Source: Geobacter sp. (GTDB taxonomy: Bacteria; Desulfobacterota; Desulfuromonadia; Geobacterales; DSM-12255). From it: a stretch of 43,163 nt of DNA. A program made the position numbers and the translations under genes. This document shows, in pieces, positions 1-43,163 of the stretch (position 1 is the stretch's first letter; the number at the start of each line of letters is the position of its first letter). The notes under the pieces are model-generated. The model was not told the DNA's origin. It saw only the letters and a list, made by a program, of their open reading frames with translations, and did no database searches. The stretch is taken from contig VFJK01000040.1 of the NCBI GenBank assembly GCA_009886125.1, positions 1 through 43,163 of the forward strand. Direction: 5' to 3'.

Positions 1-1095
1 CTGGCAGTGAGCAAGTCCGGGAGGAAGTACTTTTGGCACCGCTACCGCTTCCGGGGGCGGAAGAAGAGTCTCAAGCTGGGGGAGTACCCAAGCGTAAGCG
101 TGACCGATGCCCGCCTGATGGTCCACGAGAACAAGAACCTGCTTGCACGTGACCTGGACCCAGCCACTGAACGGAACAAGCGGCGGAAGGTGCCGACACT
201 GGCAGAGTTCGCCGCTGAGACGTACCTTCCGTACGCCAAGCAGCACAAAAAATCGTGGAAGGACGACGAGTCGAAGATTCGCAGGGACATCGGGGCCATG
301 CTGGGGAGCATCCCAATCAATGAGATCACGACCCGAGAGGTGATGCAACTGCACTCTGCAATCGGCAGCCGTGCTGCCGCAGGAACGGCGAACCGCTTCC
401 TTGCCCTGCTGTCCGGGATGTTTTCGCTTGCAATCAAGTGTGAGCTTCTGGATCGAAACCCAGTGAGGAGCGTCAAGAAATTCAAGGAGGCCGACCCACG
501 GGAGCGCTATCTGTCGGGGGACGAATTGAGTCGTTTCTTGGTGGCACTGAATGTTGAGGCCGGACAAACAGCCGCCAATGCGATTGTCCTGCTGCTGCTC
601 ACAGGGCTGCGGAGGATGGAGTTGTTCAGTCTGCGATGGACTGAGGTTGACCTTGGCCGGGGGACGATTCGGCTCTTGACCACAAAGGGCGGGCGTGGTC
701 GAACCGTGGTGTTGAACAGCTCCGCACTGGATATTTTGAAGAAAATCAAGCAAGATGCGGACCCTGCTTGTCCGTGGGTGTTTCCGGCTTACCGTGGCGA
801 CGGCCACTTGGTTGATGTCCGGAAAGCCTTGGCGCGGACGATGATGCGGGCCGACATCTCCGACCTCAGGCCGCACGACCTTCGCCGGTCCTTCGCGTCG
901 TTGGGGATCAACGCGGGGGTTGACCTCTACCAGATCAAGGACCTGCTTGGCCACTCCACTGTGGCCGTCACGCAGCGGGCGTACGCTCACCTCCAGCAGA
1001 GCACGCTTCGCAGTGCAAGCGAGATGGTGGCGAAAACCATTGGAGAAGCACGCTCAAAGCCGATTGAGCTGTTGGGCGTGGCAATCCAGCACTGA
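1..1095 (+). CDS. Tyrosine-type site-specific integrase, 5' end cut by window
   Basis: Phage/island integrase of the P4-like tyrosine recombinase family, which cuts and rejoins att sites. The frame is open to base 1, and the first visible residues already match the middle of the usual N-terminal DUF4102 arm-binding domain (K-Y-F-W-H-R-Y-R, then LGEYPSVS). The GTG at 7 is therefore internal and the true start lies upstream. Counting from that GTG, a SAM-like core-binding domain occupies about residues 63-150 and the catalytic domain about 165-335. The catalytic set is present: R202 (TGLRRMEL), K227, H290-D-L-R293, H316 (LGHST) and the nucleophile Y326. The domain looks intact. A strong terminator and a tRNA-Arg gene follow, the usual arrangement at the edge of an integrated element. 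Confidence 0.93.
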   Translation: MAVSKSGRKYFWHRYRFRGRKKSLKLGEYPSVSVTDARLMVHENKNLLARDLDPATERNKRRKVPTLAEFAAETYLPYAKQHKKSWKDDESKIRRDIGAMLGSIPINEITTREVMQLHSAIGSRAAAGTANRFLALLSGMFSLAIKCELLDRNPVRSVKKFKEADPRERYLSGDELSRFLVALNVEAGQTAANAIVLLLLTGLRRMELFSLRWTEVDLGRGTIRLLTTKGGRGRTVVLNSSALDILKKIKQDADPACPWVFPAYRGDGHLVDVRKALARTMMRADISDLRPHDLRRSFASLGINAGVDLYQIKDLLGHSTVAVTQRAYAHLQQSTLRSASEMVAKTIGEARSKPIELLGVAIQH

Positions 1096-1154
1096 ACCGT
1101 GGAGGGGGACCGAAAAGATTGGTGGCCCGTAGTTGGACCGAAACAGACAAAAAC

Positions 1155-1190
1155 GCCCTTCCGCACAGAGCGGAAGGGCTGTCTTTTTTT
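1155..1190 (+). terminator. Rho-independent terminator after the integrase
   Basis: Ten-base perfect stem (1155-1164 with 1170-1179; left arm gcccttccgc), five-base loop, then a run of seven T at 1184-1190. It lies 60 bp beyond the integrase stop and would end integrase transcription before the convergent tRNA gene. Confidence 0.85.
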
Positions 1191-1242
1191 GCGCCGTTGG
1201 TGTAAGTTAGCCAGCGTCGTGTCGCGTAACTAGCTAACAAGA

Positions 1243-1270
1243 AAGGGCCTGACATTTCTGTCAGACCCTT
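1243..1270 (-). terminator. Hairpin downstream of the tRNA-Arg gene
   Basis: Twelve-base arms (1243-1254 with 1259-1270, one mismatch) around a four-base loop, seven bases beyond the encoded CCA of the minus-strand tRNA. On the minus strand it is followed by a short, mixed T-rich stretch, so it probably ends tRNA transcription. The T-run is weaker than that of the integrase terminator. Confidence 0.6.
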
Positions 1271-1276
1271 CGAAAA

Positions 1277-1353
1277 TGGCGCGCTTGGAGAGATTCGAAC
1301 TCCCGACCTACGGATTCGTAGTCCGTTGCTCTATCCAGCTGAGCTACAAGCGC
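1277..1353 (-). tRNA. tRNA-Arg (anticodon ACG), CCA encoded
   Basis: Read on the minus strand, the 77 bases fold as a full cloverleaf. The acceptor stem is GCGCTTG with CAAGCGC, the D-stem GCTC/GAGC, the anticodon stem ACGGA/TCCGT around loop CTACGAA (anticodon ACG), and the T-arm GGGAG TTCGAAT CTCTC with one G-U pair. The 3' end carries discriminator G and an encoded CCA. Its 3' end faces the integrase gene, so the 3' half is the likely attachment site of the element to the left. Confidence 0.96.
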
Positions 1354-1472
1354 GTAATTACTTGCATTTATTCTGTTTTGGTTGACTTTTTGCTGCTTTT
1401 ACCCGTAAGCTACCGCAAACAGAAGGATATATTTATCAGAGTGCTCGAAGAATTGCAATATCTTTTCGGGGA

Positions 1473-1486
1473 CTGCTCGAAAGCAG
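1473..1486 (+). promoter_or_regulatory. Small hairpin just before the siroheme synthase start
   Basis: Five-base perfect stem (ctgct/agcag) closing a CGAA tetraloop, ending four bases before the ATG at 1491. The only purine-rich stretch that could serve as a ribosome site (cgggga, about 1467-1472) lies on the far side of the stem. The hairpin could bring that site closer or hide the start. The function is inferred. Confidence 0.3.
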
Positions 1487-1490
1487 ACCA

Positions 1491-2159
1491 ATGGGTTACC
1501 TATCTTTCAATATCCAGATGAATGGCATGACCATCGTCATTATAGGCGGCGGCAGTGTTGCGGAGCGAAAAATCTCCAACATCCTCCCTTCGGATGCGAA
1601 ACTTGTCGTCGTCTCTCCCACCCTCACGTATACACTTCAGAAGATGCGAGACAACGGTCAGATCCAGCATATTTCACGCAAATATGAGAAGGGTGACCTT
1701 GCCGGAGCTTTTATAGCAATAGCTGCGACAGATGATCACGCAGTTAATCTTGCCGTTGCACGGGAAGCCGAAAAACTGAAGATACTGGTCGAATTGATCG
1801 ATAACCCTGCTGCAGGCAGCATTACTTCACCTGCCGTAATCAGGCAGGGAGATCTACTGATAGCCATATCTACCAATAACAAGGCTCCCGCCCTGTCTGC
1901 TGCCATCAAACGGGAATTGTCCAGGACTTATGGTCCGCAATACGCAAAAACCGTCAGATTTCTGGGCGTTATCCGTGAAAAGCTGTTGACGGATGGAGCC
2001 GGCAGTACGTACAATAAGCGGGTTTTAAGCGAGCTTGCCGAAAAGCTTCCCGAACTTTTTGAGGCAGGTGCTGTTGAGGAGATAAGCCAGCTTCTGCAGA
2101 AGCATTTTGGCGAAGGCTACAGCCTCTCAACTTTTGAATCTGTTATCGAGGATCCCTAA
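1491..2159 (+). CDS. Precorrin-2 dehydrogenase / sirohydrochlorin ferrochelatase (siroheme synthase domain)
   Basis: Met8p/CysG-N family protein of 222 aa. It oxidises precorrin-2 to sirohydrochlorin with NAD and usually inserts Fe to give siroheme. The N-terminal Rossmann motif is clear: VIIGGGSVAERK at about residues 16-27, followed by a strand with VVSP. IAATDDHAVN (about 76-85) and SITSPAVIRQGDLLIAIST (about 108-126) are family signatures. The ATG at 1491 fits the family pattern (YxxFxxxxxG before the GGG loop), but no good Shine-Dalgarno is present. It overlaps the next gene by one base (TAATG). The methyltransferase that makes its substrate is the CobA half of 5640-7163, so the cluster can make siroheme as well as heme. 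Confidence 0.88.
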   Translation: MGYLSFNIQMNGMTIVIIGGGSVAERKISNILPSDAKLVVVSPTLTYTLQKMRDNGQIQHISRKYEKGDLAGAFIAIAATDDHAVNLAVAREAEKLKILVELIDNPAAGSITSPAVIRQGDLLIAISTNNKAPALSAAIKRELSRTYGPQYAKTVRFLGVIREKLLTDGAGSTYNKRVLSELAEKLPELFEAGAVEEISQLLQKHFGEGYSLSTFESVIEDP

Positions 2160-2974
2160 TGAACGCCACCCTCTTTTACGTTACGTTTGCTCTCTACATG
2201 TCAGCTACCGCTGCTTATCTGGTTTATCTCGCGAAACCGTCAGAATCTCTCGGGAAGTATGCCAGATGCCTGCTCGCGTCAGGCTTTGTCGTTCACATCG
2301 TTTTCACCATTCATCGCTATGTTGTTGCAGGTCATACCCCGATTACGAATCTGCATGAATCGCTCTCGTTTTTCAGTATGGCAGTGGTCGGGGTGTTCAT
2401 CTTTATTGAAAGGCGCTTCAAGATCCCGGTGCTCGGCTCTTTCGTTACTCCGGTTGCACTCGCCTTGATGGGCGTATCATCGCTCTTTCCCTCCGCATTT
2501 GCTCCTCTCAATCCTGCGCTTAAAAGCAAATGGCTTGTTTTTCATACGGTTGTAGCCTTCCTCGGTTATGCGAGTTTTGCTGTGGCATTCGGTGCTGCGA
2601 TCATCTATCTGATGCAGGAGCGGTTCCTCAAGAAGAAAAAACTTGGCGGACTTTTCCAACGGCTGCCCTCACTTAATACCCTCGACGAAATCAACTACCG
2701 CTGTTTGACATTCGGTTTTCCGCTGCTGACCGTTGCCATAATCTCCGGTGCGATCTGGGCGGAGACGGCATGGGGGACTTACTGGAGCTGGGACCCGAAA
2801 GAGACCTGGTCCCTCATCACCTGGTTTGTCTATGCCGCTCTTCTTCACGGCAGGCTTACCACCGGGTGGCGTGGGAAGAAGGCCGCAATTCTGGCGATCA
2901 TCGGTTTTTTTGTGATGCTGTTCACCTTCCTTGGGGTAAACCTTCTGATGACGGGACTTCACAGCTACAAATAA
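2159..2974 (+). CDS. ccsA: Cytochrome c assembly protein, CcsA/CcsB-HemX family
   Basis: Polytopic inner-membrane protein of 271 aa with about eight hydrophobic segments. The haem-handling tryptophan-rich motif [21 protein letters not shown] lies near residues 204-224. Conserved histidines occur in VHIVFTIHR (about 46-54) and in the C-terminal LLHGR and GLHSY segments. In system II cytochrome c biogenesis such proteins present haem on the outer face of the membrane for attachment to CXXCH motifs. The gene is translationally coupled to the siroheme gene (one-base overlap) and ends 13 bp before hemA. Members next to hemA are often called HemX, and a role in stabilising glutamyl-tRNA reductase has been proposed for some. 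The sequence alone cannot separate the two roles. Confidence 0.88.
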
Positions 2975-2987
2975 AGGCAGAGTCGAT

Positions 2988-4292
2988 ATGAATATTGTAG
3001 TTGTCGGACTTTCACATAAAACTGCTACGGTTGAGATCAGAGAGAAGCTGGCATTCTCCCCGACACAGATGGAAAAACCTCTGAGCGCCCTTCTGGCGAT
3101 CGACGGGATAACCGAAGGAATCATTGTCTCCACCTGCAACCGGGTCGAACTCTATGTCACGACCAGGGACATCGCCGGCGGCATCGCCCGGGTAAAGCGT
3201 TTTCTGGCTGATTATCACCATTTCCCTCTGGAGACTCTTGAGCAACACATTTATGCGATTCATGGCGAGGATGCGATCCGTCATGTGTTCCGGGTAGCCT
3301 CAAGCCTTGATTCCATGGTTGTCGGCGAGCCGCAGATCCTCGGCCAGATCAAGACCTCCTACGGCTATGCCGCCGAATACCGCTCCTCCGGGATCATTCT
3401 GAACCGCTTCCTGCACAAGGCATTCTCAGTTGCCAAACGTGTCAGAACTGAAACAAAGATTGCCTCTTCAGCAGTTTCCGTTGCTTTTGCCGCGGTTGAA
3501 CTCGCCAAAAAAATATTCAGCGACCTTTCAGACAAGACTGTCATGCTGATAGGCGCAGGCGAGATGTGCGAACTTGCGGCAAAGCACTTCTTGAACAGCG
3601 GTGTCCGTGGGCTGATGGTCACCAACCGCACCTTTGAGCGCGCAGAGAAACTGGCTGATGAGTTTGATGGTAAGGCTGTCCGTTTCGAGGACCTTTTTGA
3701 CCAGCTCCACAAGGCTGACATCATACTCTCTTCAACCGGTGCACCGCACACGATTATCGGTGCCGGGGACCTGGAGGCGGTCATGCGACGCCGCAGGCAG
3801 AAGCCGATGTTTTTTATCGATATCGCAATCCCGCGGGATATTGATCCTGCGGTCAATGACGTCGAGAACGTGTATCTTTATACAGTCGACGATCTTCAGG
3901 AGGTCGTTGCATCCAATCTTCAGCAGCGGAGCGAAGAGGCTAAAAAGGCAGAGGATATTGTCAGCGAGGAGATAGGGCAGTTCTTTAAATGGCTCTCTTC
4001 TCTGGAAGTTACGCCGACGATCGTCGCACTCCGGACCAAATTCGACGAGATCCGCCGGGTTGAACTGGAAAAGACCCTGTCCAACTGGAAAGATCTGCCG
4101 CCTGATGGGCAAAAACGTCTTGAAGCCCTGACAAATGCTATCATGAACAAACTGCTGCACCCGCCGACAGCTCTCATCAAGCAGGCCGGGCAGGGAGGCC
4201 GTACCGACCTCTATGTCGATGCGGTACGGGCTCTTTACGGGCTGGAGGTAGGCGGGAGCGGGCAGGACGAGGAGCTGGAGCTGGAAGAATAG
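2988..4292 (+). CDS. hemA: Glutamyl-tRNA reductase
   Basis: First committed step of the C5 haem pathway: reduces Glu-tRNA(Glu) to glutamate-1-semialdehyde with NADPH. The length of 434 aa is normal. The N-terminal catalytic domain carries VVGLSHKTA (5-13) and the thioester Cys50 in [20 protein letters not shown] lies near 110. The Rossmann NADPH domain has [16 protein letters not shown] near 190, and the C-terminal helical dimerisation domain reaches LYGLE. The final acidic tail (DEELELEE) is low complexity. The ATG is preceded by a modest purine stretch (aaaggcagag). It follows ccsA by 13 bp in the same direction, suggesting co-transcription. Confidence 0.97.
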
Positions 4293-4410
4293 GAAGCGCG
4301 ACTTTTCCGCAATCTCGGCGTTGATCTTTGGGATTCCTTGTGCGACGTAGCGCTGCTACGTCTCCGCGTCATCCCTTGATCGCCTTGACCTTGCGAAAAA
4401 TCCACGCTTC
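4293..4410. repeat. Long imperfect palindrome between hemA and hemC
   Basis: The two halves (about 4293-4351 and 4355-4410) are imperfect reverse complements running from gaagcg at the left edge to cgcttc at the right. The centre is perfect: gacgtagc, gct, gctacgtc (4344-4362). It begins one base after the hemA stop and fills nearly the whole hemA-hemC gap, and hemC keeps its own ribosome site after it. It resembles dispersed intergenic palindromes (REP/MITE-like), but no second copy occurs in this window. Confidence 0.7.
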
Positions 4411-4448
4411 CGCTAAAGATACGAATCAATCTTGAAAGGAGTTTTTAA

Positions 4449-5387
4449 ATGGCTTTGAAGCAACTGAGAATAGGAACCCGGGCAAGTCAGCTTGCACTCT
4501 GGCAGGCCAACTGGGTTAAATCGGAACTTGAGAAAAAATATCCGGGTATGGTGGTGACGCTTACCAAGATAAAGACCATTGGTGACAAGATACTGGATGT
4601 CCCTCTCGCCCAGATTGGCGGGAAAGGTCTTTTCGTCAAGGAGATCGAGGAGGCTATGCTTCGCGGCGAGATCGATATAGCCGTTCACAGCATGAAGGAT
4701 GTTCCGACTGACTTTCCTGAAGGTCTCGGTCTGCACTGCATTACCGAGCGCGAAGATCCACGTGATGCGCTGATCTCCAATGGTGTGAAATTCGCCGATC
4801 TTCCCAAAGGGGCAAAGATCGGCACCTCTGCCCTCCGACGTCAGGCACAGCTGTTGAAAGTGCGTCCCGACCTTCAGATGGTTGTGATTCGTGGCAACGT
4901 CGAGACCAGGATGAACAAGCTTGAGACAGAGGGGCTTGACGCTGTGATCCTTGCGGCTGCAGGACTCAACCGTCTCGGCTTTACCGACCGGATAACCGAA
5001 CTGCTTTCCATTGACCTTTCGCTTCCGGCTATAGGCCAGGGTGCGCTCGGTATCGAGTGTGATCTGAGTAATGAAGAGGTCAAAGAGACCATTGCCTTCT
5101 TCAACCATGCTGACACAAGCTATGCGGTACGGGCAGAGCGTGCGCTGCTGAAGCGCTGCGAAGGTGGCTGCCAGGTTCCTATCGCTGCTTTCGGCGAGGT
5201 GACTGGCGACCAGATGAAGCTGACCGGCTTTATCGCGTCTGTTGACGGCTCACGCACACTCAAGGAGAGCATCATCGGTCCGGTTCACTCCTGTGAGCAC
5301 CTTGGCTGCGAGCTTGCCGAGCGGCTTCTGCGCAACGGAGGCAAAGAAATCCTCGAAGAAGTTTACCAGAGAGAGATCGGCGCCTGA
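4449..5387 (+). CDS. hemC: Hydroxymethylbilane synthase (porphobilinogen deaminase)
   Basis: Joins four porphobilinogens into hydroxymethylbilane. The 312-aa protein has all family landmarks: IGTRASQLALWQA (8-20), GGKGLFVKE (57-65), the catalytic Asp of HSMKD (80-84), IGTSALRRQ (124-132), RGNVETR (148-154), and the cofactor-holding Cys241 in EGGCQVP, which carries the dipyrromethane. The ATG is preceded by AAAGGAG at suitable spacing. The palindrome at 4293-4410 separates it from hemA, and a strong terminator follows 22 bp after its stop. This suggests the siroheme-ccsA-hemA-hemC unit may end here while cobA-hemD is expressed separately or by read-through. Confidence 0.97.
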   Translation: MALKQLRIGTRASQLALWQANWVKSELEKKYPGMVVTLTKIKTIGDKILDVPLAQIGGKGLFVKEIEEAMLRGEIDIAVHSMKDVPTDFPEGLGLHCITEREDPRDALISNGVKFADLPKGAKIGTSALRRQAQLLKVRPDLQMVVIRGNVETRMNKLETEGLDAVILAAAGLNRLGFTDRITELLSIDLSLPAIGQGALGIECDLSNEEVKETIAFFNHADTSYAVRAERALLKRCEGGCQVPIAAFGEVTGDQMKLTGFIASVDGSRTLKESIIGPVHSCEHLGCELAERLLRNGGKEILEEVYQREIGA

Positions 5388-5408
5388 TAACCGCCTTGTC
5401 TTAACTTG

Positions 5409-5437
5409 ACGCCGCCCTTTTCCGGCGGCGTTTTTTT
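5409..5437 (+). terminator. Rho-independent terminator after hemC
   Basis: Eight-base GC-rich stem (acgccgcc at 5409-5416 with ggcggcgt at 5424-5431) and seven T at 5431-5437. A repeat element starts 14 bp further on. Confidence 0.85.
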
Positions 5438-5450
5438 GTAGCTATTGCCC

Positions 5451-5624
5451 GGCAGTTGGAAGTTGCCGAAATGAGCGCATCAGGACTATTTCGTTGTAAT
5501 TATTAGCGAAATGGAGCGTAAAGCCGATACTGTCTGAGCGAAGCGAGTTTATCGACTGTAGTGAAATGAGCTTAGAATTACAGAAATAGTACGTCAGCGC
5601 GATTGAAGGTAGCTTCCAGCTGCC
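5451..5624 (-). repeat. Intergenic repeat, copy A (bounded by ggcag...ctgcc)
   Basis: A 174-bp segment with short terminal inverted repeats (ggcagttgg at the left, ccagctgcc at the right). Its reverse complement matches 30061-30240. The best core is 5545-5585 against 30100-30140, which on the minus strand contains ctaagctcatttcact and gataaactc with only a few differences. A second matching block is 5490-5514 against 30175-30199. It lies between the hemC terminator and cobA-hemD. No protein is encoded. It looks like a non-autonomous dispersed element. Confidence 0.75.
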
Positions 5625-5639
5625 GCTTTCAGGACGGTT

Positions 5640-7163
5640 ATGAAAAAAGGTCATGTATATCTCATAGGCGCCGGTCCCGGTGATCCCGGACTAATCACGG
5701 TCAGAGGGAGAGAGTGTATCTCCTTTGCTGACGTTGTGGTCTACGACTACCTGGCCAACGAGCAGCTGCTTGAATCGGCCCCTTCGCGGGCCGAGCTGAT
5801 TTACGCCGGCAAGATAGGCGGAGCGCACAATCACGAGCAGTGGCAGATCAATTCACTGCTTGTAGATAAGGCCCTGGAAGGCAAGATCGTCGCCCGCCTG
5901 AAAGGTGGCGATCCGTTTATCTTCGGTCGCGGCGGCGAAGAGTGCGAAGCCCTGGCAGCGGCGGGCATTTCTTTCGAAATAGTCCCCGGGGTAACAGCAG
6001 GTATCGGTGCCGCTGCCTATGCAGGAATCCCTCTGACCCATCGCAACGTCACAACTTCAGTAGCCTTTGTCACCGGACATGAACATCAGGAAAAAGATGA
6101 TACGGAGATCGACTGGGAGAGGCTTTCCCTTGGCAGCGGGACCATAGTCTTCTATATGGGGATCAAGAACCTCCCGCAGATAACCCGTTCGCTGATCGAC
6201 CACGGAAGATCCCCGGATACTCCGGTTGCTCTTGTCCGCTGGGGGACACGACCCGAGCAGCAGATCCTCGAAGGGACGCTGGCAAACATCGCTGAAAAGG
6301 CGCGCAAAGCGCTTTTCAAGGCTCCGGCGATCACTATAGTCGGCGAGGTAGTAAGCCTTCGTGAAAAACTCCGTTGGTTCGATATCCGTCCGTTGTTTGG
6401 AAAAGGGATCCTCGTCACCCGTGCAGCCGATCAGGCCGGAGAGTTTTCCCGGCTTCTTTCTGAAAAAGGTGCTTCAGTCTTTGAATGCCCGACGATCAGT
6501 CTGGTCCCTCCCGAATCCAGCGCAGAGCTTGACCGGGCAATACTGGAGCTATCTTCGTTCGACTGGCTGGTCTTCACATCGGCAAATGCTGTCGGGTTCT
6601 TTTTCAGCCGGATCGAAACAGTGGGTCTCGATGCAAGGGCTTTAGCCGGGTGCCGGGTCTGTGCCGTCGGTCCCAAGACAGCAGCATCTTTGCTTCCCTA
6701 CGGCATTCGCCCTGATCTGATCCCTGCTGATTACAAAGCAGAAGGGGTAGTCGCCGAGTTCGGACGGATGGAGATGAAGGGAAAGAGAGTCCTCTTTCCA
6801 AAGGCCGACAAGGCGCGTGACCTCATCCCGAAGGCTCTTGGCGAAATGGGTGCTGAAGTCACTGCTCCTGTTGCCTACAGGAACGTTATCCCGGACAGAG
6901 TGCCTGAAAGAGCTATGCTGGCTCTGGAAGAGCAGCGGATTCACTGCATCACCTTCACTTCATCCTCGACAGTAGAGAACCTTGCCGCGATTCTCGGCGA
7001 AAACAGGATGATCAGGTTGCTGGAGGGTGTCGTTGTCGCTGCGATCGGACCGGTTACCGCAAATACCTGTCGGGAGCTTGGGCTCAAGGTCGATATCGAG
7101 CCGAAAGAGTACACACTGGAAAAGATGACAGACGCTATTTCAGATTTTTTCAATTTACCATAA
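5640..7163 (+). CDS. cobA-hemD: Fused uroporphyrinogen-III C-methyltransferase / uroporphyrinogen-III synthase
   Basis: Bifunctional 507-aa protein. Residues 1 to about 245 are the SAM-dependent methyltransferase CobA/SUMT, which makes precorrin-2 for siroheme and cobalamin: VYLIGAGPGDPGLITVRG (6-23), VVVYDYL, RLKGGDPFIFGRGGEE (82-97) and IPLTHR near 130. Residues from about 255 to the end are HemD, which closes hydroxymethylbilane to uroporphyrinogen III: GILVTRA, FDWLVFTSANAVGFFF and a C-terminal CITFTSSSTVENL block. The fusion is common in this bacterial group. The gene starts with ATG 16 bp after the repeat copy and has only a weak agga ribosome site. hemB follows after 12 bp. Confidence 0.95.
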   Translation: MKKGHVYLIGAGPGDPGLITVRGRECISFADVVVYDYLANEQLLESAPSRAELIYAGKIGGAHNHEQWQINSLLVDKALEGKIVARLKGGDPFIFGRGGEECEALAAAGISFEIVPGVTAGIGAAAYAGIPLTHRNVTTSVAFVTGHEHQEKDDTEIDWERLSLGSGTIVFYMGIKNLPQITRSLIDHGRSPDTPVALVRWGTRPEQQILEGTLANIAEKARKALFKAPAITIVGEVVSLREKLRWFDIRPLFGKGILVTRAADQAGEFSRLLSEKGASVFECPTISLVPPESSAELDRAILELSSFDWLVFTSANAVGFFFSRIETVGLDARALAGCRVCAVGPKTAASLLPYGIRPDLIPADYKAEGVVAEFGRMEMKGKRVLFPKADKARDLIPKALGEMGAEVTAPVAYRNVIPDRVPERAMLALEEQRIHCITFTSSSTVENLAAILGENRMIRLLEGVVVAAIGPVTANTCRELGLKVDIEPKEYTLEKMTDAISDFFNLP

Positions 7164-7175
7164 AAGGAGTCCATC

Positions 7176-8159
7176 ATGTTCTATCCAACGTTTCGTGCCC
7201 GACGCATCAGAGGGAAAGAGGTTTTCAGAAAAATGGTCCGGGAGACAACTCTTTCCGCCAATGACCTGATCTACCCGATGTTTTCCGCTTTCGGCAAGGG
7301 GATCAGGAAAGAGATCTCCTCTATGCCGGGCATCTACCAGCAGTCAATCGAGAACATCGTGGCAGAGGCTCAGGAGGCCTTCGAACTGGGCGTCCCGGCG
7401 GTTATCCTCTTTGGCATCCCCGAGACAAAGGATGCTGTGGGCAGTGATGCGTATTCCGACTGCGGCATCATCCAGGAGACCATCCGTGCCCTGAAGAAGG
7501 GTGTCCCCGGGCTGGCGGTCATCACCGATGTCTGCCTGTGCGAATACACTGATCACGGGCACTGCGGCATCATAAAGGACGGTGACGTTGACAACGATTC
7601 GACCCTGGAGCTCCTTGCCAAAGAGGCGCTCTCCCATTGTCAGGCAGGTGCCGATATGGTGGCGCCGTCAGACATGATGGACGGCCGTGTAGCTGCCATC
7701 AGGGAGAGGCTTGACGAAAGCGGCTTCGACAACATCCCGCTGATGAGCTATGCGGTCAAATACGCTTCCGGCTACTACGGTCCGTTCCGTGAAGCTGCAG
7801 AATCAACCCCGCAATTCGGCGACCGCCGCTCCTACCAGATGGACCCTGCAAACCGTCTTGAGGGCCTGCGGGAAGCGCGTATGGATCTGGAGGAGGGAGC
7901 TGACATCATCATGGTCAAGCCGGGACTCCCGTATCTGGATATCATCCGTGACCTGCGCAACGAATTCGACATCCCCATCGCTGCCTACAATGTCTCTGGT
8001 GAATACAGCATGATCAAGGCAGCTGCCCGCAACGGCTGGATAGATGAAGAGCGGGTCATTATGGAGACCATGATCTCCTTCAAGCGTGCCGGTGCGGATA
8101 TCATCCTCACCTATCATGCCAAAGAGGTCGCCAGATTGCTGAAGAGCGGTAACTACTAG
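7176..8159 (+). CDS. hemB: Delta-aminolevulinic acid dehydratase (porphobilinogen synthase), zinc type
   Basis: Condenses two 5-aminolevulinates to porphobilinogen. The 327-aa protein has the two Schiff-base lysines, K195 ([15 protein letters not shown]) and K248 ([13 protein letters not shown]). It also has the three-cysteine zinc site C120, C122 and C130 in [14 protein letters not shown], so it is the Zn2+-dependent kind rather than the Asp/Mg2+ kind. Start ATG is preceded by AAAAGGAG. It lies 12 bp after cobA-hemD and ends the tetrapyrrole run. A palindromic repeat follows at once. Confidence 0.97.
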
Positions 8160-8162
8160 GTT

Positions 8163-8258
8163 TACCGCAAGGAGCGCAAGGGACGCAAAGAGTCATGTCT
8201 GATCATAAGCAGTTAATGCTGCATGGGGTTTCTTTGCGTTCCTGGCGTACTTTGCGGT
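8163..8258. repeat. Imperfect palindrome between hemB and oleC
   Basis: Left arm 8163-8192 (taccgcaag...gcaaagag) and right arm 8230-8258 (ttctttgcg...tttgcggt) are imperfect reverse complements of about 29 bp separated by a 37-bp spacer. The arms are built from repeated gcaa(a/g)g units. The right arm ends 27 bp before the oleC start and so probably lies in its leader. Confidence 0.65.
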
Positions 8259-8285
8259 TCAACTGTTTTTCTGGATCTTCTCTCT

Positions 8286-9923
8286 ATGTCACCTGAACAG
8301 ATCGTAAATATTTCCCGCCCACTCTCCGAAATGGCACAGCTCCTCCCGGACAACCCTGCCATTATCTTCCCGGAAAAAGGTCGAACTCTGACGTTCCGCG
8401 AACTTGATCTCTGGAGCAGTAGGCTTGCTGCCGGCTTCGAGGCAGCCGGCATCTCCAGAGGGGTCAGGACAGCGCTCCTGGTACCGCCATCCCCTGAACT
8501 TTTTGCAGTCACTTTTGCACTTTTCAAAGTCGGCGCTGTTCCGGTATTCATCGATCCCGGGATAGGCGCCCGCAACATGAAAGGGTGCCTTGCTGAAGCG
8601 GCGCCTGTCGCCTTCATCGGTATTCCGAAGGCGCATGTTGCCAGGCGTCTCCTTGGCTGGGGCAAAGCGACCATCAAGGTCTCAATAACCGTCAATGGCG
8701 GCAGATTCTGGGGGGGAACCCCTCTCGAAGATGTGGAACACTTGTCATCCGGTGATGGTTACATCCCGGCAGAGACGATGCAGGACGAAACCGCTGCCAT
8801 CCTTTTCACCAGCGGCAGTACCGGCCCGCCCAAGGGGGTTGTCTATACCCACGGCAACTTTGCGGCCCAGATTGCGGCGCTTCAGGACATCTACGCCATA
8901 CAGCCGGGGGAGATCGATCTGCCGACCTTCCCGCTCTTTGCCCTTTTTGCCCCGGCTCTCGGCATGACCGCCCTCATCCCGGAGATGGACTTTACCCGCC
9001 CCGGCATGGTTGATCCGGTGAAAATCATTGCAACCGCCAGAAAATATAAAGCAACCACCATGTTCGGCTCACCGGCGCTCCTCAACCGTGTCGGCCGGTA
9101 TGGCGAAACAGAAGGGATCACCCTGCCAACCATGAAACGGGTCATCTCTGCCGGCGCGCCTGTCCCGGCAGCGACTCTGGAGCGCTTTTCACAGCTCCTG
9201 CCCGAGGGTGCCGAGATATTCACCCCCTACGGCGCGACAGAAGCGTTGCCGGTCTGCTCCATCGGTAGCCGCGAGATACTTTCCGAAACAGCAGCGCTAA
9301 CAGGTGAAGGCCGCGGAATCTGTGTCGGCAGGCCGGTCAACGGCCTTTCCCTGGCGATTATCAGCATCAGCGATACTCCGGTGGAGCTATGGAGTAACGC
9401 TCTGCGGGTCGAAGACGGTGAGATCGGCGAGATCGTCGTCCGCGGCCCGCAGGTGACTGCCGTCTATTTCAATCGCCCCGAAGCGACCCGGCTGGCAAAG
9501 ATCACTGAACCGACCGGCGGTTTCTGGCACCGGATGGGGGATCTCGGCTATCTCGATACAAGCGGCAGGGTCTGGTTTTGCGGCAGAAAGAGCCATCGGG
9601 TGACGACGGCTGGAGGAACCCTGTACACCATCCCCGTGGAAGGGGTTTTTAATACGCATCCTGAAGTGTTCCGCACGGCACTGGTCGGAATAGGTGCACC
9701 CGGCAGTCAACGGCCGGTTCTCTGTGTCGAGCTGGAACAGGGGGTGAGCGGCTCCTGGAAAACGCTGATCAAAGAGGAGCTTCTGGAGATCGGCGCGGGA
9801 TATTTCCATACTGCTGCGATCAGGGATATCCTCTTTCACCCGGCCTTCCCGGTCGATATCCGTCATAACGCCAAGATATTCAGGGAGAAGCTTTCTGTAT
9901 GGGCCGAAGGAAGGCTTTTATGA
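8286..9923 (+). CDS. oleC: OleC-type beta-lactone synthetase (AMP-forming ligase)
   Basis: Adenylate-forming enzyme of 545 aa. OleC activates a 2-alkyl-3-hydroxy fatty acid with ATP and closes it to a beta-lactone that is later decarboxylated to a long-chain olefin. Visible motifs are the phosphate loop TSGSTGPPKG (175-184), YGATE (315-319), D419 in GDLGYLDTSGR, and the C-terminal K530 in HNAKIFREKL. LFALFAPALG and GGTLYTIPVEGVFN are OleC-like. The frame extends up to an ATG at 8223 inside the palindrome, but ATG 8286 matches where family members begin. Neither start has a ribosome site. It overlaps oleD by four bases (ATGA). The assignment rests on the oleD neighbour as well as the motifs. 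Confidence 0.85.
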   Translation: MSPEQIVNISRPLSEMAQLLPDNPAIIFPEKGRTLTFRELDLWSSRLAAGFEAAGISRGVRTALLVPPSPELFAVTFALFKVGAVPVFIDPGIGARNMKGCLAEAAPVAFIGIPKAHVARRLLGWGKATIKVSITVNGGRFWGGTPLEDVEHLSSGDGYIPAETMQDETAAILFTSGSTGPPKGVVYTHGNFAAQIAALQDIYAIQPGEIDLPTFPLFALFAPALGMTALIPEMDFTRPGMVDPVKIIATARKYKATTMFGSPALLNRVGRYGETEGITLPTMKRVISAGAPVPAATLERFSQLLPEGAEIFTPYGATEALPVCSIGSREILSETAALTGEGRGICVGRPVNGLSLAIISISDTPVELWSNALRVEDGEIGEIVVRGPQVTAVYFNRPEATRLAKITEPTGGFWHRMGDLGYLDTSGRVWFCGRKSHRVTTAGGTLYTIPVEGVFNTHPEVFRTALVGIGAPGSQRPVLCVELEQGVSGSWKTLIKEELLEIGAGYFHTAAIRDILFHPAFPVDIRHNAKIFREKLSVWAEGRLL

Positions 9924-10930
9924 AGGCGCTCGTTACCGGTGGCGGCGGCTTCCTGGGGAGTGCGATCGTCAGGATGCTCTGCGAGCGGGGTGACCAGGTT
10001 GTCAGCTACTCCCGAAGCAGACATCCGGCTCTTGAAGCTCTTGGAGTGCAACAGTTTGCAGGAGATCTCGTTGATAAAGAGGCGCTGACTGCTGCGGCAC
10101 AGGGGTGTGATGTCATCTTCCATGTTGCTGCGAAAGCAGGGATATGGGGGGATTACGCCGATTATCACTGGGCGAATGTGACCGGGACTGAAGCAGTTAT
10201 CGCTGCATGCCGGGCAAACGGCATAAGCCGGCTCGTCGCGACAGGTTCGCCCAGCGTCGTGTTTGATGGCAGGGATATCGAGGGCGGGGACGAATCTCTT
10301 CCGTATCCTGACCATTACGAAGCTTACTATCCGCAGACCAAGATGCTTGCCGAATGTGCCGTGCTGCGGGCGAATTCATCCGACCTTGCGACGGTCTCAC
10401 TGAGACCGCACCTCATATGGGGGCCGGGTGACAATCATCTTGTCCCGAGGATTATTCAGAAGGCACGGGCCGGGAGGCTGAAACGGATCGGGTGTCGTCC
10501 CTGTATGGCAGACACCGTTTACATCGACAATGCGGCGAAGGCTCACCTGCTTGCGGCGGACAGGCTGTTTCCGGGCTCGCAGATAGCCGGGAAGATCTAT
10601 TTCATAACCAATGACCAGCCGGTTCCGCTTTGGGATATGGTGGACAGGATTCTTGCAGCTGGCGGGCTTCCCCCGGTCAAAGGCCAAGTGTCTCCGAAGG
10701 TTGCACGGCTGATCGGCGGGGGATGTGAGAAGCTCTGGAAACTGCTGCGGCTGGCGGGCGAGCCGCCGATGACCCGGTTTGTAGCGAATGAGCTTTCAAC
10801 CGCTCACTGGTTTGACATCTCCGCTGCAAAACGGGATCTTGACTACTGCCCCGAAGTCTCCATCGAAGAGGGTTTAAGACGGCTGAGCGAGTGGCTGCCG
10901 ATCTCAGGATTACTTGCCGAGAAACGGTGA
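9920..10930 (+). CDS. oleD: OleD-type 2-alkyl-3-oxoalkanoate reductase (short-chain dehydrogenase)
   Basis: NAD(P)H-dependent extended SDR of 336 aa, 3-beta-hydroxysteroid dehydrogenase/epimerase type. In olefin synthesis OleD reduces the OleA product to the 2-alkyl-3-hydroxy acid used by OleC. The cofactor loop is TGGGGFLG (6-13), followed by FHVAAKAGIWG (about 67-77), a conserved TGSPSVVFDG (about 108-117) and the catalytic pair Y137...K141. ATG 9920 is preferred over an in-frame ATG at 9899 because a gaaggaagg ribosome site precedes it and it gives an ATGA overlap with oleC. Its last 21 bp overlap the convergent pit gene. OleA (thiolase) and OleB (lactone decarboxylase) are not in the window. 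Confidence 0.86.
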   Translation: MKALVTGGGGFLGSAIVRMLCERGDQVVSYSRSRHPALEALGVQQFAGDLVDKEALTAAAQGCDVIFHVAAKAGIWGDYADYHWANVTGTEAVIAACRANGISRLVATGSPSVVFDGRDIEGGDESLPYPDHYEAYYPQTKMLAECAVLRANSSDLATVSLRPHLIWGPGDNHLVPRIIQKARAGRLKRIGCRPCMADTVYIDNAAKAHLLAADRLFPGSQIAGKIYFITNDQPVPLWDMVDRILAAGGLPPVKGQVSPKVARLIGGGCEKLWKLLRLAGEPPMTRFVANELSTAHWFDISAAKRDLDYCPEVSIEEGLRRLSEWLPISGLLAEKR

Positions 10931-11911
10931 CATGAGCAGATAGCAGGCATAGGCCATGATCGCCGAGGCAGGGATGGTAAGCACCCACGCAACCAGAATG
11001 CGCTGGGCAACCGTCCAGTTTACCGCAGAGATTCTTTTCGACAGCCCGACCCCAAGAATAGTTGAAGTGATGACATGAGTCGTACTGACCGGCATACCAA
11101 GTGAAGCAGCACCGAGGATTACCCCGGCAGAGGCCGTCTCCACGCAGAACCCGTGCACCGGTTGCAGCTTGACAAAGTCATGTCCAACGGTCTTGATAAT
11201 CCGCCATCCACCGGCCGCAGTTCCTATTCCCATTGAAACAGCGCAGGCGATCTTGACCCAGGTCGGCACATCAAAAGATGGAATCAGTCCGTAACTGAGT
11301 AGAGCCATGGTTATTACACCCATAGATTTCTGGGCATCGGCGGTGCCGTGTGAGAAGGCCATAAAGGCGGCGGAAACAATCTGCAGGCGACGGAAACCTT
11401 TGTTCAGTCCTGAAGGAGCTTTTTTGCGAAAGGTCCAATAAATGATAACCATGAAGGTGAAGCCGATGGCTGTACCAAGTATCGGCGAGATAAGCAAGGC
11501 AAGAACAATTTTTTTCAACCCGGCCCAGTGAAGAGCAGCCACTCCGGCATGCGCCATGACAGCACCCATCAGTCCGCCGATAATTGCATGGGACGATGAA
11601 GATGGCAGCCCATAATACCAGGTAATGAGATCCCAGATTATGGCCCCCATTATTCCGGCCAGCACCACCATCTGGGTGACATGGTCCTTGTCAACAATTC
11701 CCTTTCCGATGGTGGCAGCGACTTTGGTTGAAACCATCGCCCCGGCAAAGTTCAGTATAGCCGCCATGAAGATCGCCGATTTCACCGTAAGCGCCCTGGT
11801 GGAGACACAGGTGGCGATTGCATTTGCCGTATCGTGAAAACCATTGATATAATCGAACGCCAGAGCTGCTATAATTACCAGCACCAGCATAATAAATGTA
11901 GCATCAAGCAT
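10910..11911 (-). CDS. pit: Low-affinity inorganic phosphate transporter, Pit family
   Basis: Integral membrane Pi (metal-phosphate):cation symporter of 333 aa, about ten hydrophobic segments. The two inverted family signatures are present: GFHDTANAIATCVSTRAL (24-41) near the N-terminus and GMPVSTTHVITSTILGVG (about 274-291) near the C-terminus. GLPSSSSHAIIGGLMGA lies in the first half and FMAFSHGTADAQKSMG in the middle. It overlaps the upstream DUF47 gene by eight bases, so the two are translated as a pair. Its 3' end overlaps the convergent oleD by 21 bp, so the two transcripts are complementary at their ends. Confidence 0.95.
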   Translation of the reverse strand: MLDATFIMLVLVIIAALAFDYINGFHDTANAIATCVSTRALTVKSAIFMAAILNFAGAMVSTKVAATIGKGIVDKDHVTQMVVLAGIMGAIIWDLITWYYGLPSSSSHAIIGGLMGAVMAHAGVAALHWAGLKKIVLALLISPILGTAIGFTFMVIIYWTFRKKAPSGLNKGFRRLQIVSAAFMAFSHGTADAQKSMGVITMALLSYGLIPSFDVPTWVKIACAVSMGIGTAAGGWRIIKTVGHDFVKLQPVHGFCVETASAGVILGAASLGMPVSTTHVITSTILGVGLSKRISAVNWTVAQRILVAWVLTIPASAIMAYACYLLMSPFLGK

Positions 11912-12521
11912 TTTTAACTACCACGCTTTCGAGAATATTAGCTGCATCCTCACACTTGTCCGTCGCCTTTTCCAGAGTTTCATAGATCTCTTTCCACTTT
12001 ATCAGCTGAATCGGGTCCTTCTCTTCATCGAACAGTCGGCTGATAGCCTCCCGGCAGACCCGGTCAGCTTCGTTCTCCAGAGCATTTACTTCAACACAGT
12101 ACTCGGCAATCGGCTCAAGTTTCCCCCCCATAACGTGGAGCGCTTTGTTGATCGACTCGGCACCCTTAAGAATCAGAAAGGCAAGTTCTTTCGCTTCAGG
12201 AGTTGTGTTCTCGACATTATACATGACGAGCCGCTGCGCACAGCCGTCGATCAGGTCGAGAATGTCATCAAGTGAAGAAGCAAGCGAGTAGATGTCCTCA
12301 CGGTCAAACGGGGTGATAAAGCTTTTGTTCAGCTTTTTGATTATATCGTGAGTTTGAGTATCTCCCCTGTGCTCGATGTCTTTTATCGCCTTCTGGCTTG
12401 CAGGTGGGTCAGAATAGTTGTCGAGCATATCCTTGAGCGCTTTCGCCCCTTCAACGATGATGCCCCCCATCTCCTGGAACATATGAAAAAATTTCTCTTC
12501 TTTCGGGATAAGTCCGAACAT
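11904..12521 (-). CDS. DUF47/PhoU-like phosphate transport accessory protein
   Basis: Helical cytoplasmic protein of 205 aa in the DUF47 (TIGR00153) family, distantly PhoU-like, almost always paired with Pit and thought to regulate it. Visible marks are the N-terminal FGLIPKEEKFFHMFQEM, the acidic EHRGDTQTHDI (about 49-59), ITPFDREDIYSLASSLDDILD (about 68-88) and the C-terminal WKEIYETLEKATDKCEDAANILESVV. The EHRGD and FDREDI blocks resemble the metal-binding clusters of PhoU. The ATG is preceded by aaaggaga on the minus strand. It is the first gene of the DUF47-pit operon. Confidence 0.92.
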   Translation of the reverse strand: MFGLIPKEEKFFHMFQEMGGIIVEGAKALKDMLDNYSDPPASQKAIKDIEHRGDTQTHDIIKKLNKSFITPFDREDIYSLASSLDDILDLIDGCAQRLVMYNVENTTPEAKELAFLILKGAESINKALHVMGGKLEPIAEYCVEVNALENEADRVCREAISRLFDEEKDPIQLIKWKEIYETLEKATDKCEDAANILESVVVKNA

Positions 12522-12605
12522 TATTTTCCATCTCCTTTTAAGTGGTCAATAATTAAAGCTTTTTAGGTCTTCATTCTGTGTATCCAACAGCAAAAAATCT
12601 TTCAG

Positions 12606-12636
12606 AATATAGCAGGAAATTTGGCAGATGTGTCAA
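12606..12636 (-). promoter_or_regulatory. Candidate sigma-70 promoter for DUF47-pit
   Basis: Minus strand: -35 TTGACA (12636-12631), 19-bp spacer, -10 TATATT (12611-12606). The spacer is two bases longer than ideal. No convincing Pho box is seen nearby. Confidence 0.4.
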
Positions 12637-12744
12637 AAAAGAAGCAGAAAAGCATAAATTTCCTTTCACAGCTCACTATAATGCAGGCTTACTTTCTCCG
12701 ATTTAATCAAGGATGGCCTATAGCCGAGCTCAAGAAAAAATATC

Positions 12745-12753
12745 TGGTATAAT
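12745..12753 (+). promoter_or_regulatory. Candidate extended -10 promoter for the polyP:AMP phosphotransferase
   Basis: TGG immediately followed by TATAAT (12748-12753), a perfect -10 with the TGn extension. No good -35 lies 17 bp upstream, as is common for extended -10 promoters. The leader to the ATG would be about 25 bases. A second TATAAT at 12677-12682 has no -35 partner. Confidence 0.45.
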
Positions 12754-12784
12754 TGAAACTATCTAACCAGTGAGGTGATCGCCT

Positions 12785-14260
12785 ATGTTTGAGTCAGCTG
12801 AACTTGGACACCGAATCGACAAGGAGAGATACAGGAAAGATGTGCCGGAGTTGCGGGAGGCGCTGCTTAATGCCCAGATCGATCTTCAGGAGGCAGATTT
12901 CCCGGTGATAATCATCATTGCCGGTGTTGATGGCGCCGGCAAGGGGGAGACGGTCAATATCCTCAACGAATGGATGGACCCCCGTCATATTCAGACAAAT
13001 GCCCTTGATGCTCCTACCGAAGAGGAGTTTGAGCGCCCGAGGATGTGGCGTTTTTGGCGGACGCTGCCTCCCAAAGGGAAAATCGGCATATATTTCGGTT
13101 CCTGGTATTCAGCTCCGATAGTGGACCATGTGATCGGTAACACAAAAAACGCCGAGCTGGACCAGTCCATGGAACGAATCATTCGATTTGAAAAAATGCT
13201 GACCGATGAGGGTGCCCTGATCCTCAAGTTCTGGTTTCATCTTTCAAAAGATGAGCAGCACAAACGATTGAAGAGCCTGGAAAAAGATCCGCATACCCGT
13301 TGGCGCGTAACTTCACAGGACTGGTCGAATTTCAAGCTTTATGACAGATTCCGCAAGGTTTCCGAGCATGCCCTCCGCCAGACCAGCACCAGTGAGGCAC
13401 CCTGGACGATAGTCGAGGGAACTGATCCGCGCTATCGTTCTTTGACGGTCGGAAAAGCGGTGCTGCAGGGGTTGCGGGCCCGGCTCGATGTCCCCAGGGA
13501 ACAGAGGCAGCTCATGGCCGTCCCCCCGCAGATTCCGGCCATTGACGATCTCCTGCTTATCCGCTCACTTGATCTCACCAAAAGCATTTCCAGGGAAAAG
13601 TATGAGGAGGAGCTGACAGAGTATCAGCGAAAACTTGCCCTTCTCACGCGACACGACAATTTCCGGAAGATTTCTGTAATTGCTGTATTTGAAGGGAATG
13701 ACGCTGCCGGCAAGGGGGGAAGCATCCGCCGCATTACATCTGCGCTGGATGCTCGCCAGTACCGGGTGATGCCGGTGGCCGCTCCAACAGAAGATGAGCG
13801 GGCCCAGCCATATCTCTGGCGTTTCTGGCGGCATCTGCCCCGAAAAGCGAGGTTTGCTGTTTTCGATCGTTCCTGGTACGGGAGGGTTTTGGTCGAGCGG
13901 ATCGAGGGATACTGCGCTCCCGGGGACTGGATGCGTGCCTACAGCGAAATAAACGACTTTGAAGAACAGCTGGTCCGGAACAGGACAGTAATCGTAAAAT
14001 TCTGGCTGACCATCAGCAAGGAAGAGCAGCTGCGGCGCTTCGAGGAGCGGGAGAAGACCGGTTTCAAGCGGTTCAAGATCACTGCTGAGGACTGGCGCAA
14101 CCGGGAGAAGTGGGAGCAGTATGAGCTGGCTATCTGCGATATGATTGACCGGACCAGTACGGAGATCGCTCCCTGGACGCTGGTTGAAGCAAATGACAAG
14201 CACTATGCCCGGATAAAGGTGCTTAAGACCATATGCAAAGCGATCGAGCGGGCCCTGTAA
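12785..14260 (+). CDS. pap: Polyphosphate:AMP phosphotransferase (two fused PPK2 domains)
   Basis: Class II PPK2 of 491 aa, which uses polyphosphate to phosphorylate AMP to ADP. Two PPK2 domains lie in tandem. The first has Walker A GVDGAGKG (47-54), but where the Walker B Asp-Arg should stand it reads FGSWY, so its catalytic Asp is missing. The second has EGNDAAGKGG (303-312) and an intact FDRSWYGR (360-367), with the lid basic residues EERE...KRFKIT. The C-terminal half is therefore the likely active half, as known for fused class II enzymes. The ATG has a gaggtgat ribosome site. The stop lies 12 bp from the convergent DUF1450 gene. Pit is divergently placed upstream, linking Pi uptake and polyP use. 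Confidence 0.93.
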   Translation: MFESAELGHRIDKERYRKDVPELREALLNAQIDLQEADFPVIIIIAGVDGAGKGETVNILNEWMDPRHIQTNALDAPTEEEFERPRMWRFWRTLPPKGKIGIYFGSWYSAPIVDHVIGNTKNAELDQSMERIIRFEKMLTDEGALILKFWFHLSKDEQHKRLKSLEKDPHTRWRVTSQDWSNFKLYDRFRKVSEHALRQTSTSEAPWTIVEGTDPRYRSLTVGKAVLQGLRARLDVPREQRQLMAVPPQIPAIDDLLLIRSLDLTKSISREKYEEELTEYQRKLALLTRHDNFRKISVIAVFEGNDAAGKGGSIRRITSALDARQYRVMPVAAPTEDERAQPYLWRFWRHLPRKARFAVFDRSWYGRVLVERIEGYCAPGDWMRAYSEINDFEEQLVRNRTVIVKFWLTISKEEQLRRFEEREKTGFKRFKITAEDWRNREKWEQYELAICDMIDRTSTEIAPWTLVEANDKHYARIKVLKTICKAIERAL

Positions 14261-14272
14261 AAGATGTCTGTT

Positions 14273-14491
14273 TCAGTCATTTTTCAGGAGGGCGACTATT
14301 TTTTCATACAGATCCTCGCCGTCCTCTGCCTTGACAATCTTCTCCTGCACAAGGGCGAATGGCGATTTGCGACAGGGAGCGCAGTTTTTTATGCAATCCT
14401 TTCGCTTGATGTTCAGGTCCGGATAGTTCTCCTTCAGTTTTTTGAGGACCTTGCCGGAACCTTTGTTGTTTTCGCAAAATCGGATCTTCAT
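14273..14491 (-). CDS. Small DUF1450-type cysteine protein
   Basis: Protein of 72 aa with the pattern of the DUF1450 (YuzB-like) family: MKIRFCENNKG at the start, then CIKNCAPCRKSPFALV and a terminal LYEKIVALL helix. The four cysteines (C6, C33, C37, C40) suggest a thioredoxin-fold or metal/Fe-S-binding small protein, although the biochemical function is unknown. The start is taken as ATG 14491, which has aggggg five to six bases before it, rather than an in-frame GTG six bases upstream at 14497. It is transcribed alone and convergently with the PPK2 gene. Confidence 0.8.
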   Translation of the reverse strand: MKIRFCENNKGSGKVLKKLKENYPDLNIKRKDCIKNCAPCRKSPFALVQEKIVKAEDGEDLYEKIVALLKND

Positions 14492-14710
14492 TATCACCCC
14501 CTGGTTGTGGAGACAGCAAACTCTGTTAAAGTTAAAGTCTGATTAACAGCTTTATATGTAAGTATACATGAAGTTTGCGTTACAGTTATGCAACATCTTG
14601 CTGATAAAGGGAATTGCGTATTTTTTTCATTGCAGCAGCAAAGTGTTGTAGGCTAGATTTTTAGGAAAAACTTCTGCTATAGGTCATACCGTCATGAAGG
14701 AGGCTCCACT

Positions 14711-15235
14711 ATGAGGCTAACAGCTAAAGAGTTGCAGCAGCTCAGGGGTATCGGCGATGTGCTTGCCGTCCGCCTGCTTGAGTCAGGCCATGATTCCTTT
14801 GCCAAGATAGTCGCTCTTGGCGAAAAAGGACTAAAGGAGATAAAAGGGATCAACCCTAAGGCCGTTCCGGAGATTCTTGAACAGGCAGAGAGGCTCTCCT
14901 CCAGGGATGAAGGTGACCGTGACAGGAAAGTCGAGACCCTTAAAGAGTCGCTCCAGGGACTGCGCCAGTTCGTGCAGGAGATAACCGCGACAGCCATGGA
15001 ACGTTTCAGTGAAAAACTTTCCGGAAAGACCGGACGGAAGCTGACAGAGTCTCTTGTCCGTTTTATCGAAGCAGTTGAAGAGGTCGAGGGCAGGGCCGGC
15101 AAGAAGCTCAAGCGGACGGGAAAGGTAGTGGTGAAAGCTGAGCAGTCCATGGAGGGACTTGTCGGGGCCGGATTGAAAGATCTGCGCAAGGGGTTGAAGA
15201 AGGCCAGAAAAGCACTTCAGAGGGTTCATGCATGA
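14711..15235 (+). CDS. Helix-hairpin-helix protein with long basic helical tail
   Basis: Protein of 174 aa. Residues 3-58 form a helix-hairpin-helix pair (LRGIGDVLAVRLLESG and IKGINPKAVPEILEQA), a fold that usually grips duplex DNA through the backbone phosphates. Residues 60-174 look wholly helical and end in a Lys/Arg-rich stretch (KKLKRTGK, DLRKGLKKARKALQR). It starts the operon running to Ppx/GppA: ATG has AAGGAGG upstream and its stop overlaps the next start (ATGA). A polyanion-binding role (DNA or polyphosphate) is an inference from the charge and the neighbours. The exact family was not recognised beyond HhH. Confidence 0.82.
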   Translation: MRLTAKELQQLRGIGDVLAVRLLESGHDSFAKIVALGEKGLKEIKGINPKAVPEILEQAERLSSRDEGDRDRKVETLKESLQGLRQFVQEITATAMERFSEKLSGKTGRKLTESLVRFIEAVEEVEGRAGKKLKRTGKVVVKAEQSMEGLVGAGLKDLRKGLKKARKALQRVHA

Positions 15236-15921
15236 TTGTGAGTCAGGATCGAGGACGTTACCCCGGCAGACTGATTGCTGTTGAGGGACTGGACGGTTCG
15301 GGAAAGTCCACCCAGCTTTATCTTCTCAAACGCTGGCTGGAGATGAAAGGTTTGAAGGTGTTTTTCACCGAATGGAATTCGTCCCTGCTTATCAAGAAGG
15401 CTACGAGTAAAGGGAAGAAACGTCAACTTTTGACTCCCACCACCTTCAGCCTGATTCACTGTACTGATTTTGCCGACCGCTATGAGCGGCAGATTCTCCC
15501 ACTGCTTAAGGCTGGCTACCTGGTACTCTGCGACCGCTATATCTACACAGCATTTGCCCGTGATGCAGTCCGGGGCTGCTCTCCTGACTGGCTGCACAAC
15601 CTTTACGGCTTTGCCTGCCACCCGGATATCACGCTTTTTTTCAATACGTCCCTGCAGATCGCGCTTGGCAGAATCCTCGGAGGCAGACCACAGCTCAAGT
15701 ACCATGAAGCCGGGATGGATCTCGGCCTGTCATCCGACCCTTATGAGAGCTTTCGCATTTTTCAGGGTAAAATCTACGAAGAGTATCTTGCTATGAAGGA
15801 TCGATTCAGATTTATCGAGATCGATGGCGCTGATCCCATTGAAGCACAGCAGCAGAAGGTCCGGGAGCTCATCGCCGCTGAAATAGATCTGGCGCACTAT
15901 CGGTCACGAACAATAGTATAG
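15232..15921 (+). CDS. Thymidylate-kinase-like P-loop kinase, first copy
   Basis: Protein of 229 aa with the Tmk fold: intact P-loop GLDGSGKST (19-27), the DRYIYT motif (D101) and a lid segment near ALGRILGGR. In true dTMP kinases the P-loop is followed by an R-E-P-G-G-T loop that binds dTMP. Here that position reads TEWNSS, and the region KKATSKGKKRQLLTP is unusually basic. The housekeeping function is therefore doubtful, and a normal tmk is expected elsewhere. It overlaps the HhH gene by four bases and is followed after 10 bp by a paralogue, with CHAD and Ppx downstream. PPK2 enzymes share this P-loop fold, so a polyP-linked nucleotide kinase is possible but unproven. Confidence 0.82.
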   Translation: MIVSQDRGRYPGRLIAVEGLDGSGKSTQLYLLKRWLEMKGLKVFFTEWNSSLLIKKATSKGKKRQLLTPTTFSLIHCTDFADRYERQILPLLKAGYLVLCDRYIYTAFARDAVRGCSPDWLHNLYGFACHPDITLFFNTSLQIALGRILGGRPQLKYHEAGMDLGLSSDPYESFRIFQGKIYEEYLAMKDRFRFIEIDGADPIEAQQQKVRELIAAEIDLAHYRSRTIV

Positions 15922-15931
15922 GAAGGAATTT

Positions 15932-16612
15932 ATGCGATTTTACGGTGATGGAATACCGGGGGTTCATCCGGAGGAGTTGACCGGTCGGCTGATAGTTATG
16001 GAAGGGGCTGATGGCTCCGGACGTTCGACCCAGATGGATATTCTGCGTGATGCTCTGGAAAACAAGGGCCATGCCACGGTGAACGTGGGGTTGCGCCGAT
16101 CGACCCTGGTTTCTGATGAGCTGAAAGAGGCCAAGCAGGGAAACGTCCTTGGCGAGATAACCCGCAGCCTCTTTTATGCGACTGATTTTGCCGATCAACT
16201 GGAGAACAGAATTATTCCGGCACTGAAGGCCGGTTTTATCGTTCTGGCCGACAGATACATCTATACTCTCATGGCAAGGGATATAGCCCGTGGTGCTGAT
16301 CGGGGCTGGGTCCGCTCTCTCTATGGCATTGCTCTTGTCCCGGATCTGGTCGTTTATGTAAAGGTCAGTCCGGCTCAATTGATCGAACGGAATCTGCGCA
16401 AGAATGCAACTCTGGACTACTGGGAGTCGGGGATGGATCTCGGTCTTTCACGCGACAGCTTTGACAGCTTCATCAGCTACCAGAGGCTTATTCAGAAAGA
16501 GTTTGCACTGATGCAGGCAGAGTACGGTTTTTCTACGGTCAACGGCAATCTGACGGTGAGGTCGGTAGCCAAAGAGATCAGCCTCCGGGTTGTGGATATA
16601 CTGGGGGTATAG
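15932..16612 (+). CDS. Thymidylate-kinase-like protein, second copy with Arg in the P-loop
   Basis: Protein of 226 aa, paralogous to the upstream gene. Shared landmarks include MEGADGSGRST (23-33), TDFADQLENRIIPALKAGF, DRYIYT (D107), MDLGLS and a matching C-terminal layout. The invariant P-loop lysine is arginine here (R31), a change that usually lowers or abolishes phosphate transfer. The dTMP-binding REPGGT loop is absent, reading VGLRRST. It may be a low-activity kinase, a nucleotide sensor or the regulatory half of a heterodimer with the first copy. A gaaggaat ribosome site precedes the ATG. It is separated by two bases from the next gene. Confidence 0.82.
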   Translation: MRFYGDGIPGVHPEELTGRLIVMEGADGSGRSTQMDILRDALENKGHATVNVGLRRSTLVSDELKEAKQGNVLGEITRSLFYATDFADQLENRIIPALKAGFIVLADRYIYTLMARDIARGADRGWVRSLYGIALVPDLVVYVKVSPAQLIERNLRKNATLDYWESGMDLGLSRDSFDSFISYQRLIQKEFALMQAEYGFSTVNGNLTVRSVAKEISLRVVDILGV

Positions 16613-16614
16613 AG

Positions 16615-17007
16615 ATGGATAAGGATAAAAAGTCCCGGCATGAACTTTTGCAGCATGAACTGGTGAACGAACTCAAAGCCCTTCGCAAAACGATACGGGA
16701 AGTTGCCGAGGGATTCATTCTCTGCAAGGAGGGCGAGATCGAGACACTGCTCGATCATCTCCTGAAAATGCCGCCGGGCCGGTTGAAGGCGGTTGTCCGT
16801 CCCTGGATGCGGGAAACACATTCACTGAAACTAAAGCCTGCCAAGGGGCGGATCAAGGACCTTAAAAAAATCGACTCCCTGTTAGATGATCTTTGCAACT
16901 ACGTTCTTGAGGCTGATGAGAAGGAGCAAAAACCTAGAATCGCCAGGAAAAAAATAATCGCCAACGACAAAAAAGGCGGGACTTCACCTGCAATACCTGT
17001 CGGATGA
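16615..17007 (+). CDS. Unrecognised basic helical protein
   Basis: Not recognised. 130 aa, charged and probably helical, with leucine-spaced helices (HELLQHELVNELKALRKTI; IETLLDHLLKMPPGRLKAVVRPWMRE). The lysine-rich C-terminal end (RIARKKIIANDKKGG) looks disordered. No signal peptide or membrane segment. It starts two bases after the second kinase-like gene and its stop overlaps the CHAD gene by four bases (ATGA), so tight operon position is the main clue. Basic character fits binding to an acidic polymer or to an operon partner, which is inference. Confidence 0.72.
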   Translation: MDKDKKSRHELLQHELVNELKALRKTIREVAEGFILCKEGEIETLLDHLLKMPPGRLKAVVRPWMRETHSLKLKPAKGRIKDLKKIDSLLDDLCNYVLEADEKEQKPRIARKKIIANDKKGGTSPAIPVG

Positions 17008-17891
17008 GAAGCCTGACTGCTGATACCCATACATGGGTTGCCGCAAGGGGGTTCCTTCTGGACCGGAGCGATGACTTTTTTTTGCAGCTGACACGGGCCC
17101 GGGAGGCTCTGGCGCCAGAGGCCATCCATGATCTTCGGGTCGCATCACGCCGTCTTCGGGAAGGGATAGCCCTCTTTGGCCACTGCTTCAGGAAACGGCA
17201 GCTTGCAACGCTCCGCAAAGAGCTGAAGGGTATGACCACAATGCTCGGCGTGATCCGCAACACTGATGAAGCAATCCTGTTTTTCTCGGATCTCGTGGAA
17301 AGTTGCGATGCTGCGTCTGTCGTTGCTGCCATAAAAATAGTTGCCACACTTCATGCGAAAAGGGTAGATGAGCAACGGGAGCTGAAACGGGAGCTGAAAA
17401 GAATTGATGCCGGCTCGCTTCTGGGCAGAATCGATGATTTCTGCGCTAATCCCCGGATTTTCAACCCCGCAGCCCGCGGTCTGTTCCAGCCGATCTCCGA
17501 TTATCTCCTTGAAGCGCTTGCTGGCAGGGAAAAAGCCATTCTGGAACTCCTTCCCGATGCAGTACTGGAATTGAATATATCTGCTCAGCATCGACTTCGC
17601 ATCGCTGTAAAGCATTTCCGCTACCGCCTTGAATTTCTTGCACCTCTGGCTTCCAACGACTACAAGAAGGTTTACAGTGTGATCAAGGAGTATCAGGAGG
17701 TGCTGGGGCATATGCATGACCTGGATTTGTTCATTGCCCTCACGGGAGAGCCATCCACTGAGCAGAACTGTCCCTCGCACCTGCAAAAAATAATCTGTGA
17801 CCGCCGCCGGATGCTGTTTGCTGCTTTTCTGCAACTCCATGCTGCGAACCCGCTTGATGAATTGGGCAGTCGGGTGCGGGGTCTGCTGTGA
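17004..17891 (+). CDS. CHAD domain protein (polyphosphate-binding type)
   Basis: CHAD (conserved histidine alpha-helical domain) protein of 295 aa. The family signatures are present: IHDLRVASRRLRE (about 41-53), HRLRIAVKHFRYRLEFL (about 197-213) and LGHMHDLDLF (about 234-243), spaced as in the two four-helix halves of the domain. CHAD proteins bind inorganic polyphosphate through their His/Arg/Lys-lined groove and may attach to polyP granules. There is no CYTH domain. It overlaps both neighbours by four bases, and the following gene is a polyphosphatase homologue, a common pairing that supports the polyP role. Confidence 0.9.
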   Translation: MRSLTADTHTWVAARGFLLDRSDDFFLQLTRAREALAPEAIHDLRVASRRLREGIALFGHCFRKRQLATLRKELKGMTTMLGVIRNTDEAILFFSDLVESCDAASVVAAIKIVATLHAKRVDEQRELKRELKRIDAGSLLGRIDDFCANPRIFNPAARGLFQPISDYLLEALAGREKAILELLPDAVLELNISAQHRLRIAVKHFRYRLEFLAPLASNDYKKVYSVIKEYQEVLGHMHDLDLFIALTGEPSTEQNCPSHLQKIICDRRRMLFAAFLQLHAANPLDELGSRVRGLL

Positions 17892-19420
17892 GCAACAACC
17901 GCCTTGCAGCCATCGATATCGGCACCAACTCCATTCGCAGCATAGTCGTTGAAATCGAGAGATCCGGCAAATTCCGAGTTCTTGATGATGAAAAAGCTAC
18001 CGTTCGTCTTGGCGAAGGGCTGAATGAGACCGGATTATTGTCAGCCGAAGCTTGCCAACGTGCGATCGAGGCACTGATCCGCCAGAAAAAGATCATCGAC
18101 GGTTACGGTGTCAGGGCAGTTGAAGCGGTAGCCACCAGCGCCGTGCGCAAGGCAGCCAATGGCAAGGTATTTATCAGTGCTGTCAGGAAACTGACCGGTA
18201 TTGCCATTGCCGTCATCAGTGGCGAAGAGGAGGCAGAACTGGCAGCCCTGAGCGCCTTCAACAACTTCGACATGGAAGGCTCCCGGCACCTGCTGGTCGA
18301 TATCGGCGGCGGCAGTCTCGAATTGGTGACGACTGTCGGTCGGCATGTCGAAGAGATCTTTTCCCTGGAACTCGGGGCGCTGTATCTATCGGAGACCTTT
18401 CTCAAAGGGGATGTCCAGGCAGAGGCCTATAACAGGCTGCGCCGCCATATCCGAAAGGTTCTCAAGGAGGCCTTCCCGGAGGGGTGGCCGGCTGTCAATG
18501 CCGTCATCGGTTCCGGAGGGACCGTCACCTCCATTGCTGCAATGATCCTGGCAGGACGCAAGGAAGGGTATGGTTCGGCCCATGGCTACGAAATCCTTCG
18601 CAGCGACGTCGTGCACCTTCTGGCAATGCTGCTGCGCAAAAGTCTCAAGGAGTTACATGACATCCCCGGGCTGAATCCGGATCGTGCCGACATCATAGTC
18701 GCCGGGGTGATGGTCATTGATGAACTGCTGGAGTTCTGCCAGACCAATCTCCTCAGGGTGAATGATCGGGGGATCAGAGAAGGCCTGATACTGCGCGGGC
18801 TGAGAAAGCACGGCATACTGCCGGAGGAGCGTGCTTCCCGATCGTGGCGCGACTCGGTTCTCGAGTTTGGAGATTCATGCCATTTCGACAGAAGCCATTC
18901 TCTCCAGGTGGCCAGACTCTCTCTGGAGATATTTCATGCCCTTGCCCGGGCATACACTCTTGGCGATAGAGAACTCCGCCTTCTGGAGGCAGCGGCACTC
19001 CTTCACGATGTCGGCTATTTCATAAACTACTCCAGTCATCACAAACATTCCTACCACCTGATCCGTCACGCCGACCTCTTTGGTTTTACCCCCCGTGAAC
19101 GGGAACTGATTGCTCATATTGCCCGTTACCATCGCAAGTCACTCCCCAAAAAGAAGCATGAGCAGTTCATCCGCCTGAGTGTAGCTGACCGTCAGATCGT
19201 ATCACGACTGGGGGGCATCCTGCGCCTGGCCGACGGTCTTGACCGGACCAGAACCGGCATGATCAGCATTGCAGAGCCGATTCTGTCCCCTTCCCGCCTC
19301 GTGCTGCGCCTGAAGGGGAGTGGTGATCTTTCCGTCGAAATATTCGGCGCAACGTCCAAAAGCGATCTTTTCTGCACAGCGTTCGGCCTGAAACTGGTTC
19401 TGGAACCGGTAAACGTCTGA
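17888..19420 (+). CDS. ppx: Ppx/GppA exopolyphosphatase family protein with HD domain
   Basis: 510-aa member of the ASKHA-fold Ppx/GppA family, which removes terminal phosphate from polyP and/or hydrolyses pppGpp. N-terminal domain motifs are AAIDIGTNSIRSIV (7-20), EAVATSAVRKA (about 77-87), GEEEAELA (about 111-118) and LLVDIGGGSLELV (about 137-149). The C-terminal half carries an HD-type metal-binding domain (LLHDVGYF near 375, with further histidines in SSHHKHSYHLIRH), as in full-length Ppx. The start is GTG 17888, giving a GTGA four-base overlap with the CHAD gene. Sequence alone does not separate Ppx from GppA activity, but CHAD and PPK2 nearby favour polyP. Confidence 0.92.
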   Translation: MSNNRLAAIDIGTNSIRSIVVEIERSGKFRVLDDEKATVRLGEGLNETGLLSAEACQRAIEALIRQKKIIDGYGVRAVEAVATSAVRKAANGKVFISAVRKLTGIAIAVISGEEEAELAALSAFNNFDMEGSRHLLVDIGGGSLELVTTVGRHVEEIFSLELGALYLSETFLKGDVQAEAYNRLRRHIRKVLKEAFPEGWPAVNAVIGSGGTVTSIAAMILAGRKEGYGSAHGYEILRSDVVHLLAMLLRKSLKELHDIPGLNPDRADIIVAGVMVIDELLEFCQTNLLRVNDRGIREGLILRGLRKHGILPEERASRSWRDSVLEFGDSCHFDRSHSLQVARLSLEIFHALARAYTLGDRELRLLEAAALLHDVGYFINYSSHHKHSYHLIRHADLFGFTPRERELIAHIARYHRKSLPKKKHEQFIRLSVADRQIVSRLGGILRLADGLDRTRTGMISIAEPILSPSRLVLRLKGSGDLSVEIFGATSKSDLFCTAFGLKLVLEPVNV

Positions 19421-19568
19421 ACCTCACCCGGTCTATCTCTTCCCATTGTCACCTGATTTTGTCTTTAATGAGGGCAGCCTGTAACATGGCGGTGCTAGAT
19501 TACTCCTGTCCGGATAGCGGAAATCTGCCGGGGCTATCTTTCTCTTAAAGCAAAATACGGGGAACAGT

Positions 19569-20786
19569 ATGAATCATCTTCATCATGTCATTCCGACGTT
19601 GAGCGACATAATGCGCAGTACTCCGGAGATCGGTGGCGCCACTCTGGTGAAAGATGTCATGGAGCTTTTTCAGAAAGAGCAGTCCCTTCTTGCTCTGCCA
19701 GTCATTGAGGAGGGACGTTTCATCGGGGTGATCAACCGCAGGGTCCTTTTCTTTGAACACCTGGGGCGCCCTTTTGCGGTCGACCTCTACGGGAGAAAAG
19801 CGATACGGCTGCTATTGGATGAAAAGCAGCTGTCTCTCGAACCCGAGCTGGATATCAATTCCGCTCTGGTCCGGTTGCTTGAGGTCGATTCCGGTCTTAC
19901 TTTCGATTCATTTCCTGTTGTAAGTGAAACCAGGTTCCTGGGCATCGTCACAGTCTCAGATCTGATGATGAAGATATCGGAAAATCAGGCGAATCTGCTC
20001 AACACGCTGCAACTGCTCAGTGCGCGAATTACCGAAGAGGTTGACAAGGCAAGCAAGATACAGCGCGATCTTCTCCCGCCTTCTGATTTTTTTGCCGATA
20101 ACATTCGCGTAAGTGCCGAGGTTATCACCTCATCGGAAATCGGCGGCGATTTCTACGATTACTTCCCTCTTGGCGAAGGTCGTCTTGGTCTTGTGGTTGC
20201 CGATGTCAGCGGCCATGGCGTTCAGGCCGGCATGGTGACCACCGCTGCCAAGGCCAGCCTGCACTCGCTTATCGGGAAAGGGGTGACAACCCCGGCGGAA
20301 CTGCTTTACGGCATGAACAATGCCATCCTTGCCACTGCTCGCCAGAGTCTGCTGATGACCTGCCTGATCGTGATCATCGATCCAATCGACAATTCATTGA
20401 CTCTGGCAAATGCCGGACACAATTTCCCCTACATTATCCGTCGAAAGAGTGTTGACCCTGAAATGATCCAGGATGTGGCTGGATATCCGCTCGGTTTCGA
20501 GGAGAACTGTAGCTATCCGGAATTCAGCTGCACATTCAATCCCGGAGATACGCTTTTCCTTTATACCGATGGAATTGTGGAGTGCATCGACCCGAATGGG
20601 GAAGAGTTCGGCTATGAACGACTGGAGAGGATACTGTCGAAAGCGGGAGAGTACGCTCCTCTGGAGCTTCGCAATCTCCTGAAGCGATCAGCTGAGCTTT
20701 TTACTGGAGAGTCCGCTTTCGAAGACGATGTAACCCTGCTGATTGCCGCGTCAGTGGCAAAGAATCTAAAAAAGGAGTTGTCCTGA
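19569..20786 (+). CDS. CBS-domain SpoIIE/RsbU-type protein serine phosphatase
   Basis: 405 aa. Two CBS-like motifs (about 5-60 and 80-138, the second ending in FLGIVTVSDLMMKIS) form a probable nucleotide-sensing module. A linker helix (ITEEVDKASKIQRDLLP) leads into a PP2C/SpoIIE phosphatase domain. The metal-binding acidic residues are all present: GGDFYDY (192-198), VADVSGHG (210-217), LYTDGI and EDDVTLL near the end. Such phosphatases dephosphorylate a STAS protein in partner-switching systems, and that STAS gene lies two genes downstream. Possible adenine-nucleotide control through CBS is inferred. It shares one base with the next start (TGATG). Confidence 0.92.
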   Translation: MNHLHHVIPTLSDIMRSTPEIGGATLVKDVMELFQKEQSLLALPVIEEGRFIGVINRRVLFFEHLGRPFAVDLYGRKAIRLLLDEKQLSLEPELDINSALVRLLEVDSGLTFDSFPVVSETRFLGIVTVSDLMMKISENQANLLNTLQLLSARITEEVDKASKIQRDLLPPSDFFADNIRVSAEVITSSEIGGDFYDYFPLGEGRLGLVVADVSGHGVQAGMVTTAAKASLHSLIGKGVTTPAELLYGMNNAILATARQSLLMTCLIVIIDPIDNSLTLANAGHNFPYIIRRKSVDPEMIQDVAGYPLGFEENCSYPEFSCTFNPGDTLFLYTDGIVECIDPNGEEFGYERLERILSKAGEYAPLELRNLLKRSAELFTGESAFEDDVTLLIAASVAKNLKKELS

Positions 20787-21757
20787 TGTCTGTTGCAGAT
20801 CACCATGTCATTTTGGCTTTGTTTGAAAACGGAATTGATAAGGATGCTTTCAGCCCTTTATTAGAAGGTCTTCCCGGGCTTTTAACTATCGGAAATACTC
20901 CGGGGAAAGAGCTGTTTGCTGAAAAAATGGCATCAATGCGACTGAGCCCGTCATTGGTTATTCTCTCCAGCAGGCTTTATCCGAGGGCACGTCCGGAACT
21001 GGTCGCTGATCTTAAAGAGATCTTTCCAGGAGCGGAGATACTGTTGATTACTCTTGCAGCAGATCCGCTGCCTTCATTGGAGCAACTGGCTGTCGACCGT
21101 ATAAAACATCTCCTTGTCACCCCTGAAGAGGACGAACAGGCGGGGATATCCTCATTGCAGAATGCTATATGCCGGCTTCTGGTGAGAAGCCCCTGGAAGC
21201 TGCAGGACTATGTCAAGCCAGGAAGTAGGGTCCATGAATTCCCTCTGGTCTCTTCGAGCCAGAAAGAGGCTCTTATAGCAACTCTTGAAGGTGCTGTCAG
21301 CGGTGATTCTCCGGAGATGGAACTGCTCCGGCAGAGGGCTGCGCTGCTTGCAGACGAAATGGTGGAGAATGCTCTTTATGGAGCTCCACAGGGTAAAGAT
21401 GGCAGTAAGCTTTTCTCCAAGGGGGAGGATAGAGTCATTGCTGCAGAGGAGGAGATTTCATTCCGCTTTGCTTTTGACGGCGAAACCCTTGCCATGGAGA
21501 TTGTCGATGGCTGGGGAACCCTGGTTCCTGAGATGGTGGTCGACTTCCTGGCCCGTAACCAGTCAGGAATGGAGGAGGAGCTCGTTGAAGCCGGCGGTCG
21601 CGGACTTTTCATCATCTGGAGATTTATGGACCACCTTCATGTGAACATCAGGCCCGGCATGCAGACCGTTCTCGGTGGTCATCTGAAAGCAATTTCGACC
21701 CTTGACTGTGAAAGTCCCAGAGGATTTTCCATTTCGACCAATTATCTGAGTGCATAA
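20786..21757 (+). CDS. RsbW-like anti-sigma/serine kinase ATPase fused to an N-terminal receiver-like domain
   Basis: 323 aa. The C-terminal third is a GHKL ATPase of the RsbW/SpoIIAB type: N-box LADEMVENAL with E191, E194 and N195, G1 box DGWG (241-244) and G2 box GGRGLFII (270-277). The N-terminal 130 residues look like a degenerate receiver/FleQ-like alpha-beta domain (SLVILSSRLYPRARPELVADLKEIFP) without the full acidic pocket. In partner switching such a protein binds or phosphorylates the STAS antagonist or inhibits a target. It is translationally coupled to the phosphatase and followed after 9 bp by the STAS gene. Confidence 0.85.
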   Translation: MSVADHHVILALFENGIDKDAFSPLLEGLPGLLTIGNTPGKELFAEKMASMRLSPSLVILSSRLYPRARPELVADLKEIFPGAEILLITLAADPLPSLEQLAVDRIKHLLVTPEEDEQAGISSLQNAICRLLVRSPWKLQDYVKPGSRVHEFPLVSSSQKEALIATLEGAVSGDSPEMELLRQRAALLADEMVENALYGAPQGKDGSKLFSKGEDRVIAAEEEISFRFAFDGETLAMEIVDGWGTLVPEMVVDFLARNQSGMEEELVEAGGRGLFIIWRFMDHLHVNIRPGMQTVLGGHLKAISTLDCESPRGFSISTNYLSA

Positions 21758-21766
21758 GGAGGCATC

Positions 21767-22078
21767 ATGATTAGTTCGTTCAAAGTCATAACCCGCAGTA
21801 CAGATAATGCTGATTACATTGCACTGCTCGGAAATATTGATGCATCTGCCGAGAAGCAGCTGCAAAGCATTCCGGAGAGCTTAGAGAACCAGCTTGTTCA
21901 CTTTGATTTCAATCAGGCCGGTCGGATTAATTCCATGGGGATTGCCTTGCTGCTCCGCTGCTTCAAGCAGATCCGCGAAGAGAAGAAGGCAAAGATCATC
22001 CTTCGGGAACTGAACCCCACGAACACGTTACTTTTCAAGATGACCGGTGTTTTCATGCTTGCAAGTCACGAAAAATAG
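21767..22078 (+). CDS. STAS-domain anti-sigma-factor antagonist
   Basis: 103-aa single-domain protein of the SpoIIAA/RsbV type. The phosphorylatable position is S56 in RINSMGIALLL, where S-x-G-I is the usual STAS signature. Upstream are the matching ATPase/kinase and PP2C phosphatase, so phosphorylation of this Ser probably sets the switch. The ribosome site is AAGGAGG. The output target is not obvious, since no sigma factor is encoded nearby. The downstream EAL phosphodiesterase is a candidate partner, by context only. Confidence 0.9.
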   Translation: MISSFKVITRSTDNADYIALLGNIDASAEKQLQSIPESLENQLVHFDFNQAGRINSMGIALLLRCFKQIREEKKAKIILRELNPTNTLLFKMTGVFMLASHEK

Positions 22079-22134
22079 AACTCGGACTGAAGGTTAAAGC
22101 TGGCCTGAATAACTACAAATCAGGAGGGACGACG

Positions 22135-22302
22135 ATGAGGATTTTGTTTTTCGACATCAAAATGATCACTTTCGGAGAGATATCCGGCATTAATGCCCTT
22201 GACGCATCGATCAGCAAGTTTCGTGAACTGCGGGATTCATATCGCGATGCCAACCGGGAGTTTTACGGCGAGTATCTTTTTTCGATCCTGGATGAAAAAT
22301 GA
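22135..22302 (+). CDS. Unrecognised 55-aa protein in the partner-switch operon
   Basis: Small ORF from ATG 22135 to TGA 22300-22302. It begins MRILFFDIKMITFGEISG and ends in a charged helix (KFRELRDSYRDANREFYGE then YLFSILDEK). It has a very good ribosome site (caggaggga) seven bases upstream and overlaps the EAL gene start by four bases (ATGA), which strongly favours real translation. No signal peptide or membrane segment. The family is not recognised. It may link the STAS switch to the phosphodiesterase, which is inference from position. Confidence 0.7.
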   Translation: MRILFFDIKMITFGEISGINALDASISKFRELRDSYRDANREFYGEYLFSILDEK

Positions 22303-23597
22303 TGGCATTGCATATGGATTACCCTGAAGAAAACAGTACGGCTACTGTCTCCCTGCTGCCGAATCCGAAAAAAGCAACAACTCTTCCGTGCCTGGAGGAG
22401 TCCATAGACAACTGCACCCATCTGTTCACTACATTCAAACTCACGTTGGAGAAGTCCGGCCAGGCAGGTGTAGTAGCTATTCATCTTGATTACGGCGAGT
22501 TCCTGCCGGATACGCTCATGAGTGCAGTATCTATTCTGCTCCGTATCCTTGGGAAAAAACTGTCAGGTCGGGTTGGAGGCACTTTCAAGTCTGGCATGAA
22601 GGATTTCTTCCTCCTGCTTATTCCATCCGGAGTATACGATGAGAGCTTGTTCAGGAAAGATCTCGCCCTGATTCAGGCCGAACTCAAGCGCTTTAACGGC
22701 CATTCGCATATGAACCGGCAGATACTGCCTCTGGGGAGCGACCGTGAGGTCTCTATAAAGGTTGAAGGGGTCTATCTCACGAACCGGATCGGAGAGAGTT
22801 CCGACAACGCGCTTTTCAGGGCATTTCAGGAACTGTTCGGTGCCCCGGTGCATCCCGGCAGCCAGCGGACAGCCGAACTGTCAGCCATAGAGGAGATCAT
22901 CAACCTTGGTTTGATCACTCCTGTTTTTCAGCCGGTTATAGACCTGCAAAGCGGAATAGTCCACGGATACGAAGCACTCAGCCGCGTCAGTCAGCCTAGT
23001 ATAATCCAGAATTCCGAGGAACTGTTCGCCAAATCTGGATCATACGGCCTTGCCTCGTCACTGGAGTTGCTCTGCAGGAAAAAAGCACTTCTTAAAGTCA
23101 GGGACCTTGCTGTTCCCGGAAAGATATTTCTTAATGTCAGCCCGGCGCTCTTCCAGTCCAGAGACCATGAGCGCGGCATAACAGCAACCCTGCTTGAAGA
23201 GCTGAAGATCGAACGCTCCAGAATAGTCTTTGAGCTGACTGAGAGAACAGTCATTGAAGATTATGATCTCTTTCTCCGGGGGGTAGCCCATTACCGTGAG
23301 CAGGGATATTCCATAGCCATTGATGATCTTGGCTCCGGTTATGCCGGGCTACAGACCCTTTCCAGACTTGAACCGGAATATGTAAAGCTGTCAAGGTTCC
23401 TGATCGATTCCATTGATGCTTCCAGTACTAAACAGGCACTTGTCGAATCTTTGGTCATCTTCTGCAACAAGATTGGCGCCCTGGTCATAGCCGAGGGGAT
23501 TGAACGTCCTGAAGAGATGGAGTATCTGCACTCAATCGGCGTTCATTTCGGGCAGGGGTATCTGCTTGGGAAACCAGCAGAGACAATAACTACTTAG
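22299..23597 (+). CDS. EAL-domain c-di-GMP phosphodiesterase with degenerate N-terminal domain
   Basis: 432 aa. The EAL domain (about 200-428) keeps the residues needed for c-di-GMP hydrolysis: E225 of YEALSR, N279 (LNVSP), E312 (FELTE), D342/D343 (IDDLGSG), K363, E399 (IAEGIE) and Q419 (GQGYLLG). It is therefore predicted active, although the KID triplet reads KLS. The N-terminal 180 residues have a GGDEF-like rhythm (RVGGTFKSGMKDFFLLLIP near 91-109) but no GGDEF signature, so any diguanylate cyclase activity is unlikely. The start overlaps the 55-aa gene. It ends eight bases from the convergent psiE-like gene. Confidence 0.92.
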   Translation: MMALHMDYPEENSTATVSLLPNPKKATTLPCLEESIDNCTHLFTTFKLTLEKSGQAGVVAIHLDYGEFLPDTLMSAVSILLRILGKKLSGRVGGTFKSGMKDFFLLLIPSGVYDESLFRKDLALIQAELKRFNGHSHMNRQILPLGSDREVSIKVEGVYLTNRIGESSDNALFRAFQELFGAPVHPGSQRTAELSAIEEIINLGLITPVFQPVIDLQSGIVHGYEALSRVSQPSIIQNSEELFAKSGSYGLASSLELLCRKKALLKVRDLAVPGKIFLNVSPALFQSRDHERGITATLLEELKIERSRIVFELTERTVIEDYDLFLRGVAHYREQGYSIAIDDLGSGYAGLQTLSRLEPEYVKLSRFLIDSIDASSTKQALVESLVIFCNKIGALVIAEGIERPEEMEYLHSIGVHFGQGYLLGKPAETITT

Positions 23598-23604
23598 ACT
23601 CCCT

Positions 23605-24042
23605 TCACAACTCCTCCCGAAAGCGGCGAGGTGAGAATCGCACTGCAATTATTCTGACACCTGCCAGTGAGAGGACCAGAGCGATCACCATTCCTATCTG
23701 CTGCCACTCCATCTCCTGATACCAGAACGCCATGACTTCGGTAAGGACTGTCACGATGACCGTATCGATGATGTAGGTAACCTTTACCCTTCCTTCAGTG
23801 AAGTACGCCAGAGCGGTACGAAGTACTTCTACCATGGCAAGTACCGTCAGTGTGTCGACCAGGATCTTTCTGAAAAAATCATGAAACTCGGTATAGAGGA
23901 TCAATCTAAGATCATAGAAGGTAAAACCGATTCCGATAAGTATGGCGCAAAAGATCGCCATGATCAGAAGCGAAAGAAGCACGCGGGCCGAAGTCTCGAA
24001 AAACCGCGTGATCTTCAGATCATCGACGTCAGCATTGAACAT
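23605..24042 (-). CDS. PsiE-like phosphate-starvation-inducible membrane protein
   Basis: 145 aa with four hydrophobic helices (about 17-40, 58-78, 85-107 and 117-133) and a pattern matching the PsiE family: FHDFFRKILVDTLTVLAMVEVLRTAL and the R-V-K-V-T-Y-I-I-D-T loop. PsiE members are small inner-membrane proteins, some induced by phosphate starvation, of unknown mechanism. An aaggag ribosome site precedes the ATG on the minus strand. It lies 31 bp after a zinc-ribbon gene in the same direction. The phosphate link agrees with pit, PPK2, CHAD and Ppx in the same region, but no Pho box was seen. Confidence 0.82.
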   Translation of the reverse strand: MFNADVDDLKITRFFETSARVLLSLLIMAIFCAILIGIGFTFYDLRLILYTEFHDFFRKILVDTLTVLAMVEVLRTALAYFTEGRVKVTYIIDTVIVTVLTEVMAFWYQEMEWQQIGMVIALVLSLAGVRIIAVRFSPRRFREEL

Positions 24043-24073
24043 GATGTCTCCTTGTCCAGCCAGAGTTTGAGGT

Positions 24074-24277
24074 CTACAGAGTCAGATGTTGACTGCCGCT
24101 TTCAGGTATTCTCTGGCGGCTGAATGCCGGGGGAGTTTCTTCCAGCACTGAGAAGGTTTGATGACATGCTGAACAGGCAAGTCGCTCACTCTCGATCCGC
24201 GTCCAGATAGTATAGTTGGTGCTGTCGCACCAGTCGCAATGCCAGACGTAGTAGTCCCCCATCGGGATGATCTTCAT
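24074..24277 (-). CDS. Small zinc-ribbon-like protein
   Basis: 67 aa with two CxxC pairs: C14/C17 in WHCDWCDS and C35/C38 in LACSACHQ, 17 residues apart, the layout of a rubredoxin-like zinc ribbon. The C-terminal 20 residues are polar and probably disordered. The ATG has aaaggag at seven to eight bases. It is first in a probable two-gene unit with the psiE-like gene. Function unknown. Family not recognised beyond the ribbon. Confidence 0.72.
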   Translation of the reverse strand: MKIIPMGDYYVWHCDWCDSTNYTIWTRIESERLACSACHQTFSVLEETPPAFSRQRIPESGSQHLTL

Positions 24278-24357
24278 AGGTGTTCTCCTTTTAAGTTATT
24301 TTCCCGATATACAGTAAAGGAGTGATATTGCGTTAGAGTTACAAATAGTCAAATGTT

Positions 24358-24516
24358 ATGAAAAACCTTTCCTTAAAGTCACAGGTGGCCAAGTCCAGTC
24401 TGAAGACGGTTCATCTCAATGAATTTGCTTTCATGCAAAAGAAGAGTATAAGAGTAAGGAGGATGGCTGATGCAGTGATCCAATCCGTAGGACGGGATTC
24501 ATTGAAGCAGGGCTGA
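24358..24516 (+). CDS. Possible 52-aa ORF (doubtful)
   Basis: Open frame from ATG 24358 to TGA 24514-24516, giving a basic peptide beginning MKNLSLKSQVAKSSLKTV. No ribosome site precedes it and no family is recognised. It ends 15 bp before the next gene and sits in what could simply be a leader or promoter region. Listed only because the frame is uninterrupted and fills the gap. Confidence 0.2.
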   Translation: MKNLSLKSQVAKSSLKTVHLNEFAFMQKKSIRVRRMADAVIQSVGRDSLKQG

Positions 24517-24531
24517 TAGAAAGGGAGTACT

Positions 24532-25182
24532 TTGAACAAACAGGTTGTTTACATCACCATGGTCAACTCGTTCATCGGCATAGTCGCGTCCCTTCTTTTG
24601 AAGGATAATGCTGCTGTTGCATGGGTAATCGGCGCACTTGTCGTCAGTACGATCATATTCATCGAGCGGGTGTGGCTGAAGGGGAATTTATTCAGAAACC
24701 GAAAGGGGTATGCTCTTACCGCATACGCTATTCTTGCTGCGATGTTTCTGGTCGGGTTGTTTCTCGTAACCGAGCCCATGCGTAAGACATCGGCAATAAT
24801 TGCCAGTACAACTGCATTTCTGACCGGCATAAAAACGGGCGAGTATAAAGACGCGTACTCACAGCTCTCGCATGCTTCCCGGCAGGGGTATACTTTGGGT
24901 GAATTTGCAGGAGATCACGCCAAAAAACGCATTAAAATCCAGGATTTTACCATTGACCAAGTGACGTTTAATAAATTCGACAGCAAAAAAGCGCTGGCGA
25001 TTGTATCAAGCCCTTTCAGACTTTACGGTCATGATACCCTCAATCTGGAAATGATCAAAGAAGACGGCGCGTGGCGTGTTGTTTTCAGCAGGAATATCGT
25101 GCTGGCAGGAAATCCTGAACTCCCCTCCAGAACAAACAGAAAAGGCGGGGCGGTAAGCAACTTCATTAATTCGATATTCTAG
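24532..25182 (+). CDS. Unrecognised membrane protein with C-terminal NTF2-like region
   Basis: 216 aa. Three hydrophobic segments occupy about residues 5-90 (VYITMVNSFIGIVASLLL, VAWVIGALVVSTIIFI, YALTAYAILAAMFLVGLFL). A soluble domain of about 115 residues follows, with a GEYKDAYSQLSHASRQGYT motif and later DGAWRVVFSR, as in DUF4878/NTF2-like 'lumazine-binding-like' domains. The start is TTG 24532, supported by aaagggag at five bases. Family and function are not recognised. Its stop codon TAG lies inside the left end of the inverted-repeat element at 25179-25346, so that element forms its 3' boundary. Confidence 0.72.
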   Translation: MNKQVVYITMVNSFIGIVASLLLKDNAAVAWVIGALVVSTIIFIERVWLKGNLFRNRKGYALTAYAILAAMFLVGLFLVTEPMRKTSAIIASTTAFLTGIKTGEYKDAYSQLSHASRQGYTLGEFAGDHAKKRIKIQDFTIDQVTFNKFDSKKALAIVSSPFRLYGHDTLNLEMIKEDGAWRVVFSRNIVLAGNPELPSRTNRKGGAVSNFINSIF

Positions 25183-25346
25183 GAGTCTGTCGGAATTAGG
25201 AAATCGAAGCGAAAATTCGGCTGGGCGAGATCAGATTTTGCCGATTTTGAAGGTTAATAGTTGTTCTATTGACCGAGAAAGCGGTGGAATATGAGCCGTT
25301 CAGACGGATTTGCAGCAGATTTATTCTAAGTCCGACAGGCTCCTAG
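25179..25346. mobile_element. MITE-like element with inverted terminal repeats
   Basis: 168-bp segment with ends ctaggagtctgtcggaatta at the left (25179-25198) and its near reverse complement at the right (about 25326-25346, where ctcctag and ccgacag match). About 20 of 23 positions agree, and both outer edges are CTAG, allowing a TA or CTAG target duplication. There is no transposase or ORF inside. It fills the whole space between two convergent genes and supplies the stop codon of each. The transposase family that would move it was not identified. Confidence 0.65.
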
Positions 25347-26902
25347 GCAACGATGCCGGTGCTTTCCGACTCCTGACCGCGGTTATAGTAGTGGAGAGCG
25401 ACCAGCAGCAGGGCGGCAATCAGGTAGGCAAGCGCAAACGCTTTTGCTTCGCCGAAACCGAACCGGTTCTGCACGCCTGCCGGTGTCAGGACATAGGCAT
25501 GGATCACGCCGAAGAAGGAGAGAGCCGCTGCGACCGCTGTCCATACTGCTGCCTTGAAGAACTCCCGCTCGACCACAAACACCATCATTGCGGAGAGGAT
25601 CATGCACGAGAGCATGAATCCCTGACTGAGAGAGATGATGCCATACACGTAAAGGTCGTTGCCGAATTTCGGGGCAACATCGTACAGGCTGGCACCAGCT
25701 TTGCGCAGGGTCGTCTCGATAAGCAGCAGCGCCCAGGCAGCGAGCGCCGGCATCAGGCCTAGGGCTACTGCCACACTGTGCTTCCTGGGGACTTCCTGGA
25801 ACGCCTGTGCCGTTATGATGAGCCCGATCCAGAGGAGAATACCGATCATTGCTTCCATCGGCACGACCTTGAGCACAAGGGTGACTCCGCCGATCAGGCA
25901 GAGGACCGTGATCACGGCTCCGTTCAGTATTGAATATCCCCACCTCGCACCCATAGCCTTCCACCCCGGGTGACCGATGTAGATCGTTGTAGGGAAGGGG
26001 TTTCCCAGGCACGCCGCCACAATCGAGCCGAAACCGTTGACCAGCAGGGACGACCTTGTATCATATCGGTCGCCGGCTGCTTCCGCACTCTCAAGATTCT
26101 GGAGTGAGCCGATGACGTTGAACAGCGCCATCGGGAAGATGACGGAGAAGTACTTCCATCCATGCCCGTTGACCAGAAAAGCGAGCATGTCGGGAAAAGC
26201 GGTTTTGGGGAAATGGAGGGCAAACTGGTATGGCTCCTGGAGCGGCTGAAAATACGGATAGCCACACCATCTGAGAATCCAGCCCATGGCAACGCCCACG
26301 ACTACTGCAATGAAGCCGCCCGGAAGTCCCAAGGGCAGTTTGATCCGTCCGCCATACACAAAGATCACAAACAGTGCCGGCACGATCGCTATGGCCGGCA
26401 TAGCGAAGATCTGGAACACAAACCCCATGGAGATGAAGGTGATGGCGATACCGGCAAGTGACGACAGGAGAGCGGCCCGGGGAGTATGCCTGCGGAGCCA
26501 GTCGCCGACAAACGCTCCGGCAATCTCCAGTAAAGCACTGGCGAGACAGGCAAACAGGCCGGCCTGCCAGGCAAGGTTTGGATCTTTGGTCTCGAAATAG
26601 ATCGGCGCGATGATCAGGAAGACGAAAGCAATGAGACTGACCGTGTTGATACCGTACGGCAGTGCGGTGACATCCGTCCGTCCGGTCCTGATGGCCAGAT
26701 TCCGTGCCTGCCAGGCATAGAACAGGTTGCCGAAAAGGATCGAAAGCGCAGCACCTGGCAGTATCCTGCCGTAAACAAGCTCCGGCGGCATGCCGCAGAC
26801 GTTCCCGCAGAGAACAGCGATCAGCATCAGCTGCAAAAGATTGTCGACGAAAAGTCCGAAGAATCCGTCGATGTCACCGCGAACAAACCACCCGGCCTTC
26901 AT
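25343..26902 (-). CDS. AzgA/NCS2-like permease
   Basis: 519-aa polytopic inner-membrane protein with about twelve hydrophobic segments. Features of nucleobase:cation (NCS2/AzgA) and sulfate-type permeases are present: GRILPGAALSILFGN near 52, TALPYGINT (about 84-92), a central LPLGLPGGFIAVVVGVAMG, FNVIGSLQNLESAEAAGDRYDTR (about 270-292) and NPFPTTIYIGHPGWKAMGAR. Substrate not determinable from sequence, with purines or xanthine a reasonable guess. The start is taken as the internal ATG 26902 because aaggagg precedes it, rather than ATG 26923. It follows the outer-membrane protein gene by 17 bp, so the two are probably co-transcribed. Its stop lies inside the inverted-repeat element. Confidence 0.78.
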   Translation of the reverse strand: MKAGWFVRGDIDGFFGLFVDNLLQLMLIAVLCGNVCGMPPELVYGRILPGAALSILFGNLFYAWQARNLAIRTGRTDVTALPYGINTVSLIAFVFLIIAPIYFETKDPNLAWQAGLFACLASALLEIAGAFVGDWLRRHTPRAALLSSLAGIAITFISMGFVFQIFAMPAIAIVPALFVIFVYGGRIKLPLGLPGGFIAVVVGVAMGWILRWCGYPYFQPLQEPYQFALHFPKTAFPDMLAFLVNGHGWKYFSVIFPMALFNVIGSLQNLESAEAAGDRYDTRSSLLVNGFGSIVAACLGNPFPTTIYIGHPGWKAMGARWGYSILNGAVITVLCLIGGVTLVLKVVPMEAMIGILLWIGLIITAQAFQEVPRKHSVAVALGLMPALAAWALLLIETTLRKAGASLYDVAPKFGNDLYVYGIISLSQGFMLSCMILSAMMVFVVEREFFKAAVWTAVAAALSFFGVIHAYVLTPAGVQNRFGFGEAKAFALAYLIAALLLVALHYYNRGQESESTGIVA

Positions 26903-26919
26903 AGGCAGGCCTCCTTGAA

Positions 26920-28182
26920 TCACTTGAATCCCATCCCGATCTGGACCGTCACAAAATTACCCATGAACTCAGCGTTTCTGCCGATTGCGATGCCGACCCC
27001 GGGGAGGTTGATGAGATTCACGAAATAGTAACCGCCTATCCCATAGGCCGTATAGTTGCTGCCGATACCTGCGTAGACAGGTTTGTACTCACCGTAGTCC
27101 ACAAAGGGGGCGACCGTGAACGTACCGTGACCGGTCCTGGCGACCGGGATCTGGTAGTCAGCCGAAACGGTGATGATCCTTCTGGTCCAGAGTCCGTTCG
27201 GTTCGATCCCCCGGTATCCCCTGGCACCGCCGTGCATGCCGAGATCCCCGCGAATGCCGTTGTCTGACTGTATAGCGCCATGAAATCCTAGCTGGAGCAC
27301 GTGCAATTCAAGCAGTGATATATCCCACTGGATCGAGGCTGTCCCCTGCGACAGCTTTTCTTTCCCGTCGGAGCGGTGAACCTGGCTGAGCCAGGAGATC
27401 GAACCCGACAGCCCGTCGTTGTAGAAGAGTTTGTAATCGGCGTTATGGTAAGAGCCTCGTGCTCCTACACTGGCAGCCTGGTACTCTTCCGGGATTGCAA
27501 AGGAATCAAGCTGTTCATAACTCCGATCGCCATAACCCACGTTGAGCGACAGTTCCAGCGATGGGGTGATCTTATAGCCGGTGGAGAGAAAAACTCCGGT
27601 CTCATTTTTATTGAACCCGTCGACTATGTCCCTTTTCACGTAGGCATCCACCTCGGCGTTGGACCGATAAGCCATGACCGACAGGGTATGATTGGAATAA
27701 TTAATCGCAGGGTCCATGTACATCAGCGAAAACCTGTTGCCATCAGTGGAGACTGCTCCTCCGGCAGACACGGTCTTGCCGTAGCCCAGGAAATTCGATT
27801 CGAAGACGTACAGACCGGCAGCGCGTTTGTCGTTGCTTGAATAGAAATAAGGCACCGGTATCAATGTCCAGCGCTCGGCAACGGTCACTTTGAGCTCCGC
27901 GGTACCGACCGTAACTTCGACGTTTTTGAAAAGTCTTGAATTGCTGAGGCACTGGCTCAAAGCCTTGGTGTTAACGGTTTCCCAGCTGCGGTACTCCTTT
28001 TTCTTCAGGCACTTTTCTGCAAGAGACTCGATAAACCGTTCCTTGGTCCTGGTGGCGCCTTCCACGGTGACGGTAATATCCCCCAGATACTCATTTTGTA
28101 TGAGCGCCGAAGCTTCCGTGGTGAGCAGGAAGAGGGTGCAGGCGAGCAGCAGGAATGTTGCCAGCGGCAGGATTCGCCGCAT
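26920..28182 (-). CDS. Outer-membrane beta-barrel protein with N-terminal POTRA-like domain
   Basis: 420 aa from ATG 28182. A signal peptide (MRRILPLATFLLLACTLF...EASA) is followed by a POTRA-like segment of about 80 residues (GDITVTVEGATRTKERFI ... LKVTVAERWTLIPVP). The rest alternates short amphipathic strands with aromatic turns, as in BamA/TamA-type 16-strand barrels, and ends in the barrel-like VTVQIGMGFK. It is small for Omp85 (one POTRA). An upstream ATG at 28263 keeps the frame but has no ribosome site and would bury the signal peptide, so 28182 is preferred, though it too has only a weak site. It probably forms an operon with the permease gene 17 bp downstream. Confidence 0.8.
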   Translation of the reverse strand: MRRILPLATFLLLACTLFLLTTEASALIQNEYLGDITVTVEGATRTKERFIESLAEKCLKKKEYRSWETVNTKALSQCLSNSRLFKNVEVTVGTAELKVTVAERWTLIPVPYFYSSNDKRAAGLYVFESNFLGYGKTVSAGGAVSTDGNRFSLMYMDPAINYSNHTLSVMAYRSNAEVDAYVKRDIVDGFNKNETGVFLSTGYKITPSLELSLNVGYGDRSYEQLDSFAIPEEYQAASVGARGSYHNADYKLFYNDGLSGSISWLSQVHRSDGKEKLSQGTASIQWDISLLELHVLQLGFHGAIQSDNGIRGDLGMHGGARGYRGIEPNGLWTRRIITVSADYQIPVARTGHGTFTVAPFVDYGEYKPVYAGIGSNYTAYGIGGYYFVNLINLPGVGIAIGRNAEFMGNFVTVQIGMGFK

Positions 28183-28419
28183 GCATTTTTCATTGGAGCT
28201 TTCCCGATGAGGAGCATTTGTTTTGACCGGTTTGAGCAATTTGTACCCCTTATGGTAAATCATCTAGATAACGGGCTGGATTTATCAGAAAAAGGCAGCC
28301 TGCCCTTCAATGACCCAATAGTTTAAGCATGCTGTTAAGAGTGCTGTCAAGATTGTTGTTGCAAGGGCACCACCAATGGTCCATAGCTGACTCTCATGCT
28401 TGGGTAAGGAGGCAGATAT

Positions 28420-28448
28420 TTGACAGAAACAGAATAAGGGTCTATTTT
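28420..28448 (+). promoter_or_regulatory. Candidate sigma-70 promoter for the 28477 gene
   Basis: TTGACA (28420-28425), 17-bp spacer, TATTTT (28443-28448). The predicted transcript starts about 22 bases before the ATG at 28477. The rest of 28183-28419 holds the divergent leader of the outer-membrane gene, and nothing else is recognised there. Confidence 0.5.
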
Positions 28449-28476
28449 ATGAAGTACTTAACTAAGAGGACCGTTC

Positions 28477-29982
28477 ATGAGCAGGTTTGGATATTTTTTC
28501 GTTATACTGCTGGTATTGGCCCTGGGAAGTCAGCCTTGCCATGCCGCCAAACTTAAGGCATACGTATCCAGGTTCTCGGTGTCCCTTTATGAAAACAAGG
28601 AAGATCTGAAGTTGGCATTACAGGCATTGCTCATGTCACGTCTTAACAGCGAGGAAATACAGGCAGTAGATAATCAGTCCGATGCCGATATTCAGATTAC
28701 GGGTAGCTATGTTGCATTCGGCGATGTTTTCAGTCTTGATGTTCTGGCCAAAACCAGCTCGGGTGTTTTTATTGACCGTGTTTTCGTTCAAGGAGATACT
28801 CACAATGAACTGATCCCCTCCACGTTCGAGATGGCCAAGCTGCTTCAGCGTGCAATCCTGAAGTGGCACCGGACGCTGACCGGGAAAGCAACAGGCGATA
28901 CGGCGGCCTATTCAGATGAAAAAGTAGCGCCGCCCAAGGGGAAGAAAAAACTTCCTCCGGAACAAATACCGGTAACTATGCCTAAGGTGTCGGAACCGCA
29001 AAAACTGCAGAAGTTGCCCGAAATACCATGGGCCAGCCAACGTCTTCCGGAAACATTGAACGGTATCGCCAGCGGCAGGACAATAGCCGATAAGGGGGTT
29101 GAGATCTTCATAACGGAAGAGCGCTATCTGCGTTATTACCTTAAAGCAAAGAATATGCAGTATCTCACAGCAGTCGCGTTCAGTGCGGATGAAAAGATCA
29201 TTGGCGTAGATGTTTCGGATCTGGATCAGAATGATCTGCCGGAAATTTATGTAACCGTATTGAAAGGTGGTCAGCCTGCCTCTCAGGTTTATATCGTCGA
29301 AAACAATGCTCTGAAAAAGATCGCTGATAATATTCCGTACATGTTGAGAGGCATTGCTCTCGAAGGGAAGGAGAAGAAAATCTTTGCCCAGAAAATAAAT
29401 GCCAGTGGCAATTTCACCGGTGATGTTTATGAACTGGTAAAGAGAGGCGATAATTTCATTGCGGAGAACCCGATTCAGTTGCCTTTTTTCGGAAACCTTT
29501 ACAGCTTCAACAAGTTCATTGACTCAAAAGGGAAGCAATTTTTTCTGGTCAGCCATCCTGACGGCTATCTGTTGGTGTACTCAAAAGAGAAAAAACAGCT
29601 CTGGAAAAGCCGCGACAAATTTGGCGGCAGTGAAACTTTCGTATGTCTGCCAGATAACAGAGACCCCTCCTCTCCTTTGAACACGGCCTGTGCTCTGCCC
29701 CAGCGCCTTCAGGTTAATAAAGCCGGCGACATCTTTGTGTCGCGCAACACTGGGTTAACCACCAGAGGCGCCACACGTAATTATACGAAGAGCAGCGTCG
29801 TGCAGCTCTTCTGGAACGGGTCTTCTTTACAGGAGAAAAGGCGTACTGATCAGAGTAATAATTATCTGGCTGATTTTTCTTACAATGATCAAAGCAAGGG
29901 ATTTTTGCTTCTGGAAGTGGAACCGAAGGCTGATACTCAGGAAGAAAGAGGCAGCAAAGTAGTAGTCAAGACGATGGAATAA
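28477..29982 (+). CDS. Unrecognised exported protein with beta-propeller-like repeats
   Basis: 501 aa. Signal peptide (MSRFGYFFVILLVLALGSQPCHA) and cleavage near residue 23. Residues about 25-130 form an alpha-beta domain (LKLALQALLMSRLNSEEI, then DADIQITGSYV) resembling those that open lipoprotein or LpoB-like factors. A proline-rich linker spans about 145-185. From about 215 on there are strand-rich blocks with VDVSDLDQNDLPEIYVTVLKGG, an FG-GAP/VCBS-type calcium-loop pattern, so a beta-propeller is likely. Ribosome site aagagga. It has its own promoter and terminator and so appears monocistronic. Periplasmic or surface location is inferred. Family not recognised. Confidence 0.75.
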   Translation: MSRFGYFFVILLVLALGSQPCHAAKLKAYVSRFSVSLYENKEDLKLALQALLMSRLNSEEIQAVDNQSDADIQITGSYVAFGDVFSLDVLAKTSSGVFIDRVFVQGDTHNELIPSTFEMAKLLQRAILKWHRTLTGKATGDTAAYSDEKVAPPKGKKKLPPEQIPVTMPKVSEPQKLQKLPEIPWASQRLPETLNGIASGRTIADKGVEIFITEERYLRYYLKAKNMQYLTAVAFSADEKIIGVDVSDLDQNDLPEIYVTVLKGGQPASQVYIVENNALKKIADNIPYMLRGIALEGKEKKIFAQKINASGNFTGDVYELVKRGDNFIAENPIQLPFFGNLYSFNKFIDSKGKQFFLVSHPDGYLLVYSKEKKQLWKSRDKFGGSETFVCLPDNRDPSSPLNTACALPQRLQVNKAGDIFVSRNTGLTTRGATRNYTKSSVVQLFWNGSSLQEKRRTDQSNNYLADFSYNDQSKGFLLLEVEPKADTQEERGSKVVVKTME

Positions 29983-30007
29983 TTAGCAGCATGCACGTTG
30001 CTATTTA

Positions 30008-30049
30008 ACAAGACCTCCGAGGTTTCAGATACCCCGGAGGTCTTGTTTT
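30008..30049 (+). terminator. Rho-independent terminator after the 28477-29982 gene
   Basis: Twelve-base perfect stem (30008-30019, left arm acaagacctccg, with 30035-30046), 15-base loop, then TTT at 30047-30049 within a short U-rich tail. Repeat copy B starts 12 bp later. Confidence 0.75.
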
Positions 30050-30060
30050 AACCTAGATTC

Positions 30061-30240
30061 GGCAGTTTGCGGTGCCCTTCGGCGCTCCAACTGCCCGAAT
30101 TCTGTAATGCTAAGCTCATTTCACTGCAGCAGATAAACTCACCCTGCGGGTTCAGACAATATCTGCTGCGGACGTTACATTTCGCTAAGTGTTACGACGA
30201 ATTGCGGGCAAGTCGCTTCTTCAGGACACCGCCAACTGCC
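30061..30240 (+). repeat. Intergenic repeat, copy B (same family as 5451-5624)
   Basis: 180 bp bounded by ggcagttt at the left and aactgcc at the right. It matches the reverse complement of 5451-5624: core 30100-30140 (ctaagctcatttcact, then gataaactc) and 30175-30199 (catttcgctaa...ttac.acgaa). Opposite orientation to copy A. It is noncoding and occupies most of the space between the terminator and the convergent DsbD-like gene. Confidence 0.75.
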
Positions 30241-30278
30241 GTTTTAAGTTTTAATTACCGCTTGAGTCATTCAAGAGG

Positions 30279-30809
30279 TTATTTCCGGTCGAATGCTTTA
30301 AATCTGATCTCTTTTGAAAAAGGCCCCACGCATTTGTTGTCCTGACAGAGCAGGTAGGTAAGGGTTGCAATACCTTCCACGCTGTTCTTCTGTATGCACT
30401 TAATCGGTGAAAACTCCTGCCTGATGGATGCAGTCTTCGTGAAATACTCCGAATATGCACCGCTATCGTCCGTTGCTGATAAGTCCGGTGCTGAATTACG
30501 CGGAGAGCCTTTCAATTTCAGACATTTCGACGGTGCGAACCTGAGACGCAACGGTTTGATGCTTGAAGAGTTGCTGGCGAGGATTTTCCACCCCGGCTTT
30601 GGTGTCATACTGACTTCGATTCCGAAACCACTTTTGCTCTTTCCGGGAAACTTTCTGGCTTCAATCTCAATATATTGATCGTCAAAAGTGAATATCTTTT
30701 CCTCTGCGTTTTCCTGCGATCCAGAAACTCTGTCCGGATAAAGTGCGGCCATGGCGCTGAGGCAAAAAATAATACAAAACAGCTTCGATTTTAAATAGTT
30801 CCGGTTCAC
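30279..30809 (-). CDS. Exported DsbD N-terminal-domain-like protein
   Basis: 176 aa with a signal peptide-like start (KLFCIIFCLSAMAALYPDRVSG). The mature part resembles the immunoglobulin-fold alpha domain of DsbD: PKPGWKILA (about 71-79), a central EYF motif, and near the end TLTYLLCQDNKCVGPFSKEI, where a closely spaced Cys pair (C155, C160) stands as in the DsbD disulfide-exchange site. The transmembrane and thioredoxin domains of DsbD are absent. It could pass electrons to periplasmic thiols. A TPR-thioredoxin protein with WCPVC is encoded two genes upstream on the same strand. The gap to the upstream gene is 85 bp. Confidence 0.72.
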   Translation of the reverse strand: MNRNYLKSKLFCIIFCLSAMAALYPDRVSGSQENAEEKIFTFDDQYIEIEARKFPGKSKSGFGIEVSMTPKPGWKILASNSSSIKPLRLRFAPSKCLKLKGSPRNSAPDLSATDDSGAYSEYFTKTASIRQEFSPIKCIQKNSVEGIATLTYLLCQDNKCVGPFSKEIRFKAFDRK

Positions 30810-30894
30810 GTCTTAATCTCCAAGGGAACACCTACGGTTGAAAGGTTGAAGGCTTTGTAAAAAACTGCATGGAGATTCCTCCCGGCTTTAAAAT

Positions 30895-31899
30895 CTACGG
30901 AAGGACAAAAATGCATACGCTCTGGTTCAATCCGTCAAAAAATGATTCGAGCCCTTGAGAGCCGACTATTGTCGAGGATTGCGAAGCATTATGTTGCGTG
31001 TAAGCATTGAATATATCTTCGATGTTGTAAGCGCGGGCCACGGCCTTGTTGATCAAAGGGCCATATTTGCCAAGCCATTTGATGTTTGTTTGAGCTGGCG
31101 GAACACCGTGTGCAGTAAACCAGCTCTGAACCGCTTCGGCCCTGATTTTGGATATACGGTCATTCTTATCCGGCGTGCCAGGGATCGACGATCGTGCGTC
31201 GAGCTGAATCCGTTGGCTCGGATCTTTCTGCCAGCGCGATAACGCCGCTTTGAGCTGCTCTTCATTGTTAAGCTGAATTAAGCCGTGAGTCCTGTCGCCT
31301 TTGATGCTGGCTTCCACTTTCCGTGAACCGAAATTGAATCTGACTATGCCGGCAAAATACGTTTTAGAGCTTTCAGTGTACAGCCAGGCGAACTTGTTCA
31401 ATATTTTCCCGCAACTTTTCCTGCAGTCCAGCATCTCGTCCAGGACCAGCATCCGCTGCCGGTTATACTCCTGCGGATCACCGGCATACTCTTCGAGCCT
31501 TGTTTTGTAGTCATGCAATCTGCCGCACAGTTCATGCAAAGAAATATTCTCTTTTGCGGCAATATTCAGCAGCTCCTGCTGCATGTTTTCAGGGAGGAAA
31601 TTGCCGCCGGTATTTCTGGAGGAAGCATCATCCTTCTTTTCACTGGTCGTCAGCGGCGCAGTCGACAGCAGCCAGCCGGTCTCATTCGGGCAGGGGTTCG
31701 CCACAGGGGTATCGACATGGAATACCGGGAGGCTTATGCCGGCATCAGGAGCCTCGGGTTCAGCGAGCTCAACCTTGCCTGCAGCTGGTTTTTTGCTCTT
31801 CGGGCTGATAACCTGATACGTAGCTCCCCAGCTGCTGACACTCAACAGCAGTGACAGAATTGCTGCTCCTGTTATGATCTTTGCTGATCTGCTTTTCAT
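30895..31899 (-). CDS. Exported protein with OmpA-like C-terminal domain
   Basis: 334 aa. Signal peptide MKSRSAKIITGAAILSLLLSVSSWG. Middle region (about 100-165) is helical with CRKSCG cysteines (LDCRKSCGKILNKF). The C-terminal third resembles the OmpA/MotB peptidoglycan-binding fold: IQLDARSSIPGTPDKND, then ISKIRAEAVQSWFTAHGVPP and IKWLGKYGPL, matching the 'RA..V..wl...Gv....i...g.G' pattern, but the usual Asp/Arg contacts are partly changed. A wall anchor or a degenerate relative is likely. It lies 39 bp after the thioredoxin gene, in the same direction. Confidence 0.68.
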   Translation of the reverse strand: MKSRSAKIITGAAILSLLLSVSSWGATYQVISPKSKKPAAGKVELAEPEAPDAGISLPVFHVDTPVANPCPNETGWLLSTAPLTTSEKKDDASSRNTGGNFLPENMQQELLNIAAKENISLHELCGRLHDYKTRLEEYAGDPQEYNRQRMLVLDEMLDCRKSCGKILNKFAWLYTESSKTYFAGIVRFNFGSRKVEASIKGDRTHGLIQLNNEEQLKAALSRWQKDPSQRIQLDARSSIPGTPDKNDRISKIRAEAVQSWFTAHGVPPAQTNIKWLGKYGPLINKAVARAYNIEDIFNAYTQHNASQSSTIVGSQGLESFFDGLNQSVCIFVLP

Positions 31900-31938
31900 T
31901 TTAATCCTCCCTGGGCATTATGAAATAAGCTTCAAAAG

Positions 31939-33576
31939 CTATTCCTGGTATTTTAATTTCCAGATTTCGGAAAGTTCCGGTTCGGTCCAGTTCAATTTAT
32001 CCGTAAGGTAAAAGGGGAAATCCCGTTGCAGGAAGACAGAAATAGGCAGGGGAGTCACCGGTTCCTTGTTTGCCAATATGGCCGGGACCATCTGCCGCAA
32101 CAGGATATCGTCTTTAGTGTCAATATAATAGAAGATATTCTTCCGTTTTATAGCACCTGCTTTCAGCAGGGAGTTTAAAATGGTCTGCTGGCTGTCATGT
32201 TTCGACACGAAGTAGATAGATATATTCGGGTGCTCCACGGCATACTGCATTATCTTTGGTGTCTCTTCAAGGCATACCGGACACCATGTCGCCCAGTAAT
32301 GAAAAACATTTTTCTGAACTTCATTAAAGTTAAGTTTTGGATCGGAGAGTCTGTCTACCAGTTTTTTCAGATCGGCCCTGGATGCGGCGTTTAATTTCAA
32401 GACCGGTTCATTTACCTGATCAGATAACTCTCTGGCATCATGGCACAGCGGATATTTCTTCCTGTCGCATCGCCGCAAATACTCTTTCAGCATGGCTGAC
32501 AGATCAAAGCTCAACTTCCTGTTGTTCAAATAATACGCCTTGGCCGCATAATACCGTGCATCCGGAAACTCCCACGATTTGTCGAGTTCTATCAGCTCCC
32601 TGAAGCTTTTTACCGCCTCGGCATATCTGTCCTCATTCCAGTAAATAGTCCCCATTGACATCCTTGAGATCAGAGCAAATGACGGGTCATTCTTCACTGC
32701 CTCCAGATACCAAAGGGCTTTTTGAGCGTCTCCCTTATCGTATAACCTTCTCCCGGTTTCGTAAAGAGAGACCGTCAGGGTAATGTCGATTCGTAATTCG
32801 CTGCTGCCTGCCGACTTGATCAGTTTTGCCTTTAACCTGGCAATTTCAGCATTATTGATGTTTTTAAAATTAAAATTGTGGATTCCGGACAGGTCGGAAG
32901 ATGTGGTATTGACGGTGAGGTTTTTTGCCGGGAACAGAGATGAAATCAGCCCTTGATTGATGAAGTCTTTCGGGTTCAATCTGATGGACAACGAATTATC
33001 TGCAACAGTAATGGCATTGGAAAGTTCAACATTACCCAGAGGCTCATCGAAGGTCAAAGAGATTGAACCGCTCACTTGCGCCTGGGGGTTTTTTTCATCG
33101 GAATCGAATCCTTCAAGGTTTGCAGCGGTCAGTTTCAGACCTCGTCCTGCAGGATACAGATAGGTGACGTATCTCTGGAATTTGCTGACCAGTTTTACGT
33201 CCGAGCAGTACAATTTCAATTTGGGGATGATCTTTATCCTTTTCATCTCCTGCTGCGGCAATGAAGCAGAAGAGACACCACGTTGTATGATATGAGGGCT
33301 CATTTGCAGATTTTCTATGATTGGAATATCGCTTTCTGCAGGTAAATCGACGATTATTTGATTAGTCCCCTGGTCGCAGCCGAATTGAACTCCGTCTAAT
33401 TTCTTATTGCTGCTGTTGACAATAACCACCAGACCGTCGGGGATTAACTTTATATTTATCGACGAGGAACTTTTATTCACCGCGTTTTTTACCGGATCTT
33501 CGCAATGGGCTACCGTGCAGGAAAAGACAGATACCAGTATAGCTAAAACAAAAAAGTGCGTCTTGTATCGGTGCAT
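31939..33576 (-). CDS. Exported TPR protein with C-terminal thioredoxin-like domain (WCPVC)
   Basis: 545 aa. Signal peptide (about 1-25, ending AHC-ED). Residues about 38-145 are strand-rich and AMIN-like. TPR-like helices lie at about 270-365 (LYDKGDAQKALWYLEAVKNDP; YWNEDRYAEAVKSFRELIELD). A TlpA/thioredoxin-like domain runs from about 400, with the active site W431-C-P-V-C435 and a proline turn in TPLPIS (about 508-513). CPVC in a periplasmic TlpA-type protein points to thiol reduction or cytochrome c maturation. Ribosome site gaggga. It is first in the run 33576 to 30279. A protein of this domain order is not one I recognise by name. Confidence 0.78.
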   Translation of the reverse strand: MHRYKTHFFVLAILVSVFSCTVAHCEDPVKNAVNKSSSSINIKLIPDGLVVIVNSSNKKLDGVQFGCDQGTNQIIVDLPAESDIPIIENLQMSPHIIQRGVSSASLPQQEMKRIKIIPKLKLYCSDVKLVSKFQRYVTYLYPAGRGLKLTAANLEGFDSDEKNPQAQVSGSISLTFDEPLGNVELSNAITVADNSLSIRLNPKDFINQGLISSLFPAKNLTVNTTSSDLSGIHNFNFKNINNAEIARLKAKLIKSAGSSELRIDITLTVSLYETGRRLYDKGDAQKALWYLEAVKNDPSFALISRMSMGTIYWNEDRYAEAVKSFRELIELDKSWEFPDARYYAAKAYYLNNRKLSFDLSAMLKEYLRRCDRKKYPLCHDARELSDQVNEPVLKLNAASRADLKKLVDRLSDPKLNFNEVQKNVFHYWATWCPVCLEETPKIMQYAVEHPNISIYFVSKHDSQQTILNSLLKAGAIKRKNIFYYIDTKDDILLRQMVPAILANKEPVTPLPISVFLQRDFPFYLTDKLNWTEPELSEIWKLKYQE

Positions 33577-33721
33577 TTTCCCTCAGTGACCCGGAATGGT
33601 GATAATATTAATGTGTTAAGGCGGCAGCCAAGTCATGTTTACCTGTACATCTTCCGCGCAGATCGGGTTGAAGCATTCTAGGGTTTTTTGTATCCGAAAT
33701 CAAGGAGCACTCTATGAATCA

Positions 33722-33750
33722 TTGACACGGTCGTTATCAATAGTTAGATT
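33722..33750 (+). promoter_or_regulatory. Candidate sigma-70 promoter for the DnaJ-like gene
   Basis: TTGACA (33722-33727) with -10 TAGATT (33745-33750) at 17 bp, or TTAGAT (33744-33749) at 16 bp. It lies about 35 bp before the TTG start at 33786. No CIRCE-type inverted repeat was seen. Confidence 0.45.
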
Positions 33751-33785
33751 CTTATCAAATTGAAATTGAACAAAAGGGGCATCAT

Positions 33786-34676
33786 TTGGCTGATCAGGAC
33801 TATTATGAAATTCTCGGGCTGAAAAAAGGGGCTAAGCCTGACGAAATAAAAAAGGCTTTCAGGAAGCTTGCAGTCAAGTACCATCCGGACAAGAACCCCG
33901 GTGACAAGAAGTCTGAAGACCGCTTCAAAGAGATAAACGAAGCATATGCAGTCCTTTCAGACCCTGAAAAGAAGAGTCAGTATGACCAGTTCGGCTCTGC
34001 AGGGTTTCATCAGCGTTATTCCCAGGAGGACATCTTCAGGGGATTCAATGCCGGTGATATCTTCAGGGAATTCAATCTTGGTTCGGACGATGTTTTCTCC
34101 AGAATTTTTGGCGGCGGGGGAGGTTTCCGCCAGGGCGGCGGACGCAGCATGAGCCGGAAAGGTCAGGATTTCGAGATGGAGCTTCCGTTGAGCTTCATGG
34201 AAGCCTTCTCCGGTGGAGAGAAGCGGGTATCTTTCAGCAGAGAGGGGCGCAGCGAAGATGTCTCGGTGAAGATCCCTGTCGGGATTGACAACGGCGCTCG
34301 TCTCCGTCTTGCTGGAAAAGGCGGAACAGGGATCGGTGGAGGGCAAAACGGCGATCTCTACCTCGACATTGTAGTCATTCCGGATCTGAAGTACAGCCGG
34401 GAAGGAGCAGACATCATCATGCCTCTGCAGGTCCAGTTCAGTCAGGCCTGTATCGGTGGCTCGCTCGATGTTGCCACTCTTGACGGGACAAAAAGGATAA
34501 AGACCCCGGCCGGAATACAGCCGGGTACCAGAATCCGGCTCAAAGGACTCGGCTTCCCTATGGCAGGCAAGAGTGCAAGAGGTGATTTCTATGTGCTTTT
34601 ACAGATAACTGTTCCGGAGAGCCTGTCAGCCGAACAGAAGAGAATAATAGAGGATCTGGCTAAGAGTGGATTGTAG
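33786..34676 (+). CDS. cbpA: CbpA/DnaJ-class co-chaperone
   Basis: 296-aa Hsp40. J domain at about 5-68, with the HPD tripeptide in KYHPDKNPG that stimulates DnaK ATPase. A Gly/Phe-rich linker follows ([13 protein letters not shown]...[11 protein letters not shown]), then two C-terminal beta domains ([22 protein letters not shown] and [24 protein letters not shown]). The cysteine-rich zinc domain of DnaJ is absent, so it is class B (CbpA type). The start is TTG 33786 with aaaagggg nearby. The sequence from residue 2 (ADQDYYEIL) is where this family begins. It appears monocistronic, convergent with the LysM gene. Confidence 0.93.
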
Positions 34677-34729
34677 GAAATCAGTGTCAGTTCGCCTTGA
34701 AACAGTTGAACAGCAGGACTCAGAAGGAG

Positions 34730-35374
34730 TTACAGACCGGAAAGTTTTAACAGGCATTCCGCCTTTTGAAGAGAGGCATCCGGAGCCAGAGCAGAAGACG
34801 GGTAGAGCTCAAGAAAACGATTGAATAACGAAAGGGCCTGCTTATAATCCTTTTCACGATATGCACTGAGCGCTGCCGCGTAGGAATCCTGCTCTACTCT
34901 TTTTTTCAGCTGCCCGGCGGGCAGCTGTTTTTTTTGTTCCGCGACAAAAGTGCTCTTGCGCTTTTTCTTCTCTTTCGAAGCAGAAACTTTTGCAGCTTTC
35001 AGACTCTTTGTCCTGGATTTGACTGTAGGGGGCTTGTTCTCTTGAGCGGCAGTACTGGTCAATGCCTCCTTTTTACTGACAGGCACGAACAATTCTTTGC
35101 CGATAAAAATGCGGTCGGGATTTTGAATGTCATTAAACAGGAGTATCTGCGAGAAATAGGCCCCTCTTCCGCTAAAATCCCTGGAAATCTTATACAGCGA
35201 ATCACCGGGCTTGATGGTGATCCGGCGAACCAGGACCCCCTTGCCCCGCTCGGGCAGAGGTTGTCCACCCTCCTGTGGCGTGGGAGAAAAGATCTGGTAT
35301 TCTGAACTTTCCGAGACGACCGGAAAAAGAGAGATCAGCATCAGTAGCGCAAGTAATGTTAAGGTATTTGTCAT
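34730..35374 (-). CDS. Exported LysM-TPR protein
   Basis: 214 aa. Signal peptide (MTNTLTLLALLMLISLFPVVS). A LysM peptidoglycan-binding domain covers about 48-99 (ITIKPGDSLYKISRDFSG ... NPDRIFIGKELFVP). A long Lys/Ser-rich linker follows, and a C-terminal TPR pair (YAAALSAYREKDYKQALSLFNRFLELYPSS) resembles YbgF/CpoB. It probably sits in the periplasm bound to the wall. It starts one base after the stop of the 828-aa gene with no separate ribosome site, so translation is coupled and the two products may work together. Confidence 0.82.
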   Translation of the reverse strand: MTNTLTLLALLMLISLFPVVSESSEYQIFSPTPQEGGQPLPERGKGVLVRRITIKPGDSLYKISRDFSGRGAYFSQILLFNDIQNPDRIFIGKELFVPVSKKEALTSTAAQENKPPTVKSRTKSLKAAKVSASKEKKKRKSTFVAEQKKQLPAGQLKKRVEQDSYAAALSAYREKDYKQALSLFNRFLELYPSSALAPDASLQKAECLLKLSGL

Positions 35375-35375
35375 A

Positions 35376-37862
35376 TTAGTAACTGTTACCCACTTGGTCC
35401 TGATATTTAATAGTGCTTTTGAGCGCCAGGGAGGTACCGACTGCCGTCCCGGGCTTGATACGGTAGGATACTCTTATTTTCTTGTTCTCTCCGGAGCCCA
35501 GTTCGTCAAACCTCCAGGAATACTCGCCGTTGTTCCTGCCGGCTACAACCGGTTCGGTCGCAACCAGTTCAAGTTGCTCCGGCAGGATGCTTCGAACCTC
35601 AACCATCTTTGCCATGCCGCTTCCGACATTTACGCATGATAGCTCAAAGGAGTTGACTTCGCCGGGCTTAACCTTGCCCCCTTTTCCTGCAACTGTAAGA
35701 TTCAGTACGGGCCTGGAATGAACAATGCTCAGGTTAGCCGAAGCTTTTTTGGATGGGTCATTCTGTGAGTCCAGAGTGATTGCGAGTGGTACCGTCACAC
35801 CATCCTTTTCTGAGGCTGAAGTTGTGATTTCAAGGATAAGATTGGCAACTTCTCTGGGTGCGAGCGGGCCTATGTGGCTTACAGTCGGCTCGCCGGGCTG
35901 CCTGATGCCATCGCGGTTCATATCCAGATAGAAAGTATAGTTCAATTTACCCGCTTCAAGCGGCCTGATTAAAAGATCATCCCGGACATTGCCGGTATTT
36001 GTAACATGCAGAAGAACAGATACGGTCTGCCCAGGTGTGGCAATAATCTTGTCACTATTCGATTGCACTGTAAAACCACTGACAGGCTTGACCGCAACTG
36101 AGGCAGAAACGAATTTGTCGGTTCGTTTCAGTACGGTGTTAATCATTTCAACGTGAAGGAACAGCTCCTCTTTGGCGAGTGCTGAATCTTTCAGTTTCAT
36201 CATAAGGGCGATCTCACGGCTTTCACCCGGTATCAGCTGTAAACCACTCATGACAAGCGTTGTGCTCCCTTCGGTCTTGAATCCGGCTAACAGCGGATCG
36301 ACCGGTTCATACTGCGGAGGGAACGCCAGTTGAATTGAGACTTCCTTTGCTGCAGCGGAGCCCACATTAAATATCACCAGTTTATAGGGTATTCGTTCTC
36401 CGGGGCTTACCTGGGTCATATCAGTTTTAATCAGTGTCCTCAGGATCGGGGCCTTTGCTATCATTCTGATTGGTCTTGATTGTGAGATCAGGCCTTCGGC
36501 CTCAGAAATGACTTTGATCGGAAAGAGCTTCCTTTCACCGTCAATGGACATTGTCGGCATCTCGAACTGGATCAGACCGTTAAACCGCTCACCCGGCAAC
36601 AGTTGCGGTGATTTTCCAAGAGGCTTGTCAGGGTCAGCCGCAGCGATAAAGCTGGTCATGTACTCTTTCGGGAGGCCGGAATCAAAGATGAAAGAATCTG
36701 GAGAGTTGCCGCGGTTGACAACTTCAAACGGGACAGCAAAGCGCTTGCCAAGTTCGACTGTCTGCTGCTCTGCTGCCAGAGTGAAATCCACAGCCGCAAT
36801 CCGGTCGACTTCAACTGAAAGCACATTGGTATTCTCTTCGGTTGGAACCGTTGCGGCTACTTTGGTATCGATTGCTGGCGGATAAACAATGCCAAGTTCC
36901 TTGAGGCGCTTTTTGGCATTTACTGCAGCATCTGTTCCCGGATAACTATCCACGACAGTCTTGAATTCTGCTACGGCCTGATCTCGCAAAATATGTGACG
37001 CCAAAAGCTCACTCTGCGCCGCCGCAGAGGAGGCACGGCGATTATCTTCAGCTTTCTTCAAGGCGATCTTCTCGGATGTTTTGCGATCAGCGTCAGCCAT
37101 TGCTGCAGCAACTCTCTCAAGCTCAGCCTTCTCCAAGGCGATCATCTCGGAAGTTTTGCGGTCAGCGTCAGCCTTTGCTGCGGCAACTCTCTCAAGCTCA
37201 GCCTTCTCCAAGGCGATCATCTCGGAAGTTTTGCGGTCAGTTTCAGCCTTTGCTGTGGCTGCTCTTTCAAGTTCAGCTTTCTCCAAGGCGATCATCTCGG
37301 ATGTTTTGCGGTCAGTTTCAGCCTTTGCTGCGGCAACTCTCTCAAGTTCAGCTTTCTCGGCAGCAAGCCGGGCAATTTCATCCTGAGATGAGGCCGGTTG
37401 TTTAGCCGTGCCGCTTGAAGCTGGGGGAGCTTGCACGGAAACAGCCTTGGCCGTTTGTTGCGCGGCAATGGACTCTTCCTTTTGGTATTTGGCTGCCAGA
37501 TCCGTTAACTCATCTTCGACAGTCCCCTTCAAGGGGCTGTCCGGGCACTCCTTAAGGAATTTAGCCATATACCGGCCTGCTTCCTGCTGATTCCCCGCTT
37601 TCAGATGAGAGCGTGATAACCAGAGGATAGCCATGTCCCGTAAAGATGTATCAGGGTATTTTTCCAGCACGCTGGACAGATTTTCTATTGCCTCCTTATA
37701 GTCCTTTTTAAGGTAGGCATTAAATCCTGTTATGAAAATTTCTGAATCCTTAGTGTCTACTGAATAAGCCGGACTGGCAAAAAATAAGGCAAGCAGGAAA
37801 ACCCCGAACAGGGTTTTAGATGCGGCTGGGCGGAAATATCTATAAAAAACCACTGATTGCAC
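35376..37862 (-). CDS. Large exported protein: TPR, 25-residue coiled-coil repeats, Ig-like domains
   Basis: 828 aa. Start GTG 37862 (an alternative GTG is at 37853), then a hydrophobic signal segment ending SPAYS. TPR helices lie at about 42-115 (FNAYLKKDYKEAIENLSSVLEKYPD), then a long Ala/Glu/Lys coiled coil with four near-identical 25-residue repeats (about 170-270). Another TPR-like turn follows (FKTVVDSYPGTDAAVNAKKRL), then several Ig-like CARDB/DUF11 domains to the end (ITVSPGERIPYKLVIFNVG, TPGQTVSVLLHVTNTGNVRDD, VKPGEVNSFELSCVNVGSG). There is no C-terminal anchor. It may span or scaffold the periplasm or surface. Coupled to the LysM-TPR gene. Function unknown. Confidence 0.82.
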   Translation of the reverse strand: MQSVVFYRYFRPAASKTLFGVFLLALFFASPAYSVDTKDSEIFITGFNAYLKKDYKEAIENLSSVLEKYPDTSLRDMAILWLSRSHLKAGNQQEAGRYMAKFLKECPDSPLKGTVEDELTDLAAKYQKEESIAAQQTAKAVSVQAPPASSGTAKQPASSQDEIARLAAEKAELERVAAAKAETDRKTSEMIALEKAELERAATAKAETDRKTSEMIALEKAELERVAAAKADADRKTSEMIALEKAELERVAAAMADADRKTSEKIALKKAEDNRRASSAAAQSELLASHILRDQAVAEFKTVVDSYPGTDAAVNAKKRLKELGIVYPPAIDTKVAATVPTEENTNVLSVEVDRIAAVDFTLAAEQQTVELGKRFAVPFEVVNRGNSPDSFIFDSGLPKEYMTSFIAAADPDKPLGKSPQLLPGERFNGLIQFEMPTMSIDGERKLFPIKVISEAEGLISQSRPIRMIAKAPILRTLIKTDMTQVSPGERIPYKLVIFNVGSAAAKEVSIQLAFPPQYEPVDPLLAGFKTEGSTTLVMSGLQLIPGESREIALMMKLKDSALAKEELFLHVEMINTVLKRTDKFVSASVAVKPVSGFTVQSNSDKIIATPGQTVSVLLHVTNTGNVRDDLLIRPLEAGKLNYTFYLDMNRDGIRQPGEPTVSHIGPLAPREVANLILEITTSASEKDGVTVPLAITLDSQNDPSKKASANLSIVHSRPVLNLTVAGKGGKVKPGEVNSFELSCVNVGSGMAKMVEVRSILPEQLELVATEPVVAGRNNGEYSWRFDELGSGENKKIRVSYRIKPGTAVGTSLALKSTIKYQDQVGNSY
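37056..37355 (-). repeat. Four tandem 75-bp repeats inside the 828-aa gene
   Basis: Blocks starting at 37056, 37131, 37206 and 37281 share ctccaaggcgatcatctcgg-type sequence with few changes, exactly 75 bp (25 codons) apart. A diverged partial unit follows at 37356. Each encodes K-A-E-L-E-R-V-A-A-A and D-R-K-T-S-E-M-I-A-L-E. The period of 25 equals two heptads plus one hendecad, fitting a continuous coiled coil. Confidence 0.9.
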
Positions 37863-37905
37863 CTCTCCTGACGGGCTTCGAAAGATTACAAAAAACTTTT
37901 TCGAA

Positions 37906-37934
37906 AAATACCATCATACTAATCAGGTTGTCAA
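37906..37934 (-). promoter_or_regulatory. Candidate promoter for the 828-aa/LysM operon
   Basis: Minus strand: TTGACA (37934-37929), 17-bp spacer, GTATTT (37911-37906). The -35 is perfect and the -10 moderate. The remainder of 37863-38155 shows no gene. A short inverted repeat (agcgttc at 38081-38087, gaacgct at 38121-38127) beyond the surA-like stop is too weak to call. Confidence 0.4.
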
Positions 37935-38155
37935 CGCAGAAAGGGCCTTAAAACGATGTCAAATCATTTCCTGAGAGGGGCAGATGCCTTTTCCGGGGTG
38001 CTCGCAGGAGAATCAATGCGCTCCATCCGGATATATCTGCGGGAAGTGTCAAAAAAACAGGTATCAAGGAGGGACTGGGGAGCGTTCAACGAAGAGTGCC
38101 GGTAAGGAATAATTTGCAGGGAACGCTTCAGTAGGTTAATTCTGATCTTATCTGT

Positions 38156-39127
38156 TTACTGCGACGGCTTGAGTTCTACGGCAGCTCCTTTTCTGAGCTC
38201 TTCTGCCCACTGCTTGAACCGTTCTTCGGATTTCTTTTTGTAAAGGATCTCCTCAATCGATGCTTTCACGGATTCAAGCAGTTTCATTTTTTCAGCGCTT
38301 CTTTCTTCAAGCTTTATGATATGAAAGCCAAGAGGTGAGGTGACAATTTCGCTTATTTCGCCAGGCTTCATATTTATTACAGCGCTTTCGATTTCTGGAA
38401 GCATATCCCCTTTTTTGAATGATCCAAGATCTCCGCCATCCTTGGCCGCTCCGGGGTCGTCAGAGTATTTGCGGGCAAGGGCAGCAAAGTCACTGTTGCT
38501 TCTAGCCTCGGATATAACCAGGACGGCCTTCTTTATAATATCCTTTACGTCAGTATTAGGCGCAGTTTTGCTAACCTTGAGGAATATGTGCTTTGCACGG
38601 AAGGTCGCATCTTCCTTATAGAGGGACGGGTTAGCATCGTAATACTCGCGAATCTCGCGTTCACTGACCTGTATCTTTGATTTGACCTCCTGACTCATCA
38701 GCCTGAGCCGTTCCAGCTGTTCCTTCAGCTGCGCCTTGTACTGGTCAAAGGTCATCCCCTGGGAAAGAAGGGCAGAAACAAGAGCTTCCTGGCTGAGCCG
38801 GTTCTGCTTCTTGACATCCTCGATCGACTGCCGAACCTCCTCCTCTGATACGACAATATTCAGCTCCTTGATTTTTTGCCGTACTAGAAATCTGTCGACC
38901 ATAGAGTCAAGCATACTGACCCGGAGCTTTTTCTTTGCTTGATATGAGAGAGGGCCTTCCTTTTTTTCAATTTCCTTCGAGGCCAGGTCGAATTCACGGT
39001 TGAGCTCGCGGATAGTTATTATCTCGTCGTTTACGACCGCTGCGATTCCGCTTATCAACTCTGCGAAGGAGAGTGCCGGCAAGAAGAGGGTCCCGAGCAT
39101 AAATATGGAGAGAACTGTTTTCCTCAT
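38156..39127 (-). CDS. surA: SurA-like periplasmic peptidyl-prolyl isomerase
   Basis: 323 aa. Signal peptide (MRKTVLSIFMLGTLFLPALSFA), SurA N-terminal chaperone helices (IAAVVNDEIITIRELNREF near 28-46; VSMLDSMVDRFLVRQKIKELNI), then one parvulin/rotamase domain at about 172-265 (FRAKHIFLKV, DDPGAAKDGGDLGSFKKGDMLPE, SPLGFHIIKLEER). It acts as chaperone and isomerase for outer-membrane proteins in transit. It has one rotamase domain rather than the two of E. coli SurA. It lies 51 bp after another parvulin gene and after mfd, all on the minus strand, and is likely one operon. Confidence 0.88.
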   Translation of the reverse strand: MRKTVLSIFMLGTLFLPALSFAELISGIAAVVNDEIITIRELNREFDLASKEIEKKEGPLSYQAKKKLRVSMLDSMVDRFLVRQKIKELNIVVSEEEVRQSIEDVKKQNRLSQEALVSALLSQGMTFDQYKAQLKEQLERLRLMSQEVKSKIQVSEREIREYYDANPSLYKEDATFRAKHIFLKVSKTAPNTDVKDIIKKAVLVISEARSNSDFAALARKYSDDPGAAKDGGDLGSFKKGDMLPEIESAVINMKPGEISEIVTSPLGFHIIKLEERSAEKMKLLESVKASIEEILYKKKSEERFKQWAEELRKGAAVELKPSQ

Positions 39128-39178
39128 AATAATAACCCTTTAAGAGCAAAGGCCGGGGGATGCCCGGCCTTCAAAAAA

Positions 39179-40159
39179 CTATTTCTTCGGCTCCTGCGCC
39201 TTTGGCACTGCGGCGGGAGCGGGTGGCTGGGCAGGAACGACCTTCGCATCACTCTTCGGCTCTTTTGATTCAGCCGCCGAAGTCCCGCCAAGCCCTTTCA
39301 GGACATCTTCCTTTATCGTGAACTTTCCGCTTTTCTTCAGATCGTCCTTGAGCTTCTGGAACACCTCCTGCTGCTTGCCAGGGAGGATTGCCGTCTTGAT
39401 CTGATCATTGACCTCTTCAAAGGTCCTTATCCCGGCTCCTCGTTTTCCTGTCAACTTGATGACGTGAAATCCGAATTTAGTCTTTACAACTCCTGAAGTA
39501 GTGCCTTCCTTCATTGCGAAAGCAACCTTTTCAAATTCCGGGATCATGGAGCCCTTGCTGAACCAGCCGAGATCTCCGCCTTTCGCTGCAGCACCGTCAG
39601 TAGAGAGTTTCTTTGCGAGTTCCTCGAAATTCCCTCCGGCTTTCAGCTGAGCAAGGACATCATTTGCCTCTTTCTCTGATTTCACCAGGATGTGGCTTGC
39701 CTTGACCTGGTCGGCTGTCTTGAACTTCTCCTTGTTCTGGTCATAGAACTTCTTCATCTCTTCATCACTGACTTTGGCCTGCTCTTCGACCTTCTTTTTC
39801 AGGTAGGCCTCGACAACCAGACGCTTTCTGAGCTCATCGAGCTTTTCTTTCACTGCCGGGGTGTTTTCAATGCCATCCTTGGACGCGTCCTGCAGGATCA
39901 GTTCCCGGATGATCATCGTCTCCAGCATCTCTTTCTTCCCTTCGGCAGAGTCAGCCATCGGCTTCAGATAAGGCGGCAGGCTCTCCATCTCTTTTTTGAA
40001 AGAGTCGACCGTTATGGTCGTACCTGAAACCTCGGCAAGAACAGCTCCTGTGGGCTTGGCTTCTTTCTTTACATCTGATTCCTTCTTTCCGTTGCAGCCG
40101 AAAAGAGCAAGCATACATACGGCAGCTGCCGCGGATTTGATTACAGACTGTCTGGTCAC
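39179..40159 (-). CDS. PpiC/PrsA-type peptidyl-prolyl isomerase lipoprotein
   Basis: 326 aa from GTG 40159, chosen because aaaggag lies at proper spacing. An in-frame ATG at 40207 would overlap mfd and push back the signal. A lipoprotein signal ends in the lipobox LALFGC (C22). SurA/PrsA N-helices follow, with a parvulin domain at about 145-240 (VKASHILVKSEKEA, GGDLGWFSKGSMIPEFEKVAF, KTKFGFHVIKLTG) and a Pro/Ala/Lys-rich tail. It is a membrane-anchored foldase of the periplasm. It starts 41 bp after the mfd stop and precedes the surA-like gene. Confidence 0.9.
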   Translation of the reverse strand: MTRQSVIKSAAAAVCMLALFGCNGKKESDVKKEAKPTGAVLAEVSGTTITVDSFKKEMESLPPYLKPMADSAEGKKEMLETMIIRELILQDASKDGIENTPAVKEKLDELRKRLVVEAYLKKKVEEQAKVSDEEMKKFYDQNKEKFKTADQVKASHILVKSEKEANDVLAQLKAGGNFEELAKKLSTDGAAAKGGDLGWFSKGSMIPEFEKVAFAMKEGTTSGVVKTKFGFHVIKLTGKRGAGIRTFEEVNDQIKTAILPGKQQEVFQKLKDDLKKSGKFTIKEDVLKGLGGTSAAESKEPKSDAKVVPAQPPAPAAVPKAQEPKK

Positions 40160-40200
40160 GAGGTAAACTCCTTTTATGTGTGAGTAAAATCTTTCGGAGG

Positions 40201-43163
40201 CTAACATACCCCTCCCAGTTTTTTCAAGAGATTTCTGGACTCTGCCAGCACGCCGTCAAAGCTGGTATCCGCTATTTCGGCAATCAGTCTGAAGTCCGGG
40301 GTAAACTGGTATTTCCTCGGCTGATTCCTGATCATGCCTATGATCAGATCCGGCGAAACCGGGGTTTTTTCATGGAACGCGATGATCAGCCTCTTCCCGT
40401 CGAATTCGGCTTCACGGACAAGGAACTTCTTGAAAAGAAGCCTCAGTTTCATCAGTTCCAGCAGATATTCGACCGAAAGCGGTGGTTTCCCGTACCGGTC
40501 GATCAGTTCCGACTGTATCTCGGAAACCTCTTCTTCGGAGATGATCTGGGTAAGCTTCTTGTAAAGCACGAGCCGCTGGTTCGAATCTTTTACGTAATCC
40601 TCAGGGATAAAAGCAGGGATCCGCAGTTTTATTTCAGGCTCCACCTTCTCTGAAAGGTCCTCCCCCTTGAGCCGCTGAATCGTCTCTTCCAGGAGTTCTG
40701 TGAACAGCTCGAAACCGACTGCCGCGATCTGGCCGGACTGCTTGGCGCCAAGGATGTCGCCTGCCCCGCGGATCTCCAGATCGTGTGTTGCTATTCTGAA
40801 ACCGGCACCAAGTTCTGAAATATCCTGCAGGATCTTCAGCCGCTCCCGCGAATCAGGAGCAATCGCCCCTTCCGCAGGGATCAGGAAATAGGTGAAGGCG
40901 CGGACTTTCGCCCGGCCGACCCGCCCCCTGAGCTGGTACAACTGGGCCAGGCCGAAAGCGTCCGCCCGGTTCACTATCAGGGTGTTTGCTGTCGGGATGT
41001 CAAGGCCGGATTCAATGATCGTCGTGCAGAGGAGGAGGTTTGTTTCGCCATGCATGAAGCCGAGCATGACCTTTTCCAGCGCCCCCTCTTTCATCTGTCC
41101 GTGAGCAACAGCAATCTTCGCTTCCGGGACGATCCTGTTCAGGTGTTCGGCCATGACGCCGATCGACTGGACCCGGTTATGGACGAAGAAGACCTGACCT
41201 CCCCGACGCAGCTCCCGCATGATCGCTTCACGGATCAACTCTTCGTTGAAGCGGGCGACGATCGTCTTGATGGAGAGCCGGTCAACCGGCGGGGTGTCGA
41301 TGATCGAGAGGTCCCGTATCCCCATCATCGACATGTAGAGGGTCCGGGGAATTGGTGTCGCAGTCAGGGTCATGATGTCGACCGTCGCCCGGAATTTCTT
41401 CAATCGCTCCTTGTGCACGACGCCGAAGCGCTGCTCTTCGTCGACGATCAGCAGGCCCAGATCTCGGAACTGGACATCTTTCTGGATCAGCCGGTGCGTA
41501 CCGATGATGACATCGACCTTGCCTGCCGCGAGGTCAGCCAGGATGACTTTCTGCTCCTTGGCACTCCTGAAGCGGGAAAGCATCTCGACATTGACCGGAT
41601 ACTCCTTGAAACGCTCCCTGAACGACTCAAGGTGCTGCTGGGCAAGAATGGTGGTCGGAACGAGCACGGCAACCTGTTTGCCGTCCATGACTGCCTTGAA
41701 TGCCCCCCTGATGGCGACCTCGGTCTTGCCGTAACCGACATCGCCGCAGATAAGCCGGTCCATCGGCCGCTCGTTCATCATGTCCTGCAGCACATCGTCT
41801 ATGGCCGAGAGCTGGTCCGGCGTCTCATCCCAGGCAAAAGAGGCCTCGAACTCCTTGTAGAGAGCGTCCGGAGGCGAGAAGACAAACCCTTTCTGCACCT
41901 GCCTTGAGGCATAGATCTCCAGGAGTTCTACTGCCATCTCCTCGACCGCTTCCCGTGCCTTGGCCTTGGCCTTGTCCCACGCAGCGCCGCCGAGCCGGTC
42001 GACCCGCGGTTCAAGGCCTTCGGCGCCGACATAGCGCTGCACGAGCGCCATCCGGTCGACCGGCAGATAGAGCTTGTCGCCGCCGGCATACTCCAGCAGG
42101 AGGAAATCACCGGCGACGCCGGAGAGTTCGATATGCTCCAGCCCACGGTACAGACCGACGCCAAAGTCAAGATGGACCATGTGGTCGCCCGGTTTCAGCT
42201 CTGCCAGCGAGGTGAGGATCTGCTTCTTCTTCATCTCCGAGACGCCGCGCCGCCGGGTCCGCTTGCCAAAGAGCTCTTCTTCCGTGACCACCACCATGTT
42301 GGCGGCGGCACAACGAAAGCCGCGTGATATCTCGCTCACCAGGAGCGAGATCACGGTCTCCCTCCTGAACAGCTCTGCTGAAAAGGCACGCTCCGAAACT
42401 CTCGTCGGCAGCTCGTACTGTTCGAGCAGCGAGACCAGGCGCTCTGCCTGACCCTTTTGATGGCAGGGGATGAAGATCCTCATCTCCTCCTTCATCCAGC
42501 CGGAAAGCCTCTCTGCAAAAGGCTTCAGAATTCCTTCGCCATCCGGGGTTACCAGCAGTTTCAGGTCGCTGTTCTGCTCGACCGCAAAATTGAAGCTCGA
42601 CCCTGAATCGGAAGTAAGCAGTTCCAGCTTCGGGATGCGGATATGACGTCCGGGGAAATTCCCCGGAAGACAGGCATCTCCGGTAATAAACTGCTCAGCT
42701 GCATCGCAGATGATCATCTCCCGTTCAAGGGCACTGTTCCTGCGGGTCCCGGTTTCACAGAGCCACTCTTCACGGCCCGCGTCGACAGCTTCAGGATCGA
42801 TAAGAAGTGTGACAGCTCCGGTGCCGGCGTAGTCAAAGAGGGTTTCCAGCGGGCCGTGGAACAGGGGGAGGAGATTTTCGATGCCAGGGGGGTAGATGGA
42901 GCTGTTCAACTGTTCGACCAACTCCCTGCGACGGGGGACCGGGATGTCGATGTCGTCGCAGTGGCGCTTCAGCCGCCCGGTGAACTCTTTCATGACTTCA
43001 GGGGCGAGGATCACCTCCCGGGAGGGGAGCAGAACCAGTTCCTCCATCGGGTGGAGAGAGCGCTGCGTCAGGGGGTCGAAGGTTCTGATCGTCTCCACGA
43101 AATCACCGAAAAACTCGATCCGGACCGGGTGCGGCAGGTTCGGCGGGAAGATGTCGAGGATGC
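40201..43163 (-). CDS. mfd: Transcription-repair coupling factor Mfd, N-terminus outside window
   Basis: DNA translocase that removes stalled RNA polymerase at lesions and recruits UvrA. The frame is open to the window edge (986 residues visible). The ATG-like start at 43098 is really an internal GTG/Met position, because upstream codons encode the family's PNLPHPVRIEFFGDFVETIR. About 170 N-terminal residues are missing. Visible parts, from the ATG-like codon at 43098, are the UvrB-like module, the RNA-polymerase-interacting domain (PGDHMVHLDFGVGLYRGLEHI, near 307-327), Walker A GDVGYGKTE, DEEQRFG, TATPIPRTL, the RecG-like LYQLRGRVGRAKVRAF and the C-terminal regulatory domain. It is first of the mfd, PpiC, SurA run. 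Confidence 0.96.
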   Translation of the reverse strand, partial: ILDIFPPNLPHPVRIEFFGDFVETIRTFDPLTQRSLHPMEELVLLPSREVILAPEVMKEFTGRLKRHCDDIDIPVPRRRELVEQLNSSIYPPGIENLLPLFHGPLETLFDYAGTGAVTLLIDPEAVDAGREEWLCETGTRRNSALEREMIICDAAEQFITGDACLPGNFPGRHIRIPKLELLTSDSGSSFNFAVEQNSDLKLLVTPDGEGILKPFAERLSGWMKEEMRIFIPCHQKGQAERLVSLLEQYELPTRVSERAFSAELFRRETVISLLVSEISRGFRCAAANMVVVTEEELFGKRTRRRGVSEMKKKQILTSLAELKPGDHMVHLDFGVGLYRGLEHIELSGVAGDFLLLEYAGGDKLYLPVDRMALVQRYVGAEGLEPRVDRLGGAAWDKAKAKAREAVEEMAVELLEIYASRQVQKGFVFSPPDALYKEFEASFAWDETPDQLSAIDDVLQDMMNERPMDRLICGDVGYGKTEVAIRGAFKAVMDGKQVAVLVPTTILAQQHLESFRERFKEYPVNVEMLSRFRSAKEQKVILADLAAGKVDVIIGTHRLIQKDVQFRDLGLLIVDEEQRFGVVHKERLKKFRATVDIMTLTATPIPRTLYMSMMGIRDLSIIDTPPVDRLSIKTIVARFNEELIREAIMRELRRGGQVFFVHNRVQSIGVMAEHLNRIVPEAKIAVAHGQMKEGALEKVMLGFMHGETNLLLCTTIIESGLDIPTANTLIVNRADAFGLAQLYQLRGRVGRAKVRAFTYFLIPAEGAIAPDSRERLKILQDISELGAGFRIATHDLEIRGAGDILGAKQSGQIAAVGFELFTELLEETIQRLKGEDLSEKVEPEIKLRIPAFIPEDYVKDSNQRLVLYKKLTQIISEEEVSEIQSELIDRYGKPPLSVEYLLELMKLRLLFKKFLVREAEFDGKRLIIAFHEKTPVSPDLIIGMIRNQPRKYQFTPDFRLIAEIADTSFDGVLAESRNLLKKLGGVC

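Follow-up and report, generated by a model that had tools for sequence, protein, structure and literature searches.

Two adjacent thymidylate-kinase-like genes probably encode a two-part polyphosphate-making enzyme

Closest described systems and the archaeal loci

Hofmann et al. (bioRxiv 2024, doi 10.1101/2024.08.28.610084; JBC 2026, doi 10.1016/j.jbc.2026.111283) reportedly describe SaciPPK3, a family 3 polyphosphate kinase from a crenarchaeon. We take it to be a protein of the thymidylate kinase (Tmk) family that may correspond to TmkA (or TmkB) of the operon analysed here. The fold of PPK1 is unrelated to that of Tmk. Published work states that crenarchaea store polyphosphate (polyP) though they lack a PPK1 or PPK2 homolog (PMC7831078, PMC6864096), reports a distinct PPK-type enzyme in Sulfolobus (PMC13318637), and refers to polyP synthesis characterised in S. 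acidocaldarius (PMC11677633). In a study of FtPPK2, the DALI table gives 4NZY and 2PLR as the first non-PPK2 structures, and the text puts S. aureus 4EAQ in second place (PMC4748334). Both 4NZY and 2PLR are structures of S. tokodaii ST1543.

In all eight Sulfolobales-like loci that we analysed, PPX, TmkA, and TmkB lie in a row; next to them comes a gene encoding some 200 residues, which matches CHAD at E≤0.01 in seven loci and exceeds the Pfam cut-off in two. At one of them (L207), PPX is split over two ORFs. The pair lies between PPX and a CHAD-like gene, which is one likeness to the SaciPPK3 system, and the operon of the window is likewise shared with an exopolyphosphatase and CHAD. The other likeness is to ST1543 (PDB 2PLR, 4NZY, 4RZX, 5H70), a 'probable thymidylate kinase' that scores highest in the PDB against the TmkA profile (262.6 bits; the runner-up reaches 67.2). 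It is also the closest in the PDB to the window TmkA, which matches 2PLR at 203.7 bits (E 2.4e-59; next best PDB sequence, 46.6), and its entries are the nearest folds to the AlphaFold model of TmkB (pLDDT 90.9; Foldseek E 8e-19). The TmkA of one Sulfolobales-like locus (L208) is identical to 2PLR over 213/213 residues. The kinship of TmkA to ST1543 of the Sulfolobales PPX operon is well above that to ordinary Tmk. The entry was deposited as a dTMP kinase, a label that we dispute for the whole group. We found PPK1 in none of the 14 archaeal pair-bearing genomes.

The window (the whole stretch of 43,163 nucleotides of Geobacter sp. that was analysed) differs from the SaciPPK3 system in its bacterial setting, in the P-loop arginine of TmkB (lysine in 4 of the 8 Sulfolobales-like loci), in the added HhH and small basic proteins, and in the clean alternation of the pair with PPK1 inside one bacterial order.

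A six-gene operon with two unequal Tmk-like proteins

Six ORFs of the + strand at 14711-19420 encode an HhH protein, TmkA, TmkB, a small basic protein, a CHAD protein, and a Ppx/GppA protein. The intergenic spacings are, in gene order, -4, +10, +2, -4, and -4 bp, in agreement with the tight operon of four-base overlaps or gaps of at most 10 bp described in the sequence-only reading. Promoter-like sites are about as frequent as in shuffles (4, against 4.6 expected). Terminator-like sites number 15, against 7.4 expected from shuffles, and none of the 15 falls between two genes of the operon. All six genes are present at the 13 loci fetched from relatives, and the arrangement is therefore more than chance. 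Their strict order is kept in 10 of these loci. At two (L036, L037) the stretch or contig ends within Ppx, and in a second copy of the locus (L047) Ppx is reduced to a piece of about 104 residues.

TmkA (15232..15921, +), the catalytic candidate and a putative PPK3-type polyP kinase, and TmkB (15932..16612, +), the paired Tmk-fold subunit, score 71.6 and 64.1 bits against PF02223 (cut-off 27). They fall under the cut-off (83.25 bits) of the NCBIfam dTMP kinase equivalog TIGR00041, with 79.3 and 70.4 bits. At E≤0.001, PF02223 is the only Pfam match of TmkA, and TmkB additionally matches AAA_33, below the cut-off of that family. Neither matches PPK2 (PF03976) at this threshold, and neither matches PPK1 (PF02503). 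The genome has a separate, ordinary tmk elsewhere (171 bits, contig C21), so that the pair is not its only tmk, an outcome that would have spoken against the sequence-only reading. For this reason an ordinary tmk duplication was set aside. Plasmid carriage was also set aside: all 27 plasmid records with a match are below 60% identity, and among the 20 listed, 14 bear the annotation tmk: dTMP kinase.

TmkA and TmkB are not equivalent. Both had been read as keeping the fold marks of Tmk, the P-loop among them. The P-loop is intact in TmkA (GLDGSGKST) only; TmkB has GADGSGRST, with an arginine (R31) in place of the Walker A lysine. In our alignment the lysine is kept in 116/116 TmkA rows, as is the DRY motif, and the arginine occurs in 97% of the 116 TmkB rows, the window included. 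The loss of REPGGT from both was seen correctly: the site reads EWNSS in TmkA and LRRST in the window TmkB. Residues W48, N49, S50, and S51, which replace this dTMP loop, are found in 116/116 TmkA rows, and the tmk of the same genome shows REPGG at the columns where TmkA has EWNSS. Two residues that we take to contact thymine are replaced in both window proteins. TmkA has five arginines (R83, R102, R110, R114, R147) invariant in 116/116 rows; with the lid residues R152 and K156, found in 98% of rows, they give a basic site. TmkB lacks the counterparts of R152 and K156, and we propose that it is a degenerate or regulatory partner of TmkA. The pair shares with bacterial Tmk (TIGR00041) the fold, the position of the P-loop, and the DRY motif, but differs from it in the loss of REPGGT, in scores below the equivalog cut-off, and in accompanying a separate Tmk.

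Upstream of the operon, and absent from the sequence-only reading, is a polyphosphate:AMP phosphotransferase (PAP; 12785..14260, +), a tandem, class II PPK2 matched twice by PF03976 and once by the equivalog TIGR03708 (764.9 bits, cut-off 547.65). PAP is a polyP consumer adjoining the operon; in three relative loci (L041, L042, L043) a PAP gene is directly downstream of Ppx. PAP joins an inactive N-terminal to an active C-terminal domain (PMC8776046). This active/inactive arrangement resembles the one proposed for TmkA and TmkB, but theirs is made by two genes with no fusion and no PF03976 match.

The HhH protein (14711..15235, +) has an N-terminal helix-hairpin-helix (PF14520, 34.4 bits), a basic C-terminal part, and a pI of 10.2. 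It is 44-77% identical to its copies in the 13 relative loci and rare outside the order (1 of 80 wider loci, L092, on a contig equal in length to that of relative G010), and looks like an accessory particular to this order. We propose that it is a granule- or DNA-binding accessory, and its role with polyanions is a guess. The small basic helical protein (16615..17007, +) matches nothing in Pfam or NCBIfam at E≤0.001, and its model (pLDDT 82.3) gives no significant fold match (best Foldseek E 1.7). It carries a conserved KPxKGRxKDL motif and has homologs in the 13 relative loci, in 5 of 12 loci of other families, and in 5 of the 80 wider loci; we propose that it is a scaffold or a polyP-binding accessory. 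The polyP-binding/granule-targeting CHAD protein (17004..17891, +; 138.3 bits) is the only PF05235 match in the genome, and its identity to the relatives' copies falls to 36%. Ppx/GppA (17888..19420, +) is an exopolyphosphatase with a GTG start and a C-terminal HD domain (PF02541 at 212 bits, PF21447, PF01966); the genome has one further PF02541 match.

Linkage to polyP genes and alternation with PPK1

We retained 80 loci after scanning named bacteria and archaea, and the pair is present at each of them. Within 4 kb of it we counted 75 hits (40 Ppx, 29 CHAD, 6 PPK2), against 0 Ppx, 0 CHAD, and 1 PPK2 at 5-10 kb, our internal control; these are counts of ORFs within 4 kb and at 5-10 kb, to which a gene broken into two ORFs adds two. 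At least one such hit lies within 4 kb at 50 of the 80 loci. The other 30 have none, in part because of truncated contigs; among the 54 loci with full flanks, 19 have none. The neighbourhood is thus conserved across bacterial phyla and archaea, beyond close relatives, and the link to polyP that had been read from the window is strongly supported.

We also made Pfam tallies of genes within 3.5 kb of the 80 loci (75 upstream, 78 downstream). The tally of second downstream genes covers 67 of 71, as the very long genes of L105, L107, L113, and L119 were left out for size. Neighbours were called by a longest-ORF procedure giving priority to ORFs already matched by our profiles; the tallies are therefore not independent of the profile-based linkage scan, and they hold only genes caught by the profiles or by this calling. 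In Verrucomicrobia, a neighbour was considered as a polyP glucokinase and set aside: 10/10 are ROK proteins whose PPGK scores are 29-51 bits (cut-off 250). They fit ROK glucokinase better, without reaching its cut-off either.

Trees were built from the window, every fourth of the 80 wider loci, and 11 archaeal loci. The first contained three misframed tmk rows (L024, L025, L034) and was without most other minus-strand tmk rows. The second had 14 tmk rows, every one supplied by the archaeal search, since the motif filter removed the bacterial tmk rows altogether. In this second tree the TmkB rows form one side of a branch supported at 100/100. The best topology places the Sulfolobales-like TmkA rows beside ordinary tmk with weak support, and a single TmkA clade is not rejected (p-AU 0.42).

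In a sample of 58 genomes of the order, including that of the window, none of the 13 that carry the pair has PPK1 (PF02503), against 39 of the 45 that lack it (Fisher p 9e-9, with no correction for kinship). Completeness is at least 95% in 11 of the 13. All 51 PPK2-bearing genomes carry exactly one of PPK1 or the pair, all 13 pair-bearing ones keep a PPK2 match, and the six genomes with neither PPK1 nor the pair also lack PPK2. Within this order, it is PPK1 and not PPK2 that the pair replaces. VTC as a polyP source was set aside, with matches in 0 of the 13 pair-bearing genomes. The genome of the window has no PPK1 match at E≤0.001 and no VTC match, and its only PPK2 match is PAP; it therefore has polyP consumers and binders otherwise without a known source. 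In 4 of the 13 (G009, G017, G024, G035), the frames with PPK2 matches have the size of a single domain, and these proteins may themselves make polyP. A third, more distant Tmk-like gene, tested with Pfam in the genome of the window, occurs in 12 of the 13, that genome included; the exception (G003) is 81% complete. Exclusivity does not extend to the phylum sample, where PPK1 is in 4 of 15 pair-bearing and 37 of 380 pair-less genomes, if anything an enrichment (p 0.06). Over all searched pair-bearing genomes, PPK1 is present in 18 of 72.

A proposed polyphosphate module, its alternatives, and its meaning

We propose that the operon is a self-contained polyphosphate module, a reading to which we give a probability of about 0.68. 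TmkA would be a PPK3-type P-loop polyphosphate kinase, a type described in Crenarchaeota, and TmkB its constant, partly degenerate partner. Tmk is a homodimer, and TmkA and TmkB probably heterodimerise through the same face. The pair would turn NTP into polyP in place of PPK1, with which it would share the role of polyP synthase and with which it alternates in this order; P-loop polyP chemistry would be its likeness to PPK2. CHAD would bind or anchor the polymer, Ppx would trim it, and the neighbouring PAP would consume it to phosphorylate AMP. The HhH protein and the small basic protein would be accessory polyanion-binding parts. A bolder version is tentative, with odds somewhat against it: the two would form an obligate heterodimer of catalytic TmkA and pseudokinase-like TmkB, the main polyP synthase of many PPK1-less bacteria and archaea, inherited or transferred as an operon across both domains and hidden as dTMP kinases.

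The sequence-only reading had suggested a polyP-linked nucleotide kinase or sensor. Its polyP link holds; the kinase or sensor part is less well supported, because the order's 13 pair-bearing genomes show neither PPK1 nor VTC, and this, together with the presence of PAP, favours polyP synthesis. The pair might run in the PPK2-like direction, as an NMP/NDP kinase consuming polyP from another enzyme or from a reversed PPK2. The fold kinship of PPK2 and Tmk (PMC8776046), the 18 genomes with PPK1, the PAP or single PPK2 genes close to some loci, and the single-domain-size PPK2 of four relatives are consistent with this. We nonetheless judge it unlikely, as it would leave the genome of the window with no known polyP source and the pair replaces PPK1 while PPK2 is kept.

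That TmkA and TmkB are catalytically weak, binding nucleotide and polyP to control Ppx or CHAD with no synthesis, would suit the missing lysine of TmkB and the HhH and helical basic partners in the operon. It seems quite improbable: TmkA has its P-loop lysine and DRY motif in every row and basic lid residues in 98-100%, and its 73-88% identity to the 13 relative copies, against the low of 36% for CHAD, is the pattern of an active enzyme, not of an accessory. It is hardly credible that the two are ordinary, if diverged, kinases of dTMP (or of another NMP) standing beside polyP genes by happenstance. PF02223 scores above the cut-off and the deposition of 2PLR speak for this, but the missed equivalog cut-off, the replaced REPGGT and presumed thymine contacts, the third Tmk-like gene, and a linkage far above the internal control speak against.

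The capacity of a prokaryote for polyP synthesis is usually judged by PPK1 and PPK2 alone, and genomes like this one are therefore scored as polyP-incapable despite PAP, CHAD, and Ppx. Across many bacteria and archaea the pair adjoins polyP genes, frequently in the absence of the usual polyP-making enzyme. If it makes polyP, many 'dTMP kinase' genes and the solved structure 2PLR need renaming, the pair would offer a natural combination of active and degenerate kinases for mechanistic study, and polyP capacity would extend to many uncultured groups.

The six-gene operon and its copies in the order

We found the six ORFs on the forward strand at the positions proposed by the sequence-only reading (14711-19420 of the window), with spacings of -4, +10, +2, -4, and -4 bp. 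In operon order, their Pfam matches are HhH_5, Thymidylate_kin (TmkA, 15232-15921), Thymidylate_kin (TmkB, 15932-16612), none (a small basic protein), CHAD, and Ppx-GppA with domain III/HD. Just upstream lies a polyphosphate:AMP phosphotransferase (PAP, 12785-14260; TIGR03708, 765 bits for a cut-off of 548). The 450 bp separating PAP from HhH contain a small antisense gene matching DUF1450 in Pfam (14273-14497, minus strand), and loci L035, L036, L037, and L038 carry an oppositely oriented homolog of it upstream of HhH. Downstream of the operon come genes for a CBS-SpoIIE (PP2C) phosphatase and for a HATPase-like protein (19569-21757, Pfam). L035 has this block close to the operon, and in L036 it is inserted in the operon; the block is a possible regulatory switch for the operon.

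The pair is an extra, because the genome, which is 99.74% complete, carries an ordinary tmk elsewhere, on contig C21 (171 bits). The same genome has a single CHAD match, that of the operon, and two Ppx/GppA matches. In its fourth Tmk-like protein (G000:C80:12638-13216, minus strand; loci L004 and L048), the P-loop is broken (GINGSGPQVK) and a DRY motif cannot be recognised; judged by its sequence, it is another degenerate Tmk-fold protein.

TmkA occurs in 13 of the 58 genomes of the order that were searched, this one included (best match 76-100% identical), each time adjoining a second Tmk-like match. All six genes are present at each of the 13 loci retrieved from the remaining 12 genomes, and 10 of these loci keep the strict order; in L036 and L037, Ppx runs off the end of the stretch or contig. 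The small basic gene is relocated in L039 and L040, where about 0.9 kb of extra sequence separates it from TmkA. One genome (G035) has two operon copies (L046, L047); the second, L047, retains only a Ppx piece of ~104 residues and has a PPK2 gene nearby. Identity to the window copy is 73-88% for TmkA and 79-90% for TmkB, but 36-63% for CHAD, 44-77% for HhH, and 35-61% for the small basic protein. This far better conservation marks TmkA and TmkB as the functional core of the operon.

Distribution and gene neighbourhood of the pair

In the phylum sample of 395 genomes, 15 carry TmkA (E≤1e-40), always together with a second match, and 11 of the 15 belong to three families outside the order. We retrieved 12 stretches from the 11 genomes. 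CHAD is near the pair in 10 of them; the remaining two each hold one half of a single pair that is divided between two contigs. Ppx is near the pair in 5 of the 12 (a short piece only in L086), and L083 has a PPK2-like gene near it.

Named genomes were scanned with a diverse TmkA alignment, and we retained the best 80 loci. These come at least from Verrucomicrobiota, Acidobacteriota, Nitrospirota, Chloroflexota, Thaumarchaeota, and Methanoliparum, among others (the spread is a lower bound); one locus, L092, is probably a contig of the order relative G010. A TmkB-type match lies beside TmkA in all 80, with a Ppx gene between the two in L166. Within 4 kb of the pair (548 kb searched) we found 40 Ppx, 29 CHAD, and 6 PPK2 matches, against 0, 0, and 1 at 5-10 kb in the same loci (472 kb), which serve as their own control. 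At least one such match occurs in 50 of the 80 loci (35/54 among those with full flanks). In Pfam, the nearest upstream called gene is Ppx-GppA in 17/75 cases, the nearest downstream one CHAD in 16/78 and Ppx in 6/78, and the second downstream one Ppx in 7/67 and CHAD in 4/67; these scans confirm the identity of the neighbours, not their frequency, because the choice of genes favoured ORFs already matched.

Other neighbours recur. SixA-type histidine phosphatases stand beside the pair (4 upstream, 8 downstream, and 5 second-downstream members; also among loci L202-L212), as does PhoU (upstream, 4/75), which suggests phosphate-linked regulation. In Verrucomicrobiota loci, TmkB is followed by a ROK glucokinase-like gene (L093, L094, L098, L103, L104, L106, L110, L111, L120, L153), sometimes itself followed by a Ppx-like gene; these proteins score far below the polyphosphate glucokinase cut-off, but may still use polyphosphate.

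Among 200 genomes from the phylum to which a Nitrososphaerales MAG belongs, TmkA-level matches (≥247 bits) were found in 14, all with a tandem partner. Eight of the 14 show the row SixA-like, PPX, TmkA, TmkB, CHAD-like; we termed these loci Sulfolobales-like (PPX is split over two ORFs in L207; the Pfam test of SixA covered L203 alone). Seven of their eight CHAD-like genes match PF05235 at E≤0.01, two of them above the cut-off. For biomining archaea, the legend of Figure 2 in PMC10892726 counts SixA, PPX, dTMP kinase, and CHAD as members of the CHAD gene neighbourhood. Over 213 residues, TmkA of the Sulfolobales-like locus L208 has the same sequence as PDB 2PLR, which is ST1543 of S. tokodaii and was deposited as a dTMP kinase. 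The solved structures 2PLR, 4NZY, 4RZX, and 5H70, labelled dTMP kinase, belong to the TmkA group and may be misnamed.

Residues, fold, and phylogeny

Residues were counted over 116 TmkA and 116 TmkB rows. K25 is present in 116/116 TmkA rows, and 97% of the TmkB rows have R at the same place; in another count R is found in 98/102 TmkB rows, the four lysines being those of Sulfolobales-like loci. All eight Sulfolobales-like TmkB rows have DGY in place of DRY. Every TmkA row has W48-N49-S50-S51, where the own tmk has EPGG, as well as R83, D101, R102, R110, D111, R114, and R147; R152 and K156 are found in 98% of them and are lacking in TmkB. Two positions of the own tmk that we take to be thymine contacts, R76 and Q107, correspond in the window proteins to F80 (TmkA)/F86 (TmkB) and to R110 (TmkA)/R116 (TmkB), respectively. 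TmkB is predicted with high confidence to be a Tmk domain (pLDDT 90.9), and among solved structures the ST1543 entries come closest to it. In the 78-row tree, all 32 TmkB rows lie on one side of a branch (100/100), and the same holds for the 14 archaeal tmk rows. The best tree does not unite the TmkA rows in one clade; a single TmkA clade is not rejected (p-AU 0.42).

A putative polyphosphate kinase and its relation to PPK1

The crenarchaeal polyphosphate kinase of Hofmann and colleagues is reportedly a Tmk-family protein. As a crenarchaeal family of polyphosphate kinases is already in print (Hofmann et al. 2024, 2026), the pair is not categorically new and has a known precedent; for the bacterial pair itself, no description was found in titles and abstract openings among the matches listed, with most subscription journals and bioRxiv outside the coverage. 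In the simplest reading, the pair would be a polyphosphate kinase of the crenarchaeal PPK3 type. TmkA would transfer the gamma phosphate of an NTP to a polyphosphate chain held by its basic site, and TmkB, which lacks the P-loop lysine, would be its partner, perhaps the polymer holder. This arrangement can be likened to that of PAP, which combines an inactive PPK2 domain with an active one (PMC8776046). CHAD domains bind polyphosphate (PMC6537752). Tethering of granules to DNA has been speculated for the H1-like AlgP (PMC9239181), and purely by analogy the basic HhH protein could play such a role.

Within the order, PPK1 is found in none of the 13 pair-bearing genomes (11 of them ≥95% complete) vs 39 of the 45 pair-less ones (Fisher p = 9e-9, which ignores kinship). 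Family f3 and genus g1 each include both states; the PPK1-bearing member of g1 (G001) has a completeness of only 78%. The 51 PPK2-bearing genomes, a few of whose matches are contig-end fragments, all have exactly one of PPK1 or the pair; six genomes lack PPK1, the pair, and PPK2 alike, and a single one (G006) has PPK1 without PPK2. VTC was found in none of the 13 pair-bearing genomes of the order, and PPK1 in none of the 14 archaeal ones (4/200 archaeal genomes in all). Several counts speak against replacement: PPK1 occurs in 4/15 pair-bearing vs 37/380 other genomes of the phylum sample, and a search of 72 pair-bearing genomes (those of 48 of the 80 scan loci and 24 others) found it in 18. 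Furthermore, 4 of the 13 pair-bearing genomes of the order have PPK2 matches in single-domain-size frames, and these PPK2 might make polyphosphate. The pair can thus coexist with PPK1, yet within the order it replaces it.
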